From contig NZ_BIXZ01000011.1 of assembly GCF_005406125.1 (NCBI RefSeq), forward strand, positions 1-64,000: a stretch of 64,000 bases of DNA, written 5' to 3'. Shown here piece after piece: positions 1 to 64,000 of the stretch. Numbering within the stretch: the stretch's first letter is position 1; each line of letters starts with the position of its first letter. The translations under genes and the position numbers were made by a program. The DNA is from Haloarcula mannanilytica. Lineage in GTDB: Archaea; Halobacteriota; Halobacteria; Halobacteriales; Haloarculaceae. A model generated the notes under the pieces. It made no database searches. It was not told the origin of the DNA and worked only from the letters and a program-made list of their open reading frames with translations.

Positions 1-2
1 TG

Positions 3-197
3 ATGGCAAATAGTGTTTCTAAGAACAGAATAAGCCGAGCAGAGACAGCACTACTGCTCGGTATCAGTCTCCTGTTTTTTGTGTACGGCATGGCGCAGTG
101 GACGAACACTATTACTTATACTCCGCCCCCCTTTGCCTATTTTCTTGCAGGGATTCTCGCCCTGCTTTGGAGTGTGTCGCTCCACCGTCGAACGTAA
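3..197 (+). CDS. Small two-helix membrane protein, unknown function
   Basis: A 64-residue protein with two hydrophobic segments, about residues 16-36 and 42-58, and short charged ends. The start ATG overlaps a TGA (bases 1-3) in the classic TGATG arrangement, so it may be coupled to a gene that ends just outside the window. I recognise no family. The gene could also be the truncated 3' part of something longer, because only two bases precede it. Confidence 0.5.
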   Translation: MANSVSKNRISRAETALLLGISLLFFVYGMAQWTNTITYTPPPFAYFLAGILALLWSVSLHRRT

Positions 198-269
198 ACT
201 GACTCACCTCTACTGACCATCTCGAAGGTCCGAAGACCGGGCATGAGAACCGTTGTATGACACCTTCAC

Positions 270-291
270 CTATAGTAACAATTGAAACGAT
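270..291 (+). repeat. Solitary transposon-type terminal repeat
   Basis: The 22 bases here match, at 21 of 22 positions, the reverse complement of the right end of the MITE-like hairpin at 26655-26740 (positions 26719-26740). No partner inverted copy is visible nearby. It lies directly behind the stop codon (300-302) of the ABC ATPase gene. I read it as the remaining end of a decayed element; it could instead be a shared terminator or regulatory motif. Confidence 0.5.
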
Positions 292-299
292 ACAGGCGG

Positions 300-1079
300 T
301 TAGCGTTCGTTCGCGTCGATGCGTTCCAGCAGCCGCTCAGTTTGCTCGATGAACGCGTCGTCGGTCCTGTCGCGCGGTCTGTCGAGGTCGATCCTGATAC
401 GGTCCCGGACCCAACCGGGCGAGCCGTTCAGCACCAGTACCCGGTCGCTCAGCGCGACCGCTTCCTCGATATCGTGGGTGACAAACAGGACGGTCTTGCC
501 CGTCTCCGCCCAGATGTCGAGGAGTTCACCTCGGAGGTGGCGGCGGGTCTGGGCGTCAACGCTCCCGAACGGTTCGTCCATCAGGAGGACCGCAGGATCG
601 ACGGCCAGCGCCCGAGCGAGCCCGACACGCTGTTTCATTCCACCTGATAGTTCAGATGGGTAGGCGTCGGCGCGGTCGGAGAGCCCGACGAGGTCGAGCA
701 TCTCCGCCACGCGGTCGGCTCGCTCGGACTCGTCGATGTCCTGCTCGACGAGTCCGAACTCGACGTTCTCGCGCACCGTCAGCCACGGGAACAGGTGGTA
801 CTCCTGAAAGACCATCGCCCGGTCCGGGCCGGGACCGGTTATCGGGGTCCCGTTCGTGCGCAGTCGACCGCTTGTCGGGGTTTCGAGGCCGCCGATAAGC
901 CGGACGAGGGTCGTCTTGCCACAGCCCGACGGCCCGATGACGGTAACGAACTCCCCGGACTCAACGCGGAGAGACACGTCCGCCAGTGCGGGCGTTGTTT
1001 CACCGGCTGCCGTTTTGTAGCGTTTGCTGACGTTCTCGACGACGATTTCCGGTGTCGATGTGGTCAGTTCTTCCGTCAT
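300..1079 (-). CDS. ABC transporter ATP-binding protein, SsuB/TauB type
   Basis: This 259-residue ATPase powers an importer of the nitrate/sulfonate/taurine class. Walker A (GPSGCGKT) is at residues 49-56, and the signature LSGGMKQR and Walker B LLMDEP follow in the usual order, with the switch histidine in FVTHD. The ATG at 1079 is chosen because it overlaps the TGA of the permease gene (ATGA) and begins just before the family's N-terminal strand; the longer upstream frame is antisense noise. It is the last gene of a binding protein-permease-ATPase operon. The substrate cannot be read from the ATPase. Confidence 0.9.
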
Positions 1080-1894
1080 TGCCACGCCAAGAGATAGGTT
1101 TCGAGGCGGCGGACGCCCCAGTCGCTGACGAGGAACACGGCGCTGATCGCCAGCATGTAGGCGACGCTGCGCTCCATCGCCAGGTTGTTCGCGCTGGTGA
1201 TGATCTCGTATCCGACTCCCGGTGCGCCAAACAGCTCCGCCGCGATGACCATCATCCAGCACTGTCCGACGCTCGTTCTCAGTCCGGTCAGGAGTTCGGG
1301 GAGCGCGTCCGGGAGGACGACCCGCCGGACCAGCCGTCGGTCGCTGTCCACGCCGAGCGTCTCCGCCACCTCCATCAGCTCCCGTGCGGCGTTCTCGACG
1401 CCGCTGTATGCGTTGTAAAACGTGATCCAGAACGCCCCGATGAACACGATGAACGCCGCACCGAGGTGGCCGAGGCCGAACCAGAGGATCGCGAAGACGA
1501 TCCAGGCCAGCGGTGGAATCGGCCGCAGTACCCGTGTTACCGGCGTGAGAGTGTCATCCAGTCGGCGGCTCCAGCCCATCGACACGCCGAGGACGGCCCC
1601 CGCTGAGACGCCCGCGGCTACCCCCGGGACGTAGTGGGCGAGGCTCTGGCCGAGATGGACGAACAGTGCGCCGCTGGCGAGTGCTGTCCAGAGCGCCGTT
1701 CCGACTTCGATGGGGCCGGGGAGGAGATACGCGGGGCGCGTACTCGCGGCGAGCCACCAGAGTGCGAGGAACGCGCTCGTTCCGAGCGCGCCCCGTACGA
1801 ACCGAGCGAGGTCCGCCCGTCGAGTGACCGGATTCCCCCAGGCTCTCTCGGCAAACTCCGCGAAGATCGAAGCGGGGTCGAGCTCGGTAGCCAT
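1076..1894 (-). CDS. ABC transporter permease, SsuC/TauC type
   Basis: A 272-residue inner-membrane permease with about six hydrophobic helices. The cytoplasmic EAA loop that docks onto the ATPase is clear near the C-terminal third ([20 protein letters not shown], then LPDALPEL). It overlaps the downstream ATPase gene by four bases and starts one base after the stop of the binding-protein gene, so the three are one operon. The family carries nitrate, alkanesulfonates, taurine, or thiamine precursors; which one applies here is open. Confidence 0.9.
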
Positions 1895-1895
1895 C

Positions 1896-2963
1896 CTATT
1901 CAGATACGTCCTGATACAGCGAGGGTTCGAGGACAGTATCGGGTTCGACTGGATCCGATAACTGCCCCAGCTCCCGCATCCGCTGGATACACACCGCCGT
2001 TCCGTTGCGAATGGCCCTCGGATCGGAAACGTAGTTCGATGCGTCTGACTGGACGGCCCGCGTTGCCACGTCAGTCGACAGTCGGTCCCCGAGCGCCGCG
2101 CTCACGGCCGCAGCCGCGTCTTCCGGACGTTCGGTAATGAGTTCGGTCGCACGCACGTGCTGTTCGAGGACACTCCGGGCAACAGCCGGGTTCTCGTCCC
2201 AGAGTCGGTCGTGCATGAACATGATGCCACCGGGTGCCCCGTCCATGAACGATCCCGACGTAGTGAGGCGGCTGAACGGGGCGTCCTCCGCTTCGAGGGC
2301 GGTCGGAATCGGCTCCATAATGAGTGTCCCGTCGGCGTTTCCGGACAGCAGCGCGCGCCTGACCGGCCCCGCCCCGGCCAGGTTCTCGATTTCGACGGGG
2401 TCGGTCCCCACGCCGAGTTCTTCCTCCAGCCAGTGTCGCAACAGCACGTTCGCAACGCTTCCCTTCGGGAACGTGCTGAATTTGAACGGCCGGCCCTCCT
2501 GCTCGCGGAACGCCTCGAACGCCTCGGCGCCGCGGTCGTTCCACAGGTCCGCGAACGGCTCCGTCGTGAGTACGACGAAGCCGCCCGTCTGGTTGGCGGC
2601 CGTGACCTTCCCGGGAAGTCCCTGGTGTTTCATCCGGATCGCCGGTGTGATTCCAATGAAGGCGATATCTACGTCGCCGTCTGAGTACGCGGAAACAATG
2701 TTCAGCCCCTGGTTTGCGAAGTTCGTCGATTCTACGTCCGGGCCGATGTCGTCCAGGTACCCGCGCTCGTTCATCACGAGGTACTGCAGGAACGGAAAGA
2801 TTGGCTTGTACGCGACCGAGAGCGTTTCGAGCGAGGAGCCACCGAACACTGACGTACAGCCCGAGACGCCGCTCAATGCTGCCCCGCCCGTGAGAGCCAG
2901 GAAGCGCCGTCTTGTGGTTGCAGCTCGGTTCCCCGTTTCTTTAGGCTGGCCTAAATCCATCAT
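1896..2963 (-). CDS. NMT1/SsuA-type substrate-binding lipoprotein
   Basis: A 355-residue extracellular binding protein. The N-terminus has a twin-arginine motif (RRRFLA, residues 18-23) and a lipobox ending at Cys36, so it should be exported by Tat and lipid-anchored. The mature part follows the SsuA/NMT1 pattern (LSVAYKPIFPFLQYLVMNERGYL at its start, written here as a description of the fold's first strand and helix). It leads the operon with the permease and ATPase. Starts at 2963 and 2960 are both possible. A TATA-like element at 2984-2990 is 21-27 bases upstream, implying a leaderless message, and a DtxR-type palindrome sits within the first codons, pointing to metal-dependent repression. 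Confidence 0.85.
   Translation of the reverse strand: MMDLGQPKETGNRAATTRRRFLALTGGAALSGVSGCTSVFGGSSLETLSVAYKPIFPFLQYLVMNERGYLDDIGPDVESTNFANQGLNIVSAYSDGDVDIAFIGITPAIRMKHQGLPGKVTAANQTGGFVVLTTEPFADLWNDRGAEAFEAFREQEGRPFKFSTFPKGSVANVLLRHWLEEELGVGTDPVEIENLAGAGPVRRALLSGNADGTLIMEPIPTALEAEDAPFSRLTTSGSFMDGAPGGIMFMHDRLWDENPAVARSVLEQHVRATELITERPEDAAAAVSAALGDRLSTDVATRAVQSDASNYVSDPRAIRNGTAVCIQRMRELGQLSDPVEPDTVLEPSLYQDVSE
2941..2954. promoter_or_regulatory. DtxR/Idr-type metal box inside the first codons of the NMT1-type gene
   Basis: TTAGGCTGGCCTAA is a perfect 14-bp palindrome matching the boxes in front of the siderophore-binding operon (17752-17765). It lies about 6-22 bases downstream of the start codon on the coding strand, i.e. 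just past the inferred leaderless start point, where a bound repressor would block transcription. DtxR-family iron or manganese regulators are known to recognise this type of site; occupancy here is inference. Confidence 0.65.
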
Positions 2964-2983
2964 CGGGAGTCGGATGGCCTCCC

Positions 2984-2990
2984 AAATAAA
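2984..2990 (-). promoter_or_regulatory. TATA box for the NMT1-type ABC operon
   Basis: On the minus strand this reads TTTATTT, centred 24 bases before the ATG at 2963 (27 before the ATG at 2960). This is the standard archaeal spacing for a leaderless transcript. Confidence 0.55.
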
Positions 2991-3108
2991 TCTAGCTCCG
3001 AATATGGTTCAGTACCGGGCCACGATGGGGACACCGGGCGGGTTTCAGTACCCACGGCTTCGCTCACCCGCGACAAAGCACTTACAACCGGCTACGGAAC
3101 CGTCATCT

Positions 3109-3984
3109 ATGGTCCCTTCCCGTCCCGCCCGCGATCAAATACCCGCCCTGTTGCTGGTGCTGGCCGGTCTCGGTAGCGTGTTGTTCGCCGGCGTCCAGAT
3201 GTACGACCTCTCTCGGACGCAGTACACGTACTCGATTTCCGACCCGGACCGCGAGATCTACCGGTACGGAGAACTCTCGGCGGGCGGACAAGAGTTAGTC
3301 CGGACAGCACACAACGCCTCTGGTGAAGTGGCGGTATCCGGCGACGGCCTCGATGCGGCGACGGCGTTTCCCGCGAAGTACGGCCCGACTATCGTCGCAT
3401 ACGAGGGGAGATACTACTGCATCGATGTCGACAGTACCGAGCGCGGCGATGGGGGTACGGTGACCAGCGACAGGGAGTGTGAACGGCTCACGTTCGGAAA
3501 CGGACCCGCCGTACACGACTTCGGCTCCCTGTCACCGGAAGCCCAGGACGTGGTCGAGCGGACGCTTGAAGCCCCGGACAACGAGGTTTCTATCTCCGGT
3601 GAGTCGCCGCCGGAGTTCGAGAGCGGTGCCGATGCACCCTCACTCAACAACGGCATCTACCTGATCCAGTACCAGGGCGAGTACTATCGACTCAATGTCT
3701 TCAGCAGGGGCGGCTTGGGCGTCGCACTCCTGTTTCAGCTGCTGTTTTTCGGCGGCTTCCTCGGACTGTGTCTCGCTGTCGTGGGCGCAGTCAGCTACAC
3801 CCGCCGGCAGGTGTGGCTCCCAACCATCCTGCTGGTCGGCTTGGCGCTGGTTCTCGGGCTGTTCGCTTCCCGAAACGCCGACCTGCTGCCCCTGGAGTTT
3901 GTCCTGTTCAACCTCGGTATTGGTTTCGTCGTCATCACCGGTGGGGCCGTGATCGTCTGGTTGCTATACACCCGCTTGCGGTAA
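3109..3984 (+). CDS. Membrane protein with a duplicated extracytoplasmic domain, unknown function
   Basis: This 291-residue protein has an N-terminal signal anchor (about residues 10-30) and three hydrophobic helices at the C-terminal end. Between them lie two copies of a similar module: each has a (G)ELS..G/(G)SLS segment followed by V..T, a VSISG or VAVSG strand, and a Y.G.YY strand (YEGRYYCIDV and YQGEYYRLNV). The frame stays open far upstream, but that part is antisense to the binding-protein gene; ATG 3109 is the first methionine in front of a plausible signal anchor. I do not recognise a named family. Confidence 0.75.
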   Translation: MVPSRPARDQIPALLLVLAGLGSVLFAGVQMYDLSRTQYTYSISDPDREIYRYGELSAGGQELVRTAHNASGEVAVSGDGLDAATAFPAKYGPTIVAYEGRYYCIDVDSTERGDGGTVTSDRECERLTFGNGPAVHDFGSLSPEAQDVVERTLEAPDNEVSISGESPPEFESGADAPSLNNGIYLIQYQGEYYRLNVFSRGGLGVALLFQLLFFGGFLGLCLAVVGAVSYTRRQVWLPTILLVGLALVLGLFASRNADLLPLEFVLFNLGIGFVVITGGAVIVWLLYTRLR

Positions 3985-4053
3985 TCCATTTGCGAACGGT
4001 GATTCCATCGCGGTTTCCGAACAACTTTTCCTGATTAGTATCGGTACTGGGGT

Positions 4054-4863
4054 ATGGACCGTCGTACTGCGAGGGTACTAAACGGCGTGCTAGCGCTGTG
4101 TTGTCTCACGCTCATTGTCGCCGCAGTGTACCCGTTCACCACCGCGAGCCCGCACTCGGCAAACCCGTCGGACAGCCGGTTTACAGTGCCGGAGTCCGAC
4201 GAATACCGGACGACGGGAGCGATCGTAGTGGACGGAGAGACAGCGTTCGGATTCGAGGGCGCTGTGGCCGCTGACGGTGGGCGCTACCAGTTCGTGGACG
4301 AAGGTGACGTGCGCACCGAACAGTACCAGGCGTCGGCGGACAGCCCGGTGTACAGTCGGATTGTCGTCGAAGATGACGGTCGTATCGCCCACCGTCGACA
4401 GCAGATCCAGAGCGACACCGACCACGAACTCCTTCGAGAGAACCGGAGTGAGGGGACCGTCACGTTCATCGTCAAGGGGGGCGCTGAGGATATCGCGGAC
4501 GATGTCGCCGGCACGGCATCGGTGGTCGTCAGGAGTTTGTACGTTACCGGCTACGAACGCACAGCATCCGAACAATCCGGAACGGTCGTCTATGAACCGA
4601 AAGACGGGTGGTACGAGGGTGCAGAGCCGTATCGGGTAACGGCGGCTACGGGCGAAGTGCGGACGGCCTCGAACACGACCGCCGTTCGCTCGGCGACAGT
4701 CACGTGGGACCAGACGATTCCCGCGGGAACGTACGCGGAGTTCGCCATGGTCAGACTGACGAGCGACGCCCCGCGGTCGTACGACCTCGCCTTCGAGTTC
4801 GATCCCGGCGAGACGACAGTACAGGAGCCCGCCTGGGTCCCCGACACGGGAACCGAATCGTAA
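4054..4863 (+). CDS. Secreted or membrane-anchored haloarchaeal protein, unknown function
   Basis: A 269-residue protein with one N-terminal hydrophobic segment (about residues 9-29) and a soluble, beta-rich remainder (repeated strand-like stretches such as YRVTAATGEV and TYAEFAMVRL) with no C-terminal anchor. It follows the preceding unknown membrane protein in the same direction after about 70 bases, so the two may work together. No catalytic motif or cysteine pattern stands out and I recognise no family. Confidence 0.65.
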   Translation: MDRRTARVLNGVLALCCLTLIVAAVYPFTTASPHSANPSDSRFTVPESDEYRTTGAIVVDGETAFGFEGAVAADGGRYQFVDEGDVRTEQYQASADSPVYSRIVVEDDGRIAHRRQQIQSDTDHELLRENRSEGTVTFIVKGGAEDIADDVAGTASVVVRSLYVTGYERTASEQSGTVVYEPKDGWYEGAEPYRVTAATGEVRTASNTTAVRSATVTWDQTIPAGTYAEFAMVRLTSDAPRSYDLAFEFDPGETTVQEPAWVPDTGTES

Positions 4864-5003
4864 CACGACAGACTGGTGAACGGGTCTTGGCTCCAGGATT
4901 GGATCGTATCAGTCTAGATGGAACTGGCACAGGTCATATATTCAGTAGCGACTGCTGTCTGCGAAATCTTTTTACCAGATATAGATGAATATTATATTCA
5001 ATT

Positions 5004-6173
5004 ATGTCAAATAGATCTGGAAACCACGACGGGTCCGCGGAGTCACGCAGCGAGACACGGACCATAGACCGGCGGACGTTGCTCGCGTCGGGGTCTGCCA
5101 TCGTCGGTAGTACGATGCTAGCGGGCTGTAGCGGTGACGGTGGCGGAGGCGACGGCGGGGATACTGACAGTAGCGATGGCGGCGATAGCGACGGCGGCGG
5201 CAGCGAAACGACGAACATCGCAATCGTATCGAGCCCGGCGGGGTTCGACGACAACGCGTTCAACGACCTCGCGCTGGAGGGGCTCCAGACAGCCGCCGAG
5301 GAGTACGATATCTCCATTAATCAGGTCGAAGAGACCGAGCAGTCCCAGTACCAGTCCGTCCAGGCCGAACTCGCACAGAGCGGCGACTACGACCTCATCG
5401 TGCTGGTGTCGTACAACCACACGGAGGCGCTGTCCCAGAACGCGCCGGAGTACGACGACCAGTACTGGATGCTCATCAATGACCACGTCGACGAGCCGAA
5501 CGTGGCGGGGTACACCTGGGCGAACCACCAGATGTCCTACCTTGCGGGCGTGCTCGCAGGGACGATGACCACGGAGGAACTGTCCCACGACGACAGTTCG
5601 ACGACGCCGGACAGCGCTCAGGTCGGGTTCGTCGGCGGCGTCGACGGGTCGCTCATCAACGCGTTCGAGCGGTCCTACGTCGCCGGCGCGGAGTGGGTCA
5701 ACGAAAACGTCGACGTAAACGTCGGGTACATCGGCAACTACACCGACACCGACACCGCGGCCGACATCGCCAGTTCGCAGTACAACGACGGTGCGGACAT
5801 CGTCTATCACGCCGCGGCCGCTGCTGGCCGGGGCGTGTTCGAGGCCGCACAGGAGAACGGCCGCTTCGCTATCGGCGTCGACGCCGACCAGTCACAGACG
5901 CTCCCGGACTTCCAGGACGTGATTCTCGGCTCGGCGGTCAAGTATATCAACGAGGGGACCCGCGAGGTGGCCATCGGCGTCGCCGAGGACAACTGGTCGG
6001 AAGTCTCGGGCGCGAACACGCTGGGCCTCGAAGACGAGGCCGTCGACTGTGTCATCGGGCAGGCCTTCCAAGACCAACTGCCGGACGCCGTCGACCAGAA
6101 CATCTCAGAGGCCAAGCAGGCTATCATCGACGGCGATATCGAGGTGCCCTGTACCGCCGCCGGCTGTAACTAA
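5004..6173 (+). CDS. BMP-family nucleoside-binding lipoprotein
   Basis: This 389-residue protein is the binding component of a nucleoside-type ABC importer (Bmp/PnrA family). It has a Tat-type start (RRTLLASG, from residue 23), a lipobox with Cys42, and a long Gly/Asp/Ser linker before the domain. The mature part begins IAIVSSPAGFDDNAFNDLA, typical of the family's first strand and ligand loop, and the family's GFVGGVDG and GVDADQSQTLPD regions follow. It is the first of four genes encoding a complete importer. Confidence 0.9.
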   Translation: MSNRSGNHDGSAESRSETRTIDRRTLLASGSAIVGSTMLAGCSGDGGGGDGGDTDSSDGGDSDGGGSETTNIAIVSSPAGFDDNAFNDLALEGLQTAAEEYDISINQVEETEQSQYQSVQAELAQSGDYDLIVLVSYNHTEALSQNAPEYDDQYWMLINDHVDEPNVAGYTWANHQMSYLAGVLAGTMTTEELSHDDSSTTPDSAQVGFVGGVDGSLINAFERSYVAGAEWVNENVDVNVGYIGNYTDTDTAADIASSQYNDGADIVYHAAAAAGRGVFEAAQENGRFAIGVDADQSQTLPDFQDVILGSAVKYINEGTREVAIGVAEDNWSEVSGANTLGLEDEAVDCVIGQAFQDQLPDAVDQNISEAKQAIIDGDIEVPCTAAGCN

Positions 6174-6211
6174 TCACCCCTTCTCCCATCCGATGGCAAC
6201 TCATTATCACC

Positions 6212-7837
6212 ATGGCAGAGAGTGAGCAGGACGACGACCAGACGGTGCCGGATGTCCGACTGCGCGGGATAACCAAGCGGTTCGGCGATGTCGTTGCCAA
6301 CGACGGCGTCGACCTCACGCTCGAAAAGGGATCTGTCCACGCGCTGCTCGGGGAGAACGGGTCGGGCAAGACGACGCTGATGAGCGTCCTCTACGGCCTG
6401 TACGATCAGGACGACGGCGACATCTTCGTCCGCGGGGACCGCCAGGCGTTCGACTCGCCCCGGGACGCCATGGACGCCGGCATCGGCATGATACACCAGC
6501 ATTTCCAGTTGGTGGAGCCGATGACCGTCCTCCAGAACATCGTCCTCGGCCACGAACCGACCGAGCGCGGGCTGGTCGACATCGAAAGTGCCCGCGCGGA
6601 TGTCGAAGCGATAACCGAGCGTTACGGGTTCGACATCGACGAGTATCTCGACGTGCCCGTCCGGGACCTCGACGTGGGCGTTCAGCAGCGCGTCGAAATC
6701 GTCAAGAGCCTTTATCGGGGCGCTGAGATCCTGGTTCTGGACGAGCCCACGGCCGTCCTCACGCCCCAGGAAGTCGAGGGGCTGTTCGACGTGATGGCTG
6801 AACTGACGGCCTCGGGCCACTCGCTCATCTTCATCACGCACAAGCTCGACGAGGCGCTGACTGCCGCCGACGACATTACCGTGTTGCGCGATGGCGAGGT
6901 CGCCGGGACCGTCGACGCCGCCAACGCCACCGAACAGGAACTAGCCCGGCTGATGGTCGGCCGCGAGATAGATTTCGACCGGAAGCCACGCGAGACCGCC
7001 ATCGGCGACTCCGTCCTCGAAGTCACGGACCTGCATGTCAGCGGCGACCGGGGGCTCAAACAAGTCCGCGGCGTCGACTTTGCCGTCCGCGAGGGCGAGA
7101 TACTGGGGATTGCGGGCGTCCAGGGCAACGGCCAGACAGAACTGGTCGAGGCGCTGACCGGGCTTCGACCGGTCGAGTCGGGTACCGTCAGATTCGACGA
7201 CGAGGACATCACTGGGACGAGTCGCCGGGACCGCATCGAGAAGGGAATCGCCTACATCCCGGAGGATCGTCAGGAGGAGGGCATCGTGATGGACTACGAC
7301 CTGATACGGAACTCACTTTTGGGCTTCCAGACGACTGAACCGTACGTCGAACGGGGCGTCATTGACTGGGCCGCCGTCCGGGACCACGCCGAGGGCATCG
7401 TCGAGGAGTACGACGTACAACCGCCGGATGCGACGACGGAGGCAGCGTCGCTGTCGGGCGGCAACCAGCAGAAGTTCGTCGTCGGCAGAGAGATAGAACA
7501 CGAGCCGACGGTGATGGTCGCCTCCCACCCCACGCGGGGCGTGGATATCGGGTCGATAGAGTTCATCCACGACCGCCTGCTGGAACTGCGAGACGCCGGT
7601 CTCGCGGTGGCGTTCGTCTCCTCGAAGCTAGAAGAGATTCAGACGCTCTCGGACCGTATCGCCGTCATGTACGAGGGGGAGTTCGTCGATATCGTCGACC
7701 CCGAGGCCGTCACCGAGGAGGACATAGGCCTGCTGATGACAGGGGCTGCCCTCGACGGGTCGGCGGACCGACCGGCTGCCAAGGACGGTTGGAGCGACGG
7801 CGGGAGGCCGGCCAGTGACCGGGGTGATGAGTCGTGA
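6212..7837 (+). CDS. Nucleoside ABC transporter ATPase with two ABC domains (YufO/NupO type)
   Basis: A 541-residue fusion of two ABC domains, as in RbsA and YufO. The first has a canonical Walker A (GENGSGKT, residues 47-54), a signature of the form VGVQQRVEI and Walker B LVLDEP. The second has the usual degenerate Walker A (GVQGNGQTE) and a LSGGNQQKF signature, with HPTRGVDIG after its Walker B. It sits between the BMP-type binding protein and two permeases, and its stop overlaps the GTG start of the next gene. Confidence 0.93.
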   Translation: MAESEQDDDQTVPDVRLRGITKRFGDVVANDGVDLTLEKGSVHALLGENGSGKTTLMSVLYGLYDQDDGDIFVRGDRQAFDSPRDAMDAGIGMIHQHFQLVEPMTVLQNIVLGHEPTERGLVDIESARADVEAITERYGFDIDEYLDVPVRDLDVGVQQRVEIVKSLYRGAEILVLDEPTAVLTPQEVEGLFDVMAELTASGHSLIFITHKLDEALTAADDITVLRDGEVAGTVDAANATEQELARLMVGREIDFDRKPRETAIGDSVLEVTDLHVSGDRGLKQVRGVDFAVREGEILGIAGVQGNGQTELVEALTGLRPVESGTVRFDDEDITGTSRRDRIEKGIAYIPEDRQEEGIVMDYDLIRNSLLGFQTTEPYVERGVIDWAAVRDHAEGIVEEYDVQPPDATTEAASLSGGNQQKFVVGREIEHEPTVMVASHPTRGVDIGSIEFIHDRLLELRDAGLAVAFVSSKLEEIQTLSDRIAVMYEGEFVDIVDPEAVTEEDIGLLMTGAALDGSADRPAAKDGWSDGGRPASDRGDES

Positions 7838-8964
7838 GCGGTGCCGGCTCGAATCGGGCTCGCGCTCTTTTAGATCGGATCGCTGACCAGATGTTGAACG
7901 CCTCAGTCGGTGAACGCATCGCCATCGCGGCCGCGTCAACGACGCTGGCGATACTGATCGGCCTGCTGGTCGTCGCATTTGCGGGCTACGACCCGGCGCA
8001 GTTCCTCGGAAACGTCGTCGTCGGAGCGTTCGGAGACGCGAACGCGCTCGCACGGACGCTGAAGTTCACGACGCTGTTCATCCTGACGGGGGTCGCCGTC
8101 GCCATCGCGTTCCGGGCGGGCGTGTTCAACATCGGCGTCCAGGGCCAGTTCGTCGTCGGCGGATTTGCGACCGTCGTCGCCATTCTCCAGCTAGCGCCGT
8201 TTCTCCCGACGGGGGCCACCGGCGGCGTGTTGCTGATGCTCCTCGGGACCGTTGCGGGCGTCATCGCGGGCGGCGCATACGGCGCACTTCCGGGAATTTT
8301 GAAGGCCTACGGCGACGCCAACGAGATCGTCACGACCATCATGCTGAACTTCATCGCGACCGGCGTCGTCGGCTATCTCGTCGACGGGCCGTTCCGCGGC
8401 GAGGGCAACCGTGCGCCCAACACAGCACGAATACCCGAGTACGTCTCGCTCCCGCGAGTCGTCTTCGACGTGCCCGACTTCTCGGTCGTCGGCCTCGCGG
8501 TGACGCTTGCAGTCGTGGTCGGCATCGCGTGGGTGCTGGCACGAACGCGGTTTGGATACGATATGGTGACCAGCGGTCATCAGGTAGCCGCCGCGGCGTT
8601 CTCGGGGGTGAACGCCAAGCGGACCGTCGTCGCGACGATGACCCTCTCCGGGATGGTCGCCGGCGTCGCGGGCGCACTCTTTGCCATCATGATACAAGGC
8701 TACTACAGCGACCCCGCCGGTATCGGGACGTACGGGTTCGATGCCATCGCAGTGAGCTTGCTCGCAGCTAACAACCCACTCGGTGTCGTGCCCGCGGGCT
8801 TTCTCTTCGGCGCACTCGATTCGGCCGGGAGCCACATCCGGATCAACAGCGACGTGCCGGTCCAGCTGATCGACGGCATCATCGGTCTCGTCGTCCTGTT
8901 TGTCGCCGTGCCGGAACTGTTCCGCATGGCCGCCGAACGCACGGGGCTGGGTGGTGAGAACTGA
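7834..8964 (+). CDS. Nucleoside ABC transporter permease (YufP/NupP type)
   Basis: A 376-residue permease of the branched-chain/RbsC superfamily, with about ten hydrophobic helices. The family's characteristic NIGVQGQFVVGG and AFSGVNAKR segments are visible. The start is a GTG overlapping the TGA of the ATPase gene (GTGA), so translation is coupled. It pairs with the next gene to form the membrane channel. Confidence 0.92.
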   Translation: MSGAGSNRARALLDRIADQMLNASVGERIAIAAASTTLAILIGLLVVAFAGYDPAQFLGNVVVGAFGDANALARTLKFTTLFILTGVAVAIAFRAGVFNIGVQGQFVVGGFATVVAILQLAPFLPTGATGGVLLMLLGTVAGVIAGGAYGALPGILKAYGDANEIVTTIMLNFIATGVVGYLVDGPFRGEGNRAPNTARIPEYVSLPRVVFDVPDFSVVGLAVTLAVVVGIAWVLARTRFGYDMVTSGHQVAAAAFSGVNAKRTVVATMTLSGMVAGVAGALFAIMIQGYYSDPAGIGTYGFDAIAVSLLAANNPLGVVPAGFLFGALDSAGSHIRINSDVPVQLIDGIIGLVVLFVAVPELFRMAAERTGLGGEN

Positions 8965-10007
8965 TGGATCTCAGTGACCGCGGGACGCAACTACGGCTCG
9001 GAGCGGCAGTCGGGACAGTCCTGCTGGTGCTCGCAATCGCACTCGCGCGTGGCTGGCCGCTTGCGGATATCGTGACTGTCGGCTTCGTCGAACGGACGCT
9101 CCAGGCGGCGACGCCAATTGCGCTGGCGTCTATCGGCGGCCTCTATGCCGAGAAAAGCGGCGTGTTCAACATCGGCCTCGAAGGGTTCATGATATTCGGG
9201 GCGGCCAACACCGGCGCACTCGTGTGGATTATCGGCGGTGAGTCACCAACCCAGGCGGACCTGTGGGTAGCGATGGGACTCGCCGTCGCGCTCAGCATCG
9301 CCTACACGGTGCTGTTTGCCGTTTTGCTCATCCGGTACAAGGCCAATCAGATCGTTGCGGGGCTGGCCGTCTGGTTCATCGGGCTTGGGTTCGGCCCGTT
9401 CACGGCTGTCCTCGTCTGGGGGAACCGCAACAGTCCAGGACTGGTGAGTATGACCGACGTGACCGTGCCGGGCCTCGCCGAGATACCGGTCGTCGGCCCG
9501 GTCCTGTTCGACACGTCGCCGCTCGTGTTGCTCACGATACTCGTCGCGGTCGCGGCCTGGGTGTTCCTGTATCGGACCCGCTACGGCTACTGGCTACAGG
9601 CTGCCGGCGAGAACCCGGAAGCGCTGGACACCGCGGGTGTCAATGTCAACCGCGTCCGGTACGCAGCGGTGATTTTCTCGGGCGCGATGGCCGGGCTTGC
9701 CGGTGCCGTGTTGCTCGCTCACGCGGGGTCGTTCACGGGGACCGGCCAGACGATGGTCAACGGCCGCGGCTGGATCGGCATCGTCGCCTATCTGTTCGGG
9801 AACTACAACCCCCTCGGAGCGGCCGCCGCTGCGCTGCTTTTCGGCGGTCTCGATATGCTTCAGATTCAGTTCCAGACTGTCGGGATTCAGTTCCCGAACC
9901 GGCTCGTCAATCTGTTCCCCTATGCCGCTGTCGTCGTCGTGCTTACGGTCTGGAGTTCAACGCGGATGCCGTCGGCGCTGGGCGAGCCATACGAGAGTGA
10001 AGACTAA
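8964..10007 (+). CDS. Nucleoside ABC transporter permease (YufQ/NupQ type)
   Basis: A 347-residue permease, the second half of the channel. The motifs EKSGVFNIGLEGFM and AAGENPEALDTAGVNV are typical of this partner type. Its ATG shares one base with the TGA of the preceding permease gene (TGATG). No salvage enzyme (phosphorylase or deaminase) follows directly, so the exact nucleoside specificity is not indicated by context. Confidence 0.92.
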   Translation: MDLSDRGTQLRLGAAVGTVLLVLAIALARGWPLADIVTVGFVERTLQAATPIALASIGGLYAEKSGVFNIGLEGFMIFGAANTGALVWIIGGESPTQADLWVAMGLAVALSIAYTVLFAVLLIRYKANQIVAGLAVWFIGLGFGPFTAVLVWGNRNSPGLVSMTDVTVPGLAEIPVVGPVLFDTSPLVLLTILVAVAAWVFLYRTRYGYWLQAAGENPEALDTAGVNVNRVRYAAVIFSGAMAGLAGAVLLAHAGSFTGTGQTMVNGRGWIGIVAYLFGNYNPLGAAAAALLFGGLDMLQIQFQTVGIQFPNRLVNLFPYAAVVVVLTVWSSTRMPSALGEPYESED

Positions 10008-10111
10008 GCGGTGCAGAGACCGGGCGGTGCGGGACGTGGGGTCGAGTCCCACAGCTACAGTAACTCCCTCGACGGCCTGAAAGTACCACGTCTGACGTGT
10101 GTATGGCCGGT

Positions 10112-10119
10112 TTTATTTC
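10112..10119 (+). promoter_or_regulatory. TATA box for the V4R-like gene
   Basis: TTTTATTT centred about 28 bases before the ATG at 10144 fits a leaderless transcript. Confidence 0.5.
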
Positions 10120-10143
10120 CGTCGGTGCGAACGTTCCGGTAGC

Positions 10144-10695
10144 ATGGCAACCTACGACGCGTTTGACCAGAACGTCGAAATCAACGGGCAAACAGTCCTC
10201 ACGATAGTCGAGGAGGCGATGGGGACGTTCTCAGACGAGTACCGTGACCGGGCGCTGGCGGCTCTCGCTGCGGAGGGGATCACCGACCCAACGGCCGACG
10301 AGTGGTATCCCCAACATGCCTGGCTGAACGCGTTCGAAACGATTGCCGAGGACCTGCAACCGCACGTCCTCGACCGGCTCGGCGAACAGATACCACGCGT
10401 CGCCGACTGGCCGAACGACTTTGATACTGTCCCGGAAGGCCTCCGGTCTATTGACGAGGCCTACCAGCGCAATCACCGAGGTGGGGAAATCGGTCACTAC
10501 CGGTTCGAATCCGTCGGCGAACAGACTGGCGAGGTGACCTGCGAGAATCCCTATCCGTGCCCGTTCGACCGCGGCCTCATCCGCGGTGTCGCCCAGCAAT
10601 ACGCTCCGGTCGACGCGTTCGTCTTCATCGAAGAAACGGGCGAGACATGTCGCCGTAACGGGGCCGATACGTGTGTTTACACCGTGTACTGGTAG
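10144..10695 (+). CDS. V4R/heme-NO-binding-like small cytosolic protein
   Basis: A 183-residue soluble protein with a helical N-terminal half and a C-terminal beta region carrying cysteines in the order C-(6)-C ... C-(7)-C (around CENPYPCPFD and the final CRRNGADTC). That layout resembles the small-molecule-binding V4R fold, but the match is by pattern only. The upstream ATG at 10099 would add unlikely residues and lies before the TATA box, so ATG 10144 is preferred. It stands alone between the nucleoside importer and a convergent regulator gene. Confidence 0.6.
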   Translation: MATYDAFDQNVEINGQTVLTIVEEAMGTFSDEYRDRALAALAAEGITDPTADEWYPQHAWLNAFETIAEDLQPHVLDRLGEQIPRVADWPNDFDTVPEGLRSIDEAYQRNHRGGEIGHYRFESVGEQTGEVTCENPYPCPFDRGLIRGVAQQYAPVDAFVFIEETGETCRRNGADTCVYTVYW

Positions 10696-10723
10696 GCCAG
10701 CACGGCATGGTACTGGGGCGAGA

Positions 10724-11227
10724 CTACCGCTCGTAATTCTCAAGCGCTTCACGGAGTTCCCCGGCGGAGTACTCCGACGTGAGTTGGACGATCTCTTGTA
10801 GGTCTTCGTACGTCTCACGGAGGTTCCGAACACGCTCTTGCTCACGGGCATCAGCCGGCAGCTGCTCTTCCGCTCGGCGAACCGTTCGGAGCGTCGTCTG
10901 TATTTCTCGCTGTATGTACTGCTGGAACACGTCCTGTAAGATGAACCAGACCTCGCGTTCGGCCTCGAACCGGACTCGCCTGCCACCCCCCTCCGACGAC
11001 CGGCGATGAATGAGACCGATACGTGACAGCGTCCGCGTGACGTTGCTGACCGTTGATTTCGCGTATCCCGTTTCCTCGACGAGTTCAGGGATAGAGAGCG
11101 GGGCCGCGGCGAAGTACAGTACGCCGTAGATGCGGCCGGCGCTTCGGCTGAGCCCGTACACTTCGGCTGATTGCTCCAGCGATTCGATGATGCGTTCGCG
11201 TGCGACCGCACTGTCATCATCACTCAT
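10724..11227 (-). CDS. GbsR/MarR-type winged-helix transcriptional regulator
   Basis: A 167-residue regulator. A winged helix occupies roughly residues 25-85 (IPELVEETGYAKSTVSNVTR is the recognition region, followed by a GGGRRVRF wing), and the C-terminal part is a helical, probably dimerising coiled region (EIQTTLRTVRRAEEQL). This is the layout of GbsR-like regulators, which in other organisms respond to osmolytes. It is divergent from the ArsR-like gene at 11374, with a perfect palindrome in between, which is the likely operator. Confidence 0.75.
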   Translation of the reverse strand: MSDDDSAVARERIIESLEQSAEVYGLSRSAGRIYGVLYFAAAPLSIPELVEETGYAKSTVSNVTRTLSRIGLIHRRSSEGGGRRVRFEAEREVWFILQDVFQQYIQREIQTTLRTVRRAEEQLPADAREQERVRNLRETYEDLQEIVQLTSEYSAGELREALENYER

Positions 11228-11316
11228 GTGTCCGAGATGTGGTCCCTGTTTGCCGCGTGCCCTGCTGGGTCATATCTTCGTCTATACGTTTCGTAAGTAT
11301 TAAATCGTTTGATTGG

Positions 11317-11340
11317 TTTGTTCGGAATGAGCCGAACAAA
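11317..11340. promoter_or_regulatory. Perfect palindrome between two divergent regulator genes (candidate operator)
   Basis: TTTGTTCGG, six bases, CCGAACAAA: a 9-bp perfect inverted repeat in the 146-bp space between the GbsR-like gene (start 11227) and the ArsR-like gene (start 11374). An AT-rich TATA-like stretch (ATTAAATC, 11299-11306) precedes it, so a bound dimer would cover the likely transcription start of the rightward gene. Which of the two regulators binds is not known. Confidence 0.6.
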
Positions 11341-11373
11341 CGACACCGCTCGGTCACACCCTCCACACAACCC

Positions 11374-11727
11374 ATGGCAAGTGTCTTTCCTCACCACCCG
11401 CCGGTCGATTACGCGCCTCGACAGCAGACGGATATCGTAGTCGATGGAACCGAACCGACTGACGTGCTTCAGAGCCTCTCCTCGGAGGCCGCCCAGGAAA
11501 TACTGGGTGCGCTCAGCGACGAACCGCAAACCGCATCGGATATCGCCGACTCCGTCGACCGGTCACTCCAGAGCGTGTCCTATCACCTCGACCGTCTCTG
11601 CAAGGCTGACCTCATCGAGCCCGCTGAGACCTGGTACTCCGAAAAAGGGACGGAAATGACCGTGTACGCCCTCGCAACGAAACGCCTCGTCGTGGAGTTC
11701 GGTGACACCGCTGACCAGTCCATCTGA
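11374..11727 (+). CDS. ArsR-like winged-helix regulator
   Basis: A 117-residue protein with a helix-turn-helix of the ArsR type (residues about 35-95: SSEAAQEILGALSDEP, then a DIADSVDRSLQSVSYHLDRL recognition region and a wing ending in TVYALA). ATG 11374 is chosen because the HTH follows at a normal distance; the longer frame upstream crosses the divergent promoter. It probably regulates itself, its divergent neighbour, or both. Confidence 0.75.
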   Translation: MASVFPHHPPVDYAPRQQTDIVVDGTEPTDVLQSLSSEAAQEILGALSDEPQTASDIADSVDRSLQSVSYHLDRLCKADLIEPAETWYSEKGTEMTVYALATKRLVVEFGDTADQSI

Positions 11728-11847
11728 TGGCACAGGCTGTGACGAGCGTCGCCTGGAGCGGGTCCTTTCAGCCAGATTGGGCTACTTCGGCTCCGCTGCC
11801 GAAGCGGAGACAAACAGACCTATTCGAATCCCGGGTGTACGCCGAAT

Positions 11848-12723
11848 ATGGACGAGAATCCGGGCATGGAACAGTCGACCGCCGCGGTGCTGGACCGAGT
11901 GTCGAAGGCCCTCGGTGCCGATGCCCAGGATGTGACGGAGCTCGACGGCGGGCAAGTGGGGTCGGTTTACCGTGTCTCGTTCAACGATCAACAGGACGTA
12001 GCCGTGAAAGTCGACGACTCGCCGCTCGGTATCGAAGCGGGGATGTTGCAGTACCTCGACCGTGAGACTCGACTCCCCGTTCCGGCAGTGCTACACATCG
12101 AACAGGACCTACTCGTGCTGCCGTTCATCCGCGGCGACGAGCAGTTCGACGAGCGGGCCGAACGCGACCTGGCGCGCCACGTCGCGGCACTCCACGATAT
12201 CTCGGCACCCGCGTTCGGCTTCCCGTTCGATACTCTCTCGGGGCCGTACAGCCAATCGAACCCGTGGACGGATTCGTGGGTCGAGTTCTTCCGCGAGCGT
12301 CGACTGCTGCCGTTCGCGAGAGCTGCGCGGGACGAGGGGAGTCTCCCCGAAACCGAGTTCGACCGAGTACGGACACTGGCGGACACGCTTGACGAGCGGC
12401 TCGTCGAACCGGACTCGCCGTCGCTACTGCACGGCGACATTCACCCCGGAAACGTCATCGTGTCAGATGGGACCGTCCAAGCGGTGCTCGACCCCGCGAT
12501 TTACTTCGGTCATGATGAAGTCGACCTGGCATACCTGGAACTCTCGGAATCCATCAGTGACGCCTTCTACGACGAGTACCGCCGGCATCGCGATATCTCG
12601 GACAGCTACTTCGCGGAGCGGCGCGACGTATATACTGCCTTTCACGCCCTGGAGAACGTCCGGTTTTTCGGCGACGATGTGGGTCCGCGCCTCGACCGGG
12701 CGCTAGACCGGCTCGGACTGTGA
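11848..12723 (+). CDS. Fructosamine/ketosamine-3-kinase family phosphotransferase
   Basis: This 291-residue protein has the aminoglycoside-phosphotransferase-like kinase fold. The Brenner motif HGDIHPGN (catalytic Asp) and the metal-binding DPAIYFG, followed by EVDLAYLE, are diagnostic of the fructosamine-kinase family, which phosphorylates sugars attached to protein amines so the adducts fall off. The N-terminal lysine region (VAVKVDDSPL) binds ATP. ATG 11866 is an alternative start. It is transcribed alone, away from any glycation-linked gene, so the role is taken from family knowledge. Confidence 0.85.
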   Translation: MDENPGMEQSTAAVLDRVSKALGADAQDVTELDGGQVGSVYRVSFNDQQDVAVKVDDSPLGIEAGMLQYLDRETRLPVPAVLHIEQDLLVLPFIRGDEQFDERAERDLARHVAALHDISAPAFGFPFDTLSGPYSQSNPWTDSWVEFFRERRLLPFARAARDEGSLPETEFDRVRTLADTLDERLVEPDSPSLLHGDIHPGNVIVSDGTVQAVLDPAIYFGHDEVDLAYLELSESISDAFYDEYRRHRDISDSYFAERRDVYTAFHALENVRFFGDDVGPRLDRALDRLGL

Positions 12724-12744
12724 AGATGTCCGTCCGTATCCGTG

Positions 12745-12932
12745 TCAGTCAGTGAGTGAGATGTTCTGCCGGAGATCGTCTTCGACTGCTTCCAGCGTCC
12801 GGCCCTTGTCTCGGGGACGAAACGATGGACGAACACCAGTCCGACGAGACTGCAGAGACCGAACAGCCAGAACGTCGCAGATGTGCCGCCCCCAATTCGG
12901 ACCGTCGGAGTGGTACCGGGCAGTGTCGGTTG
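12745..12932 (-). pseudogene. C-terminal fragment of a sugar-porter MFS transporter, frameshifted
   Basis: Reading leftwards from about 12932, one frame encodes GGGTSATFWLFGLCSLVGLV then FVHRFVPET, which is the last helix and conserved PET motif of the sugar-porter family. The continuation KGRTLEAVEDDLR, equally diagnostic, is in another frame and ends at a TGA at 12745-12747. One missing base between PET and KGR explains the break. All earlier helices are absent: the stop of the neighbouring binding-protein gene lies directly upstream. It is a decayed remnant left next to the siderophore-binding operon. Confidence 0.75.
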
Positions 12933-12937
12933 CTCGG

Positions 12938-14143
12938 TTATTCGTCGACCCCGTCGGTGATAATCGTCGCAAGCTGATCGCGGTCGAACAGTTCCGCTTC
13001 GGTGAACTCCTCTGGGAAGTACCGCTTCGCGTACCGCTCAATCATGAAGAGATTGTGCAGCGGGCCGGTGTAGATCGGCCCGCCGCGAAACACCCGTTCA
13101 TTCTGAACTGCCGTCAGCTGGCTCCCCACTTCGTGGTCTTTCATGTACGCGAGGACGGATTTTTCGAACTCCTCGCGGGATTTCCCTTCGCGGTGATAGC
13201 GAAGCAGGAGTGAGTCCGGGTCGATCTCCAACAGCGTCTCATAGTCAAGCGACTCGGACCCGGAGTAGCCCTCGATTCCGGTGTCAGAGAACGCGTCGGA
13301 GATACCGAGGGTGTGGAAGTGCTCCTTGTTGGCCCCGTTCCCGCTGATGCGATACGGCGTGAACTCCTCCGGTTCCTCGCCGGCGAACATGAGCGCAGCG
13401 TTCGGTCGCTCATCCGGTGCCGGGAGACGGGACTGGACCGTCTCGACCATCTCGTCGTGGATCGAGCGGATCGCCTCGAAGCGGGCCTGTTCCTGCACCA
13501 CTTCGGCCACCTTCTCGAAGGCTTCGTACAGGCTGTAGTATCGGTAGTCGTGCCAGTCGTCGGTCCGTCGGAAGATGAGGTTGCCGAAAAACGGCGCGAC
13601 GTTTTCCCGGACTTCCGTGAGGTCCGACTGGTCCCACGCGCCGAGCCAGTCTATGAGTGCGTGTGGGTCAATGAGATGCAAGTCGGCGTCCATCTCGTAG
13701 AACGGCTCCTTCGAGACGCCGTCGTTCCAGAGCTGTGTGAGGTCGTCGAGGTCGATGGACACCCCATCGAGTTCCTCGTAGTGCAGCGTCTTGTACCGGC
13801 CGCGGTACCAGATCGACTGCACCGCGTCGCCGTGACCGAGCGCGACAAGCATGTCGATGTAATCAGCGGTGAACGGGGCGATTGTCTCGGGCACGGTGTC
13901 GAACTCGACAGTCCCGACCGGTTCCATCGTTACCGAATACGAGCCGTCAGAAGTCACAGCCTCGGTGTCAGTGGCGCTGGCCTCGGTGTCGGAATCAGCT
14001 TCGGTAGCGTCGGTTGTCTGGGACTGTTGACCGCTCTCGCCCGCACACCCAGCGAGCAAGCCACCACTGACGAGTGTTCCGGTGCCTTTCACGACTTCTC
14101 TCCGCGTCGGCCACTCGAACGTCTTCGTCTCCGGGTCGCTCAT
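12938..14143 (-). CDS. Iron-siderophore-type ABC substrate-binding lipoprotein, copy 4 of 4
   Basis: A 401-residue lipoprotein of the periplasmic-binding (PF01497-like) class. A Tat-type start (TRREVVKG) leads to a lipobox with Cys33 and a Thr/Ser/Glu-rich linker. Shared with its three upstream paralogues are SVTMEPVGTVEFDTVPE at the domain start, WHDYRYYSLYEAFEKVAEV in the middle, and LTAVQNERVFRGG near the end. It is the last gene of the operon; its ATG overlaps the TGA of the previous gene by four bases. No permease or ATPase follows: directly downstream is a transporter fragment. Confidence 0.88.
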   Translation of the reverse strand: MSDPETKTFEWPTRREVVKGTGTLVSGGLLAGCAGESGQQSQTTDATEADSDTEASATDTEAVTSDGSYSVTMEPVGTVEFDTVPETIAPFTADYIDMLVALGHGDAVQSIWYRGRYKTLHYEELDGVSIDLDDLTQLWNDGVSKEPFYEMDADLHLIDPHALIDWLGAWDQSDLTEVRENVAPFFGNLIFRRTDDWHDYRYYSLYEAFEKVAEVVQEQARFEAIRSIHDEMVETVQSRLPAPDERPNAALMFAGEEPEEFTPYRISGNGANKEHFHTLGISDAFSDTGIEGYSGSESLDYETLLEIDPDSLLLRYHREGKSREEFEKSVLAYMKDHEVGSQLTAVQNERVFRGGPIYTGPLHNLFMIERYAKRYFPEEFTEAELFDRDQLATIITDGVDE

Positions 14144-15330
14144 TCGAAATCACCCGTGACGATGTCGGCGACCCGCTGCCGGTCGAAGAGTTCCGTGTCG
14201 GCAGTCACCTCACCGAAGATGTCGGGATAGAGCTGTTTGGCCGCCCGTTCGGTCAAAAACAGGTTGTGGATCGGTCCCTGCCGGAGGTAGCCACCGCGGT
14301 AGACGCGTCCGTTCTGTACCGCAGTCAGTTGGCTGCCGACAGTGTGGTCCCGCATGAACTGCAGGACGGTCTCGCGGAACTCGGCCGCTGACTTCCGCTC
14401 GTGGCCGCGAACGAGAATAACGTCCGGATCGACTTCCAGAAGCGTCTCGTAGTCGTACTCGCCGCGGTTGGTCGTACTGAGGTTCTCGATATCGGTCCCG
14501 GCGAGCGCGTCAGTAACGCCGAGATCGCGCCATTGCTTCTTGCTCGTCCCGTTGTCGTTGAGTCGATAGGGGGAGAACGACTCCGGTTCGTCGGTCCCCT
14601 CGAAGGTCAGAAGGACGTTCGGGCGCTCCTCGGCCGGCGGGAGCTGACCCTGTAGCTCCGCGATGTAGTCGTCATGTAGCTGTTTGAACGCCTCGTATCG
14701 CTCCCGTTCTCGGAAGACTTCCGCGACTTTTTCGAAGGCCTGATACAGCGTGTAGTACCGGTAGTCGTGCCACTCGTCGGAGCGACGGAAGATCAGATTC
14801 CCGAGGAACGGGGCGACGTTCCCGGCGATTTCAGCTACGTCCGACTGAGACCAGTCGAACCAGTTGATGAGCATCTGTGGGTCATAGAGGTGCACGTCAC
14901 CGTCGAGTTCGTAGAACTCCTCTTTCGTTCGGACCTCCGGATTGGCCTCTATCGTCTCCTGATCGACGGTAACACCGGGGAGGTCGTCGTAGACGGACGT
15001 GTAGTAGCGGTCCCCACCCCCGATACCTGCGAGGCCGTCGGCCTGCCCGAGAGCCACGCCTATATCGGCGTAGCCGCCGCTGTAGGGAATCCATCGCTCG
15101 GGACCCGTCTGGAACGTAACCTCGCCCACCGGTTCCATCGTGACGGAGTACGATTCATCCTCGGTCGCCGATGGGGTCCCGGTTGTCGTCTCTGACTCGG
15201 TTGCGGTGGCGTCCGTGGCGGAATTGCTCGAACACCCGGCGAGCAAACTGCCGGCGACGATTGCCCCGCCGCCCGTGATGTAGTCTCTGCGTGTCGGTAG
15301 GCTCTCCGCCGTCCCGTTGGTGTCGTTCAT
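14140..15330 (-). CDS. Iron-siderophore-type ABC substrate-binding lipoprotein, copy 3 of 4
   Basis: A 396-residue paralogue with Tat-type start (TRRDYITG), lipobox Cys33 and the same domain landmarks (VTMEPVGEVTF, WHDYRYYTLYQAFEKVAEV, LTAVQNGRVYRGG). The ATG at 15330 is chosen because it makes a four-base ATGA overlap with the preceding gene and sits just before the signal peptide; the frame remains open for 34 more codons upstream, within the previous gene. Differences from the other copies in the ligand-facing half suggest a different ligand rather than a fresh duplication. Confidence 0.88.
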   Translation of the reverse strand: MNDTNGTAESLPTRRDYITGGGAIVAGSLLAGCSSNSATDATATESETTTGTPSATEDESYSVTMEPVGEVTFQTGPERWIPYSGGYADIGVALGQADGLAGIGGGDRYYTSVYDDLPGVTVDQETIEANPEVRTKEEFYELDGDVHLYDPQMLINWFDWSQSDVAEIAGNVAPFLGNLIFRRSDEWHDYRYYTLYQAFEKVAEVFRERERYEAFKQLHDDYIAELQGQLPPAEERPNVLLTFEGTDEPESFSPYRLNDNGTSKKQWRDLGVTDALAGTDIENLSTTNRGEYDYETLLEVDPDVILVRGHERKSAAEFRETVLQFMRDHTVGSQLTAVQNGRVYRGGYLRQGPIHNLFLTERAAKQLYPDIFGEVTADTELFDRQRVADIVTGDFE

Positions 15331-16559
15331 GCGTTCGCTCCGTTGATGATCTCCGCAAGCCGCTGTCGGTCGAATAGCTGTTCGTCGTTGGGAATCTCCG
15401 GTAACGGCTCGCCGTCGACGTAGCCCGGCCACTTGCCGAACTGCTCGGGATACAGCTGCTTTGCGGTCATCTCCAGGCCGAACAGCGTCATGATGGGACC
15501 CTGGTGCCAGGCAGCACCGGATGCGAACACGCGGTCGTTCTGCACCGCAGTAAGCTTCTGCCCGACAGGATGGTTCGAAATGGTCTCGCGTATCTCGGCG
15601 ACGTTTTGATACGATGTCGTTCCGGACATCACGAGCAGAACGTCGGGATCTGCTTCGGCAAGTCCCTCGTAATCCATGTCACCGATGGCGTTCTCCCAGT
15701 TCAGCCCAGCGAACGCGTCTTTCGGTTGTAGTGGCCAGATGTCGGCCCGCCAGATGCCCGGCTCACTCGTCCGGAAAGTCTGGAACGCTCCATCGAGATG
15801 CCAGACCCGTGCCACCGTTGGCCGGTTCTCTTCGGGCGGAAGTCCTGACTTGATCCGGTTCATCAACTCCTCGTGGACGGCCGCGATCTCTTGGTAGCGC
15901 TGTTGTTCCTGGAACACCGCGGCAATCTTCTCGGCCATCTCCCAGACGGTGTAATACTCGTAGCCGTCCCGGGTGCCCTCCGGCGGATCGACACGGCGGG
16001 TACTGTAGTAGTTCCCGAAGAAGGGCCCCAGATCCTGTGTAATATCCTCGATATCATCGCTGTTCCATCCGTCCTGACCGGCCAGCAATACGGGGTCGAT
16101 AAAATGGACATCAGCGTCTATCTCGTAGAATATCTCCTTGTCCGTCCCGTTCCCCGGGTTAGGGTCAGTCAACCTTTCCCAGTCGATTGAGACGCCGTCG
16201 AGTTGGTGGTAGTAGTTGTTCATCCCGGAACCGAACATCCCCGGCGCGTACAGGGACTGTAACGCGTCTCCGTGTCCGACCGCAATCGCCATATCGGCGT
16301 ACCACGGGTAGAAGCCCATCGCAGTCTCGGGAACAGAATCGAACTCTACCTCCCCCATCGGACTCATCGTGACCGTATACGACTGTTCAGTAGCGGTCTC
16401 CTGAGTTGTTCCGGATTGTGTCGTGCTGTCCGGTGACTGCGATGCCGATTCATCACCTGAACACCCGGCGAGGAGGCTGCCCCCGACAACTGCTCCCCCG
16501 TACTTCATGTAATCCCGTCGGGCCAATAGCTCGTACTGCCGGCGTTTGTCTGGAGTCAC
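15327..16559 (-). CDS. Iron-siderophore-type ABC substrate-binding lipoprotein, copy 2 of 4
   Basis: A 410-residue paralogue, starting with a GTG that shares one base with the TAG stop of copy 1. The twin-arginine motif (ARRDYMKYGG) and lipobox with Cys33 are clear. It keeps the family frame (YTVTMSPMGEVEFDSVPE, FFGNYY, LTAVQNDRVFASG) but is the most divergent in the middle: WHDYRYYSLYEAFEK becomes RDGYEYYTVWEMAEK, and it has an insertion near the C-terminus (KWPGYVDGEPLPEIPNDEQ). A distinct ligand is likely. Confidence 0.88.
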   Translation of the reverse strand: MTPDKRRQYELLARRDYMKYGGAVVGGSLLAGCSGDESASQSPDSTTQSGTTQETATEQSYTVTMSPMGEVEFDSVPETAMGFYPWYADMAIAVGHGDALQSLYAPGMFGSGMNNYYHQLDGVSIDWERLTDPNPGNGTDKEIFYEIDADVHFIDPVLLAGQDGWNSDDIEDITQDLGPFFGNYYSTRRVDPPEGTRDGYEYYTVWEMAEKIAAVFQEQQRYQEIAAVHEELMNRIKSGLPPEENRPTVARVWHLDGAFQTFRTSEPGIWRADIWPLQPKDAFAGLNWENAIGDMDYEGLAEADPDVLLVMSGTTSYQNVAEIRETISNHPVGQKLTAVQNDRVFASGAAWHQGPIMTLFGLEMTAKQLYPEQFGKWPGYVDGEPLPEIPNDEQLFDRQRLAEIINGANA

Positions 16560-17746
16560 TATTCAAACACCCCGTTAATTACATCGGCAATTCGTTGGTG
16601 GTCGAATAGCTGCTCGCTCCTCTCTTGCAGTGTCTCAATCCCGTTCCATGCGCCAAACCGGTCAGGATAGAACTGCTTCGCCACAACCTCCGTCTGGAGG
16701 AGGTTAATGATTGGACCCTGATAGGATGTACCGCCCCGGTAGAGTCGATCATTTTGCACCGCAGTTAGCTGCTTCCCGATGGGATGGGAGCGTAACACGT
16801 CCATCCGTTCCTCGAACTCGGCCGTAGAGAGGTCCGAGAAGCCATACGGAAAGACCAGAATATCGGGATCAGCCTCCAGTAGCTGTTCGTAGTCCCAGCG
16901 GGCGTGCCTCCCATCTATGTGAGACCTGAATCCGTCGATAACCCCGAGATCTTGATACTGCTTCTTTCCGTTCCCGCGTCCGATGGGATACGCATCCAGC
17001 GCCCCCTGTTCGAAGTCCGAGAACGCCGATATGAGCCCAATCTCTGGCCGGTGCTCCTGTGCTGGGAGGGTCGACTGGATGTCGGAAATGAAGTCATCGT
17101 GGACGGCTTTAATCGCCTCGTATCTGTCTCGCTCCTGAAAGACATCCGCAATTTTTTCGAAGGCATCGTACAGCGAGTAATACTGATAGTCGTGCCAGTC
17201 CTCTCCGTGGCGTCGAATGTAATTCCCGATGATTGGTCCAACATTCGTAGCGATTTCGTCGAACGCTTCGGTCGAGATACTGTCGTGTTTCAGACTGACA
17301 AAGTTCGGGTCGAGCAGGTGGACATCCGCATCGACCTCGTAGAACACCTCCTTGTCGAACCGCGTGTCGTAGAGCTGCTGTACGTCGTCGAAAGACACGT
17401 CAACCTCTGGGAGACTATCGTAGAACTGGACCGGCCAACTATCTCGATAAACAAGTGCCTGCAGTCTATCGAGTTGGCCCAGCGCGATTCCCATATCACC
17501 ATACGTGCTATAGTATGCCATCCACGTCTCGGGAACAGAATCGAACTCGACATCGCCGGCCGGTGCCATTGTCACCGTGTAGGATGTGTTTTCCGGAGTC
17601 GTCGTCTCGGTTGCAGTCGAGGGGGGCGTTGTATTCGAACCCTCACCGGAACAGCCGCTGAGCAGTCCACCACCGATGACTGCTCCGCCGTATTTCATGT
17701 AGTCCCGTCGTGTTGGTGACTCCTGATTCATGTCATTGTTAGACAT
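16559..17746 (-). CDS. Iron-siderophore-type ABC substrate-binding lipoprotein, copy 1 of 4 (operon leader)
   Basis: A 395-residue lipoprotein, first gene of the four-gene operon. It has a Tat-type start (TRRDYMKYGG), lipobox Cys32 and the shared landmarks YTVTMAPAGDVEFDSVPE, WHDYQYYSLYDAFEKIADV and LTAVQNDRLYRGG. A TATA box 25 bases upstream makes the message leaderless, and two DtxR-type boxes flank that TATA box, so expression should rise under iron (or manganese) limitation. Domain class and metal boxes agree on ferric-siderophore capture; the actual ligand is unknown. Confidence 0.9.
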   Translation of the reverse strand: MSNNDMNQESPTRRDYMKYGGAVIGGGLLSGCSGEGSNTTPPSTATETTTPENTSYTVTMAPAGDVEFDSVPETWMAYYSTYGDMGIALGQLDRLQALVYRDSWPVQFYDSLPEVDVSFDDVQQLYDTRFDKEVFYEVDADVHLLDPNFVSLKHDSISTEAFDEIATNVGPIIGNYIRRHGEDWHDYQYYSLYDAFEKIADVFQERDRYEAIKAVHDDFISDIQSTLPAQEHRPEIGLISAFSDFEQGALDAYPIGRGNGKKQYQDLGVIDGFRSHIDGRHARWDYEQLLEADPDILVFPYGFSDLSTAEFEERMDVLRSHPIGKQLTAVQNDRLYRGGTSYQGPIINLLQTEVVAKQFYPDRFGAWNGIETLQERSEQLFDHQRIADVINGVFE

Positions 17747-17751
17747 AATAA

Positions 17752-17765
17752 TTAGGCTGACCTAA
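17752..17765. promoter_or_regulatory. DtxR/Idr-type metal box 1 of the siderophore-binding operon
   Basis: TTAGGCTGACCTAA, a near-perfect palindrome of the DtxR-family operator type, lies between the TATA box (17768-17775) and the start codon (17746). A repressor bound here would cover the transcription start point. Confidence 0.75.
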
Positions 17766-17767
17766 AA

Positions 17768-17775
17768 TTATTTAA
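17768..17775 (-). promoter_or_regulatory. TATA box of the siderophore-binding operon
   Basis: Minus-strand TTAAATAA, centred 25-26 bases before the ATG at 17746, the spacing for a leaderless archaeal transcript. It is bracketed by the two metal boxes. Confidence 0.65.
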
Positions 17776-17787
17776 CTGCTTCGGATT

Positions 17788-17801
17788 TTAGGCGCGCCTG
17801 A
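17788..17801. promoter_or_regulatory. DtxR/Idr-type metal box 2 of the siderophore-binding operon
   Basis: TTAGGCGCGCCTGA within a longer dyad (TTTTAGGCGCGCCTGAAAA, 17786-17804), immediately upstream of the BRE/TATA region. With box 1 it brackets the basal promoter. It also overlaps the stop that bounds the transporter-like remnant at 17792. Confidence 0.65.
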
Positions 17802-17875
17802 AAACGGATGTTCGGAGATGGTTCGACCGGCTATCCGGGTTAATGGCCGCCGTGAGCATTGCGATTTCCGTGCTG
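17792..17875 (+). pseudogene. Possible C-terminal remnant of a LysE-type exporter
   Basis: A short open stretch without a proper start codon encodes VRRWFDRLSG followed by a hydrophobic helix (LMAAVSIAISVLFYQGQT) and a TGA. The RRW.DR.SG plus final helix pattern resembles the C-terminal end of LysE/RhtB amino-acid exporters, which are often next to Lrp/AsnC regulators such as the one at 18007. An in-frame TAG at 17789 cuts it off inside metal box 2. The assignment rests on a few residues and could be chance. Confidence 0.35.
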
Positions 17876-18006
17876 TTCTACCAGGGCCAGACCTGACCCG
17901 TCGCCGCAGCGAGTGGGAAGGTCGACTTCCTCGGCGCTGATGGGAGCCACAAAACGGTCTCGGGGAACGTACAACAGTAAAGTGTCCTTGCTGTGGAGAC
18001 ACTAGT

Positions 18007-18471
18007 ATGGCTGACGAGGAGATCGACGACGTTGACAGGGCTATTCTGTACGCGCTACAGGAGGACGCGCGTAACATGTCGTCCGGAGACATCGCGGAGC
18101 GAACCGGTACGTCGGACAGCACCGTCCGCAAGCGCATCAACCGCCTCGAATCCAGCGAAGTCATCAAAGGCTACAGCGCTGATGTCGACTACCAGCAGGC
18201 GGGCTATCCGCTCCGAATGCTGCTCTACTGCACCGCATCGATATCGGATCGCGGCGAGTTGATCCCCGAGATATTGGAGATAGACGGCGTCATCTCCGTC
18301 CAAGAACTGGTCACCGGCGAGCAGAACCTGCTGGTGACGGCCGTCGGTGAATCCGACAGCGATATCACGCCGGTCGCACAGGCCCTGCTCGATATGGGGC
18401 TGACGGTCGCCGACGAAGTACTCGTCCGGAGCCACGAAACGACGCCCTTCGGGAATTTCAACAACGGCTAA
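18007..18471 (+). CDS. Lrp/AsnC-family transcriptional regulator
   Basis: A 154-residue regulator with an N-terminal HTH (residues about 5-60: DDVDRAILYALQEDAR, then SGDIAERTGTSDSTVRKRIN) and a C-terminal RAM/effector-binding region (residues about 75-145: IDGVISVQELVTGEQNLLVTAV). Members of this family sense amino acids. The gene is monocistronic. A LysE-like remnant just upstream hints that an amino-acid exporter was once its partner. Confidence 0.88.
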   Translation: MADEEIDDVDRAILYALQEDARNMSSGDIAERTGTSDSTVRKRINRLESSEVIKGYSADVDYQQAGYPLRMLLYCTASISDRGELIPEILEIDGVISVQELVTGEQNLLVTAVGESDSDITPVAQALLDMGLTVADEVLVRSHETTPFGNFNNG

Positions 18472-18958
18472 CCGACTGTCCAGGTCTGTATCGAGGACTC
18501 CGTCCGTCGCGCCGACACCAGACCAACGAGGGAGAGCCGATAGATCGGTTCAAGTTCCTCCCCCAAGCGATGTATCGCAAAGATATAGCTACAGAACAGT
18601 CCCCATACCGATCCGGTCATTTCTACAACGGTATCGAACAGTTCGGTAACCGTAGCCGTTTCAGGACGCTCTTGGCTACCGACTCCGAGTCGCCCCGAAT
18701 GACTTCGACACCGGACCCACAGATCCCCGTTTGACAGGGTATCGGCCGATTCGACGCATCTCCGGGGCCGTGGTGTTCGTGCAGGACCCTCGCTCCGAAT
18801 GTAGCTTTAGAAAACATAATGTTCTATAATATACTTTTTTAGGAACGATTTGGTAGTATAGAAATATTTAATAATCAGTCTGTTCGTTGTATGGGTGAAC
18901 ACGACCGATACCGGTTACCCACGTCCTGGGTTGCTGTGATGGGTCAGACACGAAAACG
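18472..18958. other. 487-bp region without an intact recognised gene
   Basis: On the minus strand an ATG at 18817 opens 52 codons (to about 18662) ending around DSESVAKSVLK; a one-base shift there would continue as ETATVTELFDTVVEMTGSVW and on through a hydrophobic stretch to a stop at 18468-18470, overlapping the regulator's stop. This may be a frameshifted small membrane protein, but I recognise no family. Near 18864-18872 an ATATTTAAT stretch on the plus strand is a plausible TATA box for the DabB gene. Confidence 0.3.
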
Positions 18959-20455
18959 ATGTCAGGACACAACTCAACTACGTCGGTTGGATCACTCCCG
19001 GACACGACGGCGGAGTCACCGCTCGTGCCCGCTGTACTCACGTGGCTCGTGTGGTCGATGTTGGCCGCGAGCATCGCTGTGCTTGCTGTCCGAGTCCGAA
19101 CAGGGTTCGCGTGGGATGTACCCGGTGTGATCGCAATCGATGGGCTGACTGTCCTGATGTGGGTGGTCGTCACCTTCTTCAGCGGTATCGTTCACAGCTA
19201 CTCTCGCCGCTACATGGCGGGCAGTCGCGTCAAAACGACCTTTTTCATCACCGTGTTCGGCTTCACGGTGGTCGTGATGGGGCTCGTGGCGGCCGACCAC
19301 CTCGCCCTGTTCGGGCTGCTGTGGTTGTCCATGGGGCTGTTGATGGCGAAGCTCATCGGTATCATCAGCGGCTGGGACCAGGCACAGGCCGCCGCGGCGG
19401 TCGCCCGCACGTACTTCCTCGGCAGTAGCGCGCTCCTCGGCATCGGACTGACAGCGCTGTGGTGGACAACCGGTGCGACAACGGTTTCCGGCGTCGCCGC
19501 GGCCGCCGACACGCTCAGTGGGCCGGTGTGGCTGGTCGCCGCTGGCGCGCTCGTACTCGCGGCAATGATCCAGTCGGCCCTGATTCCGTTCCATAGCTGG
19601 CTCCTCTCATCGATGACCGCACCGACGCCCGCCTCGGCCCTGATGCACGCCGGGTTCGTCAACGCCGGGGGCATCCTGCTGACCCGCTTCGCACCGGTCA
19701 TCACTGTCGACTCGACGCTCATGCTCGCAGTCGTCGCCGTCGGTGGAGCCAGCGCCATCGGCGGGAAGCTCCTGAAGTCGGTCCAGACGGACATCAAGGG
19801 CAAACTCGGCTGCTCGACGGTCGGCCAGATGGGCTTTATGATCATGCAGGCGGGCCTCGGATTTTTCGGGGCCGCTATCACCCACCTCATCCTGCATGGC
19901 TTCTACAAAGCCTATCAGTTCCTCAGCGCGGGCGGACAGGTCGAACACACCGCGCCGAATGAACAGACACCACACACTGTGGGGCGCTTGCAGAGCGTCG
20001 TCGGTCTCGTCGTGACGCTGCTGACCGGCCTGGCCGGCGGTGCGCTGTTCGCAACGCTGACCGGAAAAGGTCTAAAGGTCGACGCCGGGCTCTTGCTGAC
20101 CTTCTTCGTGGTCTTTACCACGCTCCATGCGGCTCGTGACGCGGTCCAACACACGTCGCTTTCGACGGCGGTCCGGTACGGGGCCGTTCCGCTGGTTTTC
20201 TTCCCAGCGATCACCGTCTACGCCGTCGTGTACGAGGCGATATCCGGGCTCCTATCGGAGCTCCCGATGGTGACGGCACCGACCGAGCTGACCCTGCTCC
20301 ACGCCGCCATCGCGGTCGCCTTCGCCGGTATCTACATCGGAATCGAGACCGGGATTCACGAGCGCAGCCAGCGCCTCTATGTAGCGCTTTTGAACGCCGG
20401 TCAGCCGGCAGCCGACACTGTACTGACTACAACGGAGGACTACAATGAGTACTGA
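18959..20455 (+). CDS. dabB: DabB: NuoL/MrpA-like proton-conducting subunit of the inorganic-carbon accumulation complex
   Basis: A 498-residue membrane protein with about 13 hydrophobic helices, belonging to the NuoL/Mrp antiporter-like (proton_antipo_M) family. The family core is clear: SGIVHSYSRRYM, the lysine/histidine-containing helix with IPFHSWLLSSMTAPTPASALMHAG, and KLLKSVQTDIKGKLGCSTVGQMGFM. It overlaps the DabA gene by 11 bases and no other complex I genes are present. The pairing identifies it as DabB, which in bacteria couples cation flow to CO2 hydration by DabA. Confidence 0.9.
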   Translation: MSGHNSTTSVGSLPDTTAESPLVPAVLTWLVWSMLAASIAVLAVRVRTGFAWDVPGVIAIDGLTVLMWVVVTFFSGIVHSYSRRYMAGSRVKTTFFITVFGFTVVVMGLVAADHLALFGLLWLSMGLLMAKLIGIISGWDQAQAAAAVARTYFLGSSALLGIGLTALWWTTGATTVSGVAAAADTLSGPVWLVAAGALVLAAMIQSALIPFHSWLLSSMTAPTPASALMHAGFVNAGGILLTRFAPVITVDSTLMLAVVAVGGASAIGGKLLKSVQTDIKGKLGCSTVGQMGFMIMQAGLGFFGAAITHLILHGFYKAYQFLSAGGQVEHTAPNEQTPHTVGRLQSVVGLVVTLLTGLAGGALFATLTGKGLKVDAGLLLTFFVVFTTLHAARDAVQHTSLSTAVRYGAVPLVFFPAITVYAVVYEAISGLLSELPMVTAPTELTLLHAAIAVAFAGIYIGIETGIHERSQRLYVALLNAGQPAADTVLTTTEDYNEY

Positions 20456-22850
20456 ACCCGCCATCCACGATAGTATCGACACCGCAGCGACCACCGTCGG
20501 CTCTCTCTGGCCGATCCACTCGTTCGTGACAGCGAACCCACTTGCGGGATTCGAGGATCGGCCGTTCAGTGAAGCGATCACGCAGGCAGCCGACTTGCTG
20601 GGTGGCCGTGGCTACCCCAGTGCCGAGACGTTCCGTGCGGCGCTGAAGCGTGGTCAGATTGACCCGGAGGTCCTCGACACCGAGCTCTCCGAACTTGACT
20701 ACGAAGAGGACCCCGAGGTACTGCTCGACCACATGGCCAACGCGACCGACGCCACGGAAGGCGATTCCGAGTCTGCGACGGACCGCGTCGACAAGGTGCT
20801 GACGAAGTGGCTGTCGGCGTTCCTCGACGAAGGGAGCGCCCACTGGTCGATGCCGAACCGCGAGTCGGGATTCTACACCGCCTTCCGCGGTGTGGCCGAA
20901 CACGACAGCGAAATCCCCGAAAGGGGGGTCCTCACTGACCTGTCTGCGTCACCGACCGAGACCATCGAGGCAGTGCTTGCACCGTACCCGGAGAGCCAGT
21001 GGGAATCTATTTTCGAGGCGGAACTGGCCGCGCTCCCCGGCTGGACGGGCCTCATCAAGCAGCGTGCCGATTCCGGGGGCGAGTGGCAGTCGGCGTACCC
21101 GATTTCACTATCGGGGTATCTCGCGGCGCGGCTGGCACTGCTGGATGCCGTCGACGCGGACATCACCCCCTCGAAAGACAGCATCGACCCGGAGCCGACC
21201 GCCGAACTCGCCGGGGCGTTCCTGCGTGCCTGGGAAGCGACCTACCGCGGTGACCTCGTCGAGAACGTCGCCGCGGAGAGTCAGTCGCTGGCCGACAGCG
21301 ACAGTTCAGGTCGCCCGGACGCGCAGTTGGTCTTCTGTATCGACACCCGCTCGGAGATCATCCGCCGCCACATCGAGGCGACGGGCGACTACGAGACCCA
21401 CGGGTACGCCGGCTTCTTCGGCATCCCGATGGAGTACCAGGGGTACGACGCCGACGTGTCGGTCGACGCATGCCCGCCGATCCTCGACCCCCAGCACCAC
21501 GTCACCGACGTTCCGACCGACGACGAGACCCAGGCGAGCCACGACCGCTGGTCGAGCATCCGTGAGACGGCCGACGAAATCATCGAGACGCTAGAGGCCA
21601 ACGCCGCCACGGCCTACGGCTTCGTCGAGACCGCCGGAAGCGGCTACAGCCTCGCGCTCGCGGCCCGCACACTCGTCCCCGGCCGCGTGTCCGACCTGTT
21701 TGCCGCGGCTGATGACCACGTGCCCGACGAACACGAGTTCTGTGAGCCACTCGTCCACCACCAGCATACCTACACCGGCGACCTGCCGGTGGGACTGACC
21801 ACTGAGGAGAAAGTCGAGTACGCCGCCATCGCATTCGATCTGATGGGCTGGGAGGAGTTCAGTCGCCTCGTCGTCTTCACCGGACACGCCAGCGAGACGG
21901 CCAACAACCCCTACGACGCGAGCCTCGACTGCGGTGCCTGTGCTGGCAACCCCGGCGGCCCGAACGCCCGCGTGCTCGCAAAGATCTGTAACGAGGAGAC
22001 CGTCAGGGCCGAACTCCGCGACCGCGGCTTCGAGATTCCCGAGGACACCGTCTTCCTCGCCGGCGAACACAACACGACGACCGACGACATCGAACTGTAC
22101 GACGGCGACGTGCCCAAAAGTCACGCCGACGACCTTGCGCAGTTGCGCGCTGACCTCGCCACCGCCCGCGAGAACGCGGCTGCCGAGCGCACAGAATCGA
22201 TGGGAGTCGACGATACCGCGGCGGTCAGCGAGACGGAGCGCCGTGCTGCTGACTGGGCCGAGACCCGCCCGGAGTGGGGGCTGGCCGGCAACGCCGGCTT
22301 CGTCGTCGGCCCCCGTGAACTGACGAGCGACCTCGACCTCGACGGCCGCGCGTTCCTCCACTCGTATGACTGGTCGACCGACCCCGACGGTGACGCGCTC
22401 GAAGCGATACTCACCGGTCCGATGGTCGTCACCCAGTGGATCAACACCCAGTACTACTTCTCGACGGTCGACAACGCTGTCTACGGGAGCGGGTCGAAAG
22501 TGACCCACAACCCCGTCGGCAACATCGGCGTCTACCAGGGCAACGGCGGCGATTTGATGACCGGCCTCCCGTTGCAGTCGCTCATGGCTGCCGACGACGA
22601 GCCGTACCACCAGCCGCTCCGCCTCTCGACGGTCATCCACGCGCCGGTCGAACGTGTCACAGAGGTGCTCGCTGCCAACGAGGAACTGGCAGAACTTCTC
22701 GACAACAACTGGCTCTCGCTGACAGTCGTCGACCCGACGCAGGACCACAGCGCGTTCCAGTACGAGCGCGACTTGGAGTGGTCGCCCATGTCCGAGTTGG
22801 CCGAAGCCAACACAGTGTCACCGACGGCTCCAGCGGTTGCAGACGATTAA
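20445..22850 (+). CDS. dabA: DabA: beta-carbonic-anhydrase-like subunit (DUF2309) of the inorganic-carbon accumulation complex
   Basis: An 801-residue cytoplasmic-side partner of DabB. The zinc-site residues known for bacterial DabA are present with the right spacing: Cys298 and Asp300 in VFCIDTRSE, His481 in VFTGHAS and Cys496 in LDCGACAGNPGG (His-Cys distance 15, as in the Halothiobacillus protein). The Arg after Asp300 is also kept. In the established model the subunit hydrates CO2 to bicarbonate one-way, driven by DabB. The start overlaps dabB. The protein is typical in length and looks functional. Confidence 0.93.
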   Translation: MSTEPAIHDSIDTAATTVGSLWPIHSFVTANPLAGFEDRPFSEAITQAADLLGGRGYPSAETFRAALKRGQIDPEVLDTELSELDYEEDPEVLLDHMANATDATEGDSESATDRVDKVLTKWLSAFLDEGSAHWSMPNRESGFYTAFRGVAEHDSEIPERGVLTDLSASPTETIEAVLAPYPESQWESIFEAELAALPGWTGLIKQRADSGGEWQSAYPISLSGYLAARLALLDAVDADITPSKDSIDPEPTAELAGAFLRAWEATYRGDLVENVAAESQSLADSDSSGRPDAQLVFCIDTRSEIIRRHIEATGDYETHGYAGFFGIPMEYQGYDADVSVDACPPILDPQHHVTDVPTDDETQASHDRWSSIRETADEIIETLEANAATAYGFVETAGSGYSLALAARTLVPGRVSDLFAAADDHVPDEHEFCEPLVHHQHTYTGDLPVGLTTEEKVEYAAIAFDLMGWEEFSRLVVFTGHASETANNPYDASLDCGACAGNPGGPNARVLAKICNEETVRAELRDRGFEIPEDTVFLAGEHNTTTDDIELYDGDVPKSHADDLAQLRADLATARENAAAERTESMGVDDTAAVSETERRAADWAETRPEWGLAGNAGFVVGPRELTSDLDLDGRAFLHSYDWSTDPDGDALEAILTGPMVVTQWINTQYYFSTVDNAVYGSGSKVTHNPVGNIGVYQGNGGDLMTGLPLQSLMAADDEPYHQPLRLSTVIHAPVERVTEVLAANEELAELLDNNWLSLTVVDPTQDHSAFQYERDLEWSPMSELAEANTVSPTAPAVADD

Positions 22851-23238
22851 ACCGACTGCGAACTACTGGGCTTACAGACGCACTCGGATTCCGAGAGAAC
22901 TCAACTGCGAACGGGGATGTTCGCTTCAGATATCCCCGTTGATGGTGTCCGCGACGCACTGGCGGTCATCTGCCTCGTGATTGATGGGTTTGATACCATA
23001 ACTACCAGATTTAATGTCCGTGAATCCGGAATGAGTTCCTAATAGGCGAGTATGTGAGAAGAAGTCATATGGAGTTAATCTATATGGTAGAAATATATTC
23101 TGATATCTACTTTTATACAAATATAATTCGCCAATATAGTATCTTATCCTTGAAAAGAGATAGTAATAGCACTCAGACAGCTACATCCAATCCATTCCCC
23201 AGGGATCAGAATGAAGCGAGCAATATCGGGATCGAATC
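22851..23238. other. Intergenic region downstream of dabA, AT-rich in its second half
   Basis: It separates dabA from the convergent DUF2264 gene. The first 120 bases are GC-rich and contain the binding-protein tail described at 22926-22970; from about 22990 to 23220 the composition is AT-rich with no convincing gene or structured RNA. Confidence 0.5.
22926..22970 (-). pseudogene. C-terminal tail of a fifth siderophore-binding protein (remnant)
   Basis: The minus strand reads DDRQCVADTINGDI and stops (TGA at 22926-22928). The four intact paralogues end in FDRQRVADIVTGDFE, FDHQRIADVINGVFE and similar. The match is limited to about 14 residues; upstream codons do not resemble the family and the region turns AT-rich. 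It looks like the 3' tip of another copy left by deletion. Confidence 0.4.
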
Positions 23239-25068
23239 TTACACGTCACTGGGACCGCACTCGTAGAGTCGTTCGCCGTCGTGTGTCCTGACGGTGACAG
23301 TGTCGTCGGTCGGTTCGAACGTCGGAGCTTGCTCCCACGCCGCCTCGCTGTTGGGAGTAGCCATAACCGCCGACGCGAACCAGTGTTCGCCGGCGTCGTG
23401 GGTCGCCCGAAGCGTTGGTACGACAGTCCGCGAGTGGTTGAGGTTCGTGTTGGGTTCCTCGGCCACAACGACCGGGGTACGGTCGCTGAACCCGTCGGTG
23501 ATGCCGCTCAATCCGTTTGGATACCGCGCGAGTGCTGTTCCAGACGCAGTTTCGTGGGTGAACTGCGTCCGGTCGTCATCACCGCTCCTGTCCAGGGCAA
23601 ACCCGCCTTCCTCGCTGTATATCGTTCGGTTTGCTTGCAGCCGATGGACGCGTGCGTGCCACGGGAGTGCCGGTACGAGCCAGGTCTCGACGCTCACGCC
23701 GTCCCACGGCTCCCACCGGGATGTCAACGTTGTCCCGTCGATGGCTGTCGCCGCCAACGATGCGGGAATCTTGTACTGGTCGCCGTCGAGACTGAGCGCG
23801 AGTGCGCTGTCGTGGGCGGCCTGTCCAGGGCCGGGCATTCGACCAGCCACAGAGAAGCCGAACGCAGTGGAATACGCGAACTTCGTGTACTTCTCTCGGC
23901 CGTGGACGCTGTCCTGTGCGAGCGAGAGCGCGAACAGGTGTTCGTCGCTTCGGCAGATGACCTTCTTCGCTTCGGGTTGTACCGTCGTCTCGGGACGGTC
24001 CGGTAGCGGCTCCTCGTCGGCCTGCCAGAACGGGTGGTCCCGGTCCAGCGCCAGCGGGAGAAACGCCTTCATCGCCCAGTACGGCGAGTTCGGGGAATTA
24101 TACGATTCTGAGGGTTTCAGCGTCGGGTACCGGTAGCCGACCGACAGCAATCCCCCATCTGTGAATATCGGCTGGTTCAGCCACCACCGGACGTTTCGGG
24201 CCCAGAGGCCGCGGATGACGCCCCACGGAAGCGGGTCCAGGTCAGCGAACGCTAATCCACCCCAGAACGCCGCCTGCGCGAACCGATACGTCAGGCTTCG
24301 ACCGTACGGAAGTGCCCGTCCGTACTCGTCGAACCAGTCGATGTGCTGGGTCGCAAACTCTTCAGCTCTCATGCGGAATCGGGCCGCACGCTCGGGGTCT
24401 TCGTCACCGGCGATAGTCGCATAGAGGAGGCCATAGAGGTGCATCGCCCACGGGATGTAGTAGTCGGTCGGGCTCTGGCCCTCTTCCGGGCCGTCGGTGT
24501 ACCAGCCGCCCCCGCGATAGAACGTTTCGAGTCGGTCGAGCGTGGCCTGGGTACACTCCCAGTCGTGGCGTGCGCCGACCGAGCGGAGCCCCATGTTCAC
24601 CATCACGCGGAAGAACAGCCAGTTACAGTCGTGGAGTTCGGCCTCGTTGATCTGGTTCAGCCACGTGACGAGGCGCTCTCGCTCCCCGTCCGAGAGCGGG
24701 TCCCAGAGATGCTCCGGCGTAAGCTCGAGGCCGACGCCGATGGCGGCCATCTCGACGAGTTTCTGCGAGTAGTCGTCCGCGCTGCCCCAGTACTCCTCGT
24801 GGGACGGGTCTGTCCCGTTGACCAAGCCAGTCCGAAACAGCGGCCAGCGGTCGTACTCGCTGTGAACCCCCAGCGGAACGAGCCCCCACAGCGGCCGGGC
24901 GAACCCTTCGAGTTCGGCAGAGCCGTCGGGGAAGTGCGCCCCGGTCGCCGTAGGTCTCACCCGCGCCTTCCCGGAACTGAAATGCGGTACCAGCGGTTCG
25001 ACGAGTTGTGTCACTGCCCGTTCGAAATCCTGTCGCGTCCGGAGGGGATTGCCGTCGACTGGATTCAT
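23239..25068 (-). CDS. DUF2264-family protein, probably glycan-active
   Basis: A 609-residue soluble protein of the DUF2264 family. It shows the family's N-terminal (alpha/alpha) barrel features (HFSSGKARVRPTATGAHF, ELEGFARPLWGLVPLG, then DCNWLFFRVMVNMGLR and DEYGRALPYGRSLTYRFAQ) and a C-terminal beta region. There is no export signal, so it is cytoplasmic. DUF2264 proteins recur in polysaccharide utilisation loci and some are thought to be uronic-acid-releasing hydrolases, which fits the GH88 gene 73 bases upstream in the same direction. The reaction here is not established. A TATA-like AATTATT about 30 bases upstream of the ATG suggests its own promoter. Confidence 0.8.
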   Translation of the reverse strand: MNPVDGNPLRTRQDFERAVTQLVEPLVPHFSSGKARVRPTATGAHFPDGSAELEGFARPLWGLVPLGVHSEYDRWPLFRTGLVNGTDPSHEEYWGSADDYSQKLVEMAAIGVGLELTPEHLWDPLSDGERERLVTWLNQINEAELHDCNWLFFRVMVNMGLRSVGARHDWECTQATLDRLETFYRGGGWYTDGPEEGQSPTDYYIPWAMHLYGLLYATIAGDEDPERAARFRMRAEEFATQHIDWFDEYGRALPYGRSLTYRFAQAAFWGGLAFADLDPLPWGVIRGLWARNVRWWLNQPIFTDGGLLSVGYRYPTLKPSESYNSPNSPYWAMKAFLPLALDRDHPFWQADEEPLPDRPETTVQPEAKKVICRSDEHLFALSLAQDSVHGREKYTKFAYSTAFGFSVAGRMPGPGQAAHDSALALSLDGDQYKIPASLAATAIDGTTLTSRWEPWDGVSVETWLVPALPWHARVHRLQANRTIYSEEGGFALDRSGDDDRTQFTHETASGTALARYPNGLSGITDGFSDRTPVVVAEEPNTNLNHSRTVVPTLRATHDAGEHWFASAVMATPNSEAAWEQAPTFEPTDDTVTVRTHDGERLYECGPSDV

Positions 25069-25141
25069 CTACCGGGTACACTGATGTCAACACACAATAA
25101 TTTTCCCCTCCGGTCGTCCCTCGGTTCTGTGCCGAACTGAC

Positions 25142-26350
25142 TCACCAGTACCGCGACCAGTGCTGGGTCGCACGGACGAGTCCCTCGACGTAGAAGTAAT
25201 CACCCCAGATACAACACTCGTCGTAGTCCCCGTCCGTCGGGTCGTAGGCCCCTTCGGTCAACAGGCCATTCGAGTCTCGCTCCTCGGTCGTGTAGTCCGC
25301 CGCGAGACTACCGAGGGTGGCGATGGCGGCGTTCTCGTAGCCGCGGGCACGGGTATCCGCGAACGGGAGTTGCCCGGCGAGCTCATCGAGTCCACAGGCC
25401 GCAATCGCCGCCGCGGAGGTGTCGCGGTAGCGCTGGTCGACGGGGGCATCGAAGTCCCAACAGGGGACGTGGTCGTCCTCGACGTTCGAGAGGTAGTAGT
25501 TAGCCAACTTTGCGGAGAGTTGGGCGTACGCGCCCTCATCAGCGTACTCCGCGGCGACTGCGTACCCGTATATCGCCCAGGTCTGCCCGCGGGACCAACA
25601 GGAGTCGGCGTCGTAGCCCTGTGCCGTCTCGCCGCCAAGTGGCGCTCCGCTTTCGACATCACACTTGAATGTGTGGAACGTCGAACCGTCGGGGCGAACG
25701 ACGTGCTGTGCGTTCGTCCGCGCGTGTGTCTCCGCGACGGAGGCGTACGTCGAATCGCCCGTTGTCTCACTCGCCCAGAACAACAGCGGGAGGTTCATCA
25801 TCGAATCGACTATCATCCGACCGCGCTCCCAAGACTCCTCGTCGGATTCGTGGTCGCCCCACGCCTGAATGAGCCCCGGCGCATCCCAGAACCGCTCGAC
25901 GAGACGGTCGGCGGCGGTCAGTGCGGCCGAGCGGTACTGCTCGTTGCTCGTAAGCCGGTAGCCCGCGATAGCGGACAGCGTGTAGAGAAACCCGAGATCG
26001 TGTGTCTTGACCTCCCCGCTTTCCAGTCGTCGTTCGAAAGTTTCGAGTTGCGTTTCCGCGGCGCCTCGAAACCGATCATGACCTGTTACTTCGTATGCGA
26101 GCCAGCACAGTCCCGTCCAGAACGACGTCGTCCACCCGCTCATGTTGTTCGTCGAACTGTAGACGAGATTCTCGCTCGATGGGGCAGGGAACCGGTCGTA
26201 GAACTCGTCCAAGTTCTCATCAATGCTATCAATAGCATTCGACAGTGCGAGTTCGAGGTCGGTTCGGTCGACGACCGGCGGCGTGGTGTAGCGGTCTGGG
26301 AGTCCCGTATCCCCGACGGCGTGTAGCAGGGCTTCTGGAGCGCGGCTCAT
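25142..26350 (-). CDS. GH88 unsaturated uronyl hydrolase
   Basis: A 402-residue cytoplasmic (alpha/alpha)6-barrel enzyme. It releases the 4,5-unsaturated uronic acid that polysaccharide lyases leave at the non-reducing end. The two aspartates known to be essential in the Bacillus GL1 enzyme are present: Asp118 in THDLGFLY and Asp182 in IVDSMMNLPLLFWAS, with near-identical spacing. The SCWSRGQTWAIYGYA and DTSAAAIAACGL motifs confirm GH88 over GH105. Here the substrate is probably pectin-derived unsaturated oligogalacturonide or rhamnogalacturonide, judging from the neighbours. It heads a two-gene unit with DUF2264. Confidence 0.9.
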   Translation of the reverse strand: MSRAPEALLHAVGDTGLPDRYTTPPVVDRTDLELALSNAIDSIDENLDEFYDRFPAPSSENLVYSSTNNMSGWTTSFWTGLCWLAYEVTGHDRFRGAAETQLETFERRLESGEVKTHDLGFLYTLSAIAGYRLTSNEQYRSAALTAADRLVERFWDAPGLIQAWGDHESDEESWERGRMIVDSMMNLPLLFWASETTGDSTYASVAETHARTNAQHVVRPDGSTFHTFKCDVESGAPLGGETAQGYDADSCWSRGQTWAIYGYAVAAEYADEGAYAQLSAKLANYYLSNVEDDHVPCWDFDAPVDQRYRDTSAAAIAACGLDELAGQLPFADTRARGYENAAIATLGSLAADYTTEERDSNGLLTEGAYDPTDGDYDECCIWGDYFYVEGLVRATQHWSRYW

Positions 26351-27265
26351 GTGCGAATCTGTTCCGTTCCTCCTGACATAAATCCATCGTCAGACCTCAT
26401 TGCCTTCGAATCCTCACGTTACTGCCAGGGAGCGTCCTGCTGAGACAGCGCAGTCTCGGAAACACATCAAAGCAATATTGTCGGATATACGTCCATTATT
26501 GAGTCATACTAGCTCAGCAGAACTGAATTCATATCATTGGAGAGTTAATATCAGCACAAATATGAACTATAGAACCACTGTTGAACGATATTTTCGGATT
26601 GCTGAATAATAGTCATCTATACTGTCGACATTTACCACGGTTTTGCCTATCGTGTTATAGTAGCCATTGAAAATCTATGCACATCTAATCGCACGATGGG
26701 AGTGCGATCAGTATGTAGATCGTTTCAATTGCTACTATAGTTCCGGTCGCTACTGATCCGTTGCAGTGGCACACGGTCGATACAACTGCTCCCCCGTGTG
26801 ACAACAACGGTGATGAACACTTGGTCTCGATAGTAGAATACCGGTGTAATAACGAAAGTACGTCCGTTATATTGTCGTATATGAGTTCTTCGCTGTCACT
26901 GTCGGAGACCCAACGGCGATAGTACGCGATACGTCTAATTTCCCACCTACGCGCTTGCGTATGCGATTCTTGGCATCGTGTGATTTCGAGGCCGATTTTG
27001 AGTGTTTCGTCAGCGGGAGTATAGTCAAAGTATTCATTTCAGATTTGCATAGTACCGATAGATATCGGACTATCTAAACAGAATATAGGCTAATCTACGC
27101 TGGTACCTACAAATATATCATTAAAATGAGTGAGTGTGTATCTATAACTAATATATTTGAGCATATAGAAATAAGATTTGCTTATAATTATATACGTTCT
27201 GATACAGGAGAGAAGACAGAGACTCACCATAGAACGCTCCGTCCCTATCGGCGGACGCTAAAAGA
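26351..27265. other. 915-bp AT-rich intergenic region
   Basis: It lies between the GH88 gene and the convergently read 3' end of the flavin oxidoreductase gene. It holds the MITE-like hairpin at 26655-26740 and a weak dyad at about 26851-26873 (AATAACG ... CGTTATATT). The small open frame at 26400-26609 has no codon-usage or motif support. CATAAAT at 26378-26384 is a likely TATA element for GH88. Confidence 0.5.
26655..26740. mobile_element. MITE-like 86-bp hairpin element
   Basis: The two ends form imperfect terminal inverted repeats: left TTATAGTAGCCATTGAAAA, right (reverse complement) CTATAGTAGCAATTGAAAC. The arms continue as a near-complete hairpin closed by ATCGCAC-gatggga-GTGCGAT. There is no room for a gene, so movement would need a transposase in trans. 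The right end matches the solitary repeat at 270-291. I see no target-site duplication. Confidence 0.6.
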
Positions 27266-28294
27266 TTAGCGCGGCGTGAGACCGACACCGTCAGCGAGCA
27301 ACTCGTGGGAGCAGAGTGCGTCAGCGTGGTCGCCGACGACGTGCTGGATCATCACTTCGTCGACCCCGACTCGGTCAGCGAGTTGGACGAGCAGATCACT
27401 GAGTGTCTCCGGGCTGCCGGAAATCGCTCGCGGCCACTCACCGGCGTCCAACGTGGCAGGCGTCGGGTCGGGGACGGCTCCGAGTTCGTCGATAGCCTCC
27501 TCGACCGACGGGGTCGTGCCGACGACCCCCCGCTCCATCCGCTTGAACGACGCTTCGGCCACGGCGCGGAGCCGCGCCGCTTCCTCGTCAGTCTCGGCAC
27601 AGACAGCGTTGACGGCGACCATCCCCTGTGGCTCGTCGACCCCGCCGGCCAATTCCGACGATTGAAACTGGTCCCGGTACGCCTCGAAGGACCGGGTAGC
27701 CAGTTCCGGTCGAATGAACGCAGCAAAACAGTAGCGCAAGCCGAGTTCGCCGGCCAGAGCGGCACTCGACGGACTGGACCCGAGAACCCACGGAACTGGC
27801 GTCTCCGCATCCGAGCGTGGGATCTCCAGATCGCTATAGGCGTGGCCGTCGGGATAGCTATCGTAGAGGTGCGAGACGACGGCCTCGATTTTCTCGGCGT
27901 GGTCTTCGTCGGGGTTCCGAACGCGGCGGTCAGTCCCGAGTGCCTGGTCGACGGCCGGAGAACCGTTCGCCCGTCCAAGCCCCGCATCGATCCGTCCGGG
28001 AGCCAGCGCATCGAGGGACCCGAACAGTTCCGCGACTTTGAACGGGCTGTAATGATTGAGCAGGACCGCGCCCGATCCGAGCCGGATCGAGTCGGTTTCG
28101 GCGGCAAGATGTCCGAGCAGCACTTCTGGAGTGGTCCCTGCAAGAGTGTCACCCATTCCGTGGTGTTCTGCCACCCAAAATCGAGAATATCCGAGTCGCT
28201 CGGCCTGCTGTGCAGCTTCGACAGTGTTCGCGTACGCATCCTTCCCAGTGCCGTCATCCGGGACCGGAGAGAGATCGACGATAGAGAGGTCCAT
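27266..28294 (-). CDS. LLM-class (bacterial luciferase-like) flavin-dependent oxidoreductase
   Basis: A 342-residue TIM-barrel enzyme. The luciferase-like family signature is plain: LSIVDLSPVP at the start, GYSRFWVAEHHGM, then IRLGSGAVLLNHYSPFKVAE and ALAPGRIDAGLGR. The prosthetic group would be FMN or F420. ATG 28294 is chosen over the upstream TTG at 28306. The gene stands alone between two AT-rich gaps and no neighbour indicates a substrate, although it lies inside the sugar-utilisation locus. Confidence 0.85.
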   Translation of the reverse strand: MDLSIVDLSPVPDDGTGKDAYANTVEAAQQAERLGYSRFWVAEHHGMGDTLAGTTPEVLLGHLAAETDSIRLGSGAVLLNHYSPFKVAELFGSLDALAPGRIDAGLGRANGSPAVDQALGTDRRVRNPDEDHAEKIEAVVSHLYDSYPDGHAYSDLEIPRSDAETPVPWVLGSSPSSAALAGELGLRYCFAAFIRPELATRSFEAYRDQFQSSELAGGVDEPQGMVAVNAVCAETDEEAARLRAVAEASFKRMERGVVGTTPSVEEAIDELGAVPDPTPATLDAGEWPRAISGSPETLSDLLVQLADRVGVDEVMIQHVVGDHADALCSHELLADGVGLTPR

Positions 28295-28306
28295 ATCCGC
28301 CCACAA

Positions 28307-28703
28307 TGGTTGCGGGCTATAACCGTTTGGCTAGCAGCAGTGTGTGGGTGTCTCCACACGTCGTCGCCATTCTAGTTGTCTCTCTCTTAGTATGGCAGAG
28401 GTATGGCATATATAGAGACGTTTTCGATAGCTTTCAGTTCATATTAGCCCCGTAATAGCTGGACAACACATAATTTTAGCCCTATATTTGCTATACATCC
28501 TATAAAATATGATTACAATACGGAATAGTGTTTATATAGGTCTAAATCTGGGGTATTTGGTTATGTACTATCCCTGACCGATCCCGCCTATTAGTCAAAA
28601 CATCATATAAATCTCGGAATTCGGGGGGTTATACAATACTTTTAAATACTACTATATTTGTCTTTTATCACTTCTGGCACCATGGCTTTTCGTGTGGCAT
28701 TAG
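28307..28703. other. 397-bp AT-rich intergenic region
   Basis: It lies between the LLM-oxidoreductase start and the 3' end of the dehydrogenase gene. Composition is strongly AT-rich from about 28380 to 28680. I see T-runs that could terminate transcription but no gene, repeat pair or RNA fold I can support. Confidence 0.4.
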
Positions 28704-29735
28704 TCAGGAGTCCAGGGAAATCATGCCCTTGACCACAGTTGGTTCCATCGCCCGGTGGAACGCATCGTCGATGTCTTCGAGTTCGGACTCGAAGTCGATG
28801 ATGCCTTCGACATCGACCTCACCATCGGCCAGCAGGTCGATAGCCGCGTCGTAGGTGTTCTTGTATCGGAACGACCCGTGGACATCTATCTCGTTGTCAA
28901 TAACCTCCAGCACGTCGAAGGGGACCTCCGCCTCGCTGGCTAACCCGACTAGGACAACTGTCCCGCCTCGACGGACCGCGTCAATCGTGGACTGAATTGA
29001 CGGTTCCGCGCCGGACGCTTCGACGACGACATCGGCACCGACACCGTCCGTATACTCGGCAACCGCCGTATCGAGGTCCGTTTCGGTGACATCGACAGTC
29101 AGGTCCGCGCCCCGCTCTGTGGCGAAGGCCAGTTTTTCCTCGACGACATCGGTCAGAATCACGTCCGTCGCGCCGGCGGCACGCGCGGCCTCCATCACCA
29201 TCAGCCCGATCGGTCCGGCACCGGTTATCAGCACCGTATCGCCGGTTCCCACACTGCCGCGACGGCAGGCGTGTATACCGACCGAAAGCGGTTCACACAG
29301 CGCCCCCTCAGCGGTTGAGACAGAATCTGGTAGCTCGTAGGCGAAATCGGCCGGCCACGAGACGTACTCAGCGAACGCGCCGTCATGGGGCGGTGTCGCC
29401 ATGAACCGGACCGCCTCACAGAGGTGGTAGTCGCCGCGCTTGCAGTGGGCACAGCGGCGGCAGGGAACGCCGGGTTCGAGGGCGACACGGTCGCCCGGTT
29501 CGTGGTCGGTGACGTTCTCGCCGACTTCGACGACTTCACCGGCGCTCTCGTGGCCCAGAACGAGCGGGTCCTCGACGACGTAGTCACCGATACGGCCGTG
29601 TTCGTAGTAGTGAACATCGGAGCCACAGATCCCAACGTCTCGGACGGCAACGAGTACGTCATCCGGCCCGGGCGACGGTCTGGGTCGGTCCTGCAGTTCG
29701 AACTCAGTCGGTTCTACCAGTACAGCACTTCGCAT
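28704..29735 (-). CDS. Zinc-dependent medium-chain dehydrogenase, sorbitol/xylitol type
   Basis: A 343-residue alcohol dehydrogenase. The catalytic-zinc triad is visible in GICGSD (Cys), GHESAG (His-Glu) and EPLSVG (Glu); the structural zinc cysteines are in CRRCAHCKRGDYHLC; GAGPIGLM is the NAD(P) loop. The VHYYEHGRIGDYVVEDP stretch is typical of polyol dehydrogenases. ATG 29735 fits a leaderless message from a TATA box at 29758-29765. Its place after D-galactonate dehydratase suggests a role in sugar, polyol or lactaldehyde oxidation; the substrate is not determined by sequence. Confidence 0.87.
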   Translation of the reverse strand: MRSAVLVEPTEFELQDRPRPSPGPDDVLVAVRDVGICGSDVHYYEHGRIGDYVVEDPLVLGHESAGEVVEVGENVTDHEPGDRVALEPGVPCRRCAHCKRGDYHLCEAVRFMATPPHDGAFAEYVSWPADFAYELPDSVSTAEGALCEPLSVGIHACRRGSVGTGDTVLITGAGPIGLMVMEAARAAGATDVILTDVVEEKLAFATERGADLTVDVTETDLDTAVAEYTDGVGADVVVEASGAEPSIQSTIDAVRRGGTVVLVGLASEAEVPFDVLEVIDNEIDVHGSFRYKNTYDAAIDLLADGEVDVEGIIDFESELEDIDDAFHRAMEPTVVKGMISLDS

Positions 29736-29757
29736 ACGTGAGCACACGTGACAAAAC

Positions 29758-29765
29758 CATAAAAA
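29758..29765 (-). promoter_or_regulatory. TATA box for the sorbitol-type dehydrogenase gene
   Basis: Minus-strand TTTTTATG centred 26 bases before the ATG at 29735, so the gene is not simply co-transcribed with the upstream dehydratase. A CACGTG lies between the box and the start codon. Confidence 0.5.
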
Positions 29766-29790
29766 TACACAGGGTGGCCGTTCCGTTCGG

Positions 29791-30942
29791 TCACCACTCC
29801 GCGACGCTCCCGTCTTCGTGGTGCCAGACCGGGTTGTACCAGTTGACCTCTGTCTGTGCCAGTTCGCGGATATGGGCCTCGTCGATATCGATACCGAGTC
29901 CGGGGCCGGTCGGTCGTTTGACGTAGCCGTCTTCGAACCGGAACGTCTCCGGGTCCTCAAGGACCTTGAGCCGCTGGCTCGTCGTCGGATCGTGGAGGTC
30001 TAGGTCCTGTTCGTGCAACACGACGTTCTGTGTGCAAAACCCGACCTGCAGACTCGCCGCGAACGCAACTGGGCCGAGCGGGCAGTGGGGGACAACGGCC
30101 ACGTCGAACGCTTCCGCCATCGACGCGACCTTGCGCATCTCGCTGATGCCACCGACGTGAGTCACGTCAGGCTGGATTATCGATACCGCGTCATCGACGA
30201 GGAGTTGCTTGAAGTCATAGCGCGAATAGAACCGTTCGCCGGTCGCAATCGGCACACTCGTCTGCTCGGCGATACTGGCAAACGAGTCGTCGTGTTCGGG
30301 GAGCAGGGGCTGGTCAATGAACATCAGATCGAACGGTTCCAGTCGCTCGACGAGATCGGTGGCCATCGGTTTCGAGACGCGGCCGTGGAAGTCGACGCCG
30401 ACGAGGGCGTCGTCACCGACAGCGTCGCGGATTGCCGCCACGCGCTCGACCGCATGGTCGACGGCGTTGGGCGTTTCGATGGGGCGGAACTCCCTGGCAA
30501 AGTTGAATTTAAATGCTCTGTACCCGCGTTCCCGGTCCTCCTTCGCGGCCGCGGCCACGTCTTCGGGGTCATCGCCACCGAGCCACTGATAGACGAGCAG
30601 TTTGTCGCGGACGTGACCGCCGAGCAGTTCGTGCACCGGTGCGCCGTAATGTCGCCCCTTGATGTCCCAGAGCGCGTGGTCGATGCCCGCGAGCGCGCTC
30701 ATGAGTATCGGGCCGCCCCGGAAGTAGCCGCTCTGATAGAGCTTTCGCCAGTGGTACTCCGTCCGAAGCGGGTCAGCCCCGAGGAGGTACGCCTCGATAA
30801 GTTCGGTAACTGCGGCCCGAACCGTCTCTAACCGACCCTGAACAATCGGTTCGCCCCACCCGACGATCCCCTCGTCAGTCTCTAGCTTCAGGAGCAACCA
30901 CCGCGGCGGCACGGCGAACAGTTCGAAGTCGGTGATTTGCAT
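29791..30942 (-). CDS. dgoD: D-galactonate dehydratase (enolase superfamily)
   Basis: A 383-residue cytoplasmic enzyme that matches E. coli DgoD from end to end, starting QITDFELFAVPPRWLLLKLE and ending NPVWHHEDGSVAEW. It dehydrates D-galactonate to 2-keto-3-deoxygalactonate. Catalytic His186 (DFHGR) and His286 (PHCPLGP) are in place. Metal ligands fall at 184, 210 and 236 with DgoD spacing, but position 210 is Asp (FIDQP) where the enterobacterial enzyme has Glu (FIEEP). Related acid-sugar dehydratases are close, so the exact substrate could differ. It diverges from the SDR gene across a 120-bp promoter region. Confidence 0.85.
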   Translation of the reverse strand: MQITDFELFAVPPRWLLLKLETDEGIVGWGEPIVQGRLETVRAAVTELIEAYLLGADPLRTEYHWRKLYQSGYFRGGPILMSALAGIDHALWDIKGRHYGAPVHELLGGHVRDKLLVYQWLGGDDPEDVAAAAKEDRERGYRAFKFNFAREFRPIETPNAVDHAVERVAAIRDAVGDDALVGVDFHGRVSKPMATDLVERLEPFDLMFIDQPLLPEHDDSFASIAEQTSVPIATGERFYSRYDFKQLLVDDAVSIIQPDVTHVGGISEMRKVASMAEAFDVAVVPHCPLGPVAFAASLQVGFCTQNVVLHEQDLDLHDPTTSQRLKVLEDPETFRFEDGYVKRPTGPGLGIDIDEAHIRELAQTEVNWYNPVWHHEDGSVAEW

Positions 30943-31062
30943 GGCTATGTTATCTGCGAGGGAGTACTTGTAATGACTGGCTCCAGACATCGGTCCACCG
31001 GAGACTGTGACAGAGAATGGCGTACATTTATGCTGGAGGCTGCCGGAGCAGTGAGTGTACGC

Positions 31063-31836
31063 ATGAGTGTACTGGAGAGTTTCTCCCTCGATGGAGAGAC
31101 AGCTATCGTCACCGGTGCAGCACAGGGTCTGGGCAAACAGATGGCGACCGGTCTCACGGAGATGGGGGCCGATGTCGCTATCGCGGACGTAAATAGCGAG
31201 AAGGCGGAGCAGACGGCATCAGAACTTGACGGCGAGACGGACGTTATCGCGACGGAGGTCGACGTGACGGACGAAGCCTCAGTCGAGGCGATGGTCGAAG
31301 ACGTGACCGACCGTTTGGGACCGATTGATATACTGATCAACAACGCCGGCATCGTCGAAAACTCACCGGCGGAGGAGACGAGCATCGAATCCTGGCGGCG
31401 TGTCGTGTCGGTCAACCTCGACGGCGTCTTCCTCTGTGCCAAACACGTCGGCCAGCAGATGCTCGACCGAGGAGAGGGGCGCATTATCAACATCTCCTCG
31501 ATGTCTGGCTTCGACGTGAACGTCCCGCAGAAACAGGCCAGCTACAACACGACCAAAGCCGGCGTCAGAATGCTGACCCAGTCCCTGGCCGTCGAATGGG
31601 GCGATCAGGGCGTCCGTGTCAACGCCATCGCACCCGGGTACATGCGAACCGAACTCGTCGACGAAGTGCTCGAAGAGAACCCGGAGATGGAGGAGACCTG
31701 GCTGGAGAACACGCCGATTGGTCGGCTGGGCCGACCGGAGGAACTGAAAGAACTCGTCGTCTACCTCGCGTCGGACGCGTCGTCGTACATGACGGGGTCG
31801 ACCGTCGTGATGGACGGTGGCTACACCTCGCGGTGA
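31063..31836 (+). CDS. SDR oxidoreductase, KduD/gluconate-5-dehydrogenase-like
   Basis: A 257-residue classical short-chain dehydrogenase. The TGAAQGLGKQ nucleotide loop, NNAG, catalytic Ser (ISSMSGF) and YNTTK motif are all present. The start LESFSLDGETAIVTG and the NAIAPGYM and MDGGYTSR segments resemble KduD, which reduces or oxidises 2-keto-3-deoxy sugar acids in pectin breakdown. ATG 31063 is chosen because upstream residues do not belong to the fold. Divergence from the dgoD-like gene and the pectin context make a keto-deoxy-sugar role likely but not proven. Confidence 0.85.
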   Translation: MSVLESFSLDGETAIVTGAAQGLGKQMATGLTEMGADVAIADVNSEKAEQTASELDGETDVIATEVDVTDEASVEAMVEDVTDRLGPIDILINNAGIVENSPAEETSIESWRRVVSVNLDGVFLCAKHVGQQMLDRGEGRIINISSMSGFDVNVPQKQASYNTTKAGVRMLTQSLAVEWGDQGVRVNAIAPGYMRTELVDEVLEENPEMEETWLENTPIGRLGRPEELKELVVYLASDASSYMTGSTVVMDGGYTSR

Positions 31837-31840
31837 GGTG

Positions 31841-33316
31841 TCAGGCCTCGGACGACGGATCGTCGGTTAGTGCGGCCAACCGGTCTTTTGTCTCGACCCA
31901 TTCGCCAGCAGCGCGTGGCTCGTAGGTCGTCGTCTCAAACGCTGACTCGACCAACTGCCGCCCGGTTTCGATGTCCGGGACTGTTCCGGTGGCGACGGCC
32001 TGCGTGAGGACGTTGCCCACTGCCGTCGCTTCGACCGGCCCAGTCGACACCGGACGGTCGGTAGCGTCCGCGAGTAGCTGACAGAACAGTTCGTTTCGGA
32101 CGCCCCCACCGCCGAGAACGATCCGCGACGGCGGGTCCTCGGCGATTGCTGCGAGCGCGTCGAGTTCCAGCGCCGTCTTCGCGGCAAGACTATCGAGGAG
32201 ACAGCGGACGATACCGCCCTGGCCTGTCGGGACCGGCTGGTCCGTTTGGCGGCAGTAGGATCGAATCTGATCGGGCATCGGCTCGTCGATGCCGAAGGTG
32301 TCGGCGTCCGTATCGACGAGCGCGGTCCGTGGTGGGGCCTCCTCGGCGGCCGCCAGCAGTTCCTCGTAGTCGACCGGCTTGCCCGCCTCGCGCCACGCTT
32401 CGCGGCATTGTTCAAGCAGAAAGAACCCGTTGATGTTCTTCAGGAGCCGAACGGTTCCGTCGACGCCGAGTTCGTTCGAGACGGCGTGCTCGAAGGCGGC
32501 GTCAGTCCGGACCGGCTCGTCGCGCTCGATGCCGAGAATGAACCACGACCCTGTGTTGAGGAAGGCGGCGTCTTCGACCATCGGGAGGCCGGCGACGGCC
32601 GCCGCGGTGTCGTGGCTCGCCGGCGTCACGATTTCCGGCGTCGAAGTCAGGCCCGAGACGATGGCGTCGTCGACAGCGCCGAGGGCCTGACCGGGTTCGG
32701 ACAGGTCGGGGAGCAGGCCCGTCGGAACCGATAGCTCGTCGAGCAGGTCAGTGGCCCACGTTCGGCGCTCCGGGTCGACCATCTGTGTGGTCGAAGCGAT
32801 CGTCACTTCGCCCGCTGGCTGTCCCCCTATCCGCGCGGAAAGGAGCTGTGGCATCATGAGCAGGCCGTCGCTCCGTTCGAGGAGTTCCGGCTCGTGCTCG
32901 GCGATAGTGTGAAGCTGCCACAGCGTGTTCGGCGTGTTCCAGTTCGTGATGCCGGTCGCGTCGAACAACCGCCGCTTCCCGACGGCATCGAACACTCGTT
33001 CGCGCGTGGCCGTCGACTCGGGGTCGCGGTAGGAGACCGGGTCCCGGAGCAGTTCGCCGTCGGCCAAGAGCCCGAAGTCGAGCCCCCACGTATCGATACC
33101 GACCGTATCGAGGTCGTCGGCGTAGTCGTCAGCGGCCCGAATCCCGTCTCCGATGTGGGCGACGAGCGCATCCACGTCCCAGACGTAGCGGCCGTCCCGT
33201 TCGACGGGTCGGTTGTCGAACCGATGGACTTCCTGCACGGCGAACGACGACTCGGTCACCTCGCCGAGAAACACCGTCCCACCGCTCGCGCCGATGTCGA
33301 TAGCGACGTGGTTCAT
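31841..33316 (-). CDS. rhaB: Rhamnulokinase-like FGGY kinase
   Basis: A 491-residue sugar kinase of the FGGY family. The RhaB-type features are the start (VAIDIGASGGTVFLG), WDVDALVAHI, VGIDTWGLDFGLL, NPVSYRDPES-type segment (here DPVSYRDPES) and PASHDTAAAVAGLP. It would phosphorylate L-rhamnulose (or a similar ketose) with ATP in the cytoplasm. It lies 16 bases behind the class II aldolase gene and downstream of the sugar ABC importer genes in the same direction, giving an uptake-kinase-aldolase unit. No L-rhamnose isomerase gene is in the window. Confidence 0.85.
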   Translation of the reverse strand: MNHVAIDIGASGGTVFLGEVTESSFAVQEVHRFDNRPVERDGRYVWDVDALVAHIGDGIRAADDYADDLDTVGIDTWGLDFGLLADGELLRDPVSYRDPESTATRERVFDAVGKRRLFDATGITNWNTPNTLWQLHTIAEHEPELLERSDGLLMMPQLLSARIGGQPAGEVTIASTTQMVDPERRTWATDLLDELSVPTGLLPDLSEPGQALGAVDDAIVSGLTSTPEIVTPASHDTAAAVAGLPMVEDAAFLNTGSWFILGIERDEPVRTDAAFEHAVSNELGVDGTVRLLKNINGFFLLEQCREAWREAGKPVDYEELLAAAEEAPPRTALVDTDADTFGIDEPMPDQIRSYCRQTDQPVPTGQGGIVRCLLDSLAAKTALELDALAAIAEDPPSRIVLGGGGVRNELFCQLLADATDRPVSTGPVEATAVGNVLTQAVATGTVPDIETGRQLVESAFETTTYEPRAAGEWVETKDRLAALTDDPSSEA

Positions 33317-33332
33317 GGGTCAGTCGGGAGAG

Positions 33333-33986
33333 TCACTGCCCGTAGCTGTCGAGTTTGTCCGCCAATCGGTCGATCTCTTCGTCCGGGAGGATTTCCGGTT
33401 CGCCGATGGCTCGGGCCTGGTGATGGATGCGTGCGCAGTACTCGACCATCAGCGCGACCGTGTAGGCGTCATCCAGCGACTCGTCGGCTGTCAACACGCC
33501 GTGGTTGCGCAACAGCGTGGCGTTGAACGACTCGCCCAGCGCGTCGACAGCGGCCTCGCCGAGTTCCTCGGTCGCGTGAGTTCTGTATTCGGCAACTGGA
33601 ACCTCTGTCCCGGTGAACGAGAGGAGGTAATGTGAGGCCGGAATCGCCTCTCCGAGCGAGGCAAAGGTCGTCGCGTACGGGGAGTGCGTGTGGACGACGC
33701 CGCCGACCGCGGGTCGCTCACGATAGACAGCCAGATGCATCGGGAGCTCCGTCGACGGCTCGATATCGCCTTCGACGACAGTGCCGTCCGTGTGGACGAC
33801 CGGAACGTCCTCGGGCTCGATCTCCCCGTAGGGGATTCCCGACGGGCTGATCGCGATATGGTTCTCGTCGAGTCGGGCACTGAGGTTTCCACCGGTGCCG
33901 GTCGTCAGGTCGTCTTCGAGCAGGCTGCGGCCGTAGTCGCAGATAGCGGTACGCGTCTCGTAGTGTGAAATGTCTTGATCTGTCAT
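33333..33986 (-). CDS. Class II aldolase, fuculose/rhamnulose-1-phosphate type
   Basis: A 217-residue zinc aldolase. The catalytic and zinc residues of E. coli FucA (E73, H92, H94, H155) map to Glu80, His99, His101 and His162 with identical spacing (19, 2, 61). GTGGNLSAR and SPSGIPY bind the phosphate. Length fits FucA rather than the longer RhaD. Following the rhamnulokinase-like gene's logic, it would cleave a 1-phosphoketose to dihydroxyacetone phosphate and L-lactaldehyde. A Zn-dehydrogenase in the locus could process the lactaldehyde. Confidence 0.87.
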   Translation of the reverse strand: MTDQDISHYETRTAICDYGRSLLEDDLTTGTGGNLSARLDENHIAISPSGIPYGEIEPEDVPVVHTDGTVVEGDIEPSTELPMHLAVYRERPAVGGVVHTHSPYATTFASLGEAIPASHYLLSFTGTEVPVAEYRTHATEELGEAAVDALGESFNATLLRNHGVLTADESLDDAYTVALMVEYCARIHHQARAIGEPEILPDEEIDRLADKLDSYGQ

Positions 33987-34047
33987 CTGTTGTGTGTCGT
34001 GTGTTGTTGGGTGACTGCGGCGAGTGAGGACAGCTAGGGGCTCGTCT

Positions 34048-35208
34048 TCACTCGGCGGGCTTCATCTGTTCTTCGAGGGCCAGCTCGGCATCCTCACCGA
34101 GCTGGCGCTGGTGGATCGTCTCGCCGCTGGCGGGATCGAACAGGTGGACATCCTCGTCGGGAATCTCCACGTAGACGTGCTGTCCTTCGCTGATCGGGCG
34201 CTGGCCATCCGTCTCGACGATAAACGTCTGGTCGTGGCTCTGTGACCGGGCCTGCAGGTAGACGTAGGAGATGCTTCCCATCGGTTCGACGACATCGACG
34301 ACGGCCTCGAACTCGTGGCCCGAGTTCGCCCGGTCGTGAAGCGTCATGTCCTCGGGCCGGATACCGAGGACGAGTTCGTTTCGGCTCCCGACGGCGGACT
34401 GCATCTGTTCGGTCAGGTCGAAGTCGAAGCCGTCCGCCCGGAGCGTGCCGCCCTCGACCGCCCCCTCGAAGAAGTTCATCGATGGCGAGCCGAGGAAGCC
34501 GGCGACGAACTGGTTGGCCGGCCGGTAGAAACACTCCAGTGGCGTTCCAACCTGCTGGAGTTCCCCGTAGTTGAGGACGACGAGCCGGTCGCCCATCGTC
34601 ATCGCCTCGGTCTGGTCGTGGGTGACATACAGCGTCGTCACGTCGAGGTCGTTCTGGAGCCGGTTGATCTCGGTCCGCATCTCCGCCCGGAGCTTCGCAT
34701 CCAGGTTCGACAGGGGTTCGTCCATCAGGAACACGTTGGGGTCCCGGACGATGGCCCGCCCGAGCGCGACGCGCTGCTGTTGTCCGCCGGAGAGTTCGCC
34801 CGGCCTGTCGTCTAACAGCATGTCGATATCCATCATCTCGGCGGCCGAGGTGACGGCTTCCTCGATCTCGTCGTCGGACATGTCCGTGGACATTTTCAGT
34901 CCGAACGACATGTTCTCCTCGACGGTCATGTTGGGGTACAGCGCGTAGTTCTGGAACACCATTGCGATGTCCCGGGCGCGCGGGCCGAGCTGATTGACGA
35001 GGTCGTCACCGATGTGGATGTCGCCTTCCGTTTGCGTTTCCAGCCCCGCGACGATGCGCATCAGCGTCGACTTCCCGCTCCCGGACGGCCCGACGAAGAC
35101 GATGAACTCGCCGTCGCGGATGTCCAGGGAAACGTCGTCGACCGCAACGATCGATTCCTCTTCGTCGCCGAACCGTTTCGTAACGTCGTCGATTGTGATA
35201 CGAGCCAT
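34048..35208 (-). CDS. Sugar ABC transporter ATPase, UgpC/MsmK type
   Basis: A 386-residue ATPase with an N-terminal ABC domain (Walker A GPSGSGKST, signature LSGGQQQRVALGRA, Walker B FLMDEPLSNLDAKLR) and a C-terminal TOBE/MalK-like regulatory domain (from about residue 240). It energises the importer formed by the two permeases and the binding protein encoded just upstream in the same direction. The aldolase and kinase genes follow after 61 bases. Confidence 0.92.
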   Translation of the reverse strand: MARITIDDVTKRFGDEEESIVAVDDVSLDIRDGEFIVFVGPSGSGKSTLMRIVAGLETQTEGDIHIGDDLVNQLGPRARDIAMVFQNYALYPNMTVEENMSFGLKMSTDMSDDEIEEAVTSAAEMMDIDMLLDDRPGELSGGQQQRVALGRAIVRDPNVFLMDEPLSNLDAKLRAEMRTEINRLQNDLDVTTLYVTHDQTEAMTMGDRLVVLNYGELQQVGTPLECFYRPANQFVAGFLGSPSMNFFEGAVEGGTLRADGFDFDLTEQMQSAVGSRNELVLGIRPEDMTLHDRANSGHEFEAVVDVVEPMGSISYVYLQARSQSHDQTFIVETDGQRPISEGQHVYVEIPDEDVHLFDPASGETIHQRQLGEDAELALEEQMKPAE

Positions 35209-35293
35209 TAGCGTGCCTCCGTGTCGCGGCGACTGCTCCCCGCCGCAGGGGTGTGGTTTGCGGGCGATACCTGTTGCGGTACAGATCCTGGAG

Positions 35294-36172
35294 TCATTCC
35301 TTGATCACCACGCCGAAGCTGAGTCCGGCTGCGAGGTACTTGTTGACCGCGATAAGGAAGATCACGACGGGGACGATCATCGCCGTCGAGGCGGCCGCGA
35401 GCATCCCCCACTCGATCGAGCGGGAGCCGATGAACGAGTAGACGAACAGCGTCACCGGCACGGCTTCGAAGCTCGTCAGCACGAGCCCGAACAGCAACTC
35501 GATCCAGGCGAAAATGAAGCTGATGATGGCGACCGAGAAGATCCCGGGCTTGGCCGCCGGGAGGACGACCTTCCTGAAGCCCTGGAACTGGGTCGCGCCG
35601 TCGACCCGGGCCGCCTCCTCTAGGGTCTCGGGGATGCCGTCGAAGAACGCCTTCATCACCCAGACAACGAGCGAGAGGTTGATGCTGACGTACATCAGGA
35701 CCATCCCGATGCGCGTGTCGAACAGGTTGAGCTCCCGGAAGATGATGAAGAAGGGGAGCACGACCGCGATGGGCGGGAGCATCCGCGAGGAGAGTATCCA
35801 CACGAGCACGTCCCGCTCCATCGGGATGTCGTACCGCGAGAGGACGTACGCGGCGGGCACGCCGATCAACAGCACGAGGACGACCGACGCCGACACCATA
35901 ATCAGGCTGTTGGCGAAGGCCTCGACGAACCCGGAGTCCTGAAACAGTTGGATGTAGTTGTACACCGTCGGCAGGAAGATCCAGTCCGGCGGCAGCGAGT
36001 TCGCTGTTCCGGGCGGCTTCAGCGACATCGAGGCGAGCCAGTACAGCGGGAACAGCACGATGAACGACCACGTCAGCAAGATGGTGTGGCGAACGGCCGT
36101 GACGAGTGTCTCCCGCGTGTCCTTGTCGAGGCGCTGTGACGCGGTTGCAGAGTCGCCGTCTGTCGTTGCCAT
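35294..36172 (-). CDS. Sugar ABC transporter permease, UgpE/MalG type
   Basis: A 292-residue permease with six hydrophobic helices. The EAA loop (IPETLEEAARVDGATQFQGF) is present and the C-terminus ends in the family's AGLSFGVVIKE-like tail. The ATG at 36172 overlaps the TGA of the partner permease gene (TGATG), which decides the start over the ATG three codons upstream. Confidence 0.92.
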   Translation of the reverse strand: MATTDGDSATASQRLDKDTRETLVTAVRHTILLTWSFIVLFPLYWLASMSLKPPGTANSLPPDWIFLPTVYNYIQLFQDSGFVEAFANSLIMVSASVVLVLLIGVPAAYVLSRYDIPMERDVLVWILSSRMLPPIAVVLPFFIIFRELNLFDTRIGMVLMYVSINLSLVVWVMKAFFDGIPETLEEAARVDGATQFQGFRKVVLPAAKPGIFSVAIISFIFAWIELLFGLVLTSFEAVPVTLFVYSFIGSRSIEWGMLAAASTAMIVPVVIFLIAVNKYLAAGLSFGVVIKE

Positions 36173-37104
36173 CAGTCCCACACCCCCTCGAAGCCGACCT
36201 TCGCAATGATGATGTTACACAGTGCAACGACGAGGACGAGGTAGACGATGGCGATGGCTGCGGCCACCGTTATTTGGTTGTTGATGAACATCTGTTCGTA
36301 GATGTTGATGCTCACGAGCTGGGTCGCCGTCCCTGGTCCACCGCCGGTGAGCCCGTACACCACGCCGAACGTCCGGAACAGGTCGATCAGCCGGATGAGC
36401 GTCGCAACGAACACGACCGGCTTCATGTAGGGGATGATGACGTGGACGTAGCGCCGCCACATCGGCGCGCCGTCGACGCGTGAGGCCTCGATGAGCGTCT
36501 TCGGGACCGACGAGAGGCCGGCGTAGAAGATGATGAACATGAACGGCGTCCAGTTCCACGCGTCGAGGAGAATAACCGTCAGCAGCGGAATGTCCGAGAG
36601 GAAATTCGGCGCTGCGAACGGCGTACCGGTGTTTATGACGTAGGGAATGATGCCGATCTCGCTGTTCAGCATGATCCGGCCGATAGTCGCTAGCGAGACG
36701 GGTGCGACGGCCATCGGAATGATGAACAGCACCCGATAGAACGACTTCGTCCGGTCGGAGCCGACGCCGGCGACGAGCGCGGCCAGGACGAACCCGAGGA
36801 CCGTTTCGAGGAGCAAGGCGCTGACGACGACGGTAATCGTAATGACGAACGAGTGGATCGCGCCGCCGCGGGTAAAGGCCGTCTCGAAGTTCTGCAGGCC
36901 GACGAAATCGGCCGCGAATATATCGAGTGTCGGCTCCGCGATCAGGCTGAGATACAGGTCGTAGGCACCGGGGAAGAAGGTGATCATCACCATCACCGCG
37001 ACCATCGGAGCCATGAACCAGTACGGGAGGTAGTCGTTCCACAGGTCCCGGAGCCTGGCGAAGGTCGATTTGGATGTCGTTTCCGTTTGCGTTGGTGTAC
37101 TCAT
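36172..37104 (-). CDS. Sugar ABC transporter permease, UgpA/MalF type
   Basis: A 310-residue permease with six helices and an EAA loop (VPKTLIEASRVDGAPMWRRY). ATG 37104 is chosen because residues before it are not permease-like and it sits 37 bases after the stop of the binding-protein gene. With the UgpE-type partner it forms the channel of a CUT1-class (oligosaccharide or monosaccharide) importer. Confidence 0.92.
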   Translation of the reverse strand: MSTPTQTETTSKSTFARLRDLWNDYLPYWFMAPMVAVMVMITFFPGAYDLYLSLIAEPTLDIFAADFVGLQNFETAFTRGGAIHSFVITITVVVSALLLETVLGFVLAALVAGVGSDRTKSFYRVLFIIPMAVAPVSLATIGRIMLNSEIGIIPYVINTGTPFAAPNFLSDIPLLTVILLDAWNWTPFMFIIFYAGLSSVPKTLIEASRVDGAPMWRRYVHVIIPYMKPVVFVATLIRLIDLFRTFGVVYGLTGGGPGTATQLVSINIYEQMFINNQITVAAAIAIVYLVLVVALCNIIIAKVGFEGVWD

Positions 37105-37141
37105 TGGTGAGGTAGTGTTGTGGCTCGGATAGGACTGGGTT

Positions 37142-38584
37142 TCAGTTGCTGTAAATGTCCTCGGCAATGGTCGCAGCCTGCGTCATCGCGTCCTCGGCGG
37201 ACTTCTGGCCGGCGATGGCGCGCTGCAGTTCCTCGGAGTAGCGCTGGCCCCATTCCGGGTACTTCCGGTCGAAGGGGTCCGGGGCCGCCGCCTGCAGCGA
37301 TTCGAGCGTGACCTGCGCGAAGTTCTCGCCCACCTGCGAGCGGAACTCGTCGTTCTCCCAGACGGACTGGCGGACGGAGAACGCGGCGTCGCCCTCGATG
37401 TGCATCCAGGTGTTGGTCGGCTGCGAGGACGCCCACACCATGAACAGGAACGCCTGCTCAGAGTTCTGGGCGTTTTTCGACGTGGAGATCTGCCAGTTGA
37501 ACGCGTTGGGCGAGAACTGGCCGTCTTCCGGACTCGGCACCTTTGCGATACCGATGTTGTCCGCCACCGAGGAGTCAGAGCCGGTGAGCCCGGGCCAGAA
37601 GAGGTTCGCATCGGAGACGATGTGGCCGGCACGTCCCTCCTGCATCGTCGAGAGCACGTCCGACCAGGTCTGGGTCGAGGCCCCTTCGGGACCGTAGTCC
37701 TGCAGCAGGCTGACGTACCATTCTGCGGCATTGATGACGCCGTCGGAATCGAGGCCGGAATCGTCGGGGAAACTGTCCCACAGCTGTGCGCCGTTCTGGC
37801 GCAGGAACGTGTTCAGGACGTAGATGTTCATCCCGTATCCCTTGTCGCCGCGGCCGACGGTACCGACGACATCCGACTCGTTCTCGTGGATGGTCTGTGC
37901 GTTCTGGCGGAACTCTTCGAGCGTCTCCGCGACCTCCAGGTCGTGTTTGTCGTAGAGGTCCGTGCGGTAGAACTGCGTCTGAACCTCGACAGTGATCGGC
38001 ATCCCGGTCCAGGTGTCGCTGTAGCCGCCACCGTGGGCCTGCCACCGCGATGCTTCAAAGAGGTCGTCGGTGTTGTACCAGTCTTCGTCGAAGAGGCTCT
38101 CATCCTCGAAGAACGGGTCGAGCGGCTGGATCCAGCCTTCCTCACGGAACTGGTTGACGACCTGGTCCATGTAGAAGACATCGAACTGTCCAGCCCCGGT
38201 GCTCACGTCGGTCTGGCGCTTGGTTCGGAACTGCTGTTCCGGCAACACGTTCCAGACGACATCGATGCCGGTCAGCTCCTCGAAGACCGGGACTGCTGGC
38301 TTGATGGCTGAAACCCATGGGTGCTGGACGGCACCAATATTGATCGAGGAGCCTTCGAACTGCCGCCAATCGATATCGGCGTCCTCGTACTCGCTCAGAG
38401 GAATCGCCAGCTCACCGTCGCCGCTACTGGTGCCGTCGGTACCGGTCCCGCCGTCGCTGCCACCACTGGAACCGTCACTCCCGCTACCGTCGCCACCGTC
38501 GCCGCCTCGCGTACAGCCCGCGAGACCGCCGAGTAGTCCGACACCTGTCGCTTTCAGAAATTTCCGCCTGTTGGGTCTGGTCAT
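37142..38584 (-). CDS. Sugar ABC transporter substrate-binding lipoprotein (family 1)
   Basis: A 480-residue extracellular binding protein. The Tat motif (RRKFLK, residues 6-11) and lipobox with Cys24 are followed by a Gly/Ser/Asp-rich linker of about 40 residues, then a family 1 solute-binding domain (INIGAVQHPWVSAIKPAVPVF; VVWNVLPEQQ). It leads the run binding protein, permease, permease, ATPase, aldolase, kinase. Given that run, L-rhamnose or a rhamnosylated oligomer is the likely cargo (inference). A TTTATTATC stretch about 44 bases upstream and a GGGGTGAGG just before the ATG suggest a short leader with a ribosome-binding site. Confidence 0.9.
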   Translation of the reverse strand: MTRPNRRKFLKATGVGLLGGLAGCTRGGDGGDGSGSDGSSGGSDGGTGTDGTSSGDGELAIPLSEYEDADIDWRQFEGSSINIGAVQHPWVSAIKPAVPVFEELTGIDVVWNVLPEQQFRTKRQTDVSTGAGQFDVFYMDQVVNQFREEGWIQPLDPFFEDESLFDEDWYNTDDLFEASRWQAHGGGYSDTWTGMPITVEVQTQFYRTDLYDKHDLEVAETLEEFRQNAQTIHENESDVVGTVGRGDKGYGMNIYVLNTFLRQNGAQLWDSFPDDSGLDSDGVINAAEWYVSLLQDYGPEGASTQTWSDVLSTMQEGRAGHIVSDANLFWPGLTGSDSSVADNIGIAKVPSPEDGQFSPNAFNWQISTSKNAQNSEQAFLFMVWASSQPTNTWMHIEGDAAFSVRQSVWENDEFRSQVGENFAQVTLESLQAAAPDPFDRKYPEWGQRYSEELQRAIAGQKSAEDAMTQAATIAEDIYSN

Positions 38585-38935
38585 GTCAGTTGGCCTCACC
38601 CCGTACCGAATTACCGATAGATAATAAAGGTAATCATCTGTAACGTAGAATACCCATCTCGGTCGGAGAAGATAGATGTAAAGCAGCGGTCGAAGCCCCG
38701 AGAAGTCGGTTTTGGACCGCGTGCGGGGAACCGTGGCAAGATTTTAATATGCGGTCCGAAAACATCGATAGTACGGATCGACGCCGAGTCCGCTGTGTAC
38801 GCTCGCCGTTCAACTCGACGATGCGGCCGGTGACGGCGGACGACGGCACAACCTACTCATGACCCGAGCCACACCAATGCACGGCCGAAGTACCGATGCA
38901 GTGACGACCACGCTCCGCCACAGGGAGGACGACTG

Positions 38936-39970
38936 ATGCGTGCAAGCACATTGACCGATGTCGGCGAGATTACTGTCGAAGAGCGGGATCGACCGGACCC
39001 AGCGGACGACGAGGTCCTCGTTCAGGTCGGTGCCTGCAGTGTCTGTATGACCGACTATCACATGTACCACGGCACCTTCGCCGCCGAAACGCCGCTTGTC
39101 TTGGGCCACGAGGGGGCCGGAACCGTCGCGGAAGTCGGGTCCGATGTCGACAGCTTCTCCGTCGGAGACCGCGTCGCCATCAACCCCACCGTTCCCTGTA
39201 ACGCCTGTTCGTACTGCAAGAAGGGGGAGACGCACCTCTGTGAGAACAACACGAGCATCGGCGGTGCCGGTGACACCATCCTCGACGGGGCCTTCGCCGA
39301 GTACGTCCGCGTCCCGGCTATCAACGTCGAGGACATCGGCGAGATGTCCTTCGAGCGGGCCGCCCTCGCCGAACCACTCGCCTGCTGTGTTCACGGTGTC
39401 GAGCAGGCCGATATCAAACCGGGCGACAGTGTCGGGATCATCGGTGCGGGACCCATCGGCCTGTTACTCCTGCAGGCGTTCCGCAACGCAGGGGCTGCCC
39501 CAATCGTCGTCTCCGAACTCGACGACGAACGGCGCGAACTGGCCGCTGACCTCGGTGCGGACGCGGTTGTCGACCCCAACGAGGAAGACCCGGAGACGGC
39601 GATTCCCGAAGCGGCCGGCGGGCCGGTCGATGTCGGTGCTGAAGCAATCGGGCTCGTCCCGACAATCAAGCAGGCCAACGCCGTGACAGCGCCCGGCGGC
39701 TTGACGCTCATCTTCGGCGTCCCCGATCAGGAGGCGACGATGGAGATCAGTCCCTTCGACGTTTTCTTCGACGAGGTCGACTACCGGGGGTCGTTCTCAC
39801 TGACGACTGAGGACTTCGAGCGAGCGGTGACAATGCTCCAGCACGACCGCATCGACGCCGAGCGGCTCATCACGGAACGCATCGGCCTCGATGACCTTCC
39901 GACGGCCTTTGAACGGATGGGTAACGCCGAGGGGCTGAAGAAAGTCGTCATCCCGGGTGACGGCGAGTAA
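38936..39970 (+). CDS. Zinc-dependent medium-chain dehydrogenase
   Basis: A 344-residue alcohol dehydrogenase with catalytic-zinc residues in CSVCMTDYH and GHEGAG, structural-zinc cysteines in CNACSYCKKGETHLC, and a GAGPIGLLL nucleotide loop. It differs from the sorbitol-type copy at 28704 in the substrate side (VCMTDYHMYHGTFAAETP). It is read away from the sugar importer and has no co-directional partner close by. Oxidation of a sugar, sugar acid or lactaldehyde is possible; the substrate is not evident. Confidence 0.85.
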   Translation: MRASTLTDVGEITVEERDRPDPADDEVLVQVGACSVCMTDYHMYHGTFAAETPLVLGHEGAGTVAEVGSDVDSFSVGDRVAINPTVPCNACSYCKKGETHLCENNTSIGGAGDTILDGAFAEYVRVPAINVEDIGEMSFERAALAEPLACCVHGVEQADIKPGDSVGIIGAGPIGLLLLQAFRNAGAAPIVVSELDDERRELAADLGADAVVDPNEEDPETAIPEAAGGPVDVGAEAIGLVPTIKQANAVTAPGGLTLIFGVPDQEATMEISPFDVFFDEVDYRGSFSLTTEDFERAVTMLQHDRIDAERLITERIGLDDLPTAFERMGNAEGLKKVVIPGDGE

Positions 39971-40139
39971 GCGAGTTCCACCATGTCGATACGGCTGCTG
40001 ACAACGCTGTCGTCGTTGTGCTTGGCGACAGAGCCGGTACGGGTGCAACAGACGGATTCGAAGCCCCAGCCGCTGCCGTGTCAGCACTTTGTAGAATAGG
40101 AAACGATACTACCACTTCCGAAACGGTCTGGCTAGCCTG

Positions 40140-40223
40140 ATAGTGATTCTTGTAGCGATTTACCGGTACGGGCCGACCCTCCAGGGGCGGCGCTATCCGG
40201 AAATAATCGACAAGAATCACTAT
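40140..40223. mobile_element. MITE-like 84-bp element with perfect 14-bp terminal repeats
   Basis: ATAGTGATTCTTGT at 40140-40153 is repeated in perfect inversion at 40210-40223, and pairing continues inwards imperfectly (CGATTTaCCGG against CGATTATTTCCGG). The interior is GC-rich and too short for a gene. This is the shape of a non-autonomous transposon; its repeat is unrelated to the element at 26655. No clear target-site duplication is visible. Confidence 0.6.
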
Positions 40224-40384
40224 GAGTCCTGTTTACCTCGGATTGTGATCTAACTCCGAGGCGTGATAGCGTTCTGTAGAGAAGAACAAGTAAATTCCGC
40301 GGGCTGTAGATCGTAATAACCCAATTAATGCTGATAGATGGTGAACAATTTCCTATGTGGATAGTTCACATGAGAATATTTGTT

Positions 40385-40400
40385 CTGTTCTGATGAACAG
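40385..40400. promoter_or_regulatory. Palindrome next to the IclR promoter (candidate autoregulatory operator)
   Basis: CTGTTC-TGAT-GAACAG is a perfect dyad that abuts the TATA box at 40403-40410, where a bound factor would affect TBP/TFB loading. Further GTTCT-N7-AGAAC (40271-40287) and GTGAAC-N17-GTTCAC (40341-40369) dyads lie upstream. Confidence 0.5.
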
Positions 40401-40402
40401 CC

Positions 40403-40410
40403 TTTTTATC
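40403..40410 (+). promoter_or_regulatory. TATA box for the IclR gene
   Basis: TTTTTATC centred about 27 bases before the ATG at 40434, implying a leaderless message. Confidence 0.55.
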
Positions 40411-40433
40411 TGTCCGGTTGTATGATCGGTAAC

Positions 40434-41201
40434 ATGACCGACGAACCCAAATATGCTGTCGAAGCGACCCAGACATCGTTGGCTATTCTCGAAGCGCTGG
40501 TAGATTCGAACGATCCCGTTGGCGTCACGGCGCTCGCGGATATCGTCGGCGTTTCAAAGAGTGTCGCCCACAACCACCTTTCGACACTGCGTGCGGCCGG
40601 GTACGCAGTCAAGCGGTCGGACCGATACGAGGCGTCGCTCCGGCCGTTGGCTCTCGGTGAGCGAACGCGTGACGGGTTCGGTTTCTATCAGGCGGCCAAA
40701 CAGCAACTGGACAATCTCGCGGCGGCGACAGGGGAGACTGCGACGCTGTTTGTCCTCGAAGAGCGGGGCGGGGTGCCGGTGTCGATCTCCGAACCCGAGG
40801 GCGGCTGGTCCGCGCCGTTCCATGCGGGCGAACGACTGCCACTCCACGTAAACGCCCCGGGAAAGGCGATTCTAGCGTCACTAGCGAGTGATCGCGTGGA
40901 TAGGATACTCGACGAGACGGATCTCGTGGCCCCGACAAGCGCGACGATCGTGGACCCAGCGGAACTCACCGACGAACTGCGCCAGATCCGCGATGACGGT
41001 GTTGCGTTCTGCAGAGGTGAACAATACGAGGGGATTATCGGCGTTGCTGCCCCGCTCCCGCAGATCAACGGTAGCCGGACTGCCGCACTGGGTGTCTGTG
41101 GTCCCGTTAACCGTCTGAACGGACGATACCTCCGAGAAGATATCACTGGACAAGTTCTCAGCACGACGAAGTCCATACAGGTCGACCTCACAGCGAATTG
41201 A
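40434..41201 (+). CDS. IclR-family transcriptional regulator (in the sugar-utilisation locus)
   Basis: A 255-residue regulator with an N-terminal winged helix (VTALADIVGVSKSVAHNHLSTL, residues about 32-53) and a C-terminal effector-binding GAF-like IclR domain (LHVNAPGKAILASL and EGIIGVAAPLPQING). ATG 40434 is chosen by the TATA spacing and by the family's usual N-terminus (AVEATQTSLAILEAL). IclR regulators commonly control aromatic and sugar-acid catabolism. Its central position makes it the best candidate regulator of the pectin/rhamnose genes. The other IclR at 62931 is a paralogue. Confidence 0.9.
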   Translation: MTDEPKYAVEATQTSLAILEALVDSNDPVGVTALADIVGVSKSVAHNHLSTLRAAGYAVKRSDRYEASLRPLALGERTRDGFGFYQAAKQQLDNLAAATGETATLFVLEERGGVPVSISEPEGGWSAPFHAGERLPLHVNAPGKAILASLASDRVDRILDETDLVAPTSATIVDPAELTDELRQIRDDGVAFCRGEQYEGIIGVAAPLPQINGSRTAALGVCGPVNRLNGRYLREDITGQVLSTTKSIQVDLTAN

Positions 41202-41764
41202 GCGGTCGAAAACCTGGTTCGAAATCATAACGTGTGTACCACTGTTATTCCCCGCATCTAGCACCCCACCCGTTTGACTGCACAAGAGCTGCGTGGTAGT
41301 CCAAGCATTCGAAGAGAGTAGCGCCAGTTACGAAGTCGGTGTCCCTGCCAGGATGCCTACCGCCAGCGTAAAACTACCGACGGACGCGGGTCCGATTCCA
41401 CAACAGGCCCAATTCCTTTAAATAGAACAGTATTTTGCATAAATGTACTTGCTCACTCCAGGATCAGTGCTGCCCTCACGGACGACACATCCCAGCATGC
41501 ACAATGAACAGCCGAATGGTACGGTAGAGACAGTATATCGTCTGAAACCCGAACTCGCTTACAGAACGGTAAAAAATAGATTCTGGAAGCCTAAGACCAG
41601 AGTTGTCGTATCGTTCTATACAATAGAACGACGGTGATATCAGTAACCACTGGCATGTGTTCGGTAGCCCGTTCGATATCGTCACAGCGGGAGACCTACC
41701 GCGGAAGCGACAGAGGTCGATTCTAGTGACAATTGTTATACCATCGTGTCCAGAATCAAAGCGT
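41202..41764. other. 563-bp intergenic region between IclR and the Gfo/Idh gene
   Basis: It holds a perfect dyad TCGTTCTAT-ACA-ATAGAACGA at 41611-41631, a related half-site (ATAGAACAG, near 41420), and a TATA box (GTTATA, 41735-41740) 27 bases before the next gene. Small frames here show no recognisable protein. Confidence 0.5.
41611..41631. promoter_or_regulatory. Perfect 9-bp dyad upstream of the Gfo/Idh operon (candidate operator)
   Basis: TCGTTCTAT, three bases, ATAGAACGA. It shares the GTTCT/AGAAC core with the dyads in front of the IclR gene, so one regulator might use both sets. It lies about 105 bases upstream of the TATA box at 41735. Confidence 0.45.
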
Positions 41765-42874
41765 ATGTCACATCGAGTTGCTGTTATCGGCACCGGTACC
41801 GATCCAGATGACCCCGACCAAGACGGCTACGCGATGGCGTATCACCACGCCGCGGCCTACGAGAAACTCCCCGCGTGTGACCTCGTCGCGTGTGCTGACA
41901 TCGTCCCCGAGAACGCCGAAGCGTTCGCCGACGAGTTCGATATCCCGGACGAGAACGTCTTCGAAGACTCCGACGGACTGCTCCGGGAAGTCGAACCCGA
42001 CATCGTCTCCGTGTGTGTGCCCCCGTCAGTCCACGCCACCATCGCAATCGACTGTATCCGTTCAGGTGTCGTGGAAGCGGTTCACTGCGAGAAACCGATG
42101 GCCGACAGCTACGGCGGGGCACGCATGATGGCACAGGAAGCCGCCCACCACGACGTGCAACTGACGTTTAACCATCAGCGGCGGTTCAGTGACGCGGTCA
42201 GAACGGCGAAGGAACTCCTCGATACCGGCGAAATCGGCGACCTCGAACGGATCGAGTTCGCGGCCCCGGTCGGACTCTTCGATTACGGCACACACTCGTT
42301 CGACCTCTGTAACTACTTCAACGATGAGGTCCCGGCCGACTGGGCGATGGGGCAGATCGACTACAGCGAGGAGAACGTCCTCTTCGGGACGCACAACGAG
42401 AACCAGGCCGTCGTTCTCTGGGAGTACGAGAACGGCGTCACCGGTCTCGCAACGAGCGACAGCACGGACACCGGCGGTCCGACGAACGCGGTCGGCTGTC
42501 ACCACCGATTGATCGGTACCCACGGGACTATCGAACTCGGGCCGTCCGGCGATAACGACGAGAGTCTGCCGACGCTGCGAATCCGCCGTGCCGGGGACGA
42601 GGAATGGGAATCGGTCCAGACCGAAGACGGGCTACACGACTGGGCATTCATCGACCGCGCGATTGCCGAATCCGTCCGCTGTCTCGAAGCCGACGAGGAA
42701 CCGGAACTGAGCGCGGAGAACGCGCTGAACGCGACCGAGTTGATCTTCGCCGCCTACGAGTCATCTCGCCGACGCGGTCGTGTCGACTTACCGCTCGATA
42801 TCGATGACAACCCGCTCGAAGCGATGGTTGACTCTGGAGCCCTGTCTCCTGCCCCGACCACGGGAGAGGAATGA
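41765..42874 (+). CDS. Gfo/Idh/MocA-family sugar oxidoreductase
   Basis: A 369-residue NAD(P)-dependent oxidoreductase: an N-terminal Rossmann fold (VAVIGTGTD), the EKP motif in AVHCEKPMADSYGG and a C-terminal substrate domain (FNHQRRFSDAV; DYGTHSFDLCNYF). The family oxidises or reduces sugars, inositols and sugar acids. ATG 41765 follows a TATA element by 27 bases (leaderless). The next gene starts immediately after its stop, so the two form a unit acting on the same pathway, probably a sugar or uronate derivative. Confidence 0.87.
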   Translation: MSHRVAVIGTGTDPDDPDQDGYAMAYHHAAAYEKLPACDLVACADIVPENAEAFADEFDIPDENVFEDSDGLLREVEPDIVSVCVPPSVHATIAIDCIRSGVVEAVHCEKPMADSYGGARMMAQEAAHHDVQLTFNHQRRFSDAVRTAKELLDTGEIGDLERIEFAAPVGLFDYGTHSFDLCNYFNDEVPADWAMGQIDYSEENVLFGTHNENQAVVLWEYENGVTGLATSDSTDTGGPTNAVGCHHRLIGTHGTIELGPSGDNDESLPTLRIRRAGDEEWESVQTEDGLHDWAFIDRAIAESVRCLEADEEPELSAENALNATELIFAAYESSRRRGRVDLPLDIDDNPLEAMVDSGALSPAPTTGEE

Positions 42875-43627
42875 ATGCCGCGCGTATCAGTCTGCCTGGA
42901 GATGGTGTACGACGACGAGCCGTTCCACGAGCGAATTACCCGGGCCGCCGAGGCGGGGGCCGATGCCGTCGAGTTCTGGGACTGGCGCGGGAAGGACATG
43001 GACCGTCTCGACACCGTCGCAGCGGATGTCGATATTCCCATCATCAGCTGTGTCGCAGGCGGGACGTTGACTGACCCCAACGTAACTGACGAGGCCGTCG
43101 AGACGCTACGCGAATCGATTACGATGGCGGGGGACCGAGATATCCCGACACTCATCGTGACGACCGGGCCAGACCAGGAAGAGATCCCACGGACGACCCA
43201 GCACGAGACCATCGTCGAAACCCTCTCCCGTGTCGCGTCCGACGCCGAATCGGCAGGCGTGACGCTCCTGCTGGAGCCGTTGAATACGGCAGTCGACCAC
43301 CCCGACTACTACCTTGCGTCATCCGACGAAGGCTTCGAGATTATCGACGAAGTCGACTCGCCGAACGTCGGGTTGCTGTACGATGTGTATCATCAACAGA
43401 TCACCGAGGGCAACGTCATCCAGACCATCACGGCGAACATCGACCGAATCGGGCACATTCACGTGGCAGACGTACCCGGACGGAACGAGCCCGGCACCGG
43501 CGAACTCAACTACGAGAACGTCTTCGCGGCGATAGACCGGACGGAGTACGACGGCTACGTTGGATGTGAATTCTCGCCGGTCGGCGATGCCGATGCAGCC
43601 ATGGCCGACGTGCTGGACTGGCGTTGA
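42875..43627 (+). CDS. Hydroxypyruvate-isomerase-like TIM-barrel protein
   Basis: A 250-residue xylose-isomerase-like TIM barrel. The Hyi family pattern is strong: LLLEPLNTAVDHPDYYL, LLYDVYHQQITEGN, IGHIHVADVPGRNEPGTGELNY and GYVGCEFSPV, including the Glu residues of EPLN and CEF that act in isomerisation. Members isomerise hydroxypyruvate/tartronate semialdehyde or 2-oxo-tetronates. It is coupled to the Gfo/Idh gene (start one base after its stop). It is too short and of the wrong type to be L-rhamnose isomerase. Confidence 0.87.
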   Translation: MPRVSVCLEMVYDDEPFHERITRAAEAGADAVEFWDWRGKDMDRLDTVAADVDIPIISCVAGGTLTDPNVTDEAVETLRESITMAGDRDIPTLIVTTGPDQEEIPRTTQHETIVETLSRVASDAESAGVTLLLEPLNTAVDHPDYYLASSDEGFEIIDEVDSPNVGLLYDVYHQQITEGNVIQTITANIDRIGHIHVADVPGRNEPGTGELNYENVFAAIDRTEYDGYVGCEFSPVGDADAAMADVLDWR

Positions 43628-43663
43628 CGGGAGTGGCGCGGACCTGCCGGCCACTCGTCGCTC

Positions 43664-45568
43664 TCACTTGTTCCGTGACACGCGCTCGACGAACTCTTCG
43701 GGCAGATCGCTGATTTCGCCGGCCTGTACCTTCCAGAGGTTCGCATAGAGCCCGTCCTCGTCTAGCAAGGCTTCGTGACTCCCCCGCTCGGCGATTTCGC
43801 CGTCATCAAGGACGAAAATCGTGTCCGCGTCGCGAATCGTCGATAGCCGATGGGCGATAACGACCGTCGTTCTGTCGACGGTTATCTCGTCGAGTGAACG
43901 CTGGATGAGCATCTCAGTCTCGGTGTCGACATCGCTGGTCGCTTCGTCCAAAACGAGAATCTCGGGCTCCGAAAGGACGACGCGGGCGAGAGCGATTCGC
44001 TGGCGCTGCCCGCCGGAGAGCTTGACGCCTTCCTCGCCGACCGCAGTTTCGTACCCGTCGGGGAGTTCGGTGATGAACTGATGCGCCTGTGCAGCTTTCG
44101 CGGCCGCCACAACGTCGGCATCGCTCGCGTCGAACGTTCCGTATGTGATATTCTCCTTGACAGTCCCCCCGAAGAGGTAGTGCTCCTGACTGACGTAGCC
44201 GATAGTGTCACGGAGACTCGACAGCGTCACGTCGCGGACATCGTGGCCGTCGACGCTGACTGACCCTTCGTCCGTCTCGTACATCCGCATGAGCAATCGG
44301 ACGACAGTGGACTTGCCCGCACCGGTGGGGCCGACGAACGCGACAGTCTCGCCCGGGTCAATGTCGAACGAAATCCCGTTGAGGACGTACTCCTCGTCGG
44401 GTTCGTACCCAAAGCACACGTCGTCGTACTCGACATGGCCCGCAACCGCGGTCAGTTCTGTCGCATCCGGCAGGTCTTCGATGGCGACGGGCATGTCCAT
44501 GAGGCCGACGACGCGTTTCCCGGATGCGCGTGCGTTCTCATACTGCTCGATGATGACGGCGATCTGCTTGAGCGGCCCGGTGAACCGCTGGCTCATGAAC
44601 AGAAACGTTACCAGCGAGCCGACGGTGAGCGAGCCGCTGAAAAGCGGCGGCGGCCCGACGACGACCCAGTAGCCGCCGATGAGAAAGGTCGCCGCGAACG
44701 ACAGGTTCGTAATGAGGTTGCTTCCCGGGTGGTACAGCGTGTTCAGCTTGATTCGCTCCCAGTTGGTCTCGAAGTAGCGGGCAGAGACAGCCCTCACGCG
44801 CCCGGATTCGTATGCCTCGGTCGTCATCGTTTTGATGAGGGTGATGCCGCCGAGATTGTTTTCGAGCCGGGTGTTCATACCGCCGACGCTCGACCTGATA
44901 GCGTCGTAGATCGGCTCGACACGCCGCATGAACCACAGCGTGAACACCGTGAGCAACGGCACCGCTCCCAGCGTGACGACTGCGAGCTGCCAGTTCAGAT
45001 AGAGGAGTATCGCGGTGCTTCCGGCGAGTACCGTCCCGATGCGGACCGCCCTGGTGAGCGCGTCGTCGAAGAACTGCTCGAAGTTGGAAATGTCGTTGTT
45101 CAGGATGCTCATGAGTTCGCCCTTCTCGTGGCCGTCGAAGAAGCGAACGTCCAGGCGCTGGATCTTGTCGTACGTTGCCGTGCGAACGACGTGCATCAGA
45201 TGGTGCGTGAAATAGTCGACGGTGAGCATCCGGACCGTCGCGAGCAGACTCGTGAGCAGGTAGCACCCGAAAATGATGCCAAAGGAAAACCACAGCTGTC
45301 CTACTCGCGTCGGTGGCACTGCTCCGGCAGGGACGAGCGGCAGTTCGTACGGTATCGAATCCGTGAACACGGCGTCGATGGCGACACCGAGGATGAACGG
45401 CGGCACCAGCGACGCCGCACGCTCGAACAGCCCGGCGAGGAGCCCCACCGAGAACCACCCGCGACGACTGTGGCTGAACTGCGTGAACAGACGCAGCAGC
45501 GGCCACTCGATCACGTCACGGTACTGCTCCAATCGGTACTCGCTATCGGGCACTGTTCCAGTAACCAT
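43664..45568 (-). CDS. ABC exporter-type transporter, fused membrane and ATPase domains
   Basis: A 634-residue half-transporter: six helices in the first about 340 residues, then an ABC domain (Walker A GPTGAGKST, signature LSGGQRQRIALARV, Walker B ILVLDEATSDVDTETE). Exporters of this class work as dimers and move lipids, drugs or peptides outwards. It is read against the flanking sugar genes and its gene order gives no substrate. It may have inserted independently of the pectin function. Confidence 0.9.
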   Translation of the reverse strand: MVTGTVPDSEYRLEQYRDVIEWPLLRLFTQFSHSRRGWFSVGLLAGLFERAASLVPPFILGVAIDAVFTDSIPYELPLVPAGAVPPTRVGQLWFSFGIIFGCYLLTSLLATVRMLTVDYFTHHLMHVVRTATYDKIQRLDVRFFDGHEKGELMSILNNDISNFEQFFDDALTRAVRIGTVLAGSTAILLYLNWQLAVVTLGAVPLLTVFTLWFMRRVEPIYDAIRSSVGGMNTRLENNLGGITLIKTMTTEAYESGRVRAVSARYFETNWERIKLNTLYHPGSNLITNLSFAATFLIGGYWVVVGPPPLFSGSLTVGSLVTFLFMSQRFTGPLKQIAVIIEQYENARASGKRVVGLMDMPVAIEDLPDATELTAVAGHVEYDDVCFGYEPDEEYVLNGISFDIDPGETVAFVGPTGAGKSTVVRLLMRMYETDEGSVSVDGHDVRDVTLSSLRDTIGYVSQEHYLFGGTVKENITYGTFDASDADVVAAAKAAQAHQFITELPDGYETAVGEEGVKLSGGQRQRIALARVVLSEPEILVLDEATSDVDTETEMLIQRSLDEITVDRTTVVIAHRLSTIRDADTIFVLDDGEIAERGSHEALLDEDGLYANLWKVQAGEISDLPEEFVERVSRNK

Positions 45569-45686
45569 CGCGTCCGGTCGTGCAAATAGTTTGGCCCGTC
45601 GGGGACCGATAACTTCTCTCTCGCTGCATTAACGACCCCGCACTGTCGCGTAGCTTTTTCAGCCGGGGCCCCGTTTGCCGGCACAG

Positions 45687-46865
45687 ATGGGAGACAAGTT
45701 ACAACAGGGGCCGAATGCCGGTCGAACGCTACCGTCGGAGTGCGAGCGATACGAGGACCCGGAAACCGGCGCAACGATCACCCGGTTGACCACGGAGCCA
45801 ACGGCCGACAGTCGACACCTGTACTTCACCGAGCCGGGCTGGTACGACAATGGTCGTCGACTGCTCGTTCGCTCTGACCGCGACGAAACACAGGACCTCT
45901 ACTCGGTCGCGCTCGACTCTGGCACGATAACGCAGCTGACGGACCTCCCGGAGCCTATCAGCGGCATTACCCGTATGCCGACCGACCCGGTCGCGCTGTT
46001 CTGGTGTGACGACTTCCTCGCCGCACTCGACCTCGATTCCCTCGGGCTGAGGACACTGTACGAGCTTCCGGATGGATACAACGGAAGCATCGCTGCGGGG
46101 ACGGCCGACGGAGCGCGGGTCGTCACAGCCCTCTCCGAACAGCTCGACATCGAGCGGGAGTCGGACGCCAGGGAGCAGTGGATCGCTGACCGCATGGAGG
46201 CAGGCCCACACTCGAAGGTCCTCTCGATTCCGCTAGAAGGGGGTGAGCCGACGGTCCACGTCGAGGATACCCGGTGGCTCAATCACGTCAACGCGTCGCC
46301 GACCCGACCCGAACTCGTCACGTACGCCGAGGAGGGGCCGTGGGAGCGAGTCGAGCGTATCTGGGCACTGAATCTCGAAACCGACGAGACGTGGCCGGTC
46401 CGTCCGACCGACGATCACGAGGCCGTGGGACACGAATACTGGCTCGCCGACGGCGAGACAGTCGGGTACCACGGCTGGCGGGGCAGCCGCGACGACCCCG
46501 ACCCGTTTTTCGGTCATATCCGATACGACAGCACGCAACAGAACGAGTGGCCGGCACCGGATATCTACACCCACTTCCACAGCAATACGCGCGAACTGGT
46601 CGTCGGCGATGGCACGTATCGCGGCGTGCCGTTCGTTCTCCTGTGGCGGTGGGCCGAAGATACCGACGGCTACACAACACCCCGAAAGCTCGCCGTTCAC
46701 GGCTGGAGCGGGGATGACGACGTTCACCCTCACTCGCGGATGCGTCCGGACGGGAGGCACGTCGTCTTCGATAGTTCCCGGGGCGGAACCGGCAGCGATG
46801 TCTACCTCGCTGAAATTCCCGAATCAGTCGACGAGCTACCGCGATTCACCGGAGGGCGTGACTAG
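45687..46865 (+). CDS. ogl: Oligogalacturonate lyase (PL22 type)
   Basis: A 392-residue cytoplasmic beta-propeller lyase that splits unsaturated and saturated digalacturonate to 4-deoxy-5-keto-uronate. The start (SECERYEDPETGATITRLT) and the seven-bladed repeats (RRLLVRSDRDETQDLYSVAL; HEYWLADGETVGYHGW) match the family, and the HFHSN motif (His296, His298) fits the metal-binding histidines of the Yersinia enzyme. I could not place every metal ligand with certainty. No signal peptide. It precedes the GH78 gene by 176 bases in the same direction. Confidence 0.83.
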   Translation: MGDKLQQGPNAGRTLPSECERYEDPETGATITRLTTEPTADSRHLYFTEPGWYDNGRRLLVRSDRDETQDLYSVALDSGTITQLTDLPEPISGITRMPTDPVALFWCDDFLAALDLDSLGLRTLYELPDGYNGSIAAGTADGARVVTALSEQLDIERESDAREQWIADRMEAGPHSKVLSIPLEGGEPTVHVEDTRWLNHVNASPTRPELVTYAEEGPWERVERIWALNLETDETWPVRPTDDHEAVGHEYWLADGETVGYHGWRGSRDDPDPFFGHIRYDSTQQNEWPAPDIYTHFHSNTRELVVGDGTYRGVPFVLLWRWAEDTDGYTTPRKLAVHGWSGDDDVHPHSRMRPDGRHVVFDSSRGGTGSDVYLAEIPESVDELPRFTGGRD

Positions 46866-47041
46866 CTTAGTCTCGACAGCCCGGTTTATTGTCTCCGGGG
46901 TTCTGGACCGTCCAGAGCTGGTTCTCGTGGCTATCTGTCCAGTTCGACGGTCACCATTACCGGTTTCAGAACGCGCCAGTCGCCGCATCCGCGCCGGTAT
47001 GCTTTTCCTGACTGCGAGGGCCATTGCAGACAGGAGCGATA

Positions 47042-49774
47042 ATGTCACGCAATCAGCCAGTAGACTTGCGAACAGCGTACGCGCAGAACCCGGTCGGAAT
47101 CGACGAACCGGCCCCAAACCTCCGATGGCGGGTCGACACTGAGCGCCGTACTGCGAGACAGACGGCGTGCAGAGTTATTGTCACGTCGACCCCGGACCGG
47201 CTCTCCCCACGGACAGTGGATGTCTGGGACAGCGGCAAGCAGTCGACGGGGCGACCGTCAGTGACGTACGGCGGTCCCGCTCTCGAATCGGGAACTGTCT
47301 ACTACTGGGCGGTTCGCGTGTGGGATGAAGCCGGCAAGCCAAGCGAGTGGAGCGAACCCGCTTGTTGGGAGACGGGGCTTCGCCACGCCGACGACTGGCA
47401 GGCATCCTGGATCCGTCGCCCCGAAGACGGCTCGTTCCAGCGCGGTCAGTTCACCTACGTTCGCCGGCCGCTCACTATCGAAACGGAAATCGACCGGGCG
47501 AGAGCGTACGTCTCCGCCAGCCACCAGTACGAACTCTCGGTAAACGGCACCCAAGTAGACCGTGGGCCGTCGTTTTCCTATCCGGACTATCAGTACTACA
47601 AGACGGTGTCACTCACTGATGCTCTCGTGACTGGCGAGAACGCAGTTGGAGCGCTGGTTCACTGGAGCGGCGAGGGGCAGGGCCGACCGGCCGCGGAACC
47701 GGGGTTCATCTGTCAGATCGAGTTGCGGTTCGCCGATGGGACCGAACGGACCGTCGTCACTGACGGGTCCTGGCTCGTCCGAACGGCCGAATGGCGGGAG
47801 GACGCGCCATTACGAAACGACGAGATCGCCGAACCGGTCGAGCGTATCGACGGACGGGCGGAACCGAACGGTTGGTCCGAACCGGGGTTCGATACGGAAA
47901 CGTGGGAGGCCGCGGCTGTCGTCGGGACGCATCCGACAGAGCCGTGGACACGTCTCGTCGCACAGAACTGTGACGTGGTCCGGTCACCAGTCGAACCGGC
48001 GTCGATAGACCATCTCGGTTCCGGTTCGTACGTCGTCGATTTCGGACGCATTTATGCGGGTATCCCAGCGGTTCGATTCGAGGCGGGGGACGATGGTCAC
48101 CGTGTCAAACTCAAAGCGGGCTATCGACGCGACGACGACGGAACGGTCGCAGAAACCGACGGCACGCAGTGGACCGACATGAGTTACGAGTACGTCCAGC
48201 CAGAGGGCGAAGGCTGGTTCCGACCGTTCAACTCTCTCGGCATCAGATACCTACAGATCGACGACCCCGGCGAATCCCTCGATACCGACCAAGTGCGCCT
48301 GCTAACACGGAGGAATAGCGTTCCCGATACAGGGGCAGCGACGTTCGAATCCGCGAACGAAACCGTCGACAGCGTCTTCGAACTCGCTCGGCACTCCGCA
48401 CTGTACGGCTGTCAGGAGCAGTTCGTCGACACGCCAACCCGCGAGAAGGGGCAATTCCTGCTCGACGCGTTTAACATCTCGCAGACGACGACCCACGCCT
48501 TCGCGGAGCGGCGGCTGACCCGGAAGGCAATTGCGGAGTTCATCCGGTCACACTACCGCTACTGGGCGTGTGAGGGGCGACTCAACGCAGTGTATCCGAA
48601 CGGCGACGGCAAGCGAGATATCCCGGAGTTCACCGTCTCGTTTCCGGAATGGGTCTGGCAGTACTATCGTATCTCCGGTGACCGCCAGACACTCGACGTA
48701 GCGTACCCAGTCGTGCAGTCGGTCGCAGCTTACGTCGAGCGCCACGTCGATGGTGACACCGGACTCGTCATGCACCTCTCCGGCGGCGACAACAGTTGCT
48801 ACGAGGAGGGTATTATCGACTGGCCGCCGGAAATGCGCTACGGCTACGACCGGGACTGGGCGGCGAGAACGACGGTCAACGTTCTCTGTGCGGGCGCCCT
48901 TGGTCGGGCGGCCGACATCGCAGCCGCGCTTGACCGGCCGGAATGCGAGCAGGCTCATTATCGTGACAGACGGCGTGATCTCCGAGATGCAATCGACGCG
49001 CACCTGCGCCGGGGCGACCGGTACGTCGATGGCTGCGACGCGGCCGACGCGAGTACATCAACCTCCCAGCACGCCAGCGCCCTGCCACTGGCGTTCGACC
49101 TCGTCCCTAAAGCGCACGTTGACACCGTCGCGGACCGCGTGGCTGCTGACGGCATGAAGATGGGGCCGATGACAGTCAGGTGGTTACTTGGGGCGCTTGC
49201 GACGGCGGACCGACCCGAGGCAGTCGTGGATCTGGTGACGGACGCTGAAACCGACGGCTGGGCGAACATCCTCGCACAGGGTGGCACGTTCACCTGGGAG
49301 AGTTGGCGGTGTCGAGACCCCTCCCTGCCGGCCGACCACCGGCACAACCGTAGCGAGTCCCACGCAATGGGGTCGACAGTGCTGGTGAGCATTTTACGGA
49401 CGCTCCTGGGTGTTCGCCCCGACGGTATTGCCGGTGAGCATGTCGAAATACGGCCACCCGCTACGGGGCTGACATCGGCCTCCGGTCAGATGCCGACCGA
49501 ACGAGGAACCGTCGAGGTCGCATGGACTCACGAGGCGAACGAGACCCCTGCCGACAGCCCGAAATTCCGGCTTGAGACGACCATCCCATGGAACACATCG
49601 GCGACCGTCGCGCTTCCGACACGGGAACGAGATGCCACCGTGACCGCAGATGGGGAACCGATCCAGAGCGGGATGAGAGCAACGGCGCTCGCCGACGGCA
49701 TCACGAGTGTCCAAGATGGCAAGCGGTTCGAGGTCGATCTTACATCGGGGACGTACCGGTTTGCGGTCGAATAA
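47042..49774 (+). CDS. Alpha-L-rhamnosidase, GH78
   Basis: A 910-residue multidomain enzyme that removes terminal L-rhamnose from oligosaccharides. Domain order is an N-terminal Fn3-like domain (PAPNLRWRVDTERRT), beta-sandwich domains with the YYKTV region, an (alpha/alpha)6 barrel and a C-terminal beta domain. The key residues of Bacillus GL1 RhaB (Asp567, Glu572, Asp579, Glu841) correspond to Asp463, Glu468, Asp475 and Glu753 (DTPTREKGQFLLD; TFTWESW), with identical spacing for the first three. There is no export signal, so it acts on imported oligomers. ATG 47042 is chosen by domain start. Confidence 0.92.
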   Translation: MSRNQPVDLRTAYAQNPVGIDEPAPNLRWRVDTERRTARQTACRVIVTSTPDRLSPRTVDVWDSGKQSTGRPSVTYGGPALESGTVYYWAVRVWDEAGKPSEWSEPACWETGLRHADDWQASWIRRPEDGSFQRGQFTYVRRPLTIETEIDRARAYVSASHQYELSVNGTQVDRGPSFSYPDYQYYKTVSLTDALVTGENAVGALVHWSGEGQGRPAAEPGFICQIELRFADGTERTVVTDGSWLVRTAEWREDAPLRNDEIAEPVERIDGRAEPNGWSEPGFDTETWEAAAVVGTHPTEPWTRLVAQNCDVVRSPVEPASIDHLGSGSYVVDFGRIYAGIPAVRFEAGDDGHRVKLKAGYRRDDDGTVAETDGTQWTDMSYEYVQPEGEGWFRPFNSLGIRYLQIDDPGESLDTDQVRLLTRRNSVPDTGAATFESANETVDSVFELARHSALYGCQEQFVDTPTREKGQFLLDAFNISQTTTHAFAERRLTRKAIAEFIRSHYRYWACEGRLNAVYPNGDGKRDIPEFTVSFPEWVWQYYRISGDRQTLDVAYPVVQSVAAYVERHVDGDTGLVMHLSGGDNSCYEEGIIDWPPEMRYGYDRDWAARTTVNVLCAGALGRAADIAAALDRPECEQAHYRDRRRDLRDAIDAHLRRGDRYVDGCDAADASTSTSQHASALPLAFDLVPKAHVDTVADRVAADGMKMGPMTVRWLLGALATADRPEAVVDLVTDAETDGWANILAQGGTFTWESWRCRDPSLPADHRHNRSESHAMGSTVLVSILRTLLGVRPDGIAGEHVEIRPPATGLTSASGQMPTERGTVEVAWTHEANETPADSPKFRLETTIPWNTSATVALPTRERDATVTADGEPIQSGMRATALADGITSVQDGKRFEVDLTSGTYRFAVE

Positions 49775-49808
49775 GTCCGAAATCCTCGAACACTCCCCGC
49801 TGTCCCAC

Positions 49809-50837
49809 TCAGTCTTCGAGTAGCGGGCGCAGTTCCCCGGCGAGGTTTTCACCGATCGTACTCATGGCGTTGTCCCCCGGGTGGACAAGGTCGGTTGTGA
49901 GTCCCTCGATAGTCGGGAGCAGGGCCGGCCCTTCGAGAAGGGAAACGTTCTCGTGGGGTGTTTCAGCAACTGCCTCGCGGAGTTCCGCACGGAACCGCTC
50001 ACACATCGCCTCGGGGTCCTCGCTCTGACAAACGTCTCGGGCGTTCCGGAAGATAGTGATTGCGACGACTGGCTTGTCGGGGTGGGCGCTCGCGACTCGG
50101 TCAATCATCGCCTCGGCGCGCTCGCGGAACGTTTCAGGGGGGAAGGTCCCAACCATGTTCACCGATATGGACAGCGTGGCAATGTCCCAGTCGTCGCGCT
50201 CGGCGATGTGGTCCGCAATCGCGCTATCGCAGTAGGCCGTCCCACACGAGCCGAGGTTGACCAGGTCGGCGTCGAGCCGCCGGGCCGTCTGGCTGACATA
50301 GTTCAGGTGCTCGCCCAGCGGGGCCTCGCCCTCCGTTATCGAGGTGCCGTAGGCCAGGTAGCGTCGGTCGGGAAGTTCATCCTCGCGTGGCGGACGGACA
50401 TCGCCATCGAGACCGTGGTAGACCATCGGTCCACCGCGGTGCTCGCCCGGTAACTGGATCCGACAGACCCGCGGATCGAACGCGAGGTCGTCACGGGCCG
50501 ACGGGTCGAGGTCGGCCAGTTTCTCCGGCGTTTTGACCTCGATTGTCGTCGGCGACTGCCCGACATCGACTTCGGTCGCGCCCTGAATCGGTCCCCAGAA
50601 GACCCGGACGGTGCCGACGCTGGCACTCCCGCCGGGAAGTGTCGAGAGTGTCACCCTCACAGGCCCTTCTGGGACGAACCGGAGTTCGACGCCCGCGGGG
50701 TGGCGCATGCGCGACTGCGCGCCCTCGTTGAGGTCCGTCCGCACCGCTTCCGGAACTCGCTGGAGGAGCTTTCCGTCCCGTCCCTCGACGGACCGAACCT
50801 CGCCAACATTGTGGAACTGGATGCCATCGTGGTGCAT
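49809..50837 (-). CDS. SGNH-fold esterase with N-terminal beta domain
   Basis: A 342-residue protein. The C-terminal SGNH hydrolase domain has nucleophile Ser166 in YGTSITEG, an Asn-containing block (VNMVGTFPPETF) and the Asp-x-x-His of TDLVHPGDN. The first about 150 residues are a beta-sandwich of the kind found on carbohydrate esterases. It probably deacetylates or demethylates pectic oligomers before the glycosidases act (inference from place). ATG 50837 is preferred: an ATTATC-type TATA element lies about 26 bases upstream. No signal peptide. Confidence 0.8.
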   Translation of the reverse strand: MHHDGIQFHNVGEVRSVEGRDGKLLQRVPEAVRTDLNEGAQSRMRHPAGVELRFVPEGPVRVTLSTLPGGSASVGTVRVFWGPIQGATEVDVGQSPTTIEVKTPEKLADLDPSARDDLAFDPRVCRIQLPGEHRGGPMVYHGLDGDVRPPREDELPDRRYLAYGTSITEGEAPLGEHLNYVSQTARRLDADLVNLGSCGTAYCDSAIADHIAERDDWDIATLSISVNMVGTFPPETFRERAEAMIDRVASAHPDKPVVAITIFRNARDVCQSEDPEAMCERFRAELREAVAETPHENVSLLEGPALLPTIEGLTTDLVHPGDNAMSTIGENLAGELRPLLED

Positions 50838-50975
50838 GAGCGTACCGTAACACGACACCATTATCAATTATTGGGTCCATTCGCCGTCGTCCAGTCTCTC
50901 TACCGAGCGGACTCCAGTTGCTATCGGGTGATTTGTTCGTGACTGTTGGGACTGAGAACTCCGGACACGGTGGTG

Positions 50976-52403
50976 TTACCCTTCCAGCACCGCGGCGCTG
51001 TCGAGATTATACGCCTGTAAATACTCGCGTTCGAATTCGGCGAGGTCAGCGAACAGTTCGCGGGCCGCATCGCGCTGGATCGTGACGAGCGGATCATTGA
51101 GAAACGCCTGAAAAGCGAGATCAAGGTCCCCTGCGAAGCCGGCTTCGACGAGCGTTTCCTGGTTGTTTACCGTACGCATGACCATCGAGCGGACTTCACG
51201 CGGTAGCTTTCCGGCAGTGATCGGTGCGACCCCGCCACCGGTGACGACGGCGTTGGTCTCGACGACAGCCCCCGCTGTCAGGTCGGGTGTCTGCCCTCGG
51301 TTCGGATAGTTGACGTGCGTTTTGATCGGTTCGATGCCGACCAGCGCCCGCATGATGTCCACGACTTCCTCGCCGGACTCGGTGAACTCGAAGTCCGCCG
51401 CATCGCTGATGTGTCGTTGCATCTTCGCCGGCCCCTCGCCGCCTTCGGTGCGCGCGGAACTTGGCGTCAGCCTGATACCCCAGCGGTGGATCTCATCGGG
51501 CTCGTCGATGTCGAGATACCAGGGAACGAACTCGGCGAGGTGTCGATCACCCGCGGCGCCGAGCAGCCCGAACCGGTCGTACAGATCGAACGCGATCTGC
51601 TGGTGGTTTATCCAGTATGACTCCCCGCGCAACTCGCCGGGTTCGAACTGCGGCAGCGGTTTTTTGCTTTCGAGTTCGCGGTCCAGATACTGGAAGACAT
51701 CGTGGTCGTGCCAGTAGGCTTCGTCGACCCACGTGAAGTGATTGATTCCCTTGACGTTCAGATTGATCTCGTCGGCGGAGACGCTGTCGGCTTCGTCGAT
51801 GTACCTCTCAGCCATGTCGGCCAGCAGTCGCTGGGTTTCGAACACCTCGTGACAGAGTCCGATAGCGTTGATGTCGGGGAATTCCTCGTACAGCGTCCGC
51901 GTACAGACCGTCATGGGGTTCGTGTAGTTGATCACCCATGCGTTCGGACACTGTTCGCGGACCGCAGCGGCGATCTCGCGGTACTGCGGGATCGCTCGCA
52001 TCGAACGGAAGATACCGCCGGGCCCGACTGTATCCCCGACGGTCTGGTAGATACCGTACTCCTGTGGCACGTCGAGATCGTGGACGAACGTCTCTTCGAC
52101 CGGGTCCTGAATCGAGCAGATGACGAAGTCGGCTCCGTCGAGCGCGTCGTCCATGTTCTGGCGGGCTTCGAACGTCCAGTCACCAGTGGCTTCAGAGCGG
52201 TTTGCCAGACCGTTTGCCAACTCCGCGTTCTGCGTGGCCGCTTCGTAGTCAATATCGTAGAGTGTAACCTCCCCTGCGAGGTCGGTACACTGGAGGAGGT
52301 CGTTGATGAGCGTGTGCGCCCAGCCGTGACTACCGCCGCCGATATACCCGATTGTCACCGATGTTGGTGATCCGGATGACCCACGTTCTCCGAGTTGGTG
52401 CAT
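50976..52403 (-). CDS. lplD: Alpha-galacturonidase, GH4 (LplD type)
   Basis: A 475-residue NAD- and metal-dependent glycosidase. It matches Bacillus LplD closely: IGYIGGGSHGWAHTLINDL (NAD loop), YGIYQTVGDTVGPGGIFRS, WVINYTNPMTVCTRTLYE, and the metal residues Cys184 and His185-Glu186 (GLCHEVF) and His222 (GINHFTW). It releases galacturonate from small oligogalacturonides by an oxidation-elimination route. Two ATGs exist; the one at 52403 is preferred because the family begins shortly before the GGGS loop. It converges tail to head with the SGNH gene in the same direction. Confidence 0.9.
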   Translation of the reverse strand: MHQLGERGSSGSPTSVTIGYIGGGSHGWAHTLINDLLQCTDLAGEVTLYDIDYEAATQNAELANGLANRSEATGDWTFEARQNMDDALDGADFVICSIQDPVEETFVHDLDVPQEYGIYQTVGDTVGPGGIFRSMRAIPQYREIAAAVREQCPNAWVINYTNPMTVCTRTLYEEFPDINAIGLCHEVFETQRLLADMAERYIDEADSVSADEINLNVKGINHFTWVDEAYWHDHDVFQYLDRELESKKPLPQFEPGELRGESYWINHQQIAFDLYDRFGLLGAAGDRHLAEFVPWYLDIDEPDEIHRWGIRLTPSSARTEGGEGPAKMQRHISDAADFEFTESGEEVVDIMRALVGIEPIKTHVNYPNRGQTPDLTAGAVVETNAVVTGGGVAPITAGKLPREVRSMVMRTVNNQETLVEAGFAGDLDLAFQAFLNDPLVTIQRDAARELFADLAEFEREYLQAYNLDSAAVLEG

Positions 52404-53312
52404 ATGAACGTCACACACACCGGAGGACAAAGTAGTTGGCGTCATGCCTGCGGTAGCCGATAGCGGCAGCGATTATCGGGTCTGGCGACCGATAGCCATC
52501 ATATCCGAACCAATATCTGGTAACATCTCGGTCGCGTATCTGTGTCTCGGTAGCCCACACTATCAGTGGCAATGGTAGCATAGCCCAGGAGTTGAACTAG
52601 CGAAAGTATACGATATACACTTCTTTCCGATAATATCGGATGAATTGGATTCAAGCGATGCAGCTCATTTCTCTACAGAATAGGTGTTTCTGTGTGACTA
52701 TCGCCTACTCTATTGTATATAGTTTACACACGTATGTCTGTAACCTTTCCTCTGGAGGGGTCCGGCAATATCGAGGGGCTTTCCGATACTACCGGATTAT
52801 GATCGTGGAATATCTACTACGAATATGCTGTACTCTATACAGCTCGGAAACTAAAAACACATATACAGCCCCTCAATTCATCAATTACAACAGTTACGGA
52901 CAAACAGTCTCGAGCTGGTCTGGTATTCCAGAGTCTACTAAGGCGTTTTGTTGTACTGGATTTGGACGTTTTATAGTTACAGACACAATTCGCTGTTGGG
53001 CACCGACATTTGTAGCAACGCTACAGGCGGTCACGCAGATCCACTCGACAACCCGTAATAATCGACCGAGTCGACTGGGATTCTCCGAGCCATCGCAGTC
53101 GTTGTGGTCCGTCGCCGATATCTGCGAGAGCGGCGAACAGTTCTGGTACGTCGAACAGGGATATATTACAACAGGAATCCCGAAAAGGGGACCCTGACTC
53201 GGACAGTTCTCCCGATGTGTCGAGTCCGATTTACGCTTGATGGAAATGGCTACTCAGTAGGTCCCCTACTGTGGACAATACACTTATTTGAGTGACTGGT
53301 AAACACGGGAGC
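52404..53312. other. 909-bp intergenic region, AT-rich centre
   Basis: It separates the leftward GH4 gene from the rightward USP gene. A 185-codon open frame (52640-53197, plus) has poor composition, many cysteines and no recognisable motif, so I do not call it. GC content rises between about 53000 and 53200, which could be a gene remnant, but neither strand gives a family I know. A TTATTT at 53284-53289 is the USP promoter. Confidence 0.4.
53284..53289 (+). promoter_or_regulatory. TATA box for the USP gene
   Basis: TTATTT centred about 26 bases before the ATG at 53313, typical of a leaderless message. Confidence 0.5.
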
Positions 53313-53777
53313 ATGGAGAACGCGTTAGTCGTCATTGACGACACTGACACCCACCGGGAACTGCTCGCTGAAGCCGGACAACTCGCTCACGGTAGCGGTG
53401 CGGAATTGACCGTTCTCTCGTGGATAACGCCGGAGCAGGTCAAGGAGACGGCAGACAACCTGGAAGTGATAGAACAGGTCGAGGGAACGTCTTACAGTGA
53501 CCCCGGTTCGGCTTCGACCGCAAAGCAGTTCGCGCGACAGTTCGCGGAAGATGTCTTCGCGTCCGTCGATGATTCGATCCAGTTCACTGCGGAGGGCATC
53601 GTCAGTACGGAGAGCGACATTGCTGATGACATCATCGCTACTGCGGAGCGGCGCAACTGCGATCACGTCTTTATCGTCGGTCGTCGACGTTCGCCGACCG
53701 GAAAGGCCCTGTTCGGTGACTTCGCTCAGCGAATCCTGCTCAACTTCGACGGCACTGTGACACTCATGATGGACTGA
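53313..53777 (+). CDS. Universal stress protein family (UspA-like)
   Basis: A 154-residue UspA-fold protein: ALVVIDDTDTHRELLAEAGQLA at the N-terminus, and the C-terminal nucleotide loop with GRRRSPTGKALFGDFAQRIL, close to the G-x2-G-x9-G(S/T) pattern of ATP-binding USPs but with Asp-Phe in place of the usual Ser. It is a single gene in front of the oligomer transporter, 1.1 kb from it, with no clear functional link. Confidence 0.85.
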   Translation: MENALVVIDDTDTHRELLAEAGQLAHGSGAELTVLSWITPEQVKETADNLEVIEQVEGTSYSDPGSASTAKQFARQFAEDVFASVDDSIQFTAEGIVSTESDIADDIIATAERRNCDHVFIVGRRRSPTGKALFGDFAQRILLNFDGTVTLMMD

Positions 53778-54068
53778 CCGGCCGTCGTCGTTGGGCTCTC
53801 GTGCAGGCGGACAGACCGAGATACTGGAGTCGTCTAAATGCTGCTCACGGACTCGTGGTGAAAGGTCCCCGACTACATCGGAATGGGCTATCGCGAGGGC
53901 GAACAGAGCTATTTCTGGCTGGCCCGAGACAAGCCACCGCGGCGGTACCGCCGTCGGCGTTCACTGGAGCGGTATGACGGCATATCTCAGGTATTCGGTA
54001 CCTGGATAGCGCGTTCGTGGCGCCGACACAGAAACCTTTGTGATAGCTGGGATGGAACTGTCCACAAG

Positions 54069-54293
54069 ATGCCTGACGAAACGTTCACCACCGTACTCTG
54101 TCGGTTCCGTCGTCACTTCCGACTGCTGTTTATGGTATCAGTGCTGTCGTTGCTCATCCTCGGGACCGCTCTGACGGCCATCGAGAGCGGGTCTAGCACG
54201 TACGTTATCACTGTTGTCCAGATCGTCACGTTTCTCGTACTCGGGTCGCTCTCGTTCGGGCTGATGGTCCTCTGTGCGCGAAGTAACGAGTGA
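54069..54293 (+). CDS. Small two-helix membrane protein, unknown function
   Basis: A 74-residue protein with a basic N-terminus (CRFRRHFR) and two hydrophobic helices (about residues 19-37 and 46-68). The frame continues 62 codons upstream but that part is Arg-rich and has no coding character, so ATG 54069 is used. Family unknown. It resembles the other tiny membrane proteins at 3-197 and 60527 only in size and layout. Confidence 0.5.
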   Translation: MPDETFTTVLCRFRRHFRLLFMVSVLSLLILGTALTAIESGSSTYVITVVQIVTFLVLGSLSFGLMVLCARSNE

Positions 54294-54422
54294 GCGAGCG
54301 AAATCGAGAGATCATGGAACTCACCACGAGCGTACCTCTTGAGGGTCTGTCGTGTCACTGCTATATGCAATCTAGGAGAAAGTTATATATGTACCGATTG
54401 TAACAGATAGTCCGTGGGAAAC

Positions 54423-56210
54423 ATGGTCAATAATAGTCCATTGAATAGGCGGAAATTTATCGGGGCGAGCGGCGGAGCACTGGCGACGGCACTGGCTGGT
54501 TGTATGGGTGGCGACAGTGGGGGTGGCGGGGAGGCCCCCTCTCAGTTCGTCACAGCTTTCGAGGGCGGCCGTCCGCCGACAGAGGTACACTTCAATCCGT
54601 GGAATCCAGCGAACTACGCCCAGACATACAGCATCTACTGGCTCCAGGGAACGGTTGTCGCACACGGCGACGGCTCAACCTCCTCGGAGTTCTTCGAGAC
54701 CCTCAGTGTCGACGGGCGGGAGGTGACCATCGAGTTCCCGACCGATTGGACATACTGGAACGGGAACGACATCACGGCCGAGGACTACTACGTCGAAGCG
54801 GAGATCGACCGCTACCAGGACCCTGAAGGCTCTCCGATCAAGGGCCACGAACTGGTCGACGAGTACACCGTCCGTCGGATCTACAAGGACGATATTGCAC
54901 CGACCGTCGCGAAGTTGAACGCGGGCTACGGAATGGCAGCGCCTAAGTCCGTTTTCCGGGAATATCTCGAACGGTACGAGGACGCCACTACCAAGAGCGC
55001 CCGCGAGGATGTCACGAACGACCTCCTCCAGATGACGATTCCGACCCAGGAGTTCGTCGACCAGGGTCTCGGGAGTACACTGTTTCGGATAGAGGATTTC
55101 AACTCCTCGGAGACGCTGGCGGTCAAACAGGAGGACCATCCGTGGTCCGACCGGACGAACATCGAGGAAATACGTGTCCTCCCGAACGTCGAGTCCGGGA
55201 CGCAGGTCGAGCAACTCGAAAAGAGCAACGAGCTCGACATGACCCAGTACATCACCGAAAATCAGCGGTCAGATTACCCCGACAACCTCCAGAACGTCTA
55301 CAAACTGAGTCACTACAACTGCCAGAAGTACCTGTTGAACTGGAACAACAAACATCTCGGGAACAGAGCGGTTCGACGGGCCATTATTTCTGCGATCGAC
55401 ATCCCTTCCATTGTGGATGCAGCGGCCCAGACCGGGATGCTTGCGAGTCCCACACAGGTCCAGACGGGTATTCGAGAGACCATCGAGGAGATGTATCTCG
55501 GGGAAGACTTCACTGACCAGCTCATCCAGTACCCCGTCGAAGCCGACGCGGAGACGGCACGCGGATACATGCAGGACGCCGGCTATTCGATGGACGGCGA
55601 CACCTGGGTCGGACCCGACGGCGACACCATCGTCTTCGACATTATTACGCAGTCGTCCGTTTCGCAATCCCAGCCGACGAAAGTGTTCAGTGACCAGTTG
55701 AACGATTTCGGGATGGAGACGAACATGAACGCTATCGGCCAGGACTACTACTCGAAACTACAGGAGTGGGAGTTCGATATCGCCTGGATATGGCACGTCG
55801 CGCTGCCGTTCTGGCACCCGACGGCATACTTCTCCAACAACTTCTATGGCGTTCTCGCCGGCGATCCCGACAGCGGAGAGGACACCGGGCCGACCGGCGT
55901 TCCGTTCACGACAGAAATCCCCGGTGAGGTCGGGGCAGCGGAGATCGGGAGCGACCCCGTCGAGATTAAGCCGGCGCAGTTGATGAACAATCTCGTCGGT
56001 GCGTCCTCAGAGCAAGAGACGATCGAGATGACACGAAAGCTCGTCCGGTGGTTCAACTTCGACCTCCCCTCTATCGTTCACTTACAGGAGAACCGCGGCT
56101 TCGGCGGCGATGTCGAGAACTTCGATTTCCCCGATCCGGAGGAGGCTCGTCTCGACCGGCCGAACCCTGGACCCTGGGCGCTGACGACTGGACGGATCTC
56201 GAGCAACTAA
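54423..56210 (+). CDS. Family 5 ABC substrate-binding lipoprotein (DppA/OppA class)
   Basis: A 595-residue extracellular binding protein. A Tat motif (RRKFIG, residues 9-14) and lipobox Cys27 precede a family 5 solute-binding domain (VHFNPWNPANY; WTYWNGNDITAEDYY; VRRAIISAIDIPSI). This class carries peptides, nickel or, in several archaea, oligosaccharides. It leads a five-gene importer that ends the pectin locus, so cargo such as oligogalacturonides or rhamnogalacturonides is a reasonable inference. ATG 54423 is used over the GTG at 54414. A TTATATAT stretch at about 54382-54389 is the likely TATA box, giving a short leader. Confidence 0.88.
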   Translation: MVNNSPLNRRKFIGASGGALATALAGCMGGDSGGGGEAPSQFVTAFEGGRPPTEVHFNPWNPANYAQTYSIYWLQGTVVAHGDGSTSSEFFETLSVDGREVTIEFPTDWTYWNGNDITAEDYYVEAEIDRYQDPEGSPIKGHELVDEYTVRRIYKDDIAPTVAKLNAGYGMAAPKSVFREYLERYEDATTKSAREDVTNDLLQMTIPTQEFVDQGLGSTLFRIEDFNSSETLAVKQEDHPWSDRTNIEEIRVLPNVESGTQVEQLEKSNELDMTQYITENQRSDYPDNLQNVYKLSHYNCQKYLLNWNNKHLGNRAVRRAIISAIDIPSIVDAAAQTGMLASPTQVQTGIRETIEEMYLGEDFTDQLIQYPVEADAETARGYMQDAGYSMDGDTWVGPDGDTIVFDIITQSSVSQSQPTKVFSDQLNDFGMETNMNAIGQDYYSKLQEWEFDIAWIWHVALPFWHPTAYFSNNFYGVLAGDPDSGEDTGPTGVPFTTEIPGEVGAAEIGSDPVEIKPAQLMNNLVGASSEQETIEMTRKLVRWFNFDLPSIVHLQENRGFGGDVENFDFPDPEEARLDRPNPGPWALTTGRISSN

Positions 56211-56264
56211 CACCGCCTGAAACGATGCAAGCCAACGCCCCCAGACCCATGCCAGAGGAGACCC

Positions 56265-57284
56265 ATGAGCGGTAATTACTTCGTGAAACGCGTCGGACAG
56301 GCGGTGTTGACGTTTTTCGCGACGGTGACGCTCACGTTTGTCCTGTACCAGATGATGCCGGGCGGGCCGGCCGAGGCACTCCGAAACGTCATCCTCCAAC
56401 AGCAGATGGGGTCGGGAAACACGATTGATCCGGCCCGGATCGAACAGCTGGTCGCTCAGTACACGAATCTGGAGAGTGACGCACCGATATACGTCCAGTA
56501 TTACCAGTACATGAGCAGCGTCTTCCTCGAACAGGACCTCGGCGAGTCGCTCTATGAAAACACCGCCGTGACGACGCTCTTGGCCGACCGGATCCCGTGG
56601 TCGATGCTCATCAGCGTCTACGCGATGGTGATCGGATACACCGGGAGTATCGTCCTCGGCGCGGTGATGGCCTTCAAGGAGAAATCCCGGTTCGACTCGG
56701 TGTCGTCGGTCGTCGTCATCGGCCTGAACTCCACGCCGTACTACGTCGCTGGTATCCTGTTCATCTTCTTTTTCAGCATCCGAAACGAGTTCTTTCCGAC
56801 GGGCGGCCGGGTCGGACTCGGCGTCGAAGCGGGATTCAACGTTGCGTTCATGCAGAGCATCGCCCACCACGCTGCGCTCCCGATACTCTCGATGAGCGTA
56901 CTCGGCCTCGGCGCTGCGCTGACGATGCGTGGCAACTCTGTCCGCGTCCTCGGAGAGGACTATCTCCGGGTCGCTGAACTCCGGGGGCTCCGAAATTCCC
57001 GGATCGCAACGCAGTACGTGGGACGGAACGCCGTGTTGCCGATGTATACGCAGTTCATGATCGGTATCGCCGGGGTTCTCAGCAGTTCCGTCATCGTCGA
57101 GCAGATCTTTTCCTACCCCGGCGTGGGGATGCTGGTCTACGAGGCGATACAGGTCAGAAACTACCCCGTCCTCATGGGGTCGCTCATCGTGTTCACGCTC
57201 GTGACAGTTGTGGCGATCCTCATCGCGGACCTCACTTACGGGTTCATCGATCCACGAATCTCGGCCGGAGGGGACAATGAGTAA
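56265..57284 (+). CDS. ABC transporter permease, DppB class
   Basis: A 339-residue permease with six hydrophobic helices and the DppB-type start (YFVKRVGQAVLTFFATVTLT, with PGGPAEA next) and EAA region (RVAELRGLRNSRIATQYVGR). It overlaps the DppC-type gene by eight bases, so both are made together. Confidence 0.92.
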   Translation: MSGNYFVKRVGQAVLTFFATVTLTFVLYQMMPGGPAEALRNVILQQQMGSGNTIDPARIEQLVAQYTNLESDAPIYVQYYQYMSSVFLEQDLGESLYENTAVTTLLADRIPWSMLISVYAMVIGYTGSIVLGAVMAFKEKSRFDSVSSVVVIGLNSTPYYVAGILFIFFFSIRNEFFPTGGRVGLGVEAGFNVAFMQSIAHHAALPILSMSVLGLGAALTMRGNSVRVLGEDYLRVAELRGLRNSRIATQYVGRNAVLPMYTQFMIGIAGVLSSSVIVEQIFSYPGVGMLVYEAIQVRNYPVLMGSLIVFTLVTVVAILIADLTYGFIDPRISAGGDNE

Positions 57285-58263
57285 CGATCAGGAGGGGCTA
57301 GAAACGCTTTTCGACGCAGACATCGACCGGGAACCGGTCCCGCGGTCCCAGCGGCTCAAACGGCAGTTCGACCTCTACGTCGCTGCCCCCTGCCGGGTAG
57401 CGATGACTGACTGGCGCGCTCTCGTCGGGACCGTGATTGTTGCCGTATTCTTCCTGATGGGGACGCTCGGTGTCTGGCTCGTCGATAAACCATCAAGCGG
57501 GGACGCCCCCGTACTCGAACCACCGTTCCAGAACTTCGACTACATTCTCGGGACGGACACCTTCGGACAGCCGATCGGGGCGCAACTCATTCACGCGACA
57601 CCGGACATGTTCAAGATGGTCATTGCCGGGGCTGTCGTGAGCGTCGGTTTCGCGGCACTGGTCGGGGTTGTCTCGGGGTTCCTCCGCGGAACGACGGTCG
57701 ACACCACGTTGATGTCGATAACGGACATCATTATCACGATTCCCGGCCTCCCGCTTGTCATCGTCCTCGTGGCGATCTTCCAGCCCGAAAGCCCCTATGT
57801 GATCGGCGTCTTGCTCGGCCTCGACAACTGGCCCGGATTAGCCAGAACGGTGCGCTCACAAGTACTCAGCATCCGGGAGGAGTCCTACGTCGAGGCATCA
57901 CAGATCATGGGTCTCTCGACGGGAACGATTCTCCGGCGGGACGTACTCGCACAACTCATGCCATACATAACGGTGAACTCGGCGCTGGCGTCCAGACGCA
58001 TCATCTTCGAGTCCGTCGGGCTGTACTTCCTCGGGATCCTCCCGTTCACGACGTTCAACTGGGGCGTCATGATGAACATCGCATACGAGGGGAACGCGTT
58101 GAACCGACCGGACATGTACCACTTCCTCACGTTCCCGTTACTGACGATCTTCCTGATGTCGTTCGGGCTCGTGTTGTTCTCACAGGGAATGGACAGCGTG
58201 TTCAACGTCAGACTCAGAGCGCGCCACGCGTCGACGATAGATGACGACGGGGGCCACGAATGA
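57277..58263 (+). CDS. ABC transporter permease, DppC class
   Basis: A 328-residue permease. It has the family's cytoplasmic N-terminal leader, the LGTDTFGQ motif after the first helix (YILGTDTFGQPIGAQLIH) and an EAA region (REESYVEASQIMGLSTGTIL). ATG 57277 overlaps the end of the DppB-type gene and fixes the start. It forms the channel with the preceding gene product. Confidence 0.92.
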   Translation: MSNDQEGLETLFDADIDREPVPRSQRLKRQFDLYVAAPCRVAMTDWRALVGTVIVAVFFLMGTLGVWLVDKPSSGDAPVLEPPFQNFDYILGTDTFGQPIGAQLIHATPDMFKMVIAGAVVSVGFAALVGVVSGFLRGTTVDTTLMSITDIIITIPGLPLVIVLVAIFQPESPYVIGVLLGLDNWPGLARTVRSQVLSIREESYVEASQIMGLSTGTILRRDVLAQLMPYITVNSALASRRIIFESVGLYFLGILPFTTFNWGVMMNIAYEGNALNRPDMYHFLTFPLLTIFLMSFGLVLFSQGMDSVFNVRLRARHASTIDDDGGHE

Positions 58264-58335
58264 TGCGCCGAGAAGTAGCCGACCCCGAGGATAGGACTAC
58301 GGAACTGACTGCTGTTCACTACGATAGTACGACCA

Positions 58336-59394
58336 ATGAGTAACACAGAGACGATCTTCGAGGTGCGAGACCTCAACGTCACGTTTCAGATGAACCGCGG
58401 GCAGTCACGCGTCGTGCGTGACGCCGACATCGATGTCGCTCGTAACGAAACCCTCGGCATCATCGGTGAAAGCGGGAGTGGCAAGTCCATGCTCGCCTCG
58501 TCATTTCTCAACGCCGTCGTCGAACCCGGTGTCACGACCGGCGAAGTCACCTTCTATCCGGAAGACGGGAACCCAGTCTCCGTCCTGGATCTGTCCGACT
58601 CCGAACTGAATCGGTTCCGCTGGGAAGCGGTAGCGATGGTGTTCCAGGGAGCGATGAGTTCGTTCAACCCGGTCACGAAGATCCGAACGCATTTCAGGGA
58701 GACGCTGCAGGACCACAACCGGGACATTCCCGCCGGGATGGACCGCGCAAGAGACCTCTTGGAGAGCGTCTATCTCGACCCGGAGCGAATTCTCGACTCG
58801 TATGCACACGAACTCTCCGGCGGGATGAAACAGCGCGCACTCATCGCATTGAGTCTGGTTCTCGAACCAGATGTCCTCGTCCTCGATGAGCCGACAGCAG
58901 CGCTGGACCTGCTGATGCAGCGGTCTATCGTCACGCTCCTGCGTGAACTGCAGGCGGAGTACGATCTGACGCTCGTGTTCATCACGCACGACCTGCCGTT
59001 GCTGACCAAGCTTGCCGACCGAATCGCTGTCATGTATGCGTTCAACATCGTCGAGATCGGGACGACAGACGATCTACTGTATAACGCGTCGCATCCGTAC
59101 ACGCGTGCACTCCTCGATACGACACCGGATCTGAACGTGCCCGTCGACGAAATGGACATCATCGAAGGCAGCAAACCGGATCCGGTCGACCAGATACCGG
59201 GTTGTTCGTACCACCCTCGGTGTCCACTGGCCGACGACCACTGTCGGTCAGAAGAGCCGGCGATGATGACCGTACGCAACACTCAAGAATCAGCCTGTTT
59301 CTACTATAACCAGGCCGCAGACGCAGTGCCGATCAGTGCGGCACCCAGTCACAGTCCGACAACCGACACCGCAACTGACGGAGGTGACCGTTGA
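58336..59394 (+). CDS. ABC transporter ATPase, DppD class
   Basis: A 352-residue ATPase with Walker A (GESGSGKS), signature [14 protein letters not shown], Walker B LVLDEPTAALD and the C-terminal cysteine-rich extension of this class (CSYHPRCPLADDHCRSEEPAMM), which in relatives binds an iron-sulfur cluster. It is the first of two ATPases; its TGA overlaps the ATG of the second. Confidence 0.92.
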   Translation: MSNTETIFEVRDLNVTFQMNRGQSRVVRDADIDVARNETLGIIGESGSGKSMLASSFLNAVVEPGVTTGEVTFYPEDGNPVSVLDLSDSELNRFRWEAVAMVFQGAMSSFNPVTKIRTHFRETLQDHNRDIPAGMDRARDLLESVYLDPERILDSYAHELSGGMKQRALIALSLVLEPDVLVLDEPTAALDLLMQRSIVTLLRELQAEYDLTLVFITHDLPLLTKLADRIAVMYAFNIVEIGTTDDLLYNASHPYTRALLDTTPDLNVPVDEMDIIEGSKPDPVDQIPGCSYHPRCPLADDHCRSEEPAMMTVRNTQESACFYYNQAADAVPISAAPSHSPTTDTATDGGDR

Positions 59395-60464
59395 TGGGGG
59401 CCTCGGATCCGATGCTCTCGATGGACGGCGTCTCCGTGGAGTTTACGAACGGCGGTGGGCCACTGGATATCTTCGGCGAATCCGAGACGGTGAGAGCAGT
59501 CAGCGACGTGTCCCTTGATCTCGGTGAACAGGAGACACTCACACTCATCGGCGAGAGCGGGTGCGGGAAATCGACACTGGGGAAGACGGCAATTGGTGCC
59601 CAAAAGCCAACGAGCGGCACAGTTCGCTATCGCGGCCAGGATATCTGGAAGGCGAAACGAAACGCCGGTGATGTGTCGATATCCTTCGACGAGATCCGAC
59701 ACTCCCTCCAGATAATTCATCAAGACCCCGGCAGTGCGCTCAATCCGAACCAGCGGATACTCACGTCGCTGATGCTCCCACTGAAAAAGTGGTATCCCGA
59801 CCTCGGCCGCGAGGAACGAGAGGAGCGCATCCACACGCTGTTCGAGCGAGTGGGGATGTCACCGCCCGGCGATTATCTGAACCGGTACCCACACCAGTTG
59901 AGTGGCGGCGAAACCCAGCGTGCGGTCCTCGTTCGTGCGCTGTTGCTGAACCCGGACCTCATCCTCGCCGATGAGGCTATCAGTGCGCTTGACGTGTCCT
60001 TGCGCGTCGAGATGATGGACCTCATGCTCGAACTACAGGACATCTTCCAGACCTCGTATCTGTTCATTTCCCACGATCTCTCGAACGCTCGCTACATCGC
60101 AGAAAAGTCCGGCGGTCGCATCGCCGTGATGTACCTCGGCGAGATTGTCGAGATCGGAACCGTCGAGGAAATCGTCGAAAACCCACAGCATCCCTACACG
60201 AAGGCACTGCAGTGGGCAACGGCGAATCTCTACGAGGACGACGCCGAAGCGGAGTTCCCGCTGCGCAAAATTGACGTGCCTGACCCGACAGACCTCCCAG
60301 CAGGCTGTCACTTCCATCCTCGGTGTCCGAAGGCCCGGGAAGTCTGTCGGCAGCAACATCCAGAACGCGTCCACGCTAACGGCGACAAAGAGAACTACGC
60401 CCGCTGCTTCCGTGCTGATGAGAACCACGAGTACTGGGATAGTCCGGAAATCACGGATGAGTAG
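59394..60464 (+). CDS. ABC transporter ATPase, DppF class
   Basis: A 356-residue ATPase: Walker A GESGCGKST, signature LSGGETQRAVLVRAL, Walker B LILADEAISALDVS, and a C-terminal Cys-rich region (CHFHPRCPKAREVC). ATG 59394 overlaps the stop of the partner gene (TGATG) and is taken over the TTG at 59391. With the partner it would drive import through the DppB/DppC-type channel. Confidence 0.92.
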   Translation: MGASDPMLSMDGVSVEFTNGGGPLDIFGESETVRAVSDVSLDLGEQETLTLIGESGCGKSTLGKTAIGAQKPTSGTVRYRGQDIWKAKRNAGDVSISFDEIRHSLQIIHQDPGSALNPNQRILTSLMLPLKKWYPDLGREEREERIHTLFERVGMSPPGDYLNRYPHQLSGGETQRAVLVRALLLNPDLILADEAISALDVSLRVEMMDLMLELQDIFQTSYLFISHDLSNARYIAEKSGGRIAVMYLGEIVEIGTVEEIVENPQHPYTKALQWATANLYEDDAEAEFPLRKIDVPDPTDLPAGCHFHPRCPKAREVCRQQHPERVHANGDKENYARCFRADENHEYWDSPEITDE

Positions 60465-60526
60465 CCCATTGCCCGCTCACAGACAGCCAATCAAAACAGA
60501 GAGTCGAAATATATCACAAGAGAACA

Positions 60527-60754
60527 ATGGCAAACGCTAGCAACCAAAGCTCCGAACGGCGTCACTCGTTGAATCTCCCCGGCAGCCGGAATGTCTGGGT
60601 TTCCCTGGGCATTGCAGTCGGATTGATCTTCATCGGAATGTTCGTCACGACTGGGGTCCTGTCAGGTGTGTTCGGTCTGTGGGGGATCTCGCTCTTTGTC
60701 GTCACTGTCGCTGGTTGGGTCGCGTATCGACTCTGGTACCACTACGGTTCGTAG
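60527..60754 (+). CDS. Small membrane protein, unknown function
   Basis: A 75-residue protein with a Ser/Asn/Arg-rich N-terminus and two hydrophobic helices (about residues 24-45 and 46-66) ending in a short Tyr/His-rich tail. It follows the Dpp-type operon by 62 bases in the same direction and may be co-transcribed. No family recognised. Confidence 0.55.
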   Translation: MANASNQSSERRHSLNLPGSRNVWVSLGIAVGLIFIGMFVTTGVLSGVFGLWGISLFVVTVAGWVAYRLWYHYGS

Positions 60755-61010
60755 CGTCGGCGTTCGGTTCAGTTTCGCGGTGGGTGCTGCTGTGTGAGAG
60801 GGATTACTGCCACTTTGAGCCCGGAATAGACCGCTTTCGTAATCGAACTTCGAACTCAGTCGCTTCAATGGCTATGTTCAGGCATCCCGTTCTCACGTCG
60901 TATCGGAGGCAACCATCACGTTGGGCAGCTCAGTACACCATTCTCCGTGGGAGAATATCGTTCTATAATAATCAATTGCTGATATTAGGAGTGTGTTTTG
61001 TGACGTGGTG

Positions 61011-61649
61011 TCAAGCCTCAGTATCTTCACAGTCACAGGCCCCCTGTTCGAGGAATTCCTGCACCGTATACTGTTGGTAACAGTCTTCGCAGGTCACCGT
61101 CGCCGAGATGACGACGTTGAATTCGCCGATATCGACGACTCCGTTGCGGTCGAGTTGTTCTATCGTGTCCGTCGTCACGGCCGCAGTCCGGCTCTGCAGC
61201 GCCCCGAGTTTCTCCTGGCTCTTCGTGAGTCGTTCCTCGTCGCTCGGTGAGTCGAGTGTCGTATCGAGACAGTCCGTCAGGTGGTTGTAAACCGTCTGGT
61301 GGGAAACGAAATCCGATTCGACCTGTTCGACAGGGACGCCGTCGTGTTGCAGTTCAGTCCGGGTTTCGACTCGTGTGCCGCTGCTCACGTCATCGTCTGT
61401 GAGCAAACGATACGTGTTCTCTATCTCGCCCTCTTTGAAAGAGACGTTCGCGTCCTGGAGTGCCGCTTCGAGTACCCGCTGGTTGACAACCGTTGCGAGC
61501 GACCGTGTGCTGTACTGTTCTCCGGTTTCACCGGTCCAGTACGCGATGAGGTCCTCGTCAAGCTCGGAGAGTTCGTATGTGTCCGCTATCCGCCCGAGTT
61601 TACAATCACACGATAGGGCGGATGACGATGTGTTGTCGGAGTCTGCCAT
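61011..61649 (-). CDS. rdfA: RdfA-family protein (rod-determining factor)
   Basis: A 212-residue cytoplasmic protein. It carries the RdfA layout: a small N-terminal Cys-bearing part (CDCKLGRIADTYEL), AYWTGETGEQYSTRSLATVVNQR, ENTYRLLTDDDVSSGTR, QEKLGALQSRTAAVT and a C-terminal cysteine cluster (CEDCYQQYTVQEFLEQGACDC), probably metal-binding. RdfA is known as a factor needed for rod cells in Haloferax; paralogues with other roles exist. It is monocistronic, and a weak TATA-like CTTTTGA about 26 bases upstream suggests a leaderless message. Confidence 0.87.
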   Translation of the reverse strand: MADSDNTSSSALSCDCKLGRIADTYELSELDEDLIAYWTGETGEQYSTRSLATVVNQRVLEAALQDANVSFKEGEIENTYRLLTDDDVSSGTRVETRTELQHDGVPVEQVESDFVSHQTVYNHLTDCLDTTLDSPSDEERLTKSQEKLGALQSRTAAVTTDTIEQLDRNGVVDIGEFNVVISATVTCEDCYQQYTVQEFLEQGACDCEDTEA

Positions 61650-62010
61650 AGGGTAACCTACGACTCGGATTCAAAAGGAGTTTCGACTGCAGTCCTACTG
61701 TGTTCGTCTGTGCCTGGCGATAGCGTTTCCACCAGGGCAGACCGCTGGTGTAGTTTACACGAGTATTACTGTAAATCCCACTCATCGGTTCTGGTGACTG
61801 CGACGACCCAACAGTGGTGAGAGAGTCCATTGAAGGGATCACTAGCCTGTGTAAGACTCAATGACCGCGTATCGAACCCAATCTAGGCTAGTTCGAGTCA
61901 CATAACACCGGCTCAGACTCGGATGATAGTACTGGTCCGAGAAACAGAACGATGTTCTGTATGTATGGCTTCAGTTCCGTCGAGGATTTCAGTACTATCC
62001 CATTGAAGCG
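61650..62010. other. 361-bp intergenic region, no feature found
   Basis: It lies between the start of the RdfA gene and the 3' end of the SDR gene. Apart from the RdfA promoter element (about 61672-61678) I see no gene, repeat or palindrome that I can support. Confidence 0.4.
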
Positions 62011-62838
62011 TTAGAGTATGCTGTACCCACCATCTGCGTACAGGAGGTGTCCGGTAACGTAACTGGCTGCTTCGGAGGCCAGAAACAGGTACGATCCGGC
62101 GAGTTCGTCAGGTGTCCCCATCCGATCCATCGGAATATCGGCACTGACTTTTTGTTCGCCGATCTCTGGGATATCAGCCGATTCGAGGATGAATCCGTCA
62201 GTATTAGTCTGTTCTATCTCCGGATTGTCCGTGCCGAACGTCGTTTCGATGACGCCCGGTGCAACGGCGTTGACCCGAATGTCGTGCTTGGCAAGTTCGA
62301 GCGCCCCGACGCGGGTGATCATCATAACTGCGCCTTTTGAGGCGTCGTACATCGTGTGGCCGACCTGTGCGTATTCGGAACTGATCGACGCCGTGTTGAC
62401 GATACAGCCCGGATCGTCCCTTGCTAGCATCTGTCTGGCCGCCGCCCGACAGCCGGCGAACACGCCGCGAACGTTGATAGCGAACACCTGGTCGAACGCC
62501 GCTGTCCCGGTTTCTATGAGCGACGCCTCGCGGTAGATACCGGCGTTGTTGACCATCACATCGACACCACCGAACTCCCGACTGGCTTCAACGACCGCTG
62601 CCACGTCGTCCGGATCGGAAACATCTGTTTCGACGAAGATGGCACGGCCGCCGTTGTCCTCGATGAGTTCGTGCGTCGGTGTCGACTCCGCCCCGTCTAC
62701 GGGATGTTCGCGGATATCCGCGATGAGGACGGTCGCACCAGCATCGCCGAATCGGCGGGCCACTGCCCGGCCGATCCCCGAGGCGCCGCCTGTCACGACA
62801 ACGGTTTCTCCGGAGAAGTCGTACTGTAACTCTCCCAT
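62011..62838 (-). CDS. SDR oxidoreductase (3-oxoacyl-reductase-like)
   Basis: A 275-residue classical short-chain dehydrogenase: TGGASGIGRA nucleotide loop, NNAG, catalytic ISSEY region and YDASK motif (M-YDASKGAV), and a C-terminal LYADGGYS. Substrate unknown. ATG 62838 is preferred over 62862; an upstream CATTAAG is 27 bases before it (leaderless). It sits 92 bases downstream of the convergent-direction IclR gene's end and is read the same way, so it may belong to that regulator's set. Confidence 0.85.
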   Translation of the reverse strand: MGELQYDFSGETVVVTGGASGIGRAVARRFGDAGATVLIADIREHPVDGAESTPTHELIEDNGGRAIFVETDVSDPDDVAAVVEASREFGGVDVMVNNAGIYREASLIETGTAAFDQVFAINVRGVFAGCRAAARQMLARDDPGCIVNTASISSEYAQVGHTMYDASKGAVMMITRVGALELAKHDIRVNAVAPGVIETTFGTDNPEIEQTNTDGFILESADIPEIGEQKVSADIPMDRMGTPDELAGSYLFLASEAASYVTGHLLYADGGYSIL

Positions 62839-62930
62839 AGGTGAGTTGTCGTGACGACCCACTTAATGGTTGGCTCGTCTGCACGACCACAGTGGACTGG
62901 GCGGTCAGAGCCGCGTCACACAGAAACCAG

Positions 62931-63692
62931 TCACGAGTAGTTGTGTTCGAGCTCGATGACGTTCGCTACCCCTAGCACGTCGGCGGGGAGTTCGTCGTGG
63001 AGCCGGTTTTCACTGATCCGGTGGACTGGACAGGCGACACTGATCGCCCCGATACTCCTGTCCGCTCGATCCGTGATAGGCGCAGAAACACAGCAGAGTC
63101 CAGCCAGACGCTCTTCGTCATCAATAGCGTACTGCTGTTTCCGAATCCGATCGAGTTCCTCAAACAGTGTGTCACGGTCCGTTATCGTCTGTCGCGTCAT
63201 CTCCGGGAGCCCGTGAGTGTCGAGTATTTCGGCGACTTCGTCGCGGGGTCGGAAGGCGAGAATCGCCTTTCCGAGGGCCGTACAGTGGAGGTAGACCTGT
63301 TTCCCTGCGTATGTATCCAGATCCACGGCGTTTTCGCCGCGGGCCTGGTAGAGATAGATGCCCCGCCCGCTCTTTTCGACGAGTAAGTTCGCCAACTCAC
63401 CTGTTTCTTCAGCGAGGTTCTCGACTTCGGGACGGGCCGTTTGGTAGATAGCCGTTCGGTTTCTAGCGTACGCGCCGAGTCCCAGGAAGGACAGACCGAC
63501 CTGATACTCGTCGCCGTCCTTGACTAGATACCCTCTGTTTACCAGTGTGTTCAGGTGGTTGTGGACCGCACTTTTGCCGATATCGACACATTCAGCGATT
63601 TCGGAGACGCCCGCGCCGTCACGCTCCTGGATGATCTCGACGATTTCAAGTGCTCTATCGACTGTCCGAACTGGGTGTTTCGGCTCTTCCAT
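62931..63692 (-). CDS. IclR-family transcriptional regulator (second copy)
   Basis: A 253-residue regulator with winged helix (VSEIAECVDIGKSAVHNHLNTL, residues about 29-50) and a C-terminal effector domain (LHCTALGKAILAFRP; LAGLCCVSAPITDRADRSIGAISVACPVHRI). The arrangement parallels the IclR at 40434. It starts with ATG 63692; a TGTATAATA box about 25 bases upstream (63714-63722) implies a leaderless message. The likely targets are the adjacent SDR and possibly genes beyond the window. Confidence 0.9.
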   Translation of the reverse strand: MEEPKHPVRTVDRALEIVEIIQERDGAGVSEIAECVDIGKSAVHNHLNTLVNRGYLVKDGDEYQVGLSFLGLGAYARNRTAIYQTARPEVENLAEETGELANLLVEKSGRGIYLYQARGENAVDLDTYAGKQVYLHCTALGKAILAFRPRDEVAEILDTHGLPEMTRQTITDRDTLFEELDRIRKQQYAIDDEERLAGLCCVSAPITDRADRSIGAISVACPVHRISENRLHDELPADVLGVANVIELEHNYS

Positions 63693-64000
63693 AGAGACCT
63701 TTCGAATCGAATATGTATAATACTAGTCTGCTTGACGGTCGGTCCGCTCCTCGAAAGGCGGTTCGTTTTCGCCACCCCAGTCGTGTACCGTCGGCCGGAC
63801 TGGACCAACTGATAGAGCGTTTCATCGATCTGATCTTGCAGGAAAGCCACACTGTCGTGACAGGATTAGTGGATCGATGCTGTTCGCTAACTCAAATGGT
63901 ATCCATTCGACCCCCTACATTTACAGCAGTACGTTCGTAATTCTATAGCTCTAGATTTAGTATTCTCCACGGTGAGCCCGATAATACCGGACACCCCTAC
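63693..64000. other. 308-bp terminal stretch without a recognised gene
   Basis: It carries the IclR promoter at its left edge. A minus-strand frame (63653-63850) and a plus frame (63555-63812) overlap here, but neither gives a known family. Confidence 0.35.

Follow-up and report, generated by a model that had tools for sequence, protein, structure and literature searches.

A Permease-Free, Metal-Box-Controlled Operon of Four Siderophore-Type Receptors in Haloarcula mannanilytica

We found that four consecutive genes of Haloarcula mannanilytica, designated S1 to S4, form a genuine, conserved, metal-box-controlled operon of siderophore-type receptors (12938-17746, minus strand). They very probably encode iron-repressed ferric-siderophore receptors that feed shared FecCD importers in trans. 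The window analyzed, a stretch of 64,000 nucleotides, comprises bases 1-64000 of the 79-kb contig C11, and the H. mannanilytica genome (4.2 Mb) is 99.97% complete.

Gene content, conservation and predicted fold of the operon

S1 (16559-17746; 395 aa), the first gene of the operon, encodes a PF01497 protein with the features of a Tat-type lipoprotein and of a class III siderophore-type binding protein. It is followed, on the same minus strand, by three further genes for PF01497 binding lipoproteins: S2 (15327-16559; 410 aa, GTG start), S3 (14140-15330; 396 aa) and S4 (12938-14143; 401 aa). The consecutive overlaps are 1 base between S1 and S2, 4 bases between S2 and S3 and 4 bases between S3 and S4. 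The 430-aa open reading frame of S3 was over-extended, and its start was placed at the ATG that gives 396 aa. All four proteins matched PF01497 (Peripla_BP_2) above the Pfam cut-off, with E values of 1.4e-15 to 2.6e-7 and scores of 30.8-57.8 bits versus the curated cut-off of 27.5. In NCBIfam, no family scored above its own cut-off, and the models for an F420-0 transporter and for EitA gave weak matches. Each of the four proteins carries an RR motif together with a lipobox whose last residues are AGC or SGC, and the RR and the G-C are invariant across the 17 paralogs of this genome. The preliminary description of four overlapping binding-lipoprotein genes of 395-410 residues, each with a Tat lipobox, was thus confirmed. 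It had also listed three blocks as shared by all four proteins. VTM.P.G.V.F and LTAVQN.R are indeed present in S1, S2, S3 and S4, but DYRYYSLY.AFEK is kept only in S1, S3 and S4 and has diverged in S2 (GYEYYTVWEMAEK). The pairwise identity among S1-S4 is 38-50%, which makes it plausible, as far as sequence divergence can tell, that the four receptors bind different ligands. This identity range and the presence of syntenic orthologs in independent genomes rule out that the genes are assembly duplicates, an artifact that the preliminary description had named as an objection.

At least seven other Haloarcula have a syntenic operon, likewise without a permease, that encodes two or three receptors. 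Three receptors (one a2-like, S3 and S4) are present at the locus in G005, G006, G009, G012, G016 and H. argentinensis, and two are present in G003. Seven other Haloarcula have an S3 ortholog at this locus and six an S4 ortholog, and a metal box is present there in every relative examined. The locus is flanked by fructosamine-kinase-like and MarR-like genes on one side and by Lrp, DabB and DabA on the other. In H. mannanilytica the operon begins with an additional gene, S1, that the relatives' operon does not have, and S2 comes from another clade than their first gene. Comparison with the relatives gave dN/dS values of 0.09-0.12 for S3 and 0.06-0.08 for S4, which indicates purifying selection on these two genes and an operon that is not decaying. 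The adjoining DabB/DabA pair (18959-22850, plus strand), an inorganic-carbon transporter, is itself conserved at this position across Haloarcula.

S3 is predicted to adopt a class III binding-protein fold. Its AlphaFold model (pLDDT 87.6) contains two lobes joined by a long helix (209-229), and the top structure matches listed were the iron/siderophore class III proteins CeuE, YfiY with Fe-schizokinen, HtsA, PiaA and YiuA. The TM-scores by target length were 0.58-0.75 with rmsd values of 5-8 Å, so the lobe orientation of S3 may differ from that of the solved structures. The match of the model to YfiY with Fe-schizokinen would fit the presence of IucA/IucC genes in the genome. We infer that siderophores are the ligands of S1-S4.

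Promoter, metal boxes and regulon

A metal-repressor box (TTAGGTCAGCCTAA; 17752-17765, minus strand) that matches TTAGGN4CCTAA ends 5 nt before the ATG of S1. Exactly 36 nt upstream of it lies a second box with one mismatch (TCAGGCGCGCCTAA; 17788-17801, minus strand), and box pairs 36 nt apart also occur at the related loci L033, L068, L069 and L074. The interval between the S1 boxes contains a TATA-like element (TTAAATAA; 17768-17775, minus strand). Its position, 22-29 nt upstream of the ATG, would be that expected of a leaderless haloarchaeal promoter. S1-S4 are probably co-transcribed from this one promoter.

The pattern TTAGGN4CCTAA has 30 exact matches genome-wide versus 1 for the control, which was the same pattern reversed. 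Across many haloarchaea, the spacing from box to start is 3-7 nt in 55 of 59 box-bearing receptor genes. Boxes precede 11 binding-protein operons in the H. mannanilytica genome, and they also front a reductase-FecCD-ATPase operon (C6:86684) and a siderophore-synthesis operon with IucA/IucC and a PLP decarboxylase (C12:10688). A DtxR-family gene is located 230 nt from a box pair on contig C3. Judged by the palindromic box that it has in common with the FecCD and IucA/C operons, the S1-S4 operon probably belongs to the haloarchaeal FerR/DtxR-type metal regulon. Iron would be the signal that acts at the S1-S4 boxes.

Elsewhere in the window, a perfect box (2941-2954) overlaps the start of a gene for an NMT1-like ABC binding lipoprotein (1896-2963), which suggests a second metal-regulated transporter.

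Importers encoded elsewhere and alternative explanations

No FecCD permease or ATPase was found adjoining S1-S4. The five strong FecCD genes of the genome lie on contigs C1, C3, C6, C14 and C20, none of them on the 79-kb contig C11, and no FecCD gene was found at the syntenic locus in seven Haloarcula relatives. The absence of an adjoining importer, noted in the preliminary description, therefore holds for the whole contig and for the relatives, and the operon is not a complete FecBCDE/FhuBCD-type importer. The ABC genes at 300-2963 and 5004-10007 were considered as partner permeases and rejected, as they belong to NMT1-type and Bmp/PnrA-type systems, respectively.

The preliminary description had proposed a search of the genome for permeases and ATPases with the same box, and this search led to the operon on contig C6. 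The gene order there is reductase, FecCD, ATPase, MsbA-type ABC protein, box and four receptors. S1 shares 61% identity with the third receptor in this permease-linked array, and S2 is related to C6c (48%) and to C6a2 (45%), the latter being the second receptor of the array. Because the array holds relatives of both S1 and S2, the C6 importer would be the likeliest partner, and these shared receptor clades point to its permease as the one that S1-S4 may use. The FecCD protein of C1 belongs to a distant, BtuC-like branch, and those of C3, C6, C14 and C20 are siderophore-type by similarity; a receptor from one separate clade accompanies each of the C3, C14 and C20 permeases. Since the genome has four siderophore-type permeases, the partner of S1-S4 is not fixed.

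Against these four siderophore-type FecCD genes, the genome encodes 17 complete receptor paralogs and three fragments, and the 17 are a minimum because the receptor family probably breaks the assembly at contig edges. Further receptor genes lie at such edges (L061 on C21, 1-288; L062 on C24, 1-288; L036 on C18, 5954-6559), and two of the three have a box directly in front.

Such an excess of receptors could also be read as a gene-dosage array, in which the receptors use a common permease and are largely redundant, with differences in expression or affinity but not in ligand. We regard this reading as unlikely. The probable co-transcription of the four genes and their conserved blocks are in keeping with it, but their low identity, their spread over different clades older than the genus and the purifying selection on S3 and S4 argue against redundancy. 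The clades of S1 and S2 differ from that of the relatives' first gene, moreover, which indicates that different receptors were swapped in.

The docking residues and the distribution of the family bear on a further reading, which builds on the second of the two offered in the preliminary description: that the four lipoproteins serve extracellular capture or storage (iron buffering, sensing or denying siderophores to competitors) with no hand-over to an importer. Glu-Arg docking has been reported for BtuF, FecB, FhuD2 and FeuA (PMC3741162). Both docking glutamates are kept in S1 (Glu133 and Glu287), S2 (Glu142 and Glu298), S3 (Glu137 and Glu295) and S4 (Glu146 and Glu302), and family-wide they are kept in 106 of 107 and 107 of 107 members. 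On the permease side, the counterpart of BtuC Arg56 in the C6 permease is Arg116, and every FecCD protein examined has this arginine. Because such docking residues are a feature of the family as a whole, the glutamates of S1-S4 show only that docking could occur. In addition, relatives of each receptor adjoin FecCD genes: S1-type receptors in the C6 array of H. mannanilytica itself and at L049 and L073, the S2 group at L047 and L052, S3-type receptors at L073, L079 and L082, and S4-type receptors at L048.

We then compared the receptor family with C6-type permeases in 292 haloarchaeal-class genomes, each at least 90% complete. Both were present in 225 genomes and neither in 66, and no genome had the permease only. 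G218, which has two receptors and no C6-type permease at the threshold used, was the lone genome with receptors only. Fisher's exact test gave p = 2e-65, a value that is indicative only and overstates the significance because related genomes are not independent observations. The capture reading draws on the lack of a permease and ATPase in the operon and at the syntenic locus of seven relatives. The retained glutamates, the single exception among the 226 receptor-bearing genomes and the FecCD-linked relatives of each receptor all speak against it, and we find it quite improbable. In contrast, the other reading that had been offered, several lipoproteins feeding one shared permease encoded elsewhere, is well supported by the shared box, the C6 paralogs, the co-occurrence and the docking residues on both sides.

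Receptors outnumber permeases in at least 195 of the 225 genomes, with equal numbers in 30 and fewer receptors in none among the matches listed. At least six receptors accompany a single permease in 31 genomes, and receptors exceed permeases in 16 of the 16 sampled genomes of Haloarcula. Larger arrays than S1-S4 exist: Halarchaeum nitratireducens (L087) has at least seven receptors in a row, with FecCD absent from the stretch fetched, whose start cuts the array, and Natrinema versiforme (L073) has eight tandem receptors directly 3' of the FecCD and ATPase genes. A thioredoxin-reductase-like flavoprotein is encoded in or beside receptor or FecCD operons of many haloarchaea (e.g. L027, 4775-5770) and is a candidate for the reductive release of iron from the siderophore.

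The transporter debris that had been noted downstream of S4 proved to be a frame-broken remnant of an MFS permease gene of the sugar-porter type (PF00083; 12745-12930, minus strand), of which the C-terminal part is left, and not a piece of FecCD. At least six relatives carry an unbroken 459-aa version of the gene at this position, immediately after S4 or S3, and in some relatives an extra UspA-like gene separates it from the receptors. It was rejected as an essential partner, and S1-S4 are probably independent of it, since it has been lost here with all four receptors intact. That the operon is a relic that once worked with this MFS secondary transporter is extremely improbable: the MFS gene, a broken remnant here, does occur intact next to the operon in relatives, immediately downstream and in the same orientation, but none of the four receptor genes is broken, dN/dS is low for S3 and S4, the promoter box is perfect, a UspA-like gene intervenes in some relatives, and PF00083 is not a siderophore family.

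We therefore return to import through shared FecCD permeases, for which we propose the following mechanism. S1-S4 would be exported by the Tat pathway and fixed at the cell surface by a lipid anchor, as class III binding proteins for ferric-siderophore-type ligands. One promoter would drive all four genes, and a DtxR-family repressor of the FerR type would occupy the two boxes on either side of the TATA element and transcription start, shutting the promoter when iron is plentiful. When iron is scarce, each receptor would bind its own ligand or an overlapping set of ligands, many of them probably made by other microbes. Each receptor would then dock via its two conserved glutamates onto a FecCD permease-ATPase encoded elsewhere, most likely that of the C6 reductase-FecCD-ATPase operon, which has the same box and four receptors of its own.

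A broader proposal, to which we give about even chances, is that the receptors constitute a modular library: over a dozen interchangeable receptors, repressed by iron and differing in their siderophores, would be served by one or a few FecCD importers, and their genes would be gained, and exchanged between permease-linked and permease-free arrays. The addition of S1 and the swap of S2 relative to the syntenic operon of the relatives would be an example of such exchange.

Comparison with known systems

Binding-protein-dependent importers are usually drawn with one receptor per permease. Haloarchaea appear to use a strong many-to-one scheme of receptors to permease for iron. This scheme is directly testable in Haloarcula relatives with one siderophore-type permease and at least six receptors, and such tests would also show which foreign siderophores are used in brines.

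Haloferax volcanii has 11 FhuD proteins and two paralogous permeases, with a FerR signal before every fhu operon; under iron starvation several FhuDs are upregulated 4- to 8-fold, five of them more than 4-fold (PMC11349517). As in H. mannanilytica, siderophore-type binding proteins outnumber permeases and a metal-regulator signal lies upstream. Unlike the FhuDs of H. volcanii, however, the four receptors described here share a single operon that lacks a permease, and the genome as a whole encodes more receptors (17 complete plus fragments versus 4 permeases).

In Staphylococcus aureus, FhuD1 and FhuD2 are lipoprotein receptors of one Fhu system that bind different hydroxamates with different affinities, and some species have up to three FhuD2 homologs (PMC12709192). 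This system resembles the one proposed for S1-S4 in having multiple lipoprotein receptors per import system. It differs in being bacterial and in having few receptors, and no four-gene receptor operon was found in its description.

A further likeness is to the permease-linked haloarchaeal arrays, such as those of C6 and of N. versiforme (L073), which have the same receptor subfamilies, the box and tandem overlapping genes; in contrast to these arrays, S1-S4 lack adjoining FecCD and ATPase genes. The principle of several receptors for one importer is thus known in Haloferax and Staphylococcus, and what stands out here is that four receptor genes form an operon without a permease and that receptors are in such large excess.
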